Assembly: GCF_013372625.1 (NCBI RefSeq)
Contig: NZ_JABXFD010000377.1
Location: forward strand, 1-41,324
Reading direction: 5' to 3'
DNA: 41,324 bases
Origin: Actinomadura sp. BRA 177
Lineage (GTDB): Bacteria; Actinomycetota; Actinomycetes; Streptosporangiales; Streptosporangiaceae
Both the position numbers and the translations under genes were made by a program. Below the pieces are notes generated by a model, which made no database searches, was not told the DNA's origin, and saw only the letters and a program-made list of their open reading frames with translations. Shown here piece by piece: positions 1 to 41,324 of this stretch; the first letter of the stretch is position 1, and every line of letters begins with the position of its first letter.

Positions 1-917
1 GGCGGGACCGGGGGCGGCGGCGGCAGCTGCGAGGCGATCCGGGTGCCCTGGTTGAGCAGCTCCTCCTGCCCGGCGGCCTGCCCCGCGGGCGCGGCGCCGA
101 CGGCCCCGAGCAGGTTCAGCAGCAGCTGCGGGGCGGGCGGGCGCAGGCCCGCGTCCTTGGACAGGCAGCGCCCGATCAGGTCGCGCAGCGGGCCCGCGGG
201 CAGCGCCGACAGGTCCGGCTCCTCGTTGAGGATCCGGTTGATGATGACCGGCAGCGTGTCCGCCTCGAACGGCGACTGCCCGGTGGCGGCGAACACCATG
301 GTCGCGCCCCAGGCGAAGATGTCGACCGCCGGGGTGAGCGGCGCGCCGGTCAGCTGCTCCGGCGCCAGGTAGCCGGGCGTGCCGACCACCATCCCGGTGG
401 CGGTGACCGCGCTCTCCTGCGAGTTGACCGTCCGGGCGATGCCGAAGTCGACGACGCGCGGGCCGTCGGACGCCAGCATCACGTTGTTCGGCTTGAAGTC
501 GCGGTGCACGATCCCGGCCTCGTGGATCGCGGCGAGCGCGGTCGCGGTGCCGATCGCGAGCCGCTCCAGCTCCTCGGCGCTGCGCGGCCCGTCGTGCGCG
601 ACCACGTCGTGCAGGGACGGCCCGTCGATGAACTCGCTGACGACGTACGGCTGGTCGCCGTGGACGTCGGCCTCCAGCACCCGCGCCGTGCAGAAGGGCT
701 CGACCTTCTGCGCCGCGCTCACCTCACGGGTGAAGCGGGCACGCGCGGCCGGGTCGTTGGCCATCTGCGCGTGCAGCAGCTTGACCGCGACGTACTCGCC
801 CCCGGGCGCCTTGCCCAGGAAGACGGCGCCCTGACCCCCGGCGCCGAGGCGTCCGATGACCTCGTACTGTCCGAGTGCCCTGGGATCGCCCGGCTCCAGC
901 GGAGCGGCATCCGGCAT
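1..917 (-). CDS. Serine/threonine protein kinase (PknB/Hanks type), 3' end cut by window
   Basis: A cytoplasmic eukaryotic-like kinase domain fills the visible ~305 residues. It shows the glycine-rich loop LGAGGQGAVFLG, the VAVKLL lysine, the catalytic loop HRDFKPNNVM, DFGIAR as the DFG magnesium motif, and APEQL. After the kinase domain the chain enters a linker with a run of prolines at the window edge; in this family a transmembrane helix and a sensor domain often follow, but they lie outside the window. I chose ATG 917 because GGAGGG sits about 5 bases upstream; an in-frame ATG at 929 is the alternative. It is transcribed away from the DUF4193 gene, with a 564-base gap between them. Phosphorylation targets cannot be inferred. 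Confidence 0.93.
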   Translation of the reverse strand, partial: MPDAAPLEPGDPRALGQYEVIGRLGAGGQGAVFLGKAPGGEYVAVKLLHAQMANDPAARARFTREVSAAQKVEPFCTARVLEADVHGDQPYVVSEFIDGPSLHDVVAHDGPRSAEELERLAIGTATALAAIHEAGIVHRDFKPNNVMLASDGPRVVDFGIARTVNSQESAVTATGMVVGTPGYLAPEQLTGAPLTPAVDIFAWGATMVFAATGQSPFEADTLPVIINRILNEEPDLSALPAGPLRDLIGRCLSKDAGLRPPAPQLLLNLLGAVGAAPAGQAAGQEELLNQGTRIASQLPPPPPVP

Positions 918-1481
918 CTGACCCTCCATTGACCCGCAGTGATGTGCGCGACAGTGTGCGCCGGACCCACCGCGGGCCCCGTCCCGGCGTCGTCGACGCA
1001 CCGCCGGATGAACCTCCGCGGGGGGCCCGCCCCCCACCTCTCAGGCGGGCACGATATCGCGTTAGTTCAGACGTTTCACCGATCAGTCTGGTTCGCTCTT
1101 CCGGCGGCCGATCGAGGCCGCCGATCGAGGCCGCGCCGCCGCGCGTCCGCCGGGACGTCCCGCACGAGTCGCGGCGCGCCGCGCCGGTCGGCGCGCGCAA
1201 CGCCGCCGGGACCGATATGATCCCCGCCGCCGCGGGAACTCCGGCAGGTTGCCGCGGCCCGGGAACCGGGCCGCCGGCGCGTGCCGGGTATGTGACGGAA
1301 GACACAGTACGAGGAAAGATCCGGGTGACGGGTGTCACTCGTGGGAACGGTCGCGCCTTGTGTGTCGCAGGTCACCAACCGTGACAGAATTTCCCGCCCG
1401 GATCGGGCACAAGAACGGTCCCTTGAGCGTTAGATCCGCGCGACGGGGCGCATAAAGCACTGAGGGGGATGGAGATAGAAG
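918..1481. other. Long divergent intergenic region without a gene
   Basis: This 564-base stretch separates the kinase (-) from the DUF4193 gene (+). Reading frames here have no homology-like content that I recognise. It holds a 13-bp tandem duplication (1108-1133) and a short palindrome GTGAC-GGGT-GTCAC (1325-1338). It must contain promoters for both genes, but I cannot assign -35/-10 boxes with confidence. Confidence 0.6.
1108..1133. repeat. 13-bp perfect tandem duplication
   Basis: CCGATCGAGGCCG occurs twice back to back (1108-1120 and 1121-1133). Each unit contains the palindrome CGATCG. It lies in the non-coding divergent region. It may be a simple slippage duplication or a duplicated binding site. 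Confidence 0.7.
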
Positions 1482-1778
1482 ATGGCGACCGACTACGACA
1501 GCCCACGCAAGACCGACGACGATCTCAGCGAGGACAGCCTCCAGGAGCTCCAGGCCCGGCGGGCCGACAAGGCCGCCAGCATCATCGACGAGGACCTGGA
1601 CGCCGGTGAGGTTGCCGAGCTGCCCGGCGCCGACCTGTCCAACGAGGAGCTCACCTTCCGGGTGGTTCCGCGGCAGGCCGACGAGTTCACCTGCACGCGC
1701 TGCTTCCTGGTGCACCACCGCAGCCAGCTGGCCGGCGAGAAGAACGGCCAGCCGATCTGCCGCGAGTGCGCCGCCTGA
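1482..1778 (+). CDS. DUF4193 domain-containing protein
   Basis: A 98-residue soluble protein of the actinobacterial DUF4193 family, whose function is unknown. The N-terminal half is acidic (TDYDSPRKTDDD, then ELPGADLSNEEL). The C-terminal half carries a likely zinc site: CTRC, the segment FLVHHRSQLA, and a closing CREC motif, which together look like a treble-clef or ribbon finger. Length and motif order match the family. ATG 1482 is preceded by a purine-rich GGGGGATGGAGA stretch. In many actinomycetes this gene sits close to dut and the DUF3710/DUF3159 genes; here dut is ~9.6 kb away, suggesting that intervening material has been gained. Confidence 0.92.
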   Translation: MATDYDSPRKTDDDLSEDSLQELQARRADKAASIIDEDLDAGEVAELPGADLSNEELTFRVVPRQADEFTCTRCFLVHHRSQLAGEKNGQPICRECAA

Positions 1779-1795
1779 CCGGGAGTGGCCGCCGG

Positions 1796-2617
1796 GTGTC
1801 GGGAGAGATCGAGAAACGTCATGACGAGGTGGAGCCGGCGCGTGGCGACGGCTCCACGGAGCTCGGTGAGCTGATCGGACGGCTCACCGCCGACGAGGAC
1901 ATGGACCGCGAGACCCGCGGCCGCCTGCTCGGGCGACTGGCCGGACTGCTCGGCCAGAGCGCCCGCAAGGTGGGGGCCGCGGGGATCGGCCGCGGCAGGT
2001 GGCTGGCCGACCTGCTCGTCGAGGCCGCGCCGCACATCCCGATCCGCGACCTGGAGACGCTGCAGGCCCACCACCACGGGCTGATGGGCGAGGCGCTCGC
2101 CGACCGGCTCGTCAAGGTGGCCGGCAACGGCACGACCGCCGTCGGCGCGGCGGGCGGCGCACTGGCCGCCGTGCAGTTCACCGCCCCGCCGCTGCTGCTG
2201 ACGGCCCCCGCGCAGCTGGCCGCCGAGACGCTCGTCGTCGCGGCCATCGAGGTCAAGATGATCGCCGAACTGCACGAGGTGTACGGGGTGCGCGTCCAGG
2301 GGACCGGGACCGCCCGCGGCGCCGCGTTCGTCACGTCCTGGGCCCGGCAGCGCGGCATCAACCCGCTGGAGACCGGGTCGATCACGAGCGCCCTCGGCAC
2401 CGCCGCCAAGGCGGCCCTGCGCAAGCGGATGCTGCGCACCTTCGGCCGGAGCATGAGCACCATGGGCCCGTTCCTCACCGGTGCCGCCGCCGGCGCCGCC
2501 CTCAACCGCTCCGCGACCAAGGCCCTGGCCATGAAGGTCCGCAACGACCTGCGCGCGGCCGCCGGGACCACGCCCCCGCTCCCCGGCGACCACCGCCGCC
2601 GCGGCCTCAAGCCCTGA
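1796..2617 (+). CDS. Conserved hypothetical protein with hydrophobic mid-region
   Basis: I do not recognise the family. The 273-residue product starts with a charged segment (EIEKRHDEVE) and a helical region rich in Arg and Leu. At about residues 120-160 there is an Ala/Leu-rich hydrophobic stretch ending in the charged helix EVKMIAELHEVYG, and a second small-residue stretch (FLTGAAAGAALN) lies near the C-terminus. The organisation faintly recalls EcsC-type membrane-associated proteins, but this is weak. I chose GTG 1796 because GGGAGTGG lies about 10 bases upstream; a longer in-frame form from 1766 would overlap the DUF4193 stop. The 17-base gap to DUF4193 implies co-transcription. Confidence 0.75.
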   Translation: MSGEIEKRHDEVEPARGDGSTELGELIGRLTADEDMDRETRGRLLGRLAGLLGQSARKVGAAGIGRGRWLADLLVEAAPHIPIRDLETLQAHHHGLMGEALADRLVKVAGNGTTAVGAAGGALAAVQFTAPPLLLTAPAQLAAETLVVAAIEVKMIAELHEVYGVRVQGTGTARGAAFVTSWARQRGINPLETGSITSALGTAAKAALRKRMLRTFGRSMSTMGPFLTGAAAGAALNRSATKALAMKVRNDLRAAAGTTPPLPGDHRRRGLKP

Positions 2618-2647
2618 CCGGGCCGGACGGCCGCGACGGCGCGGCGG

Positions 2648-2935
2648 TCAGGCGCTGGTCTTCAGGTGGGCCGGGAGTTCGCCGGTGCCCTTGGCGTACT
2701 GGTGCGCCACGGCGCGGGTGGCGAGCAGCCGGGCCAGCTCCATGCCGACGCCCATCACCACGGCCCACCCGACCGCCTCGGCCAGGTCGACGTCCGGCGA
2801 CTCGGGGTTCGTCGGGGGCTCCTTGCCCGTGCTCTTCTTCCAGATCATCGTGATGGCCTTCTTCGCGACGAACCCGCCCGCGAACGCCGCGGCGCCGGCC
2901 ATCACCCGCCAGCCGATGTCGCCCTTATCCGCCAT
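2648..2935 (-). CDS. DUF4235 domain-containing membrane protein
   Basis: A 95-residue protein of the DUF4235 family, common in actinomycetes and of unknown function. It has the family layout: a first hydrophobic segment ([19 protein letters not shown]) at residues 8-26, a short lysine-rich loop containing [13 protein letters not shown], an acidic [11 protein letters not shown] stretch, and a second helix ([21 protein letters not shown]). Two membrane passes are therefore expected. It is convergent with the upstream hypothetical gene and divergent from valS, 128 bases away. Confidence 0.9.
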
Positions 2936-3063
2936 ATTCGTCCTCCACTCGTCTGTCGTCTCCGACGCTACCGGAACGGCCCGCCCCCGGCGGCGGAGGC
3001 GGTCGTCGCGTCGGCCTCGGCAAATGGCGTGCGGCCCGTGCCGATGTCAATACCATTGGCCCC

Positions 3064-5658
3064 ATGACAGAGCAGCCGCGTACTCCGCACGTCCCTCCGA
3101 AGCCCTCCCTGGACGGCCTGGAGGAGAAGTGGGTACGCGCCTGGGAGGACGGGGGCGTCTACCGCTTCGACCGCACCCGGCCGCGCGCCGAGGTCTACTC
3201 GATCGACACCCCGCCGCCCACCGTGAGCGGATCCCTCCACGTCGGACACGTCTTCTCCTATACCCACACCGACACCGTCGCGCGGTTCCACCGCATGCGC
3301 GGTCGCGCGGTCTTCTACCCGATGGGGTGGGACGATAACGGCCTGCCGACCGAGCGCCGCGTGCAGAACCATTTCGGCGTCCGGTGCGATCCGTCCCTTC
3401 CCTACGACCCGGACTTCGAGCCGCCGGCCAAGCCGGACCCGAAACGGCAGCAGCCGATTTCCCGGCGCAACTTCATCGAGCTGTGCGAACGGCTTACCGA
3501 GGTCGACGAGAAGGCGTTCGAGGAGATGTGGCGCCAGGTCGGCCTCTCGGTCGACTGGAACCACCTCTACACGACCATCGGGCACGTCTCCCGGACGGCG
3601 TCCCAGCGCGCTTTCCTGCGCAACCTTGCGCGCGGTGAGGCGTACGTCTCGGAGGCGCCGACGCTGTGGGACGTGACGTTCCGCACGGCCGTCGCGCAGG
3701 CCGAGCTGGAGGACCGCGAGCACCCCGGCGCGTTCTACCGGATCCGGTTCCACGGCGACGAGCGTCCCGTCTACATCGAGACGACGCGGCCGGAGCTGCT
3801 GCCCGCGTGCGTCGCGCTGGTCGCGCACCCCGACGACGAGCGTTACCAGGAGCTGTTCGGGACGACCGTCCGCACGCCGCTGTTCGGCGTCGAGGTCCCG
3901 GTCGTCGCGCACCGCCTCGCCGAGCCCGACAAGGGTTCCGGCATCGCGATGATCTGCACGTTCGGCGACGTCACGGACGTCACCTGGTGGCGCGAGCTGG
4001 CCCTGCCCACCCGCGCGATCGTCGACTGGGACGGGCGCCTGGCCGCCGACCCGCCCGCGGGCGTCGCCGCGGAGCCGTACGCGGAGCTGGCGGGCAAGAC
4101 GGTCTTCTCCGCCAAGGAGCGCGTCGCCGAGCTGCTGCGCGAGTCCGGCGACCTGGACGGCGAGCCGCGCAAGATCAGCCGGCCGGTGAAGTTCTACGAG
4201 AAGGGCAGCAAGCCCCTGGAGATCGTCACCACCCGGCAGTGGTACATCCGCAACGGCGGCCGCGACGAGGGCGTCCGCGCGGAGCTCCTCGCGCGCGGCC
4301 GCGAGCTGGAGTGGTACCCCGGCTACATGCGGGCCCGCTACGAGAACTGGGTCGAGGGCCTGAACGGCGACTGGCTGATCTCCCGGCAGCGGTTCTTCGG
4401 CGTGCCGATCCCCGTCTGGTACCCGCTGGACGACGCGGGGGAGCCGCGCTACGACCGGCCGATCGTCCCGTCCGAGGACGCGCTGCCGGTCGACCCGTCG
4501 TCGGACGTCCCGCCGGGCTTCACCGAGGAGCGGCGCGGCGAACCCGGCGGCTTCATCGGCGACCCCGACGTGATGGACACCTGGGCGACGTCGTCGCTGA
4601 CCCCGCAGATCGCGGGCGGCTGGGAGCGCGACACCGACCTGTTCGGCCGCGTCTTCCCCTACGACCTGCGTCCGCAGGCGCACGACATCATCCGGACGTG
4701 GCTGTTCTCCACGGTCGTCCGCGCGCATCTGGAGCAGGGCTCGCTGCCGTGGACGGGCACCGCGCTGTCCGGCTGGATCCTCGACCCGGACCGCAAGAAG
4801 ATGTCGAAGACCAAGGGCAACGTCGTCACCCCGATCGACCTGCTGCGCGAGTACGGCTCCGACGCCCTCCGCTACTGGGCGGCGAGCGGGCGCCCCGGCA
4901 CCGACACCGCGTTCGACACCGGCCAGATCAAGGTCGGCCGGCGCCTCGCCATCAAGATCCTCAACGCCTCCAAGTTCGTCCTCGGCCTGGGTGAGGACGC
5001 GGGCGCACTGAGGAACGAAGGGCGCACGCGTGAAGGCCGAGGGCTCGCAGGCACAGAAAACACAGTGGAGGCCGACGCTTCGGTCACCGAGCCGCTCGAC
5101 AGGGCGATGCTGGCGGCGCTGTCCGGTGTCGTCCAGGAGGCGACCGACGCGTTCGAGGGCTACGACTACGCGCGTGCCTTGGAGCGCACGGAGCGGTTCT
5201 TCTGGGAGTTCTGCGACGACTACCTGGAACTCGTCAAGGTCCGCGCCTACGGGGACGGCCCGGAGGCGCAGTCGGCACGGGCCGCGCTGCGGACGGCGCT
5301 GTCGGTGCTGCTGCGCCTGTTCGCGCCCGTCCTGCCGTTCGTGACCGAAGAGGTCTGGTCGTGGTGGCGGCACGGATCGGTGCACGCCGCGTCGTGGCCG
5401 TCGGCCGCCGAACTGCCGGTGGGCGGCGACCCGGCCGTCCTCGCGGCGACGGGTGAGGCGCTCCGCCAGGTCCGCAAGGCGAAGTCGGAGGCGAAGGCGT
5501 CGATGCGCGCCGACGTGTCCCGCGCCGTGGTTCGCGGCGCAGAGGTCACGCACATCGCGCGGCCGGATCTGGCCGCCGCGGGACGCATCGCCGACCTCAC
5601 GCTGGAGGCCGCCCCCGCCGACCTCACCGTCGACGTCGAGTTGGCGCCGTCCACCTGA
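3064..5658 (+). CDS. valS: Valine--tRNA ligase (archaeal-like class I type)
   Basis: An 864-residue valyl-tRNA synthetase that charges tRNA-Val in the cytoplasm. The HIGH signature is HVGH at residues 59-62 and the KMSKS signature is KMSKT at about 579-583. Between them lies the CP1 editing domain, recognisable from [20 protein letters not shown] and the acidic DVTDVTWW element. The wording around the active site ([19 protein letters not shown]) is that of the archaeal/rickettsial-like ValRS branch rather than the common bacterial branch. The usual bacterial C-terminal coiled-coil arm is not evident; the chain ends soon after the anticodon-binding domain. It starts at ATG 3064 and is divergent from DUF4235. 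Whether it is the only ValRS of the organism cannot be told from this window. Confidence 0.95.
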
Positions 5659-5669
5659 CGGCCCGGGCG

Positions 5670-5698
5670 CCTGCCCTGCTCAGAACGTGCAGGGCAGG
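5670..5698. terminator. Perfect hairpin between convergent valS and P450 genes
   Basis: CCTGCCCTGC (5670-5679) and GCAGGGCAGG (5689-5698) form a perfect 10-bp stem with a 9-base loop that contains the P450 stop codon. No clear T-tract follows on either side, so it is a GC-rich bidirectional terminator of the type usual in actinomycetes rather than a textbook intrinsic one. Confidence 0.55.
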
Positions 5699-6966
5699 TG
5701 CTTGATGCCGTTGATGAAGCTGGAGAACAGCCGGTCGGGCTCGCCGGTGGCGCGGATGTCCGGGACGCGGGTGAACAGCTCGCGGAACATCACGGTGATC
5801 TCGCGGCGGGCCAGATTCGCGCCTAGGCAGAAGTGCGGGCCGGGACCGCCGAAGCCGACGTGCGGGTTGGGGGAGCGGGTGATGTCGAAGACGTCCGGGT
5901 TCTCGAAGACCGCCTCGTCCCGGTTGGCGGAGTTGTAGAACAGCAGGACCTTGTCGCCCGCGCGGTACTGGTGGCCGTTCATCTCGTGGTCGCGCGTCAG
6001 CGTCCGGCGGAACTGGATGACCGGCGTCGCCATCCGGACGATCTCCTCGACGGCGCCCGGCATGTGCGCGTCGAAGTCCTCCAGCAGCAGGGCGCGCTGC
6101 TCGGGGTTGTCGGTGAACAGCTTGAGGCCGTGCGACATCGCGTTCCGCGTCGTCTCGTTCCCGGCGACCACGAGCAGGATGAAGAACGAGCCGATCTCCT
6201 GGTCGGTCAGCCGCTCCCCGTCCACCTCGGCCGAGATCAGCGCGGACACCAGGTCGTCGCCGGGATGCCGGCGGCGCCGCCGGGCCAGCTTCATCGCCAG
6301 GTGGTTCAGCTCGTACCCGGCGACCATCACCTTGAGGAGCCCGTACAGCGCGCCGAGGCGGGTGATGCCGTCGCGGGTGTAGTCCTTGCCGCCGCTGAAC
6401 TCGGGGTCGCCGAGGCCCAGGATGATGTTCGTCCGCTCGTACACCATCGGGCGGACGGGCTCGGGGATGCCCATCATGTCGCAGATGACCTGGAGCGGGA
6501 GCCGCGCCGCGACGTCGCTGACGAAGTCGGCCGAGCCCTTGGCGATCAGGTCGTCCACGATCCGCGTCGCCGCGGCCTGCAGGTCGGTCTCCATCTTCGC
6601 CAGGACGCGGGGGGTGAACGCCCGCGACACGATCTTGCGGATCTTGGCGTGCCGCGGGTCGTCCATGTTGATCATCGACCCGAAGTACCGGGCCAGGTAC
6701 TCGGGCATGTCGGCGATGCTGTTGGAGCACGGCTCACTGCTGAAGACCTGCGGCGTCCGGCTGGCCTCGACGACGTCGGCGTGCCTGGCCAGCGCGTAGA
6801 AGCCGGGGCCCTGCTTGACGAACGGCAGCTTCAGCTCGGGGAAGAACGCGGGATGCTCGCGCTGCCGGAGCCCGGCGAACTCGGCCAGCCGCCGCTCCTG
6901 CGGCAGGGCCCAGAAGGCCAGGTCCGACACGCTCAGCCTGCCGGTCTCCGGCACCGTCGTCGTCAC
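5680..6966 (-). CDS. Cytochrome P450, CYP125/CYP124-like
   Basis: A soluble 428-residue class I P450 monooxygenase. The I-helix oxygen-activation motif is AGNETT (268-273), the K-helix ExxR is E308-R311, and the heme loop is FGGPGPHFCLG with the cysteine ligand at C380. The C-terminal NGIKHLP wording and the heme loop resemble actinobacterial CYP125/CYP124/CYP142 enzymes, which hydroxylate the side chains of sterols or methyl-branched lipids; the substrate here is inference. No ferredoxin or reductase gene is adjacent. A strong palindrome (6993-7013) just upstream of the start suggests a dedicated repressor. It is convergent with valS. Confidence 0.93.
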   Translation of the reverse strand: MTTTVPETGRLSVSDLAFWALPQERRLAEFAGLRQREHPAFFPELKLPFVKQGPGFYALARHADVVEASRTPQVFSSEPCSNSIADMPEYLARYFGSMINMDDPRHAKIRKIVSRAFTPRVLAKMETDLQAAATRIVDDLIAKGSADFVSDVAARLPLQVICDMMGIPEPVRPMVYERTNIILGLGDPEFSGGKDYTRDGITRLGALYGLLKVMVAGYELNHLAMKLARRRRRHPGDDLVSALISAEVDGERLTDQEIGSFFILLVVAGNETTRNAMSHGLKLFTDNPEQRALLLEDFDAHMPGAVEEIVRMATPVIQFRRTLTRDHEMNGHQYRAGDKVLLFYNSANRDEAVFENPDVFDITRSPNPHVGFGGPGPHFCLGANLARREITVMFRELFTRVPDIRATGEPDRLFSSFINGIKHLPCTF

Positions 6967-6992
6967 TGCGCACCGCCTCGCGTCCAGAATCT

Positions 6993-7013
6993 GGTTCGGT
7001 TTCTATCGAACCG
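6993..7013. promoter_or_regulatory. Nested palindrome upstream of the P450 gene, candidate operator
   Basis: Two overlapping inverted repeats occur 27-47 bases upstream of the P450 start: GGTTCG/CGAACC (6993-6998 and 7007-7012) and CGGTT/AACCG (6997-7001 and 7009-7013). Size and position fit a TetR-type operator. No regulator gene lies beside it, so the repressor would act in trans. Confidence 0.5.
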
Positions 7014-7040
7014 AGACACCGGCGACGCCGTCAAGGGGAA

Positions 7041-7730
7041 TCAGCCGACGCTCACGATCCTGCGCTGCAGCACCGCCCGCTCCACCGCCGCCCACGCCCC
7101 CGACGTCAGCAGGTACAACCCCGCCGCCAGCGGTACGAACGCCGCGAAGACGACCGTCCCGAACGGAATCACCCGCGCCACCGCGCCCATCGGCCCCTCG
7201 GCGGTGACCCGCCGCGACGACCACACGGCCACCGCGCCCAGCAGGACGAACAGCCCGATGAACACCAGCGACGGCGGCGAGAACAGACCTCCGCCCAGCA
7301 CGCCGATCCAGTTCTGCCCCAGCGGCGCCGCGAGCAACGTGTGCGCGAGCAGCAGATTCTGGTGTCCCGCCACGGTCGCGGACATGAACAGCCGGTACGT
7401 GACCATGAAGAACGGCACCTGCGCGAACATCGGCAGGAACCCCGCGACCGGCGTGGCGCCTTCCGCCTCGTAGAGCGCCGCCATCTCCCGCTTCAGCCGC
7501 TCGGGATTCTTCGCGTGCCTCTTTTGCAGCGCCTGGACCTTGGGCATCAGCCGCGTCCGCGCCCGCTCGCCCTTGGCCGCCGCGACCGACAGCGGAACCA
7601 GGACCAGCCGCACGGCCGCGGTGAAGAGCACGATCGCCAGCGCCGTCGCGAGGTCGCCGGCGACCGGGTGCAGGACGTCCGCCAGCCCCGTGACCAGGGC
7701 AGCGGCGATCGAAACAGGAACATCGAACAT
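7041..7730 (-). CDS. YidC/Oxa1-type membrane protein insertase
   Basis: A 229-residue polytopic protein of the YidC/Oxa1/Alb3 family, which inserts proteins into the cytoplasmic membrane. The core is present: an early membrane helix containing the groove arginine (AVRLVLVPL, around residue 41), the charged cytoplasmic hairpin (KVQALQKRHAKNPERLKREMAALY), the following helix with FLPMFAQVPFF, and further C-terminal helices. The long tail of the main actinobacterial YidC (next to rnpA/rpmH) is missing, so this is probably a second, short paralogue. DUF6412 lies 48 bases upstream on the same strand, a pairing I recall from other actinomycetes. Confidence 0.88.
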   Translation of the reverse strand: MFDVPVSIAAALVTGLADVLHPVAGDLATALAIVLFTAAVRLVLVPLSVAAAKGERARTRLMPKVQALQKRHAKNPERLKREMAALYEAEGATPVAGFLPMFAQVPFFMVTYRLFMSATVAGHQNLLLAHTLLAAPLGQNWIGVLGGGLFSPPSLVFIGLFVLLGAVAVWSSRRVTAEGPMGAVARVIPFGTVVFAAFVPLAAGLYLLTSGAWAAVERAVLQRRIVSVG

Positions 7731-7778
7731 GAGAGAACCTTCCGGAACGAGAGGAGATCGGATACGTCCCGGCCGCGC

Positions 7779-8066
7779 TCAGGCGGCCGCGATCTCCGTT
7801 CCAGGTGCTCTCGGACGGGGACGCCCCGCCGCGTCCGGATCCCGCTGCGGCAGGAAGGCGGTGCGCAACGTCCGTTCCCGCAGGGTCGTCCGCACCCGCG
7901 CCAGCGCCGCCCGCTGCCCCCGCCGCGCCGCGCCGACCCGCACGGCGGCCAGTACCAGCAGCCCCGCCACGGTGACGGCGGCGAGCACCAGCAACGCCGG
8001 CTGCCCCGGCGCCCACTCGGCCACGGCGAATCCCCGCAGCACGAGGAACACCACCAGCGACCACAC
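7779..8066 (-). CDS. DUF6412-like small membrane protein
   Basis: A 95-residue protein with two hydrophobic segments (LVVFLVLRGFAVAEWA near the start and ALLVLAAVTVAGLLVLAAVRVG in the middle), followed by an Arg-rich cytoplasmic tail containing RTAFLPQRDPDAAGRP. This layout, next to a short YidC paralogue, matches the actinobacterial DUF6412 family, of unknown function; the family call is from memory. I chose GTG 8066 because GGAAGGG lies 8-9 bases upstream. It is probably co-transcribed with the insertase gene. Confidence 0.7.
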   Translation of the reverse strand: MWSLVVFLVLRGFAVAEWAPGQPALLVLAAVTVAGLLVLAAVRVGAARRGQRAALARVRTTLRERTLRTAFLPQRDPDAAGRPRPRAPGTEIAAA

Positions 8067-8101
8067 GGCGAACGACCCTTCCCAGCAAGACGGACGGAAG
8101 C

Positions 8102-8260
8102 TCAGTCTGCCACCCGTCCACGTTCCGCGTCGACGGCATCCATGATCGCGAGCTTCGCCTCGACCCCGGCCGGATCGATCGGGCCGTTCTCGGTTTCGAA
8201 GGCCGCGATCAACTCTTCCAGCCGCTCTCGCTCATCGTGGTCCATGCGTTGCAGTGTCAT
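8102..8260 (-). CDS. Small acidic protein closing the MauDE-like cassette
   Basis: A 52-residue soluble protein (ATG 8260; ATG 8245 is an in-frame alternative). It is mostly helical and charged: RERLEELIAAFE, then GPIDPAGVEAKLAIMDAVDAE. I recognise no family; the sequence loosely recalls small dimeric regulators or antitoxins but no specific motif supports that. Its ATG overlaps the stop of the upstream membrane-protein gene (ATGA at 8257-8260), so translation is likely coupled and it belongs to the cassette. Confidence 0.6.
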   Translation of the reverse strand: MTLQRMDHDERERLEELIAAFETENGPIDPAGVEAKLAIMDAVDAERGRVAD

Positions 8261-8988
8261 ATGAGCAGGAGGGCGAGGGCGGAAAGAGAGATGACGGCGG
8301 TGGTGGTCTTCGTTATGGGCATTCGGGTGGCTATGGCGGCGTCTCGGTGGTCGTCTCGGGCCAGGTAGGTGAGGGTGGCGCTCAGGGCGCGGCCCAGGGC
8401 GAAGGCCGCGCCGGTGAGGAGGGTGATCAGGAGGCTCTCGTGGGCGAGAAGGAGCGCCAGGGCCAGGACGTACGGGGCCGTGGCGGGGACGTAGGTGCGG
8501 ACGCCGGTGCCTAGTTCGAAGCCGAACTGAAGGGTGCCGCGGCGCAGGTTGGTTTGGAGGACTTCGGGCGGGATCTGGCGGGCGTTCTGGGGCAGGGGGA
8601 GGTTGATCAGGCCGAATTCGCGGGCCACGCCCAGAGCGGCGACCGCCAGGATCGTCCATGTGCGGGCCGCTGGCGGGAGTGGGGCGGTGAGGCCGGAGAG
8701 CAGCCAGATCGCCGTGGCGCTCAGGGTGCCTCCGAGGAGGAGGCCGAAGGTGAAGACGGCCAGGACTTCGCCCTGCCGTACGGGGGCTCGCCAACCTGGC
8801 GAGAACAGCACGGATTCGCTGTTGCGTGTTCAAACGCTGCCCGACAGCGAGAAGCCGGCGAGCGCGCCGATGGACGACCAGCACAGGACGGTGGCGTTCA
8901 GGGCGGCCGCCGCGATCGCGAGCAGGGCGAGGGCGGCGACCGGGAGGAGCGGGTCGGTCAGGCGCCGCCGGGCGGTCAGTCCTTGCAC
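8257..8988 (-). pseudogene. Multi-spanning membrane protein (MauF-position) interrupted by an in-frame TGA
   Basis: Read from GTG 8988 this is a 243-codon membrane protein with about six hydrophobic segments. GTG 8988 overlaps the stop of the 12-cysteine protein by 13 bases. A TGA at 8832-8830 (codon 53) interrupts it right after the first helix (PLLPVAALALLAIAAAALN). The same frame then continues for 190 codons through five more helices, including FGFELGTGVRTYVPATAPY. The downstream part could start at GTG 8811, but no Shine-Dalgarno sequence precedes it. Its place beside MauE-, MauD- and MauA-like genes suggests a MauF/CcdA-like partner; that is inference from context. It may be a recent nonsense mutation or a sequence error. 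Confidence 0.65.
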
Positions 8989-9530
8989 GCCATCGCTTTA
9001 CGGCAGATGGTCTTGTACCAGTTGCCCTTCTTTGATTTCTTCCAGCCGTCGTGGCAGCGCCAGGTGACGCCCTTCTTGCATTTGCCGCAGCTCTTGGTGT
9101 AGGCCCAGAGCCAGCCGTCGTAGCCGCCGCCATAGCACTGGTTGGGGCGCAGTTTGTAGCGGCCCGGGTCGGAAACGCCGGATTTGTGGAAGCCCTTGTA
9201 CTTGCCGCTCGTCCGGCAGCACCAGCTGCACACGTAGCTCGGCCCGCAGCCGGGGGAGCAGTTGTGGTTGGCCGCGTACGAGGGGCAGCGCGGGTAAATG
9301 TCGTAGTAGCCGACCAGCTGGAAGCCGGACGACAGTGCCTCCCGGGCGGGCGGGAACACGCCGAGCGCCTTCAGCCCGGCGGTGGCGCCCGCGGCGGCGA
9401 GGCCGGTCAGGACGCTGCGCCGCACCGGCCGAAACCTCGGTTCGTCCGGCGGGACGGGACGCCGCCGGATGCGCCGGGCCCCGGCGGGACGCGGCCCGCG
9501 CAGCGGCGGGATGTCCTCCAGCTCGATCAT
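8976..9530 (-). CDS. Tat-exported 12-cysteine protein resembling methylamine dehydrogenase light chain
   Basis: A 184-residue protein with a long Arg/Pro-rich leader, a twin-arginine signal (VRRSVLTGL, RR at 37-38) and a hydrophobic stretch to about residue 60, so export folded through Tat is expected. The mature part has exactly 12 cysteines (82, 91, 95, 101, 104, 105, 132, 148, 151, 159, 176, 182), the number that forms six disulfides in MauA. The segment QCYGGGYDGWLWAYTKSCG resembles a MauA stretch of the form CY..DG..L.AY..CCG. The tryptophan that precedes that cysteine in MauA, and helps form the TTQ cofactor, has no counterpart (LRPNQC); a TWRC element could match the second one. It may therefore be a non-quinone relative. 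Start and stop overlap both neighbours. Confidence 0.65.
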   Translation of the reverse strand: MIELEDIPPLRGPRPAGARRIRRRPVPPDEPRFRPVRRSVLTGLAAAGATAGLKALGVFPPAREALSSGFQLVGYYDIYPRCPSYAANHNCSPGCGPSYVCSWCCRTSGKYKGFHKSGVSDPGRYKLRPNQCYGGGYDGWLWAYTKSCGKCKKGVTWRCHDGWKKSKKGNWYKTICRKAMACKD

Positions 9531-9982
9531 TGGACCGCCTCCAGGGTCAGCTCATGGAGGGCTTCCGGGGAGCCCACGGGCTGCGCGGCCCGCACGCGTC
9601 CGTCCGCGCCGACGAGCACGGCGAACGGGGTGGCGGGGACGCGGTAGTCGGCGAACAGGCCGTCCTGCTCGCCGGTCAGCACGGTCACGCCCGGACGGGA
9701 CGCGCCGTCCGGCGGCGGCCCCGCGAAGATCGCGTGCAGCGGCCCTTCCGCGGCGGCCAGCACGTCGGTGCAGACGCCGCAGTCGCGGTCCAGGAAGAGC
9801 AGCAGCCCCGGCCCGAGCCGGTCGAACGCGGGCGCGGGCGTGCCGGGCGCGGGGCCGAGCCCGGCCGTCCGGGGCGCCCCCTGGCCCAGCGCGTGGACCT
9901 GCCGGACGAGACCGGCGACGACCAGGGCGAGCAGCAGGATCGCGACCCACGACAGCAGCAGCGCGCTGTTCTGGAAGCTCAT
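9527..9982 (-). CDS. MauD/TlpA-like membrane-anchored thioredoxin-fold protein
   Basis: A 151-residue protein with one N-terminal membrane anchor (LLLSWVAILLLALVVAGLV, residues 8-26), a Pro/Gly linker, and an extracytoplasmic thioredoxin fold. The redox motif is C-G-V-C at 68-71 within FLDRDCGVC, and the cis-proline is in ATPFAVLV (P119). Size and layout fit MauD/TlpA proteins, which handle disulfides in exported partners. ATG 9982 has GAGGA upstream. It overlaps the MauE-like stop by ATGA (9979-9982) and the 12-cysteine gene by ATGA (9527-9530), so the three are translationally coupled. It probably oxidises or isomerises the disulfides of the 12-cysteine product. Confidence 0.82.
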   Translation of the reverse strand: MSFQNSALLLSWVAILLLALVVAGLVRQVHALGQGAPRTAGLGPAPGTPAPAFDRLGPGLLLFLDRDCGVCTDVLAAAEGPLHAIFAGPPPDGASRPGVTVLTGEQDGLFADYRVPATPFAVLVGADGRVRAAQPVGSPEALHELTLEAVQ

Positions 9983-10509
9983 CCGGCCGTCCTCCTCTCC
10001 GTGAGCAGTGCGCGGGGGAGCGTCCAGAGGAGCACCGCGAACCCCAGCCCCGCCGCGACGGCGATGAACATCTCGTATGCGGTCGAACCGGCCGGAAGGC
10101 CGTGCAGCGCGCCGGTGAGGGCGAGCAGGGCGAGCGCGGCGGCGCGTCCGGCGACCCAGCCGGTCATCGGCGTGCCGTCGCCCGCGCACCCGCACGGGAC
10201 GCCCGTCCGGGTGCGGGACACGAACGTCCCGTAGAGGGCGTAGAGGGCCAGCAGCACGGCCGCCGCCCAGGAGGCCGCACGCATCGGGCCGTCCAGCCAG
10301 CGCAGCAGCGCCGCCGCGCCGCCCAGCCCGGTCAGCGCCTCCACGGCGATCACCGTGACCGCCAGGGCGGCGGCGGACCGGCGCGGGAACACCCGGTGCG
10401 CCCGCAGCGCGGCGGCCAGCGCGCGGGGGTGCCTGACCTGGCCGACCACCGATGCCAGCAGGACCAGCGGGACCGCGACCGCGGCGATCCCGGCGAGCAG
10501 GCCGGTCAC
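9979..10509 (-). CDS. MauE/DoxX-type redox-associated membrane protein
   Basis: A 176-residue integral membrane protein with four predicted helices: residues 4-23, 46-66, 80-98 and, after the loop, 118-136, plus a hydrophobic C-terminal stretch at 147-164. The short motif PCGCAGDGTPMTGWVAGR (cysteines 106 and 108) is the CGC-type loop of MauE-family proteins, followed by the usual Arg-led helix. Members are thought to exchange electrons with a MauD-like thioredoxin. GTG 10509 overlaps the upstream gene's stop (GTGA), and its own stop overlaps the next ATG. Confidence 0.85.
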   Translation of the reverse strand: MTGLLAGIAAVAVPLVLLASVVGQVRHPRALAAALRAHRVFPRRSAAALAVTVIAVEALTGLGGAAALLRWLDGPMRAASWAAAVLLALYALYGTFVSRTRTGVPCGCAGDGTPMTGWVAGRAAALALLALTGALHGLPAGSTAYEMFIAVAAGLGFAVLLWTLPRALLTERRTAG

Positions 10510-11204
10510 CGGACCGCCTCGACCGCCAGCCCGGCGAGCCGCCGCGGGACCTCGCGCACCCGGTCCTCCTCCGGTAGCACGGTCACCAGCAGCGACTTCA
10601 GCGCGAGCAGGAAGTAGGGGCCCTGGCCCCCGACGGTGTCCTGGAACAGCTCGCCGCCCGCGATCGACGCGCCGCGCCACGACGGCAGCCGCTTCCGCGT
10701 CTGCGTGGTCAGCGCGGTGATCTCCAGGAGCCCGAGGCCCGGGACCTCCTTGACCATCTCGGCCGACTCGGGGCGCCGGGCCCGGCCGCGCGGGACGGCG
10801 GTGATGCCGTCCTCGTGCTCGGTCAGCCGGACGGTGTCGAAGAACGCCACCGCGTCCGCCGGGCGCCCGTGGTAGAGGTGCGTGAACACCGCGTGCCGGC
10901 GTCCCTCCCAGACGGCGGCGAGGACGGGGTCGCTCGTCCCGGTGTCGCCGTCGCGGGTCGCCGTCCGGCCCACCCGCAGCCGCCCGCCCTGGATGCGGAA
11001 CTCCTGCTCGAAGCGCGCGACGCCGATGTCCTCGGCCCAGGCCAGCGCGTCCGCGCGGGTACCGCTGGAGATCTCGTGCAGCCGCCCGCGGTCGGCGATC
11101 CGCGCGACCGACGTGCACGGGCGCCCGAGGTCGTGGACGCCGGTGAGCCGGACCCGCACGCCGTCGAGCGACCGGTGGGTGACCTTGCGTTCAGGCGCGC
11201 CCAT
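10506..11204 (-). CDS. Unrecognised protein heading the MauE/MauD-like cassette
   Basis: I do not recognise this 232-residue protein. It has no signal peptide or membrane helix and only one cysteine (in [14 protein letters not shown]), so it is probably cytoplasmic. It is rich in beta-like alternation ([22 protein letters not shown], then [23 protein letters not shown]). The C-terminal part has [16 protein letters not shown] and [19 protein letters not shown]. It is too short, and unlike, the beta-propeller heavy chain MauB. I chose ATG 11204, preceded by GGGGGCGGGG; GTG 11237 would add 11 residues inside a palindrome. As the first gene of the unit it may be a regulator, chaperone or substrate partner; nothing in the sequence decides this. 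Confidence 0.7.
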
Positions 11205-11217
11205 CCCCGCCCCCTTT

Positions 11218-11239
11218 CTGTGGGACGGATTTCCCACAG
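11218..11239. promoter_or_regulatory. Perfect 8-bp inverted repeat in the leader of the MauDE-like cassette
   Basis: CTGTGGGA (11218-11225) and TCCCACAG (11232-11239) flank a 6-base spacer, 14 bases upstream of ATG 11204. The position suits an operator for the minus-strand cassette or an mRNA hairpin near its ribosome-binding site. Confidence 0.6.
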
Positions 11240-11375
11240 CAGCACCGCAGGTAACAGAGGTGACGCTACGCGTAATTCAACACTTCGGGGCCAAACCTTC
11301 CGGAAGTGGTCACGGCCCGGAACGGGTAGGGTCAACTGCCGGACTTCCCGGCAGGTACGCGCTGAGGTGGAATGC

Positions 11376-11867
11376 GTGAGCGACGTCGATGTGCTGATCC
11401 GGCGGCTCGATCCCGGGCTGCCGCTGCCCGCGTACGCGCACGCGGGCGACGCGGGCGCCGATCTGGTCGCGGCCGTGGACGTCGAGCTGCCGCCGGGGGA
11501 GCGCGCCGTCGTCCCGACCGGCATCGCGATCGCGCTGCCGGACGGCTACGCCGCTTTCATTCACCCCCGGTCCGGATTGGGCGCTAAGTTGGGAGTGACC
11601 ATAGTCAACGCACCCGGTACGGTCGACGCCGGCTATCGGGGTGAGATCAAGGTGACCCTGCTGAACACCGACCCCCGCGCCGCGGTGACGCTGCGGCGCG
11701 GAGACCGCATCGCGCAGATGGTCGTGCAGCGGGTGGAACGGGCGGTCTTCCACGAGGTCGCCGACCTTCCCGGAGCGGCGCGCGGAACCGATGGATTCGG
11801 CTCCACAGGCGGTTTCGCTGGTACGCGTGTCTTCGGGAACAATGAGCACAGTCGAGAAGGAGTGTGA
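11376..11867 (+). CDS. dut: dUTP diphosphatase (trimeric dUTPase)
   Basis: A 163-residue cytoplasmic dUTPase that hydrolyses dUTP to dUMP and diphosphate, keeping uracil out of DNA and feeding dTMP synthesis. All five trimeric-dUTPase motifs are visible: HAGDAGADL (I), [11 protein letters not shown] (II), [11 protein letters not shown] with the catalytic Asp and Tyr (III), [11 protein letters not shown] (IV) and [11 protein letters not shown] (V, the mobile C-terminal arm). The chain extends 14 residues past motif V. I chose GTG 11376 because GAGGTGG lies just upstream and the first motif sits at the expected distance. The DUF3710 gene follows after three bases, so the two are co-transcribed. 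Confidence 0.96.
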
Positions 11868-11870
11868 GTC

Positions 11871-12683
11871 GTGGCTTTTGGACGTCGCCGGCCAGCCGAG
11901 GAGCCCGAGAAGGGTCCCGAGGCGATCGAGGAGCCGGTGGAGGACGCCGAAGAGGCCCCCGCCAAGGCGGAGTCGGTCGAGGGCGGCCCGTGGGACTCCG
12001 AGGACTCCTTCCCCGAGCTGCAGCGGCTCGACTTCGGGGCCCTGCAGGTGCCGGTCGCGCCGGGGCTGGGTTTCCAGGTGAACTTCGAGGCCACCCAGGT
12101 GGACGAGGAGGGCAACCCGCTGGACGGGCGGCCCGTCGCCGTGCTGGTGCAGTACGAGGAGAGCGCCATGCAGCTCCAGGTGTTCGCCGCGCCGAAGCGC
12201 AGCGGCATCTGGGACGACGTGCGCCGTGAGACCGCCCGGGACATCACGGAGGAGGCGCAGGGCCAGACCCAGGAGGGCGAGGGCCCGTTCGGTCCCGAGC
12301 TGCTGGCGATGGTCCCGGCGGCGCTGACCGAGGAGGTCCTCGCGGAGATGCCGCCGGAGGTCCGCGAGCAGATCCCGGCCGAGTTCGTCGAGCAGGGCTG
12401 GGCGCCGCAGATCATCCGCTTCCTCGGTGTGGACGGCCCCCGCTGGTTCCTGCAGGCCGTGGTGCAGGGCGCCGCGATCGAGGACGAGGAGCAGTGGCAG
12501 GTCCTGGAGGACGTGCTGCGCGGCGTGGTCGTCGTCCGCGGCGACGCGCCGATGCCGCCCCGCGACCTGCTGGAGCTGCAGATCCCCAAGGAGTTCAGCG
12601 AGGCCGGGCAGGACGAGGACGAGGAGGCCGTGGAGACCTTCGACCCGTTCGAGCGCGGCCCGGAGATCACCGAGGTCCGCTGA
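11871..12683 (+). CDS. DUF3710 domain-containing protein
   Basis: A 270-residue protein of the actinobacterial DUF3710 family, function unknown. The N-terminal ~45 residues are charged and disordered-looking (FGRRRPAEEPEKGPEAIEEP). The conserved domain follows, with FPELQRLDFGALQVPV, the VQYEESAMQLQVFAAPK strand region, WDDVRRE, and the late segment VDGPRWFLQAVVQG with its Trp-Phe pair. There is no signal peptide. It starts at GTG 11871, three bases after dut. In many actinomycetes dut and DUF3710 are followed directly by the OB-fold and DUF3159 genes; here those are ~6.8 kb downstream. Confidence 0.93.
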   Translation: MAFGRRRPAEEPEKGPEAIEEPVEDAEEAPAKAESVEGGPWDSEDSFPELQRLDFGALQVPVAPGLGFQVNFEATQVDEEGNPLDGRPVAVLVQYEESAMQLQVFAAPKRSGIWDDVRRETARDITEEAQGQTQEGEGPFGPELLAMVPAALTEEVLAEMPPEVREQIPAEFVEQGWAPQIIRFLGVDGPRWFLQAVVQGAAIEDEEQWQVLEDVLRGVVVVRGDAPMPPRDLLELQIPKEFSEAGQDEDEEAVETFDPFERGPEITEVR

Positions 12684-12697
12684 CCCGCGGCATCCGG

Positions 12698-12743
12698 CCC
12701 GCCCGTGCCGCACGCCTTTTCGGACGTGCGGCCGGGCGGGTTT
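12698..12743 (+). terminator. Strong terminator hairpin after DUF3710
   Basis: A 16-bp stem with one bulged T (arms 12698-12714 and 12725-12740) and a 10-base loop, followed by TTT, ends the dut-DUF3710 unit. The bL37-like gene starts 62 bases further and so probably has its own promoter. Confidence 0.8.
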
Positions 12744-12805
12744 CGCCTTCCGGCGCCCCGGCCGATCCCTTGCCTTGACCGCCCGTCCGGGTGGTCAATC
12801 GGGAC

Positions 12806-12886
12806 ATGTCGAAGAAGACGCGCAAACGCCGTGCCCGCAAGCGGAGCAAGCACAACAAGGGCAAGCGGCCGAACGCCCGCCGCTAG
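12806..12886 (+). CDS. Putative large-subunit ribosomal protein bL37
   Basis: A 26-codon ORF (ATG 12806, TAG 12884-12886) encodes an extremely basic peptide, starting MSKKTRKRRARKR and ending NKGKRPNARR. Composition, length and the near-C-terminal (N)xGKRPN motif match bL37, the ~24-residue actinobacterial 50S protein known from mycobacterial ribosome structures; the usual NHGKRPN appears here as NKGKRPN. A Lys/Arg-rich peptide of this type would thread into rRNA. Its stop codon overlaps the PIG-L gene's stop tail to tail by four bases. Such genes are often missed in annotation because of their size. The assignment rests on recollection of the family, not on a search. Confidence 0.75.
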   Translation: MSKKTRKRRARKRSKHNKGKRPNARR

Positions 12887-13584
12887 CTCTCGATCATCTC
12901 GAACGTCATCGCGTGCTGGACGCCGGCGGCGCGTCCGGCCGGCTCCGCCATGCCCGTGAGGAACTCCGCGGCGTCGAAGTCCGCGCCGAGGTTCGCGAAG
13001 TAGACCTCGTGCGCGAGCAGCGAGTCGATCCCGGCCCGCAGGTGGCCGGTGACGTCCACGTAGTGCGTGGCCTGCGGCGACCCGCCGAACAGCGCGAACC
13101 GGACGCCCTGCCACGGGTCGAGGGCGAGGTCGCGGAACACCCACCGGTTGGCGGCGTCCCTGATCGCGTCCGCGACGGCGAGCCCGAGGACCCGGTGGTC
13201 GGCCATGTTGAAGCCGCCGCCGGGGAAGCCCTCCCGGAAGTTGATCGACAGGACGACCTCGGGCCGGTGCCGGCGGATCGCGGCGGCGAGCGCGCGCCGC
13301 AGCGGCAGCCCGTACTCCAGCATGCCGTCCGGCAGGTCCAGGAACTCGACGGTGCCGACGCCGACCCGCCGCGCCGCCTCGACCTGCTCGGCGCTGCGGA
13401 CGCGGCGGACCTCGCCGGGGTCCATCGAGTCGATCCCGGCCTCGCCGCGGGTGGCGAGCACCTCCGTCACCGTCTTGCCCTGCGCGGTCCACTTGGCGAT
13501 CGCCGTCGAGCACCCGTACTCCAGGTCGTCGGGGTGCGCGACGATGGCCAGGGCCCGTTCCCAGTCCTCCGGTACCTCGTCCAT
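12883..13584 (-). CDS. PIG-L family (LmbE-like) deacetylase
   Basis: A 233-residue cytoplasmic zinc hydrolase of the PIG-L/LmbE family, which includes mycothiol-pathway deacetylase MshB and mycothiol conjugate amidase Mca. The metal and catalytic motif AHPDDLEYG lies near residue 16. The third metal ligand region is NMADHRVLG. Between them are TRGEAG and a run resembling other members (VRRVRSAEQVEAARRVGVG). The substrate cannot be chosen from sequence; the short length and lack of Mca-specific features leave it open. ATG 13584 has AGGA eight bases upstream; ATG 13593 is possible. Confidence 0.9.
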   Translation of the reverse strand: MDEVPEDWERALAIVAHPDDLEYGCSTAIAKWTAQGKTVTEVLATRGEAGIDSMDPGEVRRVRSAEQVEAARRVGVGTVEFLDLPDGMLEYGLPLRRALAAAIRRHRPEVVLSINFREGFPGGGFNMADHRVLGLAVADAIRDAANRWVFRDLALDPWQGVRFALFGGSPQATHYVDVTGHLRAGIDSLLAHEVYFANLGADFDAAEFLTGMAEPAGRAAGVQHAMTFEMIES

Positions 13585-13664
13585 GCCCCTCATCCTGGCC
13601 GATCGCCGGACGGTCGACGGAAGCGGGACCATGGTCGTCAGGCAGAGAAGGGGAGTGAGAGGCC

Positions 13665-14006
13665 GTGAACATCGCCACGGGGCTGATCCTGGTCGCGGCG
13701 GGTGTGCTGGTCGTGGTCGTCGGGAGGCTCACCGCCACCGGCCGTATCGGGCGCAACAACCTGGTCGGGATCCGCACCGCCCGCAGCAAGGCCGACGACG
13801 AGTCGTGGCTGATCGTGCACCGGGCCGCCCAGCCGTGGATGATCGGCGGGGGTGTCGCGCTGGCGGTGGGAGGCGTGGTCGCGGCGGCCGCCGAGCCGGC
13901 CCGGACGGCGGCCGTCATCGTCGGTGCCGTCCTGCTGGTCGTGCTGGTCATCGCGGGGACCGTGGCCGGGCACGCGGCGCTGCGGCACCGGGACCTGCCC
14001 AGGTAG
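13665..14006 (+). CDS. SdpI family membrane protein
   Basis: A 113-residue membrane protein of the SdpI/YhfL group. B. subtilis SdpI is an immunity protein and signal transducer for the SdpC toxin; actinobacterial members are mostly uncharacterised. The first helix (TGLILVAAGVLVVVVGRLTATG) is followed by the family signature VGIRTARSKADDESWLIVHRAAQPW, then two further helices (IGGGVALAVGGVVAAAAEP and AVIVGAVLLVVLVIAGTVAG). No toxin-like gene is adjacent, so an immunity role is unsupported. GTG 13665 has GTGAGAGG upstream. It is convergent with the antiporter, 2 bases apart. Confidence 0.87.
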   Translation: MNIATGLILVAAGVLVVVVGRLTATGRIGRNNLVGIRTARSKADDESWLIVHRAAQPWMIGGGVALAVGGVVAAAAEPARTAAVIVGAVLLVVLVIAGTVAGHAALRHRDLPR

Positions 14007-14008
14007 GG

Positions 14009-15289
14009 CTACAGGTAGCGGAGCCACAGGTACGGCGTCGCGAGCGCGACCGTGACGAAGGTGACGACCAGGCCGTAGCGGGTGAAGCGCCAGAAGCTGA
14101 TCGGGGTGCCGTTGCGGGCGGCGATGCCGAGCACGACCACGTTGGCGCTGGCGCCGATGGCGGTGGCGTTGCCGCCGAGGTCGGCGCCGAGGGCGAGCGC
14201 CCACCACAGGACGTGCCCCTGGTCGCCGGGATGCTGCTGGACGAGGTCGGCGACGATCGGGCTCATCGTCGCGACGTAGGGGATGTTGTCCACGATCGCC
14301 GACAGCACGGCCGACGCCCACAGCAGCAGCATCGTGGCGACCCCGAGGCGTCCCTCGGTGGCGTCGGCGGCGGCCTTGGAGATGTCGCCGATGACGCCGG
14401 TCTCGACGAGCCCGCCCACCATGACGAACAGGCCGGCGAAGAACACCAGCGTGGGCCATTCGACCTCGCTGAGCGCCTCCTCGGTGGTCACCCTGGTCGC
14501 CGCGACGAGCAGCCCGGCGCCGAGCAGCGCGACCACGGACGGCTCGTAGTGCAGGACGGGGTGCAGCACGAACGCCGCGATCACGATGGCGAGGACGCCG
14601 AGGCCCTGCGCGAGCAGCCGCCGGTCGGTGATGGCCTCCCGCTCCTCCAGCGCCATCACCTCGGCCGCGCGATCGGGGTCGTAGCGGAACGCCGAGCGGA
14701 ACAGCCACCGGCAGAGCAGGCAGAACACGACGATCAGCACCACGACCAGCGGCGCCAGGTGGACGAGGAAGTCGTTGAACGACAGCCCGCCCCGGCTGGC
14801 GATGATGATGTTGGGCGGGTCGCCGACGAGGGTCGCGGTGCCGCCGATGTTGGACGCCATGACCTCGGCGATCAGGTACGGCTCGGGCTGCAGCGCGAGC
14901 CGCTCGCAGACGAGGAACGTGACGGGCGCGATCAGCAGGACGGTGGTGACGTTGTCGAGCAGCGCGGACGCCGAGGCCGTCAGCACGACCAGCATGACCA
15001 TCAGCCGGTAGGGGCGTCCCCGCGCGCGCTTGGCGGCCCAGATCGCCACGTACTCGAACACGCCGGTGCGCCGCAGCACCGAGACGATCACCATCATCCC
15101 GAGCAGCAGGAAGATGACGTTCCAGTCGATCCCGGACTCGGAGGAGAAGAAGGCTCCGTGCGCGTCGGTGATGTGCAGCAGCAGCATCAGGCCCGCGCCG
15201 CCGAGCGCCACCGCCGTCCGGTGCACCTTCTCCGACGCGATCATCACGTACGCGGCGACGAAGATGACGATCGCGGCGGTGGCCTGCAC
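14009..15289 (-). CDS. NhaD/ArsB-type ion transporter (IT superfamily)
   Basis: A 426-residue polytopic membrane protein with about 11 helices, of the ArsB/NhaD ion-transporter superfamily. Two internal repeats are evident, each with a re-entrant-type motif: [17 protein letters not shown] with [19 protein letters not shown] in the first half, and [17 protein letters not shown] with [19 protein letters not shown] in the second. The DNxT/DNxP and GDPPN/GASAN pairs are typical of this superfamily. The substrate (Na+/H+, arsenite or a dicarboxylate) cannot be fixed; no ars gene is nearby, so sodium-proton exchange is the better guess. GTG 15289 has GGGAGG upstream, and a stable hairpin lies just ahead of it. 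Confidence 0.87.
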
Positions 15290-15603
15290 AAAGCCTCCCG
15301 GTCGGCATGCGGATATCGGGACCTGCCGACCAGACTTCCCGGCGCACCGGGGGCGACTCTAGTCGTCCGCCGGGGTCCGTGGCGACGGCGGGGCCCAGCC
15401 GTGGTGGGGTTTGAACTGTTGCTGTTTGAGCGTTCATGAGTGTCTGCGGGCGGTCGGACGTGTTCGTGCATTGTGCGGGCGGGCTTGCGGTGGCAGGTCG
15501 GCGGGTGTGGCTCCCCGCCGAGCCGGGGTTAGTTTGTGGGCGTGGCTCACAGGATTTGCCAGTCGATTGCGCGTTCGAGTGATGGTCACTTAAAGTATTG
15601 GCC
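15290..15603. other. Intergenic region and left flank of the TnpB element
   Basis: This 314-base stretch holds the transporter leader hairpin at its left end and, at its right end, a short palindrome AGTGA-TGG-TCACT (15578-15590) that may mark the left end of the TnpB-like element. The middle, about 15370-15560, has no recognised gene and is G/T-rich on the + strand, unlike neighbouring coding DNA. Confidence 0.5.
15300..15331 (-). promoter_or_regulatory. Hairpin in the 5' leader of the transporter gene
   Basis: GGTCGGCA (15300-15307) and TGCCGACC (15324-15331) form a perfect 8-bp stem with a 16-base loop. On the minus strand it ends 6 bases before the GGGAGG ribosome-binding site of the NhaD/ArsB-type gene. 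It could be an operator or a leader structure controlling translation. Confidence 0.5.
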
Positions 15604-17343
15604 ATGTCGCGATCTGCTTCCGGTTGCGGGGCCGTCGAGGCCACCTGCCGCAGCCCCCGTGATCACGGCCACGAACCCGACCCCGGACCCGGGGCCGTGC
15701 CCGGTGGCGAGGGTGCGGCTGGTGAATTGCGTGCGGTCGCGCCACCGTTCGTGGCGGCGGGCCCGCGCGGGGTCGCGGTCCGTACTCGTCTCGCGGGCCT
15801 GACCGGCACCGATGAGCGGGTGCTGCGGGCGGTGGGGGCGCATCTGGGTTCGCTGGCGGCCCGTGATTTGAAGGCGCGTTGCGCGGATGGCCTGGAGCAT
15901 GGTGCGGATACGTGGGCGGCGCGCAAGCGGGAGTTGACGGGCGAGTCGTCGGCACGGTGGGCTGGGTCGATCACCAAGGCGTCCCATGACCAGTGGGCGC
16001 TGGCCCGCCGCTGCCAGGTGGCCCACCTGCGGTCCCTGGAAGCGGGCGTGCGGACCATCGAGTGCCGGTTGGCGCTACCGATCGGCCAGAAGGGCACCAA
16101 GCGGGTACCGGGCGGGTACCGGTCCCGGCGGGAGTGGTTCGCCAAGTCCCGCCGGCTGCGCATCCTGCAAGATCGGCTGGCGGCCGAGCGCGCCGACTTC
16201 GAGGCGGGGGTGGTGCGCGTAGTGCGGGGCGGTAAGCGGCTGGCCCGTACCCGGCACAATCTCGATGAGGCCGGGATGAGCGAGCGGAAGTGGCGGACGC
16301 GGTGGGAGGCCGGACGCTGGTTCTGCCAGGCCGACGGGGAGTCGGGCAAGCGTTACGGCAACGAGACCATCCGCGTCACCCCCGACGGTGAGGTGTTCAT
16401 TCGGCTTCCGGGCCCGCTGGCGGAGTTGGCCAACGCCCCGCACGGCCGGTACGTCTTGGCCGCCCGGGTGCGGTTCGCGCACCGGGGTACCGAGTGGGCC
16501 GACCGGGTGCAGGCGAACCGGGCGGTGGCCTATCGCGTCCATCTGGATGTGGGCCGGGGCCGCTGGTACCTCACCGCCTCCTGGCAGATCCCCAGATCAC
16601 CAGCCGTCCCGATGGCCGCTGCGCTGGCCGGCGGGGTGATCGGGGTGGACACAAACGCCGATCACCTGGCCGCCTGGCGCCTCGACCGGCACGGCAACCC
16701 CATCGGTGATCCGCGCCGGTTCGGCTACGACCTGAGCGGCCCGTCCGGCCATCGTGACGCCCAGGTCCGGCACGCCCTCACCCGGCTCCTGCACTGGGCG
16801 CAGGACTCGGGTGTGCGCGCCATCGCGGTCGAGGACCTGGACTTCGCTGGAGAGAAGACGAGGGAGAAGCACGGCCGCCGCAAGAAGTTCCGGCAGTTGA
16901 TCTGCGGGATGCCGATCGGGCGGCTGCGGGCCCGGCTGACCTCGATGGCCGGCCAGACCGGTATCGCGATCGTCGCCGTCGACCCCGCCTACACCAGCAA
17001 GTGGGGCGCCCAGCACTGGCAGCAGCCGCTCACGTCCAAGAATCGTACGACCACCCGGCACGATGCGGCGAGCATCGCGATCGGGCGACGCGCCCAAGGG
17101 CACCCGGTCCGGCGACGGACGGCACCGCCCCCTGCCCACCGGAGCGATGAGCAGGGGCATCGGACCGCCCAGGCCCGACCGGGCACCCGCGGGCGTGAGG
17201 GAACCCGCCAACCTGCCACGGACCGCGCACACGATGCGCCCCGCCGGGCGGGCCAAGTTGGACGAACGCGGGGGACCAGCGCATCCAACACCGTTCGGGA
17301 TGCGCGCAGTACCGGGCCGTGGGTCCAAGACTCACTCCTGGAC
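15578..17343 (+). mobile_element. Candidate limits of a TnpB-only (IS1341-like) element
   Basis: The element is delimited provisionally by a small palindrome on the left (15578-15590) and a hairpin GTCCA-11 nt-TGGAC on the right (17323-17343). IS200/IS605-family elements end in subterminal hairpins and lack inverted repeats and target duplications, so these limits are guesses. No TnpA (Y1 transposase) is present; the element is non-autonomous unless TnpA acts in trans. Confidence 0.35.
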
Positions 17344-17352
17344 ACTGCTTAG
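15604..17352 (+). CDS. TnpB-like RuvC protein, zinc-finger-less actinobacterial type
   Basis: A 582-residue TnpB relative. TnpB proteins are RNA-guided nucleases of IS200/IS605 elements. The RuvC triad appears intact: D349 in IGVDTN, E410 in VEDLDF and D487 in RHDAAS. The CxxC...CxxC zinc finger normally found between the second and third catalytic residues is absent; in its place is DPAYTSKWGAQHWQ, a wording I recall from large Streptomyces TnpB-like proteins. About 95 residues of Arg/Pro/Thr-rich sequence follow D487 and may be DNA selected as guide RNA rather than as protein. The N-terminal ~60 residues are low-complexity, and conserved sequence begins near RTRLAGLTGTDERVLRAVG; the true start is uncertain and no Shine-Dalgarno precedes ATG 15604. 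Confidence 0.8.
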   Translation: MSRSASGCGAVEATCRSPRDHGHEPDPGPGAVPGGEGAAGELRAVAPPFVAAGPRGVAVRTRLAGLTGTDERVLRAVGAHLGSLAARDLKARCADGLEHGADTWAARKRELTGESSARWAGSITKASHDQWALARRCQVAHLRSLEAGVRTIECRLALPIGQKGTKRVPGGYRSRREWFAKSRRLRILQDRLAAERADFEAGVVRVVRGGKRLARTRHNLDEAGMSERKWRTRWEAGRWFCQADGESGKRYGNETIRVTPDGEVFIRLPGPLAELANAPHGRYVLAARVRFAHRGTEWADRVQANRAVAYRVHLDVGRGRWYLTASWQIPRSPAVPMAAALAGGVIGVDTNADHLAAWRLDRHGNPIGDPRRFGYDLSGPSGHRDAQVRHALTRLLHWAQDSGVRAIAVEDLDFAGEKTREKHGRRKKFRQLICGMPIGRLRARLTSMAGQTGIAIVAVDPAYTSKWGAQHWQQPLTSKNRTTTRHDAASIAIGRRAQGHPVRRRTAPPPAHRSDEQGHRTAQARPGTRGREGTRQPATDRAHDAPRRAGQVGRTRGTSASNTVRDARSTGPWVQDSLLDTA

Positions 17353-17380
17353 GAACGGTTTTGCCTACCCCGATCGGCGC

Positions 17381-17569
17381 ATGCCGCGTCCGCCGTCCGT
17401 AATTTCGATCCCGAGACACCTCGCCCGGCGCGACTCCGCCGTCCCGGACGGCGACGTGTGGACCTACCTCGCGGTCGCCGCCCTCGCCGCCGTGCTGACC
17501 GGTGCGACGGCCTACGGCGCGACCCGTCGGACGATCCGCGTCCCGGCCGTGGAGGCCGCCCTCCGCTGA
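17381..17569 (+). pseudogene. Possible C-terminal remnant of an FtsX-type ABC permease
   Basis: An open 62-codon stretch from ATG 17381 ends with one hydrophobic helix (WTYLAVAALAAVLTGATAYG) and ATRRTIRVPAVEAALR. That ending resembles the last helix and conserved tail of FtsX/MacB-type permeases (...PARRAxRxxPVEALR). The first ~24 codons look like unrelated sequence. It sits just right of the TnpB-like element, so it may be a scar of a degraded gene. It could also be a short orphan membrane protein. Confidence 0.4.
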
Positions 17570-17693
17570 CGGCGTCCCGCCCAGGCGCGTCCCGTTCCCG
17601 GCCGTCCGGTCGAGGACGGGACGCTCTCCTGCGGGCATACTGGCGCGTCCGGGGGTGGTGCCGACGGACGAGCCCGGCAAGCGCCGGATCCTC

Positions 17694-19460
17694 ATGCCGG
17701 GGGTGTTCGACGAGGCGGAGCGCGCGGAGCCGCCCGGCGAGCCGGAGCCCGGCCTCGTCCCCGTCCGCGACCCCGGCGACGTCGGCGATCCCGGCACCGC
17801 CGACCGGCCGGGCTCCGAGGGCGACGAGATCGGCGGCGCCGCCCAGGCCGCCCCGCCGGACGTCGCGCACTCCAGCGCCGTCATGGCGATCGGGACGGTC
17901 TTCTCCCGGCTGACCGGTTTCCTGCGCACCGTCGTGATCGGCGCCGCGCTCGGCACCGCGCTGCTCGGCGACGCCTACCAGGCCGCCGAGATGATCCCCT
18001 ACACCGTGTACGAGCTGCTGCTCGGCGGGCTGCTCGCCAGCGTCTTCGTCCCGTTCCTGGTGAAACGCCGGATGCGGGACGCCGACGGGGGAGCGGCGAC
18101 CGAGCAGCGGCTGCTCAGCGTCGTCCTGCTGGCCCTCGCCGTCCTGACCGTGCTCGCGGTGCTGGCCGCCGACCGGCTGATCTCCCTCTACGCGGGCGGC
18201 TACAGCGGTCGGCAGCGCGAGGTCGCGGTGCTGCTCACCCGGCTGCTGCTCGTGCAGATCTTCTTCATCGGCGTGAGCGGTCTCGCGAGCACGCTGCTGA
18301 ACGTCCGGCGGCGGTTCGGCGCGCCGATGTGGGCGCCCGTCGTGAACAACCTGATCACGATGGCGGCCGGGCTGGTGTTCCTCTGGGTCGCGGGGCGCGG
18401 GCAGACGACCGCGACCGTCACCGACGGGCAGCTCACCCTCCTCGGCCTCGGCTCCGCGTTGGGGACGGTCGCGCAGAGCGCCGTCCTCGTCTGGCTGCTC
18501 CGCTCCGCCGGGTTCCGCTGGCGCCCGCGCCTGGACCTGCGCGGATCCGGGCTCCGCGAGGCCGCCCGCACCGCGACGTGGATGCTGCTCTACATCGTCG
18601 TCGCGCAGATCGGCGTCCTGGTCACCGCGAACGTGGCGACGCGCGCGGGCGACCGCGCGGCGGCCACGGGCAGTGGGCTCGCCGTCTACAAGTTCGCCCT
18701 CGTCGTCTTCCAGCTCCCGTACGCGATCATCGCCGTCTCGGTCATCACGGCGCTGCTGCCCCGGATGAGCGCGCACGTCGCGGACGGGCGCCGCGACCTG
18801 GTCCGGGCCGACTTCTCCCGCGGCCTGCGGGTGGCCGCCGCGCTCCTCGTCCCGCTGTGGCTCGGCATGCTGGTGTTCGCGGTCCCCGGCTCGATCACGT
18901 TCTTCGCCTACGGCAGCATCACCCCGGACGGGGCGCGCCGCATCGGCACCGTCCTCATGGTGTTCGCCGTCATGGTGCTGCCGTTCACCCTCCACCAGCT
19001 CCTCATGCGCGTCTTCTACGCCCTCGGCGACACCCGCACGCCGGGCCTGATCGCGGTGCCCGCCGGGATCGCGCAGGCGGTGACGGCATTCGCGCTGCTG
19101 GCGTTCGTCCCGGCGCGGCAGGTCGTGATCGGGCTGCCCGCCGCGTACGGGCTGTTCTACCTCGTGGGCGCGGCGGGCGCCGCGTTAGTCCTGCGCAGGC
19201 GGCTCGGCGGCCTGGACGGGCGCCGCATCCTGCGCGCCCTCACGCGACTGCACCTCGCCGCACTGCCCGCGCTGGCGTTCGCGGCGGCGGTCGTCTGGGC
19301 GTCCGGACGGCTGCCGGGCGACCGCGTCCCGGCCCTGGTCGCGGTCACCGTCGGCGGCCTCGGCGGCGGCGCGCTCTACCTCCTCACCGCGCGCCGCATG
19401 AGCATCCCCGAGATCGGTTACTTCACCGCCATGGCCAGGTCGCGTCTCCGGCGTTCCTGA
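17694..19460 (+). CDS. MurJ/MviN-like lipid flippase (MOP superfamily)
   Basis: A 588-residue polytopic membrane protein. A Pro/Glu/Gly-rich cytoplasmic extension of ~60 residues precedes the conserved MurJ start, SSAVMAIGTVFSRLTGFLRTVVIGAALG, and the EMIPYTVYELLLGGLLASVFVPFLVKR region with its motif arginines and acidic residues. About 14 helices follow to LYLLTARRMSIPEIGY. MurJ flips lipid II for peptidoglycan synthesis. Actinomycetes usually carry an essential MurJ with a long cytoplasmic extension near the origin, plus paralogues; no cell-wall gene is adjacent here, so this may be a paralogue. ATG 17694 lacks a clear Shine-Dalgarno; GTG 17655/17658 are alternatives and could serve a leaderless message (CATACT at ~17636). 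Confidence 0.88.
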   Translation: MPGVFDEAERAEPPGEPEPGLVPVRDPGDVGDPGTADRPGSEGDEIGGAAQAAPPDVAHSSAVMAIGTVFSRLTGFLRTVVIGAALGTALLGDAYQAAEMIPYTVYELLLGGLLASVFVPFLVKRRMRDADGGAATEQRLLSVVLLALAVLTVLAVLAADRLISLYAGGYSGRQREVAVLLTRLLLVQIFFIGVSGLASTLLNVRRRFGAPMWAPVVNNLITMAAGLVFLWVAGRGQTTATVTDGQLTLLGLGSALGTVAQSAVLVWLLRSAGFRWRPRLDLRGSGLREAARTATWMLLYIVVAQIGVLVTANVATRAGDRAAATGSGLAVYKFALVVFQLPYAIIAVSVITALLPRMSAHVADGRRDLVRADFSRGLRVAAALLVPLWLGMLVFAVPGSITFFAYGSITPDGARRIGTVLMVFAVMVLPFTLHQLLMRVFYALGDTRTPGLIAVPAGIAQAVTAFALLAFVPARQVVIGLPAAYGLFYLVGAAGAALVLRRRLGGLDGRRILRALTRLHLAALPALAFAAAVVWASGRLPGDRVPALVAVTVGGLGGGALYLLTARRMSIPEIGYFTAMARSRLRRS

Positions 19461-19509
19461 CCGGGGCCGAGGGGGTCGATTCGGGCGGGGATGTCATACG
19501 CTTCGAGGT

Positions 19510-19932
19510 ATGGACGAGGTTTCGGCCCGTACGCAGTCCCAGGGCGATCCGGGGGCGCGCGAGCGGGGCAGGGGCGGCCTGCGGCGCTTCCTGCGGCGGA
19601 TGGCGGCCGGCAAGGCCGAGCTCGAGGCCGAGGAGCTGCAGAAGACCACCGGCCACGAGGGCGCGACGCCGATCTCCGACTGCGCCGCGCGCCGGCGGCA
19701 CTGCGTGGCGGGTACGCTGCGAACCGTGACCCTGCGTCCGCGGGGCGGCGCGCCCGCGCTGGAGGCCGAGCTGTACGACGGCACCGACGTGGTCGACCTG
19801 GTCTGGCTCGGCCGCCGCAGGATCGCCGGGATCGACCCGGGCCGCATGCTGCGCGCCGAGGGCCTGGTCAGCGTGCAGGACGGGCGCAAGGTCATGTTCA
19901 ATCCCCGATACGAGCTGCGCGGCGGCTCGTGA
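19510..19932 (+). CDS. OB-fold nucleic acid-binding protein
   Basis: A 140-residue cytoplasmic protein of a small actinobacterial family with an OB-fold, related to anticodon-binding/RecG-wedge type folds. An Arg-rich N-terminal helix region (GLRRFLRRMAAGKAELEAEELQ) precedes the fold: CVAGTLRTVTLRPRGGAPALEAELYDGTDVVDLVWLGRRRIAGIDPGRMLRAEGLV, then RKVMFNPRYEL. The role is unknown. It stands directly upstream of DUF3159 and the trkA pair, the order I recall in other actinomycetes, where dut and DUF3710 normally precede it immediately. Confidence 0.88.
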   Translation: MDEVSARTQSQGDPGARERGRGGLRRFLRRMAAGKAELEAEELQKTTGHEGATPISDCAARRRHCVAGTLRTVTLRPRGGAPALEAELYDGTDVVDLVWLGRRRIAGIDPGRMLRAEGLVSVQDGRKVMFNPRYELRGGS

Positions 19933-19941
19933 ACAGCGTGG

Positions 19942-19994
19942 TGGCAGCGTGAGCGAGACGACCGTGGGCGGGATGGCAGCGTGAGCGAGACGAC
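19942..19994 (+). repeat. Duplicated translation-start segment with a mini-ORF
   Basis: A 21-bp segment is repeated exactly at 19942-19962 and 19974-19994. Each copy holds GCAGC followed by GTGAGCGAGACGAC, so the start of the DUF3159 gene is present twice, 32 bases apart and therefore out of frame. The first GTG (19949) opens an 11-codon ORF whose TGA (19982-19984) overlaps the real GTG start (19981) as GTGA. Confidence 0.8.
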
Positions 19995-20661
19995 AGCCGG
20001 CACCGGGCGCGCGGAGACGGCCGCGCACGACACCGTCGAGGCGGCCGTCCGCGCGCAGCTGAGCAAGGCGCTCGGCGGCGTCCGCGGCATGCTGGAGGCC
20101 GCCCTCCCCACGATCGCGTTCACCGGCACCTACGTCGCGATCGACGACATCAAGACCGCCGTCGCGGCCGGCATCGGCGCCGCGGTGGTGCTGCTGGTCG
20201 TGCGGATCGTGCAGCGCTCCAACCCGCAGTTCGTGCTGAACAGCCTCGTCGGCATCGGGATCGCCGCGTTCTTCGCGCTGCGCTCGGGCAAGGCCGAGGA
20301 CGCCTTCCTGCCCGGCATCATCCTCAACGCCGGCTACGGCGCCGCGATGATCTTCTCGATCGTGGTGCGCTGGCCGGTCGTCGGCTTCATCATCGGCTCG
20401 GTCACCGGCGACCCGACCGCGTGGCGCGCCGACCGCGGCATCGTGAAGCTGTGCTCCCGGCTCACCTGGCTGCTGGTGCTGCCCTGCGTGGCGCGCGTCG
20501 CCGTGCAGTACCCGATCTACCTCGCCGACGGCGACCAGAGCGGCCTGCTCGGCACCGCCAAGATCGCGATGGGCTGGCCGCTGCAGGTCGCCGCGCTGGC
20601 GGCCATGGTGTGGCTGCTCGCCCGCGGCCGCACCCCCATCGAGCGGAAGGAACCCGCCTGA
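19981..20661 (+). CDS. DUF3159 domain-containing membrane protein
   Basis: A 226-residue polytopic membrane protein of the actinobacterial DUF3159 family, function unknown. An N-terminal cytoplasmic stretch with VRAQLSKALGGVRGMLEAALPT leads into helices at about residues 38-58, 61-78, 85-103, 112-135 and two near the C-terminus (LTWLLVLPCVARVAV and QVAALAAMVWLLA). The conserved block FIIGSVTGDPTAWRADRG is cytoplasmic. GTG 19981 follows the duplicated start segment. It forms part of the conserved OB-fold/DUF3159/trkA neighbourhood and is convergent with the trkA pair, 21 bases apart. A link to potassium transport is only positional. Confidence 0.92.
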   Translation: MSETTAGTGRAETAAHDTVEAAVRAQLSKALGGVRGMLEAALPTIAFTGTYVAIDDIKTAVAAGIGAAVVLLVVRIVQRSNPQFVLNSLVGIGIAAFFALRSGKAEDAFLPGIILNAGYGAAMIFSIVVRWPVVGFIIGSVTGDPTAWRADRGIVKLCSRLTWLLVLPCVARVAVQYPIYLADGDQSGLLGTAKIAMGWPLQVAALAAMVWLLARGRTPIERKEPA

Positions 20662-20682
20662 CCGGCGGGTCCCCTCGCGCGG

Positions 20683-21342
20683 CTAGCGTCCGCCCAGGAG
20701 CGCGGCGAGCTCGTCCTCGACGTCCTGGCTGGCCACGAACATCAGCTCGTCGCCCGGTTCGAGGGTGTCGTCGGACGAGGGGACCAGCACCCGCCCCTCC
20801 CGCAGGATCGCGACGAGCGCGGTGTCGCGCGGCCAGTCCACCGACCCGACCCGCTGCCCGCCGAGCGGCGCGTCGTCCGGCAGCGTCAGCTCGACCAGGT
20901 TCGCCTCGCCCTGCCGGAACGTCATCAGCCGGACCAGGTCGCCGACGCTGACGGCCTCCTCGACCAGCGCCGACAGCAGCCGCGGCGTGGACACGGCCAC
21001 GTCCACGCCCCACGACTCGTTGAACAGCCACTCGTTGTTCGGGTGGTTGATCCGCGCCACCACGCGCGGCACCCCGTACTCGGTCTTGGCCAGCAGCGAC
21101 ACCACCAGGTTGACCTTGTCGTCGCCGGACGAGGCGACCACGACCTGGCAGCGCTCCAGCGCCGCGTCGTCCAGCGCGGAGATCTCGCAGGCGTCCGCGA
21201 GCAGCCACTCGGCGCGCGGCACCATCTCGACCTTGATGGCCTTGGGGCTCTTGTCGATCAGCAGCACCTCGTGCCCGTTCTCCAGCAGCTCCTGGGCGAT
21301 GGAGCGGCCCACCGCGCCGGCCCCGGCGATCGCGACCCGCAT
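20683..21342 (-). CDS. RCK/TrkA-type potassium channel regulatory protein (second of pair)
   Basis: A 219-residue cytoplasmic RCK protein. The N-terminal RCK_N Rossmann fold has GAGAVGRSIAQELLENGHEVLLIDKSP, with the nucleotide-binding glycine motif and the acidic residue ending strand 2, then VVASSGDDKVNLVVSLLAK. The C-terminal RCK_C (ligand-sensing) domain follows from about residue 135 (NLVELTLPDDAPLGGQRV). Such subunits bind NAD(H), ATP or ADP and gate K+ transporters; RCK_C domains of several K+ systems bind c-di-AMP. It is translationally coupled to the preceding gene through TGATG at 21344-21340. Confidence 0.92.
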   Translation of the reverse strand: MRVAIAGAGAVGRSIAQELLENGHEVLLIDKSPKAIKVEMVPRAEWLLADACEISALDDAALERCQVVVASSGDDKVNLVVSLLAKTEYGVPRVVARINHPNNEWLFNESWGVDVAVSTPRLLSALVEEAVSVGDLVRLMTFRQGEANLVELTLPDDAPLGGQRVGSVDWPRDTALVAILREGRVLVPSSDDTLEPGDELMFVASQDVEDELAALLGGR

Positions 21343-22007
21343 CAGGCGTCCTCCCCGTTCCCCGCCGCGACGGCGGCGTTGACGCGCTCCAGGTCCTCGG
21401 CGCTCGCCATCACGTGCACGATGTCGCCGTCCTGGATCACCGTGTCCCGCTCGGGGACGAGGGCCTCGCCCATCCGCGCCAGGAACGCCACGCGCGTGTT
21501 CGCGTGCTCCTCCAGCGCGGCGACCTTCTCGCCGACCCACAGGTGCCCGGCGTCCAGCTCGGCGAGCACGACCGCGCCGGTCGGGTCGCGCCACAGCGGC
21601 TCGGAGCCCTCCGGCAGCAGCCGGCGCAGGATCTGGTCGGCCGTCCACCGGACGGTCGCGACCGTGGGGATGCCGAGGCGCTGGTAGACCTCCGCGCGGC
21701 GCGGGTCGTAGATCCGGGCCACCACGTTGTCGACGCCGAACGTCTCGCGCGCCACCCGGGCGGAGATGATGTTGGAGTTGTCGCCGCTGCTGACGGCCAC
21801 GAACGCCGCCGCCCGCTCGATGCCGGCCTCGGCTATCACATCGCGGTCGAACCCGAACCCGGTGATGCGGCGGCCGCGGAACCCGCTGCGCAGCCGGCGG
21901 AACGCCTCCGGGCTCTGGTCGATGATGGCCACCGAATGGCCCCTGTCCTCCAGGATGTGGGCGAGCATCGAGCCGACCCGCCCGCATCCCATGATCACGA
22001 TATGCAC
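21342..22007 (-). CDS. RCK/TrkA-type potassium channel regulatory protein (first of pair)
   Basis: A 221-residue cytoplasmic RCK protein with MGCGRVGSMLAHILEDRGHSVAIIDQSP as the Rossmann motif, VAVSSGDNSNIISARVAR, and a C-terminal RCK_C domain (AVVLAELDAGHLWVGEKVAALEE). Two RCK proteins made from one mRNA suggest a mixed gating ring for a shared transporter. The obvious partner is the divergent KimA-like permease, 188 bases away. GTG 22007 has AGAGGGAA upstream; a longer form from 22076 would translate the leader hairpin and is less likely. Confidence 0.92.
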   Translation of the reverse strand: MHIVIMGCGRVGSMLAHILEDRGHSVAIIDQSPEAFRRLRSGFRGRRITGFGFDRDVIAEAGIERAAAFVAVSSGDNSNIISARVARETFGVDNVVARIYDPRRAEVYQRLGIPTVATVRWTADQILRRLLPEGSEPLWRDPTGAVVLAELDAGHLWVGEKVAALEEHANTRVAFLARMGEALVPERDTVIQDGDIVHVMASAEDLERVNAAVAAGNGEDA

Positions 22008-22027
22008 GGCCGTTCCCTCTTCCGTCC

Positions 22028-22044
22028 AGGGGGACGCTCCCCCT
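22028..22044 (-). promoter_or_regulatory. Perfect hairpin in the trkA leader
   Basis: AGGGGGA (22028-22034) and TCCCCCT (22038-22044) form a 7-bp stem with a 3-base loop, 21 bases upstream of GTG 22007. No T-tract follows, so it is not a clear attenuator. It is a candidate structure or binding site for controlling the trkA pair. Confidence 0.45.
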
Positions 22045-22195
22045 GTACCCCCGCGCCGGTGCACGGTCTCCGTCAATGATCCTGCCGGGCTGCAAACCTA
22101 CACATCCCCCCAGGCGAGTACTACCCAACCCGGTGCCGGCGGGGACGGGCAGGGCCGCGAACCGCCGTCCCGCCCGAGGGTTAGGCTCTCTATCC

Positions 22196-24229
22196 GTGTC
22201 AAAGGTTCCGGACCTCACGAAGAGGCTCCTCCTCGGCCGTGCGCTGAGCAGCTCCCAGCAGCACGAGCAGCTGCTGAAGAAACGGATCGCGCTGCCGGTC
22301 TTCGCCAGCGACGCGCTGTCCTCGGTGGCCTACGCCCCGCAGGAGATCCTGCTCGCGCTCGGCGCCGGCGGGCTCGTGATGTACCACTACACCCCCTGGG
22401 TGGCCGCGGCCGTGGTGGTGATCCTGCTCACCGTGGTCGCGTCCTACCGGCAGAATGTCCGGGCCTACCAGAGCGGCGGCGGCGACTTCGAGGTCGCCAC
22501 CACCAACCTGGGAAGCAACTGGGGCGTGCTGGTCGCGAGCGCGCTGCTCGTCGACTACACCCTCACCGTCGCGGTGTCGGTGTCGTCCGGCGTGGAGAAC
22601 CTCGGCGCGCTGCTGGAGTTCATGCGCCCGCACGAGGTCGGTGTCGCGATCGCCATCGTCGTGCTGCTCACCCTCGGCAACCTGCGCGGCATCAAGGAGG
22701 CCGGGGTCGCCTTCGCGATCCCCACCTACCTGTTCATGTTCGCCGTGTTCAGCATGCTGGCGTGGGGCCTGGTCCGGCTGATCTCCGGCACCGAGCTGGA
22801 GGCCGAGACCGCGCACCTGGAGGTTCGCGGCGACGAGACCGACATCGCCGGTTTCGCCCTGGTCTTTCTGCTGCTGCGGGCATTCTCGTCCGGCTGTGCC
22901 GCACTGACCGGCGTCGAGGCCATTAGCAACGGGGTGCCCGCGTTCCGCAAGCCCAAGGGCGAGAACGCCGCGCGGACGCTGCTGGCGCTCGGGCTGGTCG
23001 CGATGACGATGTTCGGCGGCGTGGTCGCGTTCGCCTTCATCACCGATGTCCGGTTCACCGACGTCGGCCAGGACAGCAGCCTCGTCGACCCCGCCACCGG
23101 GCGGGTGGTCGAGCAGGCCGACCCGGTGATCGCGCAGGTGGCGCACACCGTGTTCAGCAACTTCACCCCTGGCTTCGCGGTGGTCACCGCGATGACCGCG
23201 CTGATCCTGTTCCTCGCCGCGAACACCGCGTTCAACGGATTCCCGGTGCTGGCCTCGGTGCTCGCGCAGAACCGCTACCTGCCGCGCCAGCTGCACACCC
23301 GCGGCGACCGGCTCGCCTACAGCAACGGCATCATCATCCTCGCCACCATGGCCGGGCTGCTGATCTACGCCTATGACGCGTCCGTCAGCCGGCTCATCCC
23401 GCTCTACACCGTCGGCGTGTTCGTGTCGTTCACCGTCAGCCAGGTCGGCATGGTCCGGCACTGGAACCGGCTGCTCGCCACCGAGCAGGACCCGGCGCAG
23501 CGCCGCCGGATGAAGTCCTCCCGGGGCATCAACGCGTTCGGCGCCACCCTCACCGGGATCGTCCTCGTCGTCGTGCTGATCACCAAGTTCGCGCTCGGCG
23601 CCTACATCGTGTGCATCGCGATGCCGCTGCTGTTCCTGCTGATGAAGGCCATCCGCAAGCACTACGACCGGGTCGCCGAGGAGCTGGTGCCCTCCGGCGA
23701 GGACGTCGCGCTGCCCGCCCGCAACCACGGCATCGTGCTCGTCTCCAAGATCCACAAGCCGACGCTGCGGGCGCTCGCCTACGCCCGCGCCACCCGCCCG
23801 TCCACGCTGGAGGCGGTGACCGTCGCGGTGGACGCCGCGGAGTCCCGGCGGCTCCAGCAGGAGTGGGACGCCCTGGACATCCCCGTCCCGCTGAAGATCC
23901 TCGACTCGCCGTACCGGGAGATCACCCGGCCCGTCCTCGCCTACGTCAAGAACGTCCGGCGGCGCAGCCCCCGCGACGTCGTCACCGTGTTCATCCCCGA
24001 GTACGTCGTCGGCCACTGGTGGGAGCAGCTGCTGCACAACCAGAGCGCGCTGCGGCTCAAGGGGCGGCTGCTGTTCCAGCCGGGCGTCATGGTGACGAGC
24101 GTCGCGTGGCAGCTCCAGTCGTCCGACCGGCTCAAGGGACGGGTCGAACCGCCCGGCCCCGGCTCGTCCCGGCGTCCGCCGCGGACCGGGACGCGCCCCG
24201 GTGCCGGTAGTGTTTCGGATCGTGACTGA
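22196..24229 (+). CDS. APC-family transporter, KimA-like potassium importer
   Basis: A 677-residue membrane transporter with about 12 helices and a ~180-residue cytoplasmic C-terminal domain starting near HYDRVAEELVPSG. Membrane-part wording such as YRQNVRAYQSGGGDFEVATTNLG, LLVDYTLTVAVSVSSGVENL and TLGNLRGIKEAG is shared with B. subtilis KimA, a K+/H+ symporter regulated by c-di-AMP, and the C-terminal domain (FIPEYVVGHWWEQLLHNQSALRLK) also matches that group. Potassium uptake is therefore a better guess than amino-acid transport. Divergence from two RCK genes supports it. GTG 22196 has no Shine-Dalgarno; TAGGCT eight bases upstream may be a -10 box for a leaderless mRNA. The 3' end overlaps the methyltransferase start by 8 bases. 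Confidence 0.88.
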   Translation: MSKVPDLTKRLLLGRALSSSQQHEQLLKKRIALPVFASDALSSVAYAPQEILLALGAGGLVMYHYTPWVAAAVVVILLTVVASYRQNVRAYQSGGGDFEVATTNLGSNWGVLVASALLVDYTLTVAVSVSSGVENLGALLEFMRPHEVGVAIAIVVLLTLGNLRGIKEAGVAFAIPTYLFMFAVFSMLAWGLVRLISGTELEAETAHLEVRGDETDIAGFALVFLLLRAFSSGCAALTGVEAISNGVPAFRKPKGENAARTLLALGLVAMTMFGGVVAFAFITDVRFTDVGQDSSLVDPATGRVVEQADPVIAQVAHTVFSNFTPGFAVVTAMTALILFLAANTAFNGFPVLASVLAQNRYLPRQLHTRGDRLAYSNGIIILATMAGLLIYAYDASVSRLIPLYTVGVFVSFTVSQVGMVRHWNRLLATEQDPAQRRRMKSSRGINAFGATLTGIVLVVVLITKFALGAYIVCIAMPLLFLLMKAIRKHYDRVAEELVPSGEDVALPARNHGIVLVSKIHKPTLRALAYARATRPSTLEAVTVAVDAAESRRLQQEWDALDIPVPLKILDSPYREITRPVLAYVKNVRRRSPRDVVTVFIPEYVVGHWWEQLLHNQSALRLKGRLLFQPGVMVTSVAWQLQSSDRLKGRVEPPGPGSSRRPPRTGTRPGAGSVSDRD

Positions 24230-25557
24230 ACTCGAACCCGACGTCCTCGAACTGGAGGTCGGCAACGTCGCCAACGGCGGTTTCTGCGTCGCCCGGCACG
24301 AGGGCCGCGTGGTCTTCGTCCGGCACGCCCTGCCCGGCGAACGGGTGAGAGCCCGCGTCACCGACCGGACCAAGAACTTCCTCCGCGCCGACGCCGTCGA
24401 GATCATCGAGGCGTCCCCGGACCGCGTCCAGGCCCCGTGCCCGTTCGCCGGGCCCGGCCGGTGCGGCGGCTGCGACTGGCAGCACGCCTCGCTGCCCGCC
24501 CAGCGGGCCCTCAAGGCGGCCGTGGTGGAGGAACAGCTCCAGCGGCTCGCCGGCATCACCCGCACGGTGACGGTCGAGGAGGTGCCGTACCCGGTCGACA
24601 GCGAGGTGGCGCCCCCGCCCGGCCTCGGCTGGCGCACCCGCGTGCAGTTCTCCGTCGCGTCCGGCACCGTCGGGCTGCGCAAGCACCGCTCCCACGACAT
24701 CGAGCCGATCGACGAATGCCTGATCGCCCACCCGGGCGTCGAGCTGATGGGCATCGAGCGCAAGCGCTGGCCGGGCGCGACCGGCCTCGAGGGCATCGTG
24801 TCCGCGACCACCGGCGACCGCCTCGTCGTGCTGCGCGGCCGCGACCGGCGCAAGATCCGGGTGCCGCGGCTGGACGTGCCGGTCCGGCTCGTCCGCGGCA
24901 AGCCGGAGCCCGGTTCCGCGCTCCCGTACGTCCGCGAGGAGGTCTCGGGACGGCTGTACCAGGTGAGCGGCAGCGGCTTCTGGCAGGTCCACCCGGGCGC
25001 CGCGCAGCTGCTCGCCGGCGCCGTGCTGGACGCCCTGGAGCCGAAGCCCGGCGACATCGCCCTCGACCTGTACTGCGGCGTCGGCCTGTTCGCCGGCGTC
25101 CTCGCCGACCGCATCGGCCCGGACGGCCTCGTCGTCGGCGTCGAGTCGGACGGGCAGGCCGTCCGCGACGCCCGGCACAACCTGCGCGACCTGCCGAATG
25201 TGTCGATCGAGCGCGGCCCCGTCGAGGAGGTCGTCGCCGACCTGGAGTTCGGCCGCGCCTCCTCCTCGTCCCGCACGCAGAACAAGCGCGGCGGCGGCCA
25301 CCCGCGGCGAGCGCGTCCGCCGCGCCGACGTGGTCGTCCTCGACCCGCCCCGCACCGGCGCGGGCCGCGACGTCGTCGAGCACATCACCCGGCTCGCCGG
25401 CCGCAAGATCGCCTACGTGTCCTGCGACCCGGCGACGCTGGCCCGCGACCTCGCCTACTTCAACGAGCGCGGCTGGACCCTGGAGACCCTCCGCGCTTTC
25501 GACGCCTTCCCCATGACGAGCCACGTGGAGTGCCTGGCGACCCTCGTTCGCGGCTGA
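24222..25557 (+). pseudogene. TRAM-domain RNA m5U methyltransferase (RlmD/TrmA-like), frameshifted
   Basis: GTG 24222 opens a TRAM domain (LELEVGNVANGGFCVARHEG...), then an iron-sulfur motif CPFAGPGRCGGC, a Rossmann SAM site (LDLYCGVGLFAGVLA) and VESDGQAVRDAR. Near 25250-25310 the frame is lost. The rest of the enzyme, ADVVVLDPPRTGAGR, the catalytic-cysteine motif YVSCDPATLARDL and the base-containing HVECLATL, is read one base later and ends at TGA 25555-25557. A GGC-repeat around 25287-25300 is a likely site; one extra base (or two missing) explains it. Without correction the product lacks its catalytic cysteine. Known relatives methylate uridine C5 in rRNA or tRNA. It may be a pseudogene or a sequence error. 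Confidence 0.85.
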
Positions 25558-25564
25558 GCCGTGC

Positions 25565-26986
25565 TCACGCCTCGCCCGGGGGTCGTTCCTCCCTGAGTTC
25601 CCTCTTGGCGCCCAGGATCTGGCCGAGGACGATGCCCGCTCCGATGGCCACGGTGACGATCAGGGCGCTGAGCAGCTGCCGTCCGGCGCCGGGTGATCCG
25701 GCGGTGTAGGCGGAGAGGCTGCGGTACATGTCGGCGCCGGGCAGCAGGGACGCGCCGATGGCGGGGGTGATCAGCACGCCCGCCGGGAGGCGCAGCCGGG
25801 GCGCGAGGCGGCTCGCGACGGCGCCGAGCACGGTGGCGGCGACGAACACGGTGGCGGCGACGAACACGGCGAGGGACAGCGGCAGGTCCAGATGCACCCT
25901 GGTGAGGGTCCGGACGGCGATGGAGAGCATGCCCATCAGGGCGGCGAAGGGCAGCAGCCGTGCGGCGCCGCCGGCCGCGACGGCGCCGGCGACGGCGCCG
26001 ACCGCGGCCGCCGCCAGGGCGAACGAGATCGGCAGCGCGACGAACTGGACGTTCTCGGCGTTGCCGACGACGCGCACGTCCCTGGCGATGAAGCCGACGG
26101 TGGCGATGCCCGCGAACAGGGCGCCGAAGACCAGCACCGTGTTGATCAACCGCACGGCGGCGGTGGTGCCGAAGCGGGTGATCGCGTCCTGGGCGAGGGC
26201 GACGACCGACGCCACCGGGAGCAGCAGCACCAGGTTGGCCGCGGTGGCGCTCGCGTACGCCCGGAGCGACAGCACCTCGAAGCTCAGCGCCAGGATGCCC
26301 AGCCCCGCCACCAGCGCGGCCTGCGCGAAGGTGGCGTAGTAGCCGGGGACGCCGCCGCGGCCCAGCGCCCACCCCGCGCGGTCGGCGACGACGAGCACGC
26401 CCATGGCGAACAGGACGTCGTCCAGGGTGCCGCCGGCCTTCAGGGTGATGGACGAGACCAGGGCCGCGCGGCCCGCGAGCCGCGCCCATCAGGGCCACCG
26501 CGACCGGAGCCGCTTGATGTCCCGCAGCCGCCGCTCCGCGCTCGGCAGATCGACGTCGCGGTGGACGACGTCCTCGACCATGCGGTGGATCCGCGCCGCG
26601 CGGTACAGGTCCCGGCCGTCATCGGTGCGGGCGACCCTCATCAGGACCCGCGGGTCGCGGTCCTGCGGCGCGTGCTGGACGATGACCGTCCGGCCGACGA
26701 TGGTGAACTCGAACGGGCTGAGCCCGTAGGTGGCGGCGACCGCGACGATGGAGACCTCGATCGCCCGCGTGTCGGCTCCGGCGACGAACATCTGCTCGGC
26801 GAGGTCGAGGACGAAGTCCATCGCCCGCCGCGCCCGCCGGAGGGAGATGTCGGCCCGCTGCGGCGGCAGCCCCGCGAACCGGCTCCCGGCCAGCAGCCCC
26901 ACCAGCGCGGGATCCTGCGGCGGCTCCTCCACGGTGGCCGGGCGTAGCAGCCGGTTCAGCGCCTTCCGTAGCCGGCCGCTGGGCAC
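25565..26986 (-). pseudogene. ThrE-family threonine/serine exporter interrupted by an in-frame TGA
   Basis: One continuous frame from GTG 26986 encodes a ThrE-type exporter (DUF1212/DUF3815 architecture) except for TGA 26491-26489 at codon 166. The first part is the cytoplasmic N-terminal domain (FVLDLAEQMFVAGADTRAIE, then FEFTIVGRTVIVQH). After the stop the same frame continues WARLAGRAALVSSITLKAGGTL and about ten membrane helices to ILGAKRELREE. The stop falls between RWP and WARL, where relatives read through. ATG 26404 could start the membrane part, but it lies inside the first helix. E. coli splits a related function into YjjP/YjjB, but at a different place. GGAGG lies 4 bases before GTG 26986. 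Confidence 0.8.
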
Positions 26987-27031
26987 GCACCCTCCCGTCT
27001 GCAGTCGGCCACCGTCGGACCAAGGACCGCG

Positions 27032-27047
27032 ACACTACTCTAAGTGT
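27032..27047. promoter_or_regulatory. Palindrome overlapping a possible -10 of the thrE-like gene
   Basis: ACACT-ACTCTA-AGTGT is a perfect inverted repeat (5-bp arms) 46-61 bases upstream of the exporter start. On the minus strand its centre reads TAGAGT, a fair -10 box, so a bound protein would block the promoter. Confidence 0.45.
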
Positions 27048-27072
27048 TCGCGCCGTCGTGCAGTGTGACCCC

Positions 27073-28095
27073 TTATCGCCAGAAGAAGACCTTCGCGCTG
27101 CCGTCGGTGATGGTCGCCGCCGCGTCGCCGTGCTGGATCAGCTGGAAGCGGACGCGGTGGCCGGAGCGGACGGTGTCGGCGGGGAGGCCGTAGACCAGGT
27201 TCATCGTTTCGCCGACCGACAGGAAGTCCTGGACGGGGCCCGCCTCGTACGTGCTCGTGTCCTCGATCTCGATGGCGCGGGCCTGGATGAGGGTTCCCTC
27301 GGGGACGCCGGTTACGGTCGCCGAGACCATCAGGCTGTAGCGGGCGGAGCCGGTCAGCAGGCTCGGGCCGCCCGGGTTGTTGTGCTGGTGCTCGGTGTCG
27401 GAGTACTCGTGGTCCCAGTTGACGTTCGTCCACCTGCCGGGGGAAAGCTGCTGCTCGGTATCGGTGCCGACGGACACGTAGTCGGGCATGTCGTCCTCTC
27501 CCTCGGGCGAGACGCCGACGCGCCACTGCCCGTAGTCGCTCTGCACGGCGCGGTCGTAGTCGACGCCGACGCCGTTGATGGTGTGGTCGTTGGAGTACTG
27601 CTGCAGCTGCGCGCGGGAGTCCCAGCGGCCGCCGGACCAGGCGTACGTCTGCCAGCCGTAGGTGATCTTCCCGGCGTCGAACGCGCGGTCGATCGGGCCG
27701 TAGCCGCCGTAGAGGCCGACGCGGTCGCGGCCGAGGACGCTGGCGGCGCCGTCCAGGTAGGCGTTGATCTCGTCCTGCTGGGAGGCGGCGGCGTCCCAGT
27801 CGGCGGCGAAGTAGATGGGACGGTCGTCCGGCATGCCGCAGGCGTCGGCCTGGGCGGCGGCGTCCTTGGCGTCCGCCACGCCGGCGGAGCGGCCCGCCAG
27901 CGGGCGCTGCGCGGTGGACTCCCAGACGACCACCAGCCAGATGCCCGCGTCGGACAGGTCGTCGGCCTCCGCGCGGGTCAGGTTCTTGCCGGTCGTGTCG
28001 TGCGACAGGTAGCGGCACGCGAACTTCGCCCCGGCCCGCTTCAGCGCGGCGGCGCCGGGGCGTCCCCACGCGTAGTCGACGCCGAAGACAGCCAT
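27073..28095 (-). CDS. DUF1906 glycoside hydrolase-like protein with C-terminal beta domain
   Basis: A 340-residue protein. Residues 1 to about 200 form a DUF1906 TIM-barrel related to GH25-type lysozymes (Rv2525c-like): FGVDYAWGRPGAAALKRAG, CRYLSHDTTGKNLT, WLVVVWES, IYFAADWDA, VGLYGGYGPID, and QTYAWSGGRWDSRAQLQQYS. The acidic D/E residues at strand ends are in the positions expected for the barrel's active site. The C-terminal ~140 residues look like a beta-sandwich (SLMVSATVTGVPEGTLIQARAIEIED...). There is no signal peptide. Related genes occur in actinomycete chromosomes and phages, and often lack proof of lytic activity. ATG 28095 has GGAG upstream. Confidence 0.87.
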   Translation of the reverse strand: MAVFGVDYAWGRPGAAALKRAGAKFACRYLSHDTTGKNLTRAEADDLSDAGIWLVVVWESTAQRPLAGRSAGVADAKDAAAQADACGMPDDRPIYFAADWDAAASQQDEINAYLDGAASVLGRDRVGLYGGYGPIDRAFDAGKITYGWQTYAWSGGRWDSRAQLQQYSNDHTINGVGVDYDRAVQSDYGQWRVGVSPEGEDDMPDYVSVGTDTEQQLSPGRWTNVNWDHEYSDTEHQHNNPGGPSLLTGSARYSLMVSATVTGVPEGTLIQARAIEIEDTSTYEAGPVQDFLSVGETMNLVYGLPADTVRSGHRVRFQLIQHGDAAATITDGSAKVFFWR

Positions 28096-28290
28096 GTCAG
28101 CTCCATGGGTGGGGGATCGGTTTTGGCTGATTCAACAGCTTTCGCCCCTTACGTCGCAGCAAGTTGGACATGTTCGCAGCTCAGCCGGGGCGTCCGCGCC
28201 GACACGCCGCCGGGGCGCTAGGCGGCCGGTGCGGGGCTCGCTAGAACGGACGTGTCCGCAACGAATCCGCAGGCCACGGGGGGTCTCAAC

Positions 28291-28899
28291 ATGGTCCGGA
28301 CATGGAAAGGGCGCGGCCTGGTGCTACTGGCCGCCGTGCCGCTGCTCGGGGCGGCGCCAGTGCCCGCCCACGCCGACGGGCCCGGCCCGACCGCACACAA
28401 GGGAGACAAGGGGAGCACCTCGGAACCGGCTCCCCGACCCAGAACCCACCCCAAGCCCAAGGCGCACGTGAAGCCAAAGGCGCACGTGAAGCCTGCGGGG
28501 CATGCGGTCGTGCTTCATATGAAGAGCCCGAAGCAGGCCGTCGTTCCCGGGCGCACCTACGAGTGGACGTTCACGGTGACCGCCAAGGGGCCGAAGAAGT
28601 CCGGCAAGGCGGTGTTCAGGACGACGCTGCCGAAGTCGCTCGCGTTCGTGTCCGGTGAGAAGCACTGCAAGCCCGCCGGACGGAAGGTCGTGTGCCACCT
28701 CGGCACCGTCAAGAAGGGGCACAAGGCCACCGGCGTCATCAGGGCGAAGGTGTCCAGGCGTGCGGAGCCGGGCGAGAAGATCAGCCCGCGCGGGACGGTG
28801 ACGTGGGGCAAGGCGCACGCCACCCGGAGGTTCCCGGCCGTGCGCGTCGCGCGAAGCGCCGGCCTGGCGTCGGCGAAGACGGCCCCGGCGACGCGCTGA
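28291..28899 (+). CDS. Secreted DUF11-like protein with Lys/Pro/His repeats
   Basis: A 202-residue exported protein. A Sec signal peptide covers about residues 1-28 (VRTWKGRGLVLLAAVPLLGAAPVPAHA, cleavage after AHA). A low-complexity basic linker follows with the repeated unit KPKAHV(KP), encoded by an imperfect 18-bp tandem repeat. From about residue 70 there is an Ig-like fold typical of DUF11/conserved-repeat domains (YEWTFTVTAKGPKKSGKAVFRTTLPKSLAFVS...), with two cysteines (KHCKPAGRKVVCHLG) likely bridged. No membrane anchor or sortase signal is present. ATG 28291 follows GGGGGG at a good distance. It may bind the cell wall through its basic linker; that is inference. Confidence 0.82.
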   Translation: MVRTWKGRGLVLLAAVPLLGAAPVPAHADGPGPTAHKGDKGSTSEPAPRPRTHPKPKAHVKPKAHVKPAGHAVVLHMKSPKQAVVPGRTYEWTFTVTAKGPKKSGKAVFRTTLPKSLAFVSGEKHCKPAGRKVVCHLGTVKKGHKATGVIRAKVSRRAEPGEKISPRGTVTWGKAHATRRFPAVRVARSAGLASAKTAPATR

Positions 28900-28942
28900 C
28901 CCGGTGGCGCGACCGGGGCCGGGCGGGTACCAGGATGGAGTC

Positions 28943-29869
28943 ATGCGTCTTCGGATCTTCACTGAGCCCCAGCAGGGGGCGAGCTACGACACACAGCTGG
29001 CGGTCGCCAAGGCGACCGAGGACCTCGGCTTCGAGGCGTTCTTCCGCTCCGACCACTTCGTCAAGATGGGCGACGTGACCGGTGAGCCGGGCCCGACCGA
29101 CTCCTGGATCACGCTGGGCGCGATCGCCCGGGAGACCAGCCGGATCAGGCTCGGCACGCTGGTCACGGCGGCGACGTTCCGGCACCCGGGGCCCCTCGCC
29201 ATCGCGGTCGCGCAGGTCGATCAGATGAGCGGCGGACGGGTCGACCTCGGTCTCGGGACGGGCTGGTTCGACCAGGAGCACACGGCCTACGGCATCCCGT
29301 TCCCGAGCCTGGGGGAGCGGTTCGAGCGGCTGGAGGAGCAGCTGGAGATCCTCGCCGGGCTGTGGGGGACGCCCGCCGGCGAGACGTACTCGTTCAGCGG
29401 CGGCCACTACACGCTGGCCGAGTCGCCCGCGCTGCCGAAGCCCGCCCAGGCGGGCGGCCCGCCGATCATCATCGGCGGGTTCGGGGCGAAGCGGACGCCG
29501 CGCCTCGCGGCCCGCTACGCCGACGAGTACAACGTCCCGTTCCACGGGGTGGCGGAGACCGGCGAGGCGTTCGGCCGGGTCCGCGCGGCGTCCGCCGAGG
29601 CGGGCCGGACGGAGCCGCTGGTGTACTCCGCCGCGCAGGTCGTCTGCTGCGGCCGGGACGAGGCCGAGATCAAGCGCCGGGCGGACGCCATCGGACGCGA
29701 GGTGTCCGAGCTGCGCGACAACGGCCTGGCGGGGACGCCCGGCGAGCTGGTCGACAAGATCGGCCGGTTCGGCGAGCTGGGCGCCGAGCGCGTCTACCTG
29801 CAGGTCCTCGACATGCACGACCTCGACCACCTGGAGCTGCTGGCCGCGGAGGTCATGAGCAAGGTGTGA
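28943..29869 (+). CDS. LLM class F420-dependent oxidoreductase
   Basis: A 308-residue TIM-barrel flavin/F420 oxidoreductase of the luciferase-like monooxygenase superfamily. Typical features are FEAFFRSDHFVKMG near the start, IRLGTLVTAATFRHPGPLA, GGRVDLGLGTGWFDQEH, and PPIIIGGFGAKRTPRLAARYADEYN, in the order of the F420-dependent class (TIGR03560-like). The substrate cannot be predicted. ATG 28943 has GGATGGAG upstream. It is likely a single-gene unit, closed by the hairpin at 29877-29908. Confidence 0.92.
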   Translation: MRLRIFTEPQQGASYDTQLAVAKATEDLGFEAFFRSDHFVKMGDVTGEPGPTDSWITLGAIARETSRIRLGTLVTAATFRHPGPLAIAVAQVDQMSGGRVDLGLGTGWFDQEHTAYGIPFPSLGERFERLEEQLEILAGLWGTPAGETYSFSGGHYTLAESPALPKPAQAGGPPIIIGGFGAKRTPRLAARYADEYNVPFHGVAETGEAFGRVRAASAEAGRTEPLVYSAAQVVCCGRDEAEIKRRADAIGREVSELRDNGLAGTPGELVDKIGRFGELGAERVYLQVLDMHDLDHLELLAAEVMSKV

Positions 29870-29876
29870 CGAGCCG

Positions 29877-29908
29877 AAAGGCCCGCGTCCCGAGGGGCGC
29901 GGGCCTTT
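29877..29908. terminator. Bidirectional terminator between LLM and MFS genes
   Basis: AAAGGCCCGCG (29877-29887) and CGCGGGCCTTT (29898-29908) form a perfect 11-bp stem with a 10-base loop, flanked by A- and T-containing ends on both sides. It can terminate both convergent genes. Confidence 0.88.
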
Positions 29909-29916
29909 CCGTTGCG

Positions 29917-31602
29917 TCAGGCCATCTCCTCTTCCGGGCGCGGGTGCATCGGCAGGAGGAACGCCGCCAGGAACGTCAGGCCGAGCATCCCGACCTCGAC
30001 CCACAGCGTGATCTTTATGGCGTCGCTGAAGCCGGCCTTGGCCGAGTGCTCCCCGGCCTGCGCGACCGCCTTCTGGACGGCGGGCGCGGCGGTCCCGATC
30101 TCGTCCTGCAGCCGGTGGCAGGACGCGGGGACGGCGACGGCGTCCTTGGCGGTGGCGCGGTCGTGGCCGCAGGCGCGCAGGCCGTCCACGATCCGGTCCT
30201 GCTGCGGGGCGGGGACGGAGGCCGCGGCAAGGTCGCGGCGCAGCGCGGGCGCGCCGTCGTCGGCGGCGGCCGCGACGTGCCCGCCGAGCAGCCCGAAGAA
30301 GATCGTGCCGAGGACGGCGGCGCCGAGCGCGCTGCCGAGCTGCTGGACGGCGGTGAGCGTGCCGCCCGCCGACCCGGTCTCCTCGGGCTCGACGCCGGCG
30401 AGGACGGTGTCGAAGAACGGTGCCATCAGCATGCCCATGCCGAGGCCGGTCACGGTCAGGGCCGGGACGAGCTGCCAGGCGGTGACGTCGATCCCGGCGT
30501 ACTGGAGCGTGGCGTAGGTTCCGGCGATGCCGGCGGCCATGATGGCGGTGCCCGCGTGGATCACCTTGCGGCCGAAGCGCCGCACGGCCTGCGCGACGCC
30601 GAATCCGATGATGACGCCGGCCGACCAGGGGATCTGCGCGAGCCCCGCCTTGAGCGGGGAGAAGCCGAGCCCGAGCTGGAAGAACAGGGCCAGCACGAGG
30701 GTGCTGCCCGCCATCCCGGTGAAGAACACCAGGCCGACGACGAGGCCGCCGCTGAAGCCGCGCTTGCGGAACAGGCTCGGCACGATCAGCGGGTCGCCGC
30801 CGGCGCGCTGCACGCGGACCTCGTACCAGGCGAAGAGGCCCCAGACGGCGAGGGACGCGGCCATCATCAGGAACGTCCAGAGCGGCCAGTCGTGCTCGCG
30901 GCCCTGGACGAGCGGGTAGATGAGCAGGCCGGCGGCGAGCGAGGCGAGAGCGGCGCCGGGGAGGTCCAGCCGGGTCGCGTGCTCGGCCCGGCCGGCGGGC
31001 AGGAACTTCAGCCCGGCCAGCACGGCGGCGAGGCCGAGCGGCAGGTTGATCAGGAAGATCATCCGCCAGCCGGTGCCGAACAGGTCGGCGTCGATCAGCC
31101 AGCCGGCCAGCACCGGGCCGCCGACCGACGACAGGCCCATCACCGGGCCGAACAGCCCGAACGCGGCGCCCATCTCCTTGGCGGAGAACATCTGCTTGAT
31201 CATCCCGATGCCCTGCGGCAGCATCAGCGCGCCGAACAGGCCCTGCATGGCGCGGGAGCCGATGAGCATGCCGGGGGAGACGGCGACGCCGCACAGCAGC
31301 GAGCCGAGCGTGAAGCCGGCCGCGCCGATGACGAACATCCGCTTGCGGCCGTAGAGGTCGCCGAGGCGGCCGCCGGTGATGAGCCCGACCGCCATCGACA
31401 GCGTGTAGCCGGCGGCGAGCCACTGGATGGTGGCGGCCGATCCGCCCAGCTCGGCCCGGATCGTGGGGGCCGCGATGTTGGTGATCAGCGCGTCCAGCAT
31501 GTCCATGATCTCGCCGGCGAGGATCACGAAGAGGGCGACCCAGCGCCAGCGGTAGCCCGCGTCCGCGGTGCCGGGTTCGCGGGACGTCAATGTCTCGGTC
31601 AT
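29917..31602 (-). CDS. MFS drug efflux pump, DHA2 (EmrB/QacA) 14-TM family
   Basis: A 561-residue proton-driven exporter. Motif A is visible as GGRLGDLYGRKRMF, and motif C-like glycines occur in GAAFGLFGPVMGLSSVGGPVLAGWL. The first helix carries the DHA2-type LAGEIMDMLDALITNIAAPTIRAELG. Fourteen helices are counted, with a ~60-residue extracytoplasmic loop before the last one (CGHDRATAKDAV...CHRLQDE, two cysteines). DHA2 pumps export hydrophobic drugs or self-made antibiotics; the substrate is unknown. It is divergent from a TetR gene with palindromes between, so drug-induced derepression is likely. Confidence 0.93.
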   Translation of the reverse strand: MTETLTSREPGTADAGYRWRWVALFVILAGEIMDMLDALITNIAAPTIRAELGGSAATIQWLAAGYTLSMAVGLITGGRLGDLYGRKRMFVIGAAGFTLGSLLCGVAVSPGMLIGSRAMQGLFGALMLPQGIGMIKQMFSAKEMGAAFGLFGPVMGLSSVGGPVLAGWLIDADLFGTGWRMIFLINLPLGLAAVLAGLKFLPAGRAEHATRLDLPGAALASLAAGLLIYPLVQGREHDWPLWTFLMMAASLAVWGLFAWYEVRVQRAGGDPLIVPSLFRKRGFSGGLVVGLVFFTGMAGSTLVLALFFQLGLGFSPLKAGLAQIPWSAGVIIGFGVAQAVRRFGRKVIHAGTAIMAAGIAGTYATLQYAGIDVTAWQLVPALTVTGLGMGMLMAPFFDTVLAGVEPEETGSAGGTLTAVQQLGSALGAAVLGTIFFGLLGGHVAAAADDGAPALRRDLAAASVPAPQQDRIVDGLRACGHDRATAKDAVAVPASCHRLQDEIGTAAPAVQKAVAQAGEHSAKAGFSDAIKITLWVEVGMLGLTFLAAFLLPMHPRPEEEMA

Positions 31603-31624
31603 GATCGTCTCCCATCAGGAACAG

Positions 31625-31687
31625 TGTTCGTAACTACGAACAGCGTTTCTAATCCCGAACGGCGTTCGTGTCAAGTACGATGTTCGT
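31625..31687. promoter_or_regulatory. Cluster of TACGAAC-type operator palindromes
   Basis: TGTTCGTA-AC-TACGAACA (31625-31642) is a perfect 18-bp palindrome. CGAAC-GGC-GTTCG (31656-31668) and ACGA-TGT-TCGT (31677-31687) share the same GTTCG/CGAAC core. The array lies 23-85 bases upstream of the MFS start and fits binding by the adjacent TetR protein. Confidence 0.7.
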
Positions 31688-31697
31688 GTCGCCCGAG

Positions 31698-31718
31698 CTT
31701 CTCTCGCTAGTAGAGAAG
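31698..31718. promoter_or_regulatory. Palindrome upstream of tetR
   Basis: CTTCTCT (31698-31704) and AGAGAAG (31712-31718) flank a 7-base centre. Its sequence differs from the GTTCG cluster, so it may be bound by another protein or contain the tetR promoter. It ends 54 bases before the tetR start. Confidence 0.5.
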
Positions 31719-31772
31719 ATATATCGCGTTTCGGGATAGTCAAGATGTATCGCGAGATTGGGAGGTCCCGAC

Positions 31773-32528
31773 GTGGCCACCGCACGCCCGGACAAGCCGG
31801 CATCCGACCTGCCGACGCCGCCCGGACGCAGGCCCCGCAAGGCCGCGACGCCGAGGCGGCCGCTCACCCAGGAGGCCATCGTCGAGACGGCGATCCGCGT
31901 CCTGGACGCCGAGGGGCTGGAGGCCGTCACCATGCGCCGGGTCGCCCAGGAGCTGGGCACCGGCCCGGCGTCCCTCTACGCGCACGTCTCGGGCAAGGAG
32001 GAGCTGCGCGAGCTGATGCTCGACCGGGTCGCGGCCGAGATCAAGCTCCCCGAGCCCGATCCCGCGCGCTGGCAGGAGCAGTTGAAGGAGCTGGCGCGCG
32101 AGATCCGCCGCGTCTACACCTCGCACCGCGACATCGCGATGGTGTCGATGGGGCTCGTCCCCACCGGCCCCCACCTGCTGGACGTCGCCGAGGCGCAGCT
32201 CGCCCTGATGCGGGCCGGCGGTGTCCCGAAGAAGATCGCCGGTATGGCGGTCGACACCCTCGGCATGTTCCTCGACGCCGACGCCATCGAGGGAACGATC
32301 TATTACGCGAAGGCGCCCGCCGGCGAAGACCCGCACGCGTATTTCGAGGAGTACTTCGGGCAGTTCAGGGAGTACTTCGCCGCCCTGCCCCCGGACCGCT
32401 ATCCGGTCCTCACCGGGATGGTCCGGGAGCTCACGGACTCGGACGACGACGGACGGTTCGAGTTCGGGCTCGACCTCCTCGTCCGGGGCGTCGCGTCCTA
32501 CGTCGAGGACGAGGAGCGTCCCGGCTAG
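31773..32528 (+). CDS. TetR/AcrR family transcriptional regulator
   Basis: A 251-residue repressor-type protein. A basic N-terminal tail (GRRPRKAATPRRP) precedes the TetR helix-turn-helix: AIVETAIRVLDAEGLEAVTMRRVAQELGTGPASLYAHVSGKEEL, with the recognition helix in GPASLYAHV. The C-terminal TetR_C domain (TetR_C_1-like) spans the remainder and contains the ligand pocket. It probably controls the divergent MFS pump and itself through the palindromes in the 170-base gap. I chose GTG 31773, with GGGAGG 7 bases upstream. Its stop lies next to the expected end of the convergent TIGR02452 gene. Confidence 0.93.
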   Translation: MATARPDKPASDLPTPPGRRPRKAATPRRPLTQEAIVETAIRVLDAEGLEAVTMRRVAQELGTGPASLYAHVSGKEELRELMLDRVAAEIKLPEPDPARWQEQLKELAREIRRVYTSHRDIAMVSMGLVPTGPHLLDVAEAQLALMRAGGVPKKIAGMAVDTLGMFLDADAIEGTIYYAKAPAGEDPHAYFEEYFGQFREYFAALPPDRYPVLTGMVRELTDSDDDGRFEFGLDLLVRGVASYVEDEERPG

Positions 32529-33348
32529 GCGAAGACGTCCTCGAAGGCGGCCTGCCTGGGGGAGCCTCGGCGGTGTCCCAGACCGCGAAGACGACGTGCT
32601 CGAAACGTCCGGCGAACTCCCCGCCCGGACGCAGCGGCCCGGCGAACGCCTCCGCGACCTCCGCCGGGTCGTTGCGGAACACGCCGCAGCCCCACGCGCC
32701 CAGCACCAGCCGGCCGTGCCCGTTGGCCAGCGCGACGGCGAGGACCTTGCGGGCGCGCAGCCGGAGCGCGGCGGGAATGCCCTCGGCTGTGGCGGGGTCC
32801 CGGATCGCGTCGCGGTTCGGGGCCGGGGACGTCAGGAACGCCACGTCGTACGGCTCGTCCAGCAGCCGGCCGGCGTCGTCCCGGAACACCGGCACGCCGG
32901 GCGAGTAGATCATGTGGTCGCTGTAGAGGAGGTCGCGCTGGGCGCGGTGGAAGTCGTAGAACTCCCGCGCCGACAGCAGCGACGTGTACAGGCCGGACGA
33001 GCGCGCCAGTCCCTCCTCCTGGGCGTGCGCTCCGTTCAGGAACCCGCCGCCGGGATTCTTCGCGGACGCGAAGTTGAGCGCGAACGGGACCGTCCCGTCG
33101 CCGCACAGCCGGTGGGCGGCGGCGAGGGTCGTCTCACCGGTCACCTCGATGCGCGTCTCGGCCTCTGTGGCGGGCAGTCGCTTGAGGAGCGCGTCCAACT
33201 CGTCCGGACGGTAGAGGACGGTGTTCTCGACGGCACGGGCGAGGCCTTCCGCGATCGATATCTTTCGGCCGAAAGGCGCCGTGTAGTCGCCGCGTTCGAG
33301 GATGGCCACGGTCTCCTGCGCGGTCATGCGGCGGGGATGTCTGCTCAT
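32431..33348 (-). CDS. TIGR02452 family protein (microbial PARG-like), C-terminus frameshifted
   Basis: A protein with the bacterial-type poly(ADP-ribose) glycohydrolase fold (DUF2263/TIGR02452). The diagnostic loop is NFASAKNPGGGFLNGAHAQEEGLA: the GGG motif followed by QEE, the catalytic glutamate of PARG enzymes. VLGAWGCGVFRNDP is the second macrodomain-like loop. Near the C-terminus a run of five Gs on the + strand (32558-32562) seems to lack one base. Adding one restores ...WDTAEAPPRQAAFEDVFA and a stop at 32527-32525, tail to tail with tetR. As written, the frame runs on through an Arg/Ser-rich tail over the tetR 3' end to 32431. Catalytic parts are upstream and unaffected. ATG 33348 is preferred, and 33360 or 33387 are possible. 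Confidence 0.85.
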   Translation of the reverse strand: MSRHPRRMTAQETVAILERGDYTAPFGRKISIAEGLARAVENTVLYRPDELDALLKRLPATEAETRIEVTGETTLAAAHRLCGDGTVPFALNFASAKNPGGGFLNGAHAQEEGLARSSGLYTSLLSAREFYDFHRAQRDLLYSDHMIYSPGVPVFRDDAGRLLDEPYDVAFLTSPAPNRDAIRDPATAEGIPAALRLRARKVLAVALANGHGRLVLGAWGCGVFRNDPAEVAEAFAGPLRPGGEFAGRFEHVVFAVWDTAEAPPGRPPSRTSSPSRDAPRPRRRTRRPGRGGRARTRTVRRRPSP

Positions 33349-33413
33349 GTCGCGCCGCATTCTGCCGGAAAAAGGAATGCGGGTCATCCGGTTATGTCCG
33401 CCACACTTGGGAC

Positions 33414-34835
33414 GTGCTTCTGACGATCACAACGACCATGGACCAGGCGACCGACCTGGGATACCTCCTGCACAAGCATCCGGACCGGGTGCAGCGCTTC
33501 GAGCAGTCCTTCGGCACGGCGCACGTTTTCTACCCCGACGCCGGCGAGCGGCGCTGCACGGCGGCTCTGCTCCTGGACGTCGACCCAGTGAAGCTCGTGC
33601 GCACGCGCGGCAGAGGCACACCAGATTTCTCACTCGGCCAGTACGTGAACGACCGCCCATACGCGGCGTCGTCACTGCTCGCTTCTGCGATGGCGAACGT
33701 TTTCCGTACGGCCATGCGTGGACGGTGCAATCTGCGTCCCGAGCTGGCGGAGTCGGCGATTCCGCTCGAAATCGTCCTGCCGGCTCTCCCATGCAGGGGC
33801 GGGCCAGGGCAGGCCGAACGATTCTTCGCGCCACTGGGCTGGGACGTGTCTGCGGTGCCGGTTCCGCTCGATCCGGAGTTCGCCGAGTGGGGCGACTCCC
33901 GGTACGTGACGCTCACGCTGACCGGCACGCTGCGGCTCGCCGACGCGCTCAACCAGCTGTACGTGCTGCTGCCCGTCCTGGACGACGCGAAGCACTACTG
34001 GCTCGCGCCTGACGAGGTCGACAAGCTCATCCGCGCAGGGGAGGGCTGGCTCGCCGCGCACCCCGACCGGGGCGCCATCACGCGCCGCTACCTCGCCAAC
34101 CGGCGCGGGCTCGTCCGTACCGCGCTGGGCCGTCTCGCCGACGCCGAGGACGCGCCCGAAGAGGAACTCGACCCCGTGCAGGTCGAAGAGGAGCCGGCGC
34201 CCAGCGAGGACTCGGAGCAGGCGGAGAAGGCCGTTTCGCTCGCGGAACACCGTCTCCAGGCGGTCGTGCATGCGCTGCGCGACGAGAACGCCCGGCGCGT
34301 CATCGACCTTGGCTGCGGCTCGGGGAAACTGCTCGCGCGGCTGCTCAAGGACGACTTCTTCAGCGAGATCTCCGGTACGGACGTCTCGCACCGTGCGCTC
34401 AGCCACGCCTGGCGGAGGCTGCGCTGGGACGACCGGCCGCGCCGCGAGAACGATCGCGTCCGGGACGTCTTCCAGGGCGCGCTGACCTACGCGGACGAAC
34501 GGTTCGGCGGCTATGAGGCGGCCGTCCTGATGGAGGTCATCGAGCACATCGACCCGCCGCGCCTCGGCGCGGTGGAGCGGGTCGTGTTCGGGCACGCCGC
34601 GCCCCGCGTGGTCATCGTGACGACCCCGAACGCCGAGCACAACGTCCGCTACGAGGGGCTCGCGCCGGGCGCGATGCGCCACTCCGACCACCGCTTCGAA
34701 TGGACGCGGGCCGAGTTCCGCGCCTGGGCGGACCGGGTCGCCGCCGCGCACGGCTACCGCGTCCGCCACGTGCCCGTCGGCGACGACGACCCCGAGGTCG
34801 GCGCGCCCACCCAGATGGGAGTGTTCACCCGATGA
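33414..34835 (+). CDS. hen1: 3'-terminal RNA ribose 2'-O-methyltransferase Hen1
   Basis: A 473-residue bacterial Hen1, the methyltransferase of the Pnkp/Hen1 RNA-repair system. It methylates the 2'-OH at the 3' end of a cleaved RNA before ligation, which protects the repaired site. The N-terminal ~240 residues are the Hen1_N region that contacts Pnkp (starting LLTITTTMDQATDLGYLLHKHPDRVQ). The C-terminal methyltransferase has VIDLGCGSGKLL near residue 295 and the metal-binding MEVIEHID with RHSDHRFEW. The acidic linker (EEELDPVQVEEEPAPSED) separates the domains. It starts at GTG 33414, divergent from TIGR02452 with a 65-base gap, and overlaps pnkp by ATGA at 34832-34835. Confidence 0.95.
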   Translation: MLLTITTTMDQATDLGYLLHKHPDRVQRFEQSFGTAHVFYPDAGERRCTAALLLDVDPVKLVRTRGRGTPDFSLGQYVNDRPYAASSLLASAMANVFRTAMRGRCNLRPELAESAIPLEIVLPALPCRGGPGQAERFFAPLGWDVSAVPVPLDPEFAEWGDSRYVTLTLTGTLRLADALNQLYVLLPVLDDAKHYWLAPDEVDKLIRAGEGWLAAHPDRGAITRRYLANRRGLVRTALGRLADAEDAPEEELDPVQVEEEPAPSEDSEQAEKAVSLAEHRLQAVVHALRDENARRVIDLGCGSGKLLARLLKDDFFSEISGTDVSHRALSHAWRRLRWDDRPRRENDRVRDVFQGALTYADERFGGYEAAVLMEVIEHIDPPRLGAVERVVFGHAAPRVVIVTTPNAEHNVRYEGLAPGAMRHSDHRFEWTRAEFRAWADRVAAAHGYRVRHVPVGDDDPEVGAPTQMGVFTR

Positions 34836-36106
34836 CCGAGATCCGAGTGCCGGAGATGGGGCTCGTCGTGCTGGTCGGCGTGACCGGGTCGGGCAAGTCC
34901 CACTTCGCGCGCAAGCACTTCACGCCCACGCAGGTGGTCTCGTCCGACTTCTGCCGCGGGGTCGTGTCGGACGACGAGAACGACCAGTCCGCGTCCGGCG
35001 ACGCGTTCGACCTGCTCCACTACATCGTGGCCAAGCGACTGCGGCGCGGGCTGCTGACCGTGGTGGACGCGACGAACGTGCAGACCAAGGCGTGGCAGGC
35101 GCTGCTGCGGATCGCCAAGGACCACGACGTCATGGCCGTCGCGATCGTCCTCGACGTGCCCGAGAGCCTCGCCGCCGAACGGAACGCGACGCGCCCCGAC
35201 CGGAACCTGCCGCCGCACGTGATCCCGCGCCAGCGGCGCGAACTGCGGCGCGGCATGCGGGAGCTGACCCGCGCGTTCCGCCGCTACCACGTGCTGACCG
35301 GCGCGGACGAGATCGACGCCGCGACGATCGGCTACGAGAAGGCGTGGAACGACAAGCGTGAGCTGACCGGCCCGTTCGACCTCGTCGGCGACGTGCACGG
35401 GTGCCGTGCGGAGCTTGAGGAACTGCTCTCCAGCCTCGGCTATGAGATCGAGCGGGACGCGCAGGGGCGCGCCGTAGGGGCGAACCATCCCGGTGGGCGA
35501 ACGGCCGTCTTCGTCGGCGACCTCGTCGATCGCGGGCCGGATTCGCCGGGCGTGCTGCGTCTGGTGATGGGGATGATGGCCGCCGGCGACGCGCTGTGCG
35601 TTTCGGGTAACCTCGCGGGTGAAGGCCACTCGTGGGCGGACGAACGCGACCACGAATGGCACATGGCCGTGGCGGGACGTCTCGCAGAAGGCGACACGAG
35701 CGGGCTCGTCCAGCGGACGGAGTCGGTGACCGTCGATCTGGCGTCTCCGCAGTCGGAGGCCGCCGTCACCGAATGGTGGGAGAAGCTCACCGCGGCGGGC
35801 GGCGAGGGCATGGTCGTCAAGCCGCTGGGCCCGCTCCCCGGCGACGCGAAGATCCAGCCCGGGATCAAGTGCCGCGGGCCGGAGTATCTGCGGATCATCT
35901 ACGGCCCGGACTACCTCGAGCCGGCGAACCTCGACCGGCTGCGCCGCAGGTCGCTCGGCCGGAAGCGGTCGCTGGCGATGCGCGAGCACGCGCTCGGCGC
36001 CGAGGCGCTCGCCCGGCTCGCCGCCGGGGAACCGCTGTGGCGCGTCCACCAGGCGGTCTTCGACGTCCTGGCGCTGGAGTCCGAGCCCGTCGACCCCCGC
36101 CTCTGA
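34832..36106 (+). CDS. Polynucleotide kinase-phosphatase Pnkp, internally deleted
   Basis: Bacterial Pnkp is a ~850-residue kinase-phosphatase-ligase; this one has 424. The kinase is complete (P-loop GVTGSGKS 16-23, VVSSDFCRG, VVDATNVQ). The phosphatase begins normally (LVGDVHGC 186-191, GDLVDRGPDS 229-238) but stops at LCVSGN (255-260), where GNH(D/E) is expected. From residue 261 the sequence is the ligase C-terminus (DHEWHMAVAGRLAEGD, EWWEKLTAAGGEGMVVKP, IQPGIKCRGPEYLRIIYGPDYLEPANLDRLR). About 400 residues are missing in frame, including the metallophosphoesterase histidines and the nucleotidyl-lysine motif of the ligase. 5'-OH kinase activity may remain; end healing at 3' and ligation should be lost. 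It is coupled to hen1 by ATGA. An assembly collapse is possible. Confidence 0.88.
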   Translation: MTEIRVPEMGLVVLVGVTGSGKSHFARKHFTPTQVVSSDFCRGVVSDDENDQSASGDAFDLLHYIVAKRLRRGLLTVVDATNVQTKAWQALLRIAKDHDVMAVAIVLDVPESLAAERNATRPDRNLPPHVIPRQRRELRRGMRELTRAFRRYHVLTGADEIDAATIGYEKAWNDKRELTGPFDLVGDVHGCRAELEELLSSLGYEIERDAQGRAVGANHPGGRTAVFVGDLVDRGPDSPGVLRLVMGMMAAGDALCVSGNLAGEGHSWADERDHEWHMAVAGRLAEGDTSGLVQRTESVTVDLASPQSEAAVTEWWEKLTAAGGEGMVVKPLGPLPGDAKIQPGIKCRGPEYLRIIYGPDYLEPANLDRLRRRSLGRKRSLAMREHALGAEALARLAAGEPLWRVHQAVFDVLALESEPVDPRL

Positions 36107-36125
36107 CAGGTGGGCCGGTAGGGCG

Positions 36126-36155
36126 TGCGGCCCGCCTCGTCAGGGGCGGGCCGCA
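36126..36155. terminator. Terminator hairpin between pnkp and the zinc-ribbon gene
   Basis: TGCGGCCCGCC (36126-36136) pairs perfectly with GGCGGGCCGCA (36145-36155) around an 8-base loop, midway between convergent stops. There is no T-tract. Confidence 0.75.
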
Positions 36156-36165
36156 TCGGGTCGGG

Positions 36166-36432
36166 TCAGGTCGAGAACAGCATGTTGAAGACGCTGCCGT
36201 GGCGGGGGCGGTGGTGACCGCCGTGGTGATGGTGATGCACCGGCCCGGCCGGTGCTCCCCAGCCCGGCGCGGCGGCGGGCGGGGGCGCCGCCCGGTACTG
36301 CGACTCCATCTGGGCCAGGGCCTCCAGCTCGCCGTAGTCGAGGAAGATCCCCCGGCAGCTGTCACATTGCTCGATGTGGACGCCGCTGCGGGTGTAGGTC
36401 CGCATCACGCCACGACACTTAGGGCAGTGCAT
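36166..36432 (-). CDS. TFIIB-type zinc-ribbon protein
   Basis: An 88-residue cytoplasmic protein with a TFIIB-like zinc ribbon (zf-TFIIB): MHCPKCRGVMRTYTRSGVHIEQCDSCRGIFLDYGELEAL, with the CxxC pairs at about 3-6 and 23-26. A short helix follows, then an Ala/Pro/Gly linker and a histidine-rich stretch (HHHHHGGHHRPRH) that could hold extra metal. The family is common in actinomycetes and of unknown role. It stands alone between two convergent or same-strand units. Confidence 0.88.
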   Translation of the reverse strand: MHCPKCRGVMRTYTRSGVHIEQCDSCRGIFLDYGELEALAQMESQYRAAPPPAAAPGWGAPAGPVHHHHHGGHHRPRHGSVFNMLFST

Positions 36433-36499
36433 CGCTTTGTCGTCCTTCCGGTATGGATCCCCAGGTAGAGGGTAAATGTAGGGCAGATTTCGCGCTAGG

Positions 36500-37411
36500 T
36501 CATGCCGCGTCCCCCGCCGCGGATATTCTCACGCAGGCATCGATCATCGCCTGCTCGGGCTCGTCGAGCACCCGATCATCCCTCCCTGCCGTTATGACGC
36601 ACGTGGCGGCTATCTGGATCGCAAGACTTCGTGCCGGAATGTCCAGGCTCGTCCACGGGTCGTCCTGTGCGGGGACCGCCGGGCCGCCGGCCGCCCTGTA
36701 CGCGCCCAGGAACCGCTCCCAGTCGTCCGGGGGGAGAACCCCTGCCGAGTAGAGCGCCGCCGGGCGGGCGAGGTCCCAGGCGGGGTCGCCTCTGCCCATG
36801 TCCTCGATGTCGATGAGCCGCCAGTGCCCGTCCTGTATGCGGATCATCTGGCCCAGGTGCCAGTCTCCGTGGATGAGGCGTTCCGTCTGAGCTGGGGGCT
36901 CGTCCACCTCGCCGCGTATCCAGGCGGGAAGGGTGACGAACGCGCGACGTACGGCATCCTCTGCAGGACCGTCGCCAAGCCGTGAGACCAGGCGAGCCAC
37001 CCGTGTTGGACGTCCCCAAGACGGTGCCTCAGCCGGAACGCTCTCTGAATGGAGAGCCGCTAGAAGCCGAGCACCCTCTTCCCAGGGGAGTGCTTGGCTC
37101 GGATCGACCGGCTCACCGAATGACGCGAGAGTGACCGTCCTGCCGTCCACGGTGAGCGGCGAACCCAGCGGCGCTATGACGATGCTCGGAAGCGTGCCCG
37201 CCAGCCGTATCCGTTCGAGGAACGGAGGCCCGTGTTCACGATCGGCTTGATGCGCCTTCACCACCACGTCACCGACACGCACCACGAGCACGCCATGCCG
37301 GTCGTACAAAACCTCAGGGGACGCGGCGGCACGGGCCGAACCATGCCCGATCTCAACGAGCCGGGCGAAGAGCCCGGGCTGGACGGTCTCGGTCTGCACC
37401 CGCCCAGTCAA
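36500..37411 (-). CDS. Phosphotransferase of the aminoglycoside phosphotransferase (APH) fold
   Basis: A 303-residue APH/choline-kinase-fold protein. The catalytic loop is LIHGDWHLGQMIR, with Gln where most members have Asn, and the metal motif is LIDIEDMGRGDPAWDLA. The N-lobe contains VLVVRVGDVVVKAHQAD, with the ATP-binding lysine. Members phosphorylate small molecules such as antibiotics, sugars or amino alcohols; nothing shows antibiotic resistance here. The start is uncertain: TTG 37411 overlaps the acyl-CoA ligase stop as TTGA, while GTG 37399 gives a form four residues shorter. Coupling to the ligase gene is likely either way. Confidence 0.85.
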   Translation of the reverse strand: MTGRVQTETVQPGLFARLVEIGHGSARAAASPEVLYDRHGVLVVRVGDVVVKAHQADREHGPPFLERIRLAGTLPSIVIAPLGSPLTVDGRTVTLASFGEPVDPSQALPWEEGARLLAALHSESVPAEAPSWGRPTRVARLVSRLGDGPAEDAVRRAFVTLPAWIRGEVDEPPAQTERLIHGDWHLGQMIRIQDGHWRLIDIEDMGRGDPAWDLARPAALYSAGVLPPDDWERFLGAYRAAGGPAVPAQDDPWTSLDIPARSLAIQIAATCVITAGRDDRVLDEPEQAMIDACVRISAAGDAA

Positions 37412-39159
37412 CCACTCTGCGCCGACCCCATCCTCCTGTGCGATGAGTCCTCGAACTCGTCCCGCAGCCGCTGCCGGACGACCTTGCCCAGCAGGTTCCT
37501 GGGCAGCTCCGTGCGCGGACGGAACTCGGCCGGCACCTTGTAGTGCGACAGATAGCGCTTGCAGTGCGTCCGCAGCTCCTCGTCCGAGAACGGGTAGGCG
37601 GGGTGCTCCACCACGTGCGCGATGATGCGCTCCCCGCGCCGCGCGTCCGGCACGCCGACCACGGCGCAGTCGTAGACGGCGGGATGGCGGCGCAGCACCT
37701 TCTCCACCTCGGTCGGGAACACGGTGAAGCCGCTCACCTTCATCATGTCCCGCATGCGTTCCAGGATGGTGATGAAACCGTCCTCGTCCATCACGGCGAT
37801 GTCACCCGTGCGCAGCCAGCCCTTCGACAGGGTCTGCGCGGTGGCGAGCGGCGCGTTCCAGTAGCCGGCGAAGACCTGCGGCCCGCGCACGACGAGTTCG
37901 CCCGCCTCACCGGGCGGCAGCACCTTCGTCGGCTCGTCCTCGTCGACGACGACAGCGTCGGTCATGGGCAGCGGCAGCCCGACGGTCAGGTTCCGGGCGG
38001 TGCCGTCCAGCGGGTTGCCCGTGACGGCCGGGGACGCCTCCGTGAGCCCGTAGCAGTTGATCAGCCCCTTCGCGCCGAGCCGCTCCAGCCGGTCGATCGT
38101 GCCCTGCGTCAGGCCCATCGCGCCGGAGATGAAGACGCGCGGTGACCGCAGGTCGGACGGCCGGAACCGGGGGCTGTCGAGCACCTGCTCGTACAGCGTC
38201 GGCACGCCGGGGAAGATGGTCGGCCGGTACTTGCGGATCGCGCGCACCACCCGGTCGCCGTCGTAGCGCGGCAGCAGCACCACCGCCCCCGCCGTCATCA
38301 CCGGCGCGACCAGGCAGCTCATCAGCCCGAACGAGTGGAACAGCGGCAGGACCGCCAGCGTCACGTCCTCGCCGGGCCGCCCGTCGACGTCCCACGCGTG
38401 CTGCTGGCAGGCGTTCGCGACGAGGTTCCGGTGCGTCAGCATCGCGCCCTTCGGACGTCCCTCCGTCCCGCCCGTGTACTGGATCGCCGCCAGGTGCCGC
38501 GCCGGGTCGACGGGCAGCTGCCGCACCGGCTGCCGCGCGGGCCGCTGCAGCTCCTTGAACGCGACGACGCCCTGATCGTGCGGCACGTCCGCCGTGATGG
38601 CCGCGCGGCGCCGCTGCATCTGCACGAGCGGCAGCCGCAGCGCGATCCGGCGGGGCGCCGGGAGGTAGTCGAGCAGCGACGTCACGACGATGTGGTCCAG
38701 CCGCAGCCGGGACCGCACCGCCCGCACCGTCGCGAAGGAACGATCCAGCACCACCGCGACCCGCGCGCCGCAGTCGGCGAGCTGGCGGAGCATCTCCTCC
38801 TCGGTGTAGAGCGGGTTGTGCTGGACGGCGATGGCCCCGCGGCGGAGCACCCCCCAGAACGCGATGACCTGCTGCGGGCAGTTCGGCAGGATCAGCGCCA
38901 CCCGGTCGCCGGGCTGGACCCCGAGCCGGGCCAGCCCGTCGGCGAACCGGTCCACCGCCTCGCGCAGGTCGCGGTAGCAGAGCTGCTTGCCGAAGAAGAT
39001 CAGCGCCGGCTTGCGCGGATACCGGTCGGCGGCGTCGTCGAGCAGTCGGGTGACAGGGATGTCCGGGATGTCGAAATCGACGGGAACACCAGGCTGATAC
39101 CTCCGTCGCCAGGGCTTGGAGCGCAGTGACGAGTGCCACATAGCGCACGATTCAACCAT
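37408..39159 (-). CDS. Long-chain fatty acid--CoA ligase (FadD-like AMP-binding enzyme)
   Basis: A 583-residue ANL-superfamily adenylating enzyme that activates a fatty acid with ATP and joins it to CoA. The P-loop is YTGGTEGRPKGAMLTH, with Glu in place of the usual second Thr. Others are NCYGLTEASP (A5), GWLRTGDIAVMDEDGF (A7), ERMRDMMKVSGFTVFPTEVE (A8, hinge) and the catalytic lysine in NLLGKVVRQRL (A10). Length and motif order match medium/long-chain acyl-CoA synthetases. ATG 39159 and ATG 39141 are both possible starts, and neither has a strong Shine-Dalgarno. The stop overlaps the APH-fold gene. Confidence 0.92.
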   Translation of the reverse strand: MVESCAMWHSSLRSKPWRRRYQPGVPVDFDIPDIPVTRLLDDAADRYPRKPALIFFGKQLCYRDLREAVDRFADGLARLGVQPGDRVALILPNCPQQVIAFWGVLRRGAIAVQHNPLYTEEEMLRQLADCGARVAVVLDRSFATVRAVRSRLRLDHIVVTSLLDYLPAPRRIALRLPLVQMQRRRAAITADVPHDQGVVAFKELQRPARQPVRQLPVDPARHLAAIQYTGGTEGRPKGAMLTHRNLVANACQQHAWDVDGRPGEDVTLAVLPLFHSFGLMSCLVAPVMTAGAVVLLPRYDGDRVVRAIRKYRPTIFPGVPTLYEQVLDSPRFRPSDLRSPRVFISGAMGLTQGTIDRLERLGAKGLINCYGLTEASPAVTGNPLDGTARNLTVGLPLPMTDAVVVDEDEPTKVLPPGEAGELVVRGPQVFAGYWNAPLATAQTLSKGWLRTGDIAVMDEDGFITILERMRDMMKVSGFTVFPTEVEKVLRRHPAVYDCAVVGVPDARRGERIIAHVVEHPAYPFSDEELRTHCKRYLSHYKVPAEFRPRTELPRNLLGKVVRQRLRDEFEDSSHRRMGSAQSG

Positions 39160-39235
39160 TTCTCGGGCGCCCGCGCCGCCGCTTCACCCCCCGGAGGCTC
39201 CCGGCGGGCCCACCCCTCGGAGACCGCGACCGGCG

Positions 39236-39349
39236 TCAGATGCGTCCCGTGCCGCGGCAGACGTTGCATCTCTCGTGGGTGGCGGTGCTGGTCCCGGTCC
39301 CGTTGCAGCCGGGGCACGACCGCGTCGCCGGCTTGTTGTGCTTGCCCAC
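39236..39349 (-). CDS. Tiny DnaJ-type zinc-finger protein
   Basis: A 37-residue protein with two CxxCxGxG-type motifs, CPGCNGTG and CNVCRGTG, like half of the zinc-binding domain of DnaJ. It starts GKHNKPATRS and ends just after the second motif. GTG 39349 has GGAGG eight bases upstream; ATG 39373 would give a 45-residue form. Such orphans occur in actinomycetes, probably as small zinc ribbons of unknown role. Confidence 0.72.
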   Translation of the reverse strand: MGKHNKPATRSCPGCNGTGTSTATHERCNVCRGTGRI

Positions 39350-39564
39350 GTCCACCACCTCCCCGGCGTTCATCCTAGAGGGTCCGGCCCGCCGGGCACC
39401 GTCCCCGTTGAGCAGTTCGAGGGCGGGCCGCCGGAGGTTCATCCGGAATGTCGCTTTGATCACGTGCCGCGGGCACCGCGCCCGCAGGAGCCCGACACTT
39501 GTACCCTGTCTGTCACGAGCGCCGACCTCCCGACGTGGCGCACCGAGTAAGGAGAACGCGCGGG

Positions 39565-40683
39565 TTGGTGCCCCTGCCGCTGTCCACCGTGATCCGGCCC
39601 TACGACTGGGGGTCGCGTACCGCGTTGCCGGAGCTGCTCGGCGCCGAGCCGACCGGCCGTCCGCAGGCGGAGCTGTGGGCGGGCGCGCATCCGGCCGCCC
39701 CCTCGTCGGTGGACGGGACGCCGCTGAACGTTCTCATCGAGCGCGACCCGGCGGGGATGCTCGGCGCCGCCTCGGTGGCCCGCTTCGGCCCGACGCTCCC
39801 TTACCTGCTCAAAGTGCTCGCCGTCGAGAAACCGCTATCTCTCCAGGTGCACCCCACCACGGCGCAGGCCCGCTCGGGCTTTGCCGCAGAAGAGGCGCGC
39901 GGCATCCCGATCGACGACGGCACCCGCACCTACAAGGACCCTTTCCACAAGCCGGAAATGGTCTGCGCGCTCACCGACTTCCACGGCCTCTGCGGTTTCC
40001 GCGACCCCGCGGAAACGGCGGCCGTCCTCGAAAGCCTCGCCGTCCCCGAACTGCACCCGTGGATCGCCGCCCTCCGCGACGACCCGCCCGCGAAAGCGCT
40101 TCGCACCGTCCTCACCCAGATGCTGGACGAGAGTTCCCGCCCCATCCTCGCCGCGGTCGAACCCGTCCTCACCGGCGTCTACGCCGACATCGCCGGCGCC
40201 CACCCCGGCGACCCGGGTATCCTCGCCGCCCTCCTGCTCAACCACGTCCGGCTCAAGCCCGGCGAAGCCCTCTTCCTCGACGCCGGAGTTCCCCACTCCT
40301 ACCTGGGCGGTCTCGCGATCGAGGTCATGGCGAACTCCGACAATGTTCTGCGCTGCGGCCTCACCGGAAAGCACATGGACGTCCCCGAACTGATGCGCGT
40401 AGTGGAATTCGCCCCCTCCGCCCCCGCCCGGGTCGAACCGGCCGAAAACGAATACAGCACGTCCGCCGAAGAATTCACGCTCGTCCGCCACGACCTCACG
40501 GACACCCCGTACGACCTGCCGACCGGCCTCCCCCAGACACTCCTCTGCCTGGACGGCGAGGCCCGGCTCGCGTCCTTGACCCTCACCCGGGGCGAGGCCG
40601 CCTTCATCCCCGCCGGGGCCCCGGCCGCCGCCCTCACCGGAAAGGGCACCCTCTACCGGGCGCTCCCGGGGATCGGGTCATGA
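39565..40683 (+). CDS. manA: Mannose-6-phosphate isomerase, class I
   Basis: A 372-residue cytoplasmic zinc enzyme interconverting mannose 6-phosphate and fructose 6-phosphate, feeding GDP-mannose for mannosylated lipids, glycans or mycothiol-related sugars. The fold is type I PMI: YDWGSRTALPELLG at the start, LSLQVHPTTAQA with Gln and His ligands, FHKPEMVCALTDFHGLCGF with the Glu ligand, and FLDAGVPHSYLGGLAIEVMANSDNVLRCGLTGKHMDVPEL with the last His. GGAGA (39551-39555) lies nine bases before TTG 39565; GTG 39568 is the alternative start. It is coupled by ATGA (40680-40683) to the ROK-kinase gene. Confidence 0.94.
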   Translation: MVPLPLSTVIRPYDWGSRTALPELLGAEPTGRPQAELWAGAHPAAPSSVDGTPLNVLIERDPAGMLGAASVARFGPTLPYLLKVLAVEKPLSLQVHPTTAQARSGFAAEEARGIPIDDGTRTYKDPFHKPEMVCALTDFHGLCGFRDPAETAAVLESLAVPELHPWIAALRDDPPAKALRTVLTQMLDESSRPILAAVEPVLTGVYADIAGAHPGDPGILAALLLNHVRLKPGEALFLDAGVPHSYLGGLAIEVMANSDNVLRCGLTGKHMDVPELMRVVEFAPSAPARVEPAENEYSTSAEEFTLVRHDLTDTPYDLPTGLPQTLLCLDGEARLASLTLTRGEAAFIPAGAPAAALTGKGTLYRALPGIGS

Positions 40684-41324
40684 CCGTCCTCGCCCTCGAC
40701 ATCGGCGGCACCAAGTTCGCCGTCGCCCGCGTCGACGCGTCCGGGACCCTCCTCGACCGCGCCGAGCACCCCGTCGGGCAGTCGCCCACCGCGACCCTCC
40801 GCGGCCTCGTCGCCGACTTCGCCGACCGCGGCGTCACCGGCATCGGGATCGGCTCCGCGGGCCCGATCGACACGATGGCCGGCACCGTCAGCCCGATCAA
40901 CATCCCCCGCTGGCGCGGCTACCCGCTCGTCGCCGCCGTCCAGCGCCTCGTCCCCGGCGTCCCCGTCTCCCTCGCCGGCGACGCCCAGTGCATGGCCCTC
41001 GGCGAATGGTGGCGCGGCGGCCACTCCGGCTCGTCCCTCCTCGGCATCGTCGTGTCGACCGGCGTCGGCGGCGGCCTCATCATCGACGGCCGCCCCTGGA
41101 CGGGACGGACCGGCAACGCCGGCCACATCGGCCACGTCCTCGTCGACCACGACGGCGAACCCTGCGTGTGCGGCGCCCGCGGCTGCCTGGAGACGGTCGC
41201 CTGCGGCCCCAGCATGGTCCGCTGGGCGCTCGCCCAGGGCTGGACCCCCGCCACCGCCCGCCCCGCCCCCTGCCCCCTCTACCCCTCTCCCCCTGCCGAC
41301 GCAGACGACACGGCCGCGCCCTGG
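40680..41324 (+). CDS. ROK family sugar kinase (glucokinase-like), 3' end cut by window
   Basis: The visible 215 codons are the N-terminal two-thirds of a ROK kinase. The ATP phosphate-1 motif is LALDIGGTKFAVARVD, the sugar-binding/catalytic part is SLAGDAQCMALGEW with the catalytic Asp, and VVSTGVGGGLIIDG is the second phosphate motif. The ROK zinc site is GHIGHVLVDHDGEPCVCGARGCLE. Glucose, mannose, or N-acetylmannosamine could be the substrate. Overlap with manA makes a hexose that enters mannose 6-phosphate metabolism attractive. The last ~20 codons are Ala/Pro-rich and continue past the window end. Confidence 0.92.
   Translation, partial: MTVLALDIGGTKFAVARVDASGTLLDRAEHPVGQSPTATLRGLVADFADRGVTGIGIGSAGPIDTMAGTVSPINIPRWRGYPLVAAVQRLVPGVPVSLAGDAQCMALGEWWRGGHSGSSLLGIVVSTGVGGGLIIDGRPWTGRTGNAGHIGHVLVDHDGEPCVCGARGCLETVACGPSMVRWALAQGWTPATARPAPCPLYPSPPADADDTAAPW

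Follow-up and report, generated by a model that had tools for sequence, protein, structure and literature searches.

The window analysed here is a 41,324-nt stretch of DNA from Actinomadura sp. BRA 177 (contig NZ_JABXFD010000377.1), the host being described as a soil actinobacterium. A cassette on the minus strand lies within positions 8102-11204 and was compared across 62 near loci, a set that includes the window's own locus and in which some genomes were reached twice. The features are as follows.

10506-11204, minus strand: head gene, 232 aa; seen at 57/62 near loci
9979-10506, minus strand: mauE, membrane protein (PF07291, E=4.3e-17); seen at 58/62 near loci
9527-9982, minus strand: mauD-like gene, membrane-anchored thioredoxin-like protein with CGVC; seen at 60/62 near loci
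8976-9530, minus strand: 12-Cys protein with twin-arginine leader, 184 aa, proposed client; seen at 62/62 near loci
8257-8988, minus strand: putative Sec-mauF, 243 residues with the UGA read through, GTG start at 8986-8988 and stop at 8257-8259; both pieces at 62/62 near loci
8830-8832, minus strand: UGA, proposed codon for selenocysteine at residue 53, aligning to MauF's invariant Cys
8787-8803, minus strand: SECIS-type hairpin, 7-bp stem CTCGCCA/TGGCGAG closed by a GGT loop, located 33 nt downstream of the UGA

The head, mauE, mauD-like and 12-Cys genes are joined by GTGA/ATGA overlaps, and the Sec-mauF frame and the 12-Cys gene have 13 bases in common. Gene order is kept across the 62 near loci, and where head, mauE or mauD is missing, the gap falls at the start of the stretch covered for that locus. 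MauE was assigned by a PF07291 score of 63.1 bits against a cut-off of 27. The MauD-like protein has no Pfam match and matches NCBIfam MauD weakly and under the cut-off (E=0.0048), and neither Pfam nor NCBIfam gave a family for the head protein. The original prediction described six overlapping minus-strand genes, of which the head, mauE, mauD-like and 12-Cys genes were confirmed, and the survey of near loci showed their order to be conserved. Its view of a conserved cassette that pairs MauE and MauD with a Cys-rich protein of Tat type, and in which a heavy chain goes undetected, was likewise supported by the PF07291 match, the locus survey and the lack of a PF02975 or PF06433 match in searches whose controls were only below cut-off. 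The remaining two genes were revised. The trailing 52-residue ORF (8102-8260) is present in just 3 of the 61 other near loci and is therefore placed outside the cassette, and the membrane gene was found to be one gene with the ORF at 8830-8988.

These two pieces, the 52-residue ORF at 8830-8988 and the membrane ORF at 8257-8811, share a frame and are separated by the TGA at 8830-8832. The TGA was present at all 62 near loci, as counted from a display of the loci, with coding-type conservation on either side; the count from a regex search is circular, its pattern including TGA, and was not relied on. One locus (L042) was displayed one register off, and has the same TGA. Over codons 1-6 after the TGA, 1638 of 2948 codon differences were synonymous, whereas random changes made from one sequence would give 22%. 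Homologues with Cys at the UGA site have a single continuous frame. The membrane piece had thus been taken for a separate multi-spanning protein, and its homology to MauF missed, where there is one TGA-interrupted frame. Mechanical ORF calling splits or shortens the gene, and in T. roseum the annotated start of the mauF-type gene falls downstream of the UGA. The case is strong that the ORF pair forms a single selenoprotein gene, in which the UGA would be read as selenocysteine.

Pfam and NCBIfam have no fitting family for Sec-MauF. Its profile was found by hhalign to match MauF over the membrane domain (94.5%, E=7.8e-8, 159 columns). The UGA falls on the Cys of the MauF motif STWSPCG; this Cys/Sec column is invariant among the 16 aligned sequences, and an RQ(V/I)P block is also common to both. 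Since the membrane gene is homologous to MauF and has a UGA in frame, the cassette includes a third mau maturation protein, evidently a selenoprotein.

In the bacterial SECIS model, as given in the part of PMC13188914 consulted, a hairpin lies 16-37 nt after the UGA. A fixed register (7-bp stem, 3-nt loop), which gave a mean of 5.0 of 7 pairs in distant genes against 4.0 in recoded sequences and 3.0 in Cys sequences, was too rigid for the distant genes; the criteria of this model with a 6-bp stem were therefore applied. The hairpin was then found in 41/41 near TGA, 50/58 distant TGA and 0/11 Cys sequences, compared with 30%, 17% and 9%, respectively, after synonymous recoding. The eight distant TGA genes lacking it by these criteria include that of T. 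roseum, and one distant subgroup has a slightly shifted GGUC loop. An Rfam scan of window positions 8600-9000 returned no SECIS family.

The profile is matched by 74 of the 396 sampled Actinomycetota genomes. In 64 of these the site was read, with TGA in 57 (57/396 overall) and Cys only in seven. SelA was detected in 55 of the 57 TGA genomes (53 above the cut-off; matches partial in G171 and G349) and in none of the seven Cys-only genomes (p=5.8e-8, counts without kinship correction). The two TGA genomes in which it was not detected, G391 and G405, are 68% and 73% complete. A strong tRNA-Sec was found in 15/15 family-sample genomes with the 12-Cys gene and in 80/135 others (p=0.0011, without kinship correction); one genome (G306) has TGA and SelA without a strong tRNA-Sec. 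The window's own genome contains tRNA-Sec, SelB and SelA, together with a selD-like frame identified by eye. Several distant TGA genes adjoin MauE, MauD-like and Cys-rich Tat-type proteins. At five loci (L101, L169, L172, L173 and L174) the motif around the TGA has diverged, and in the alignment of these sequences the TGA was entered as Cys.

Two other accounts of the UGA were weighed against these data. Were it an ordinary stop, the locus would consist of two translationally coupled genes, the first for a 52-aa peptide and the second for a 184-aa membrane protein starting from a GTG 18 nt downstream, the split that mechanical ORF calling also gives. That GTG is found at 57 of the 62 near loci, but it is replaced by GTC in L039 and L060 and by GCG in L046, L057 and L062; with the six intervening codons evolving as coding sequence, the Cys homologues forming one continuous frame and SelA tracking the UGA, this account is highly improbable. 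Readthrough without selenium, with Trp or another residue inserted by a suppressor or through leaky termination, would by itself account for the kept frame. It is given a very small probability, since Cys is the substitute residue in relatives, SelA is present in UGA genomes and absent from Cys-only ones, and a SECIS-type hairpin follows the UGA but not the Cys codon.

The preferred reading, held at a probability of roughly 0.85, is that of a selenium-dependent mau module (Sec-MauF, MauE and MauD) with a hairpin SECIS, the Sec machinery of the host and a 12-Cys client. Computation supports the single gene with its UGA at the MauF Cys, together with the hairpin, the presence of Sec machinery and a Sec/Cys replacement that tracks SelA; the function of the module is what we infer. 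The cassette would be a selenium-dependent variant of MauE/MauD/MauF maturation, serving a Tat-exported, disulfide-dense protein. The UGA would be decoded as selenocysteine at the site of MauF's invariant Cys, with the hairpin 33 nt downstream acting as the SECIS element and the SelA, SelB, SelD and tRNA-Sec of the genome providing selenocysteine. Sec-MauF may function as a thiol conduit of the CcdA/DsbD type, carrying electrons through the membrane to MauD, the thioredoxin-like protein on the extracytoplasmic side, which, once supplied, would reshuffle disulfides, and MauE may act on the oxidising side. The 12-Cys protein is the proposed client, on the basis of gene order.

The 12-Cys protein had been likened to MauA in the original prediction, a likeness that was not supported. 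No Pfam match to MauA (PF02975) was found, and the family scored 11% against MauA in hhalign, across 27 signal-region columns, and 29% over 63 columns against a wider MauA set. The AlphaFold model (mean pLDDT 36) has no usable fold, and nothing related was found among PDB sequences. As judged from sequence, the protein has no demonstrable homology to mature MauA, and its identity as MauA is not supported. Four residues ahead of the Cys in CY..DG, the place of the first MauA TTQ Trp by motif, stands an invariant Arg, in line with the earlier statement that this Trp has no counterpart, although alignment with MauA itself is not established. Most members read have 12 Cys; L049, L051 and L052, all from Actinoallomurus, have 10, as do L007 and L008; the drop in Actinoallomurus fits the loss of one disulfide. 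Tat models matched the leader only under their cut-offs. The genome gave one further match to the 12-Cys gene (C204:1-57), which lies at a contig end, loses likeness after about 70 bases and is probably an assembly artefact. In the window's genome, neither PF02975 nor PF06433 (MauB) was matched at E<=1, in agreement with the earlier claim that MauB is missing; control genomes gave only below-cut-off matches, so the sensitivity of these own-genome searches is unproven. A PF02975 search over 64 genomes gave 0 matches with the controls silent too, and is therefore uninformative.

As to the product, the 12-Cys protein could be a subunit of a TTQ-like quinone enzyme, the cassette being a diverged amine dehydrogenase system. 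Distant TGA-mauF loci do encode MauA-resembling Cys-rich proteins, of which that of L166 and two from T. roseum have, by eye, Trp at both TTQ-like places, and a 7-sequence Trp-bearing set scored 92.8% against MauA, signal region included. A set with CGH in the Cys-rich protein reached 93.1% over 39 leader columns only, and was therefore not counted. However, the window's own 12-Cys family gives no such match, and no MauB was matched in the genome, where controls were only below cut-off; this explanation is unlikely. Quite improbable is that the cassette makes a secreted, Cys-rich RiPP-like natural product, as PMC7794033 suggests for Streptomyces MauE/MauD clusters, whose precursors have at least 8 Cys: a 184-aa protein with a full twin-arginine leader, kept across genera, is unlike a fast-evolving peptide precursor.

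If the selenium-dependent module is real, a widespread integral-membrane selenoprotein, overlooked by mechanical ORF calling, would be added to the catalogue, and selenium would enter the mau maturation machinery. Since Cys and Sec forms occur within one family, the role of a single residue can be compared, which would give access to the chemistry of MauF. It would also suggest that MauE, MauD and MauF work together more generally in making exported Cys-rich proteins, beyond methylamine dehydrogenase. More tentatively, and at somewhat less than even odds, a phylum-wide, hitherto unrecognised selenium-dependent pathway, in which a selenocysteine of MauF embedded in the membrane works with MauE and MauD, may build diverse Tat-exported, disulfide-dense scaffolds, some TTQ-like and others with a still unrecognised cofactor or role; if so, it may partly account for the retention of Sec machinery by many Actinomycetota.

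How does the cassette compare with known systems? The MauF proteins of Paracoccus, Methylobacterium and Indioceanicola resemble Sec-MauF in profile, in the invariant Cys/Sec column, in the RQ(V/I)P block and in having mauE and mauD as neighbours, but have Cys in place of Sec. With the mau maturation genes the cassette shares MauE, by Pfam, and a MauD-like protein with CGVC, the latter being weak in NCBIfam; unlike them, it opens with a head gene of no known family. Unlike the mau operon, it shows no mauB or mauG, and the partner is the 12-Cys protein. It was not recognised as a methylamine dehydrogenase operon (mauA and mauB), neither gene being in the cassette or matched in the genome, with controls only below cut-off.

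CcdA/DsbD conduits share weak signals with Sec-MauF but no significant match. They carry an SPC-type motif, as Sec-MauF and MauF do; CcdA has two Cys, and the MauF family one invariant Cys/Sec. One of five MauF-type proteins scanned matched the CcdA/DsbD family, below the cut-off (E=2.6e-4). With the Sec-MauF model, Foldseek returned nothing at E<=0.001 (CcdA first, E=1.6) and VIA-align ranked transporters first (CcdA Z 3.6), and the MauF-type profile gave only unrelated weak matches among PDB sequences. Signals of kinship to CcdA/DsbD are weak.

Reasoning of a similar kind to the original prediction has been published. The three Streptomyces candidate families described in the part of PMC7794033 consulted share MauE (one also MauD) and a Cys-rich product, with predicted precursors of at least 8 Cys each and no other mau genes; unlike the window's cassette, they have no MauF and no mention of selenium there. 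No report of Sec-MauF was among the matches listed in a literature search on MauF, MauE, selenoprotein and methylamine dehydrogenase; Haft and Tolstoy 2025, cited in PMC13188914, lies outside its scope, so that a prior report is possible. In the portion of PMC13188914 covered, Table 1 (119 selenoprotein families) lists no Mau protein, and the text contains no word that begins with 'Mau'. With the known prokaryotic selenoproteins described there, Sec-MauF shares the UGA, the SECIS-type hairpin and the occurrence of Sec/Cys pairs.

The cassette runs along the minus strand of the window from 11204 to 8257 and consists of the following genes:

10506-11204, minus strand: head gene, the cassette's first gene, 232 aa
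minus strand: MauE (PF07291)
minus strand: MauD-like protein with a CGVC motif
8976-9530, minus strand: Tat-type 12-Cys protein, 184 aa, the proposed client
8257-8988, minus strand: polytopic membrane protein, ending the cassette at 8257

Mechanical ORF calling splits the last of these into two pieces, a 52-aa ORF (8830-8988) and a membrane ORF (8257-8811). Both were found to lie in the same frame with TGA 8830-8832 between them, and reading through gives one protein of 243 residues with a proposed selenocysteine (Sec) at residue 53, here termed Sec-MauF. This membrane protein is very probably a selenoprotein (probability about 0.95). The TGA is present in all 62 cassette-bearing loci (near loci, including the window's own) and is followed by a conserved T-[RHL]-N-S, the display of locus L042 being shifted by one register in this comparison. 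The putative GTG start of the second piece is GTC or GCG in five near loci. Comparison of 54 distinct segments over the six codons 3' of the TGA gave 2948 codon differences, 1638 of them synonymous, against 22% expected from random single changes to one sequence. In L042 (Actinomadura sp. J1-007), 148 residues follow the TGA, versus about 190 elsewhere; this early frame end stems from either a frameshift or an error in sequencing.

In a profile comparison with Paracoccus, Methylobacterium and Indioceanicola MauF, the membrane protein reached 94.5% at E=7.8e-8, the UGA being aligned to the Cys of MauF STWSPCGYSS. A search reading through stops yielded distant relatives, beyond the near loci, with RSTWSPUGESMLSSI or LFSPUGLSMVETI at the site, and two distant relatives with Cys there; the UGA/Cys column is one of six invariant columns in an alignment of 16 sequences. 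Among 25 near members, no single Pfam family had matches in more than three (best E 0.01), and ten family proteins, Paracoccus MauF included, gave just three NCBIfam matches, all weak and unrelated (best E 0.011).

A hairpin with a 7-bp stem and a GGU loop lies 33 nt 3' of the UGA. PMC13188914 describes bacterial SECIS elements with a stem of 4-16 bp, a spacing of 16-37 nt, MFE <= -7.5 and a 3-9 nt loop whose first two positions include G. By these criteria, with the stem set to 6 bp and loop length to 3-6 nt, qualifying hairpins were found in 41/41 distinct near sequences, 50/58 distant TGA sequences and 0/11 Cys sequences, the corresponding shares after synonymous recoding being 30%, 17% and 9%. 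Between groups, the stem pairs vary on both sides.

A 16-sequence profile matched 74 of 396 Actinomycetota genomes, and the site was readable in 64: 57 carry TGA (counting G249, which also has a Cys copy) and seven only Cys. The ten others comprise weak matches (G254, G264, G275, G329, G397, G517, G528) and matches without the site (G338, G416, G436). Of the 57 TGA genomes, 55 gave a SelA match (53 above cut-off; partial matches in G349 and G171), versus none of the seven Cys-only genomes (Fisher p=5.8e-8, kinship ignored); the two TGA genomes in which it was not found have a completeness of 68% (G391) and 73% (G405). In a smaller set, strong tRNA-Sec matches (59.7 to 84.5 bits) occurred in 8/9 distant TGA genomes, all except G306, and were not found in Cys genomes G283 and G163 or in G416 and G338, where the site is unread. 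A sample of 150 genomes from the window's family showed strong tRNA-Sec (threshold E<=1e-12, tallied by eye) in 15/15 genomes with the 12-Cys gene versus 80/135 others (p=0.0011, kinship ignored). The window's genome contains tRNA-Sec, SelB and SelA, and by eye a selD-like frame ~2 kb from the tRNA-Sec gene. In G234:C1, G443:C12 and G502:C35, the distance between selA and the TGA-containing mauF is about 2 to 5 kb.

The predicted gene order proved common to the near loci, with homologues of head in 57, mauE in 58, mauD in 60 and the remaining genes in all 62, a count that takes in the window's genome and some genomes found via two tools. The absent head, mauE and mauD genes would fall past the start of the examined stretch. 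The trailing ORF 8102-8260, originally assigned to the cassette, recurs in only 3/61 other loci and is dropped. Hosts are Actinomadura, Spirillospora, Actinoallomurus, MAGs, one Micromonospora and Rhizohabitans; the window's genome is Actinomadura-like, its 12-Cys protein sharing 96% identity with the A. latina counterpart. Most 12-Cys family members examined have 12 Cys, and those of Actinoallomurus 10, as if one disulfide had been lost. Ordinary neighbours flank the cassette: P450, YidC-type insertase and DUF6412 (5680-8066), and dUTPase, DUF3710 and PIG-L deacetylase (11349-13632). A second contig of the window's genome (L002, G000:C204:1-70) matches the very end of the 12-Cys gene over its opening bases before diverging, probably an assembly artefact.

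MauD and MauE are required for the methylamine dehydrogenase light chain, MauA. The best predicted model of Sec-MauF, with Cys replacing Sec, was of fair quality (pLDDT 80.4, pTM 0.80; two of five models were poor), and AlphaFold gave no usable model of the 12-Cys protein (pLDDT 36). Arg 55, 67 and 71 after the UGA, read by the positive-inside rule, suggest that the Sec lies on the cytoplasmic side. Because Sec-MauF has an SPC-type motif and weak CcdA/DsbD signals, its selenol may accept electrons from cytosolic thioredoxin and hand them to MauD outside, where they would serve to correct mispaired disulfides of the exported protein, with MauE acting on the oxidising side. Drawn from gene order and family knowledge, this whole scheme has roughly even odds.

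Several distant mauF genes have MauE, MauD-like and various Cys-rich Tat-type proteins as neighbours. In G249, the Cys copy and TGA copy (loci L161 and L169) each adjoin their own kind of Cys-rich protein, and a further protein, roughly 145 to 170 aa long and of HFFxxxxRxFCLYVVxG type, recurs next to distant mauF (L148, L176, L094, L092, L100). The Thermomicrobium roseum plasmid NC_011961.1 (L108) has, within 8684-9349, an in-frame TGA in the motif LWSPUGYSMV; the annotated CDS, from 8756, begins 3' of the TGA, and a start at 8684 yields a MauF-type frame. No qualifying hairpin was found in this gene, nor SelA or strong tRNA-Sec on the plasmid, which alone was searched. The region also encodes beta-propeller-like proteins and two MauA-like proteins. 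A MauA likeness of the window's 12-Cys family was not supported, reaching 11% in the signal region and 29% with a wider MauA set. Some Cys-rich proteins near distant mauF genes do look like MauA, and a seven-protein set with about 20 Cys reaches 92.8% against it, signal region included. By eye, the two T. roseum proteins and that of L166 (G458) have Trp at both places resembling those of the Trp-derived quinone (TTQ). The MauA-like Cys-rich ORF of L166 ends 209 nt upstream of the TGA of mauF, and this locus may be a genuine TTQ system that includes Sec-MauF.

Literature searches, with the 2025 Haft and Tolstoy paper outside their coverage, did not find Sec-MauF, and the 119 prokaryotic selenoprotein families tabulated in PMC13188914 include no Mau protein. 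PMC7794033 describes Streptomyces MauE/MauD clusters with Cys-rich precursors. On these sources, the cassette type is thus partly known already, and Sec-MauF appears to be new.
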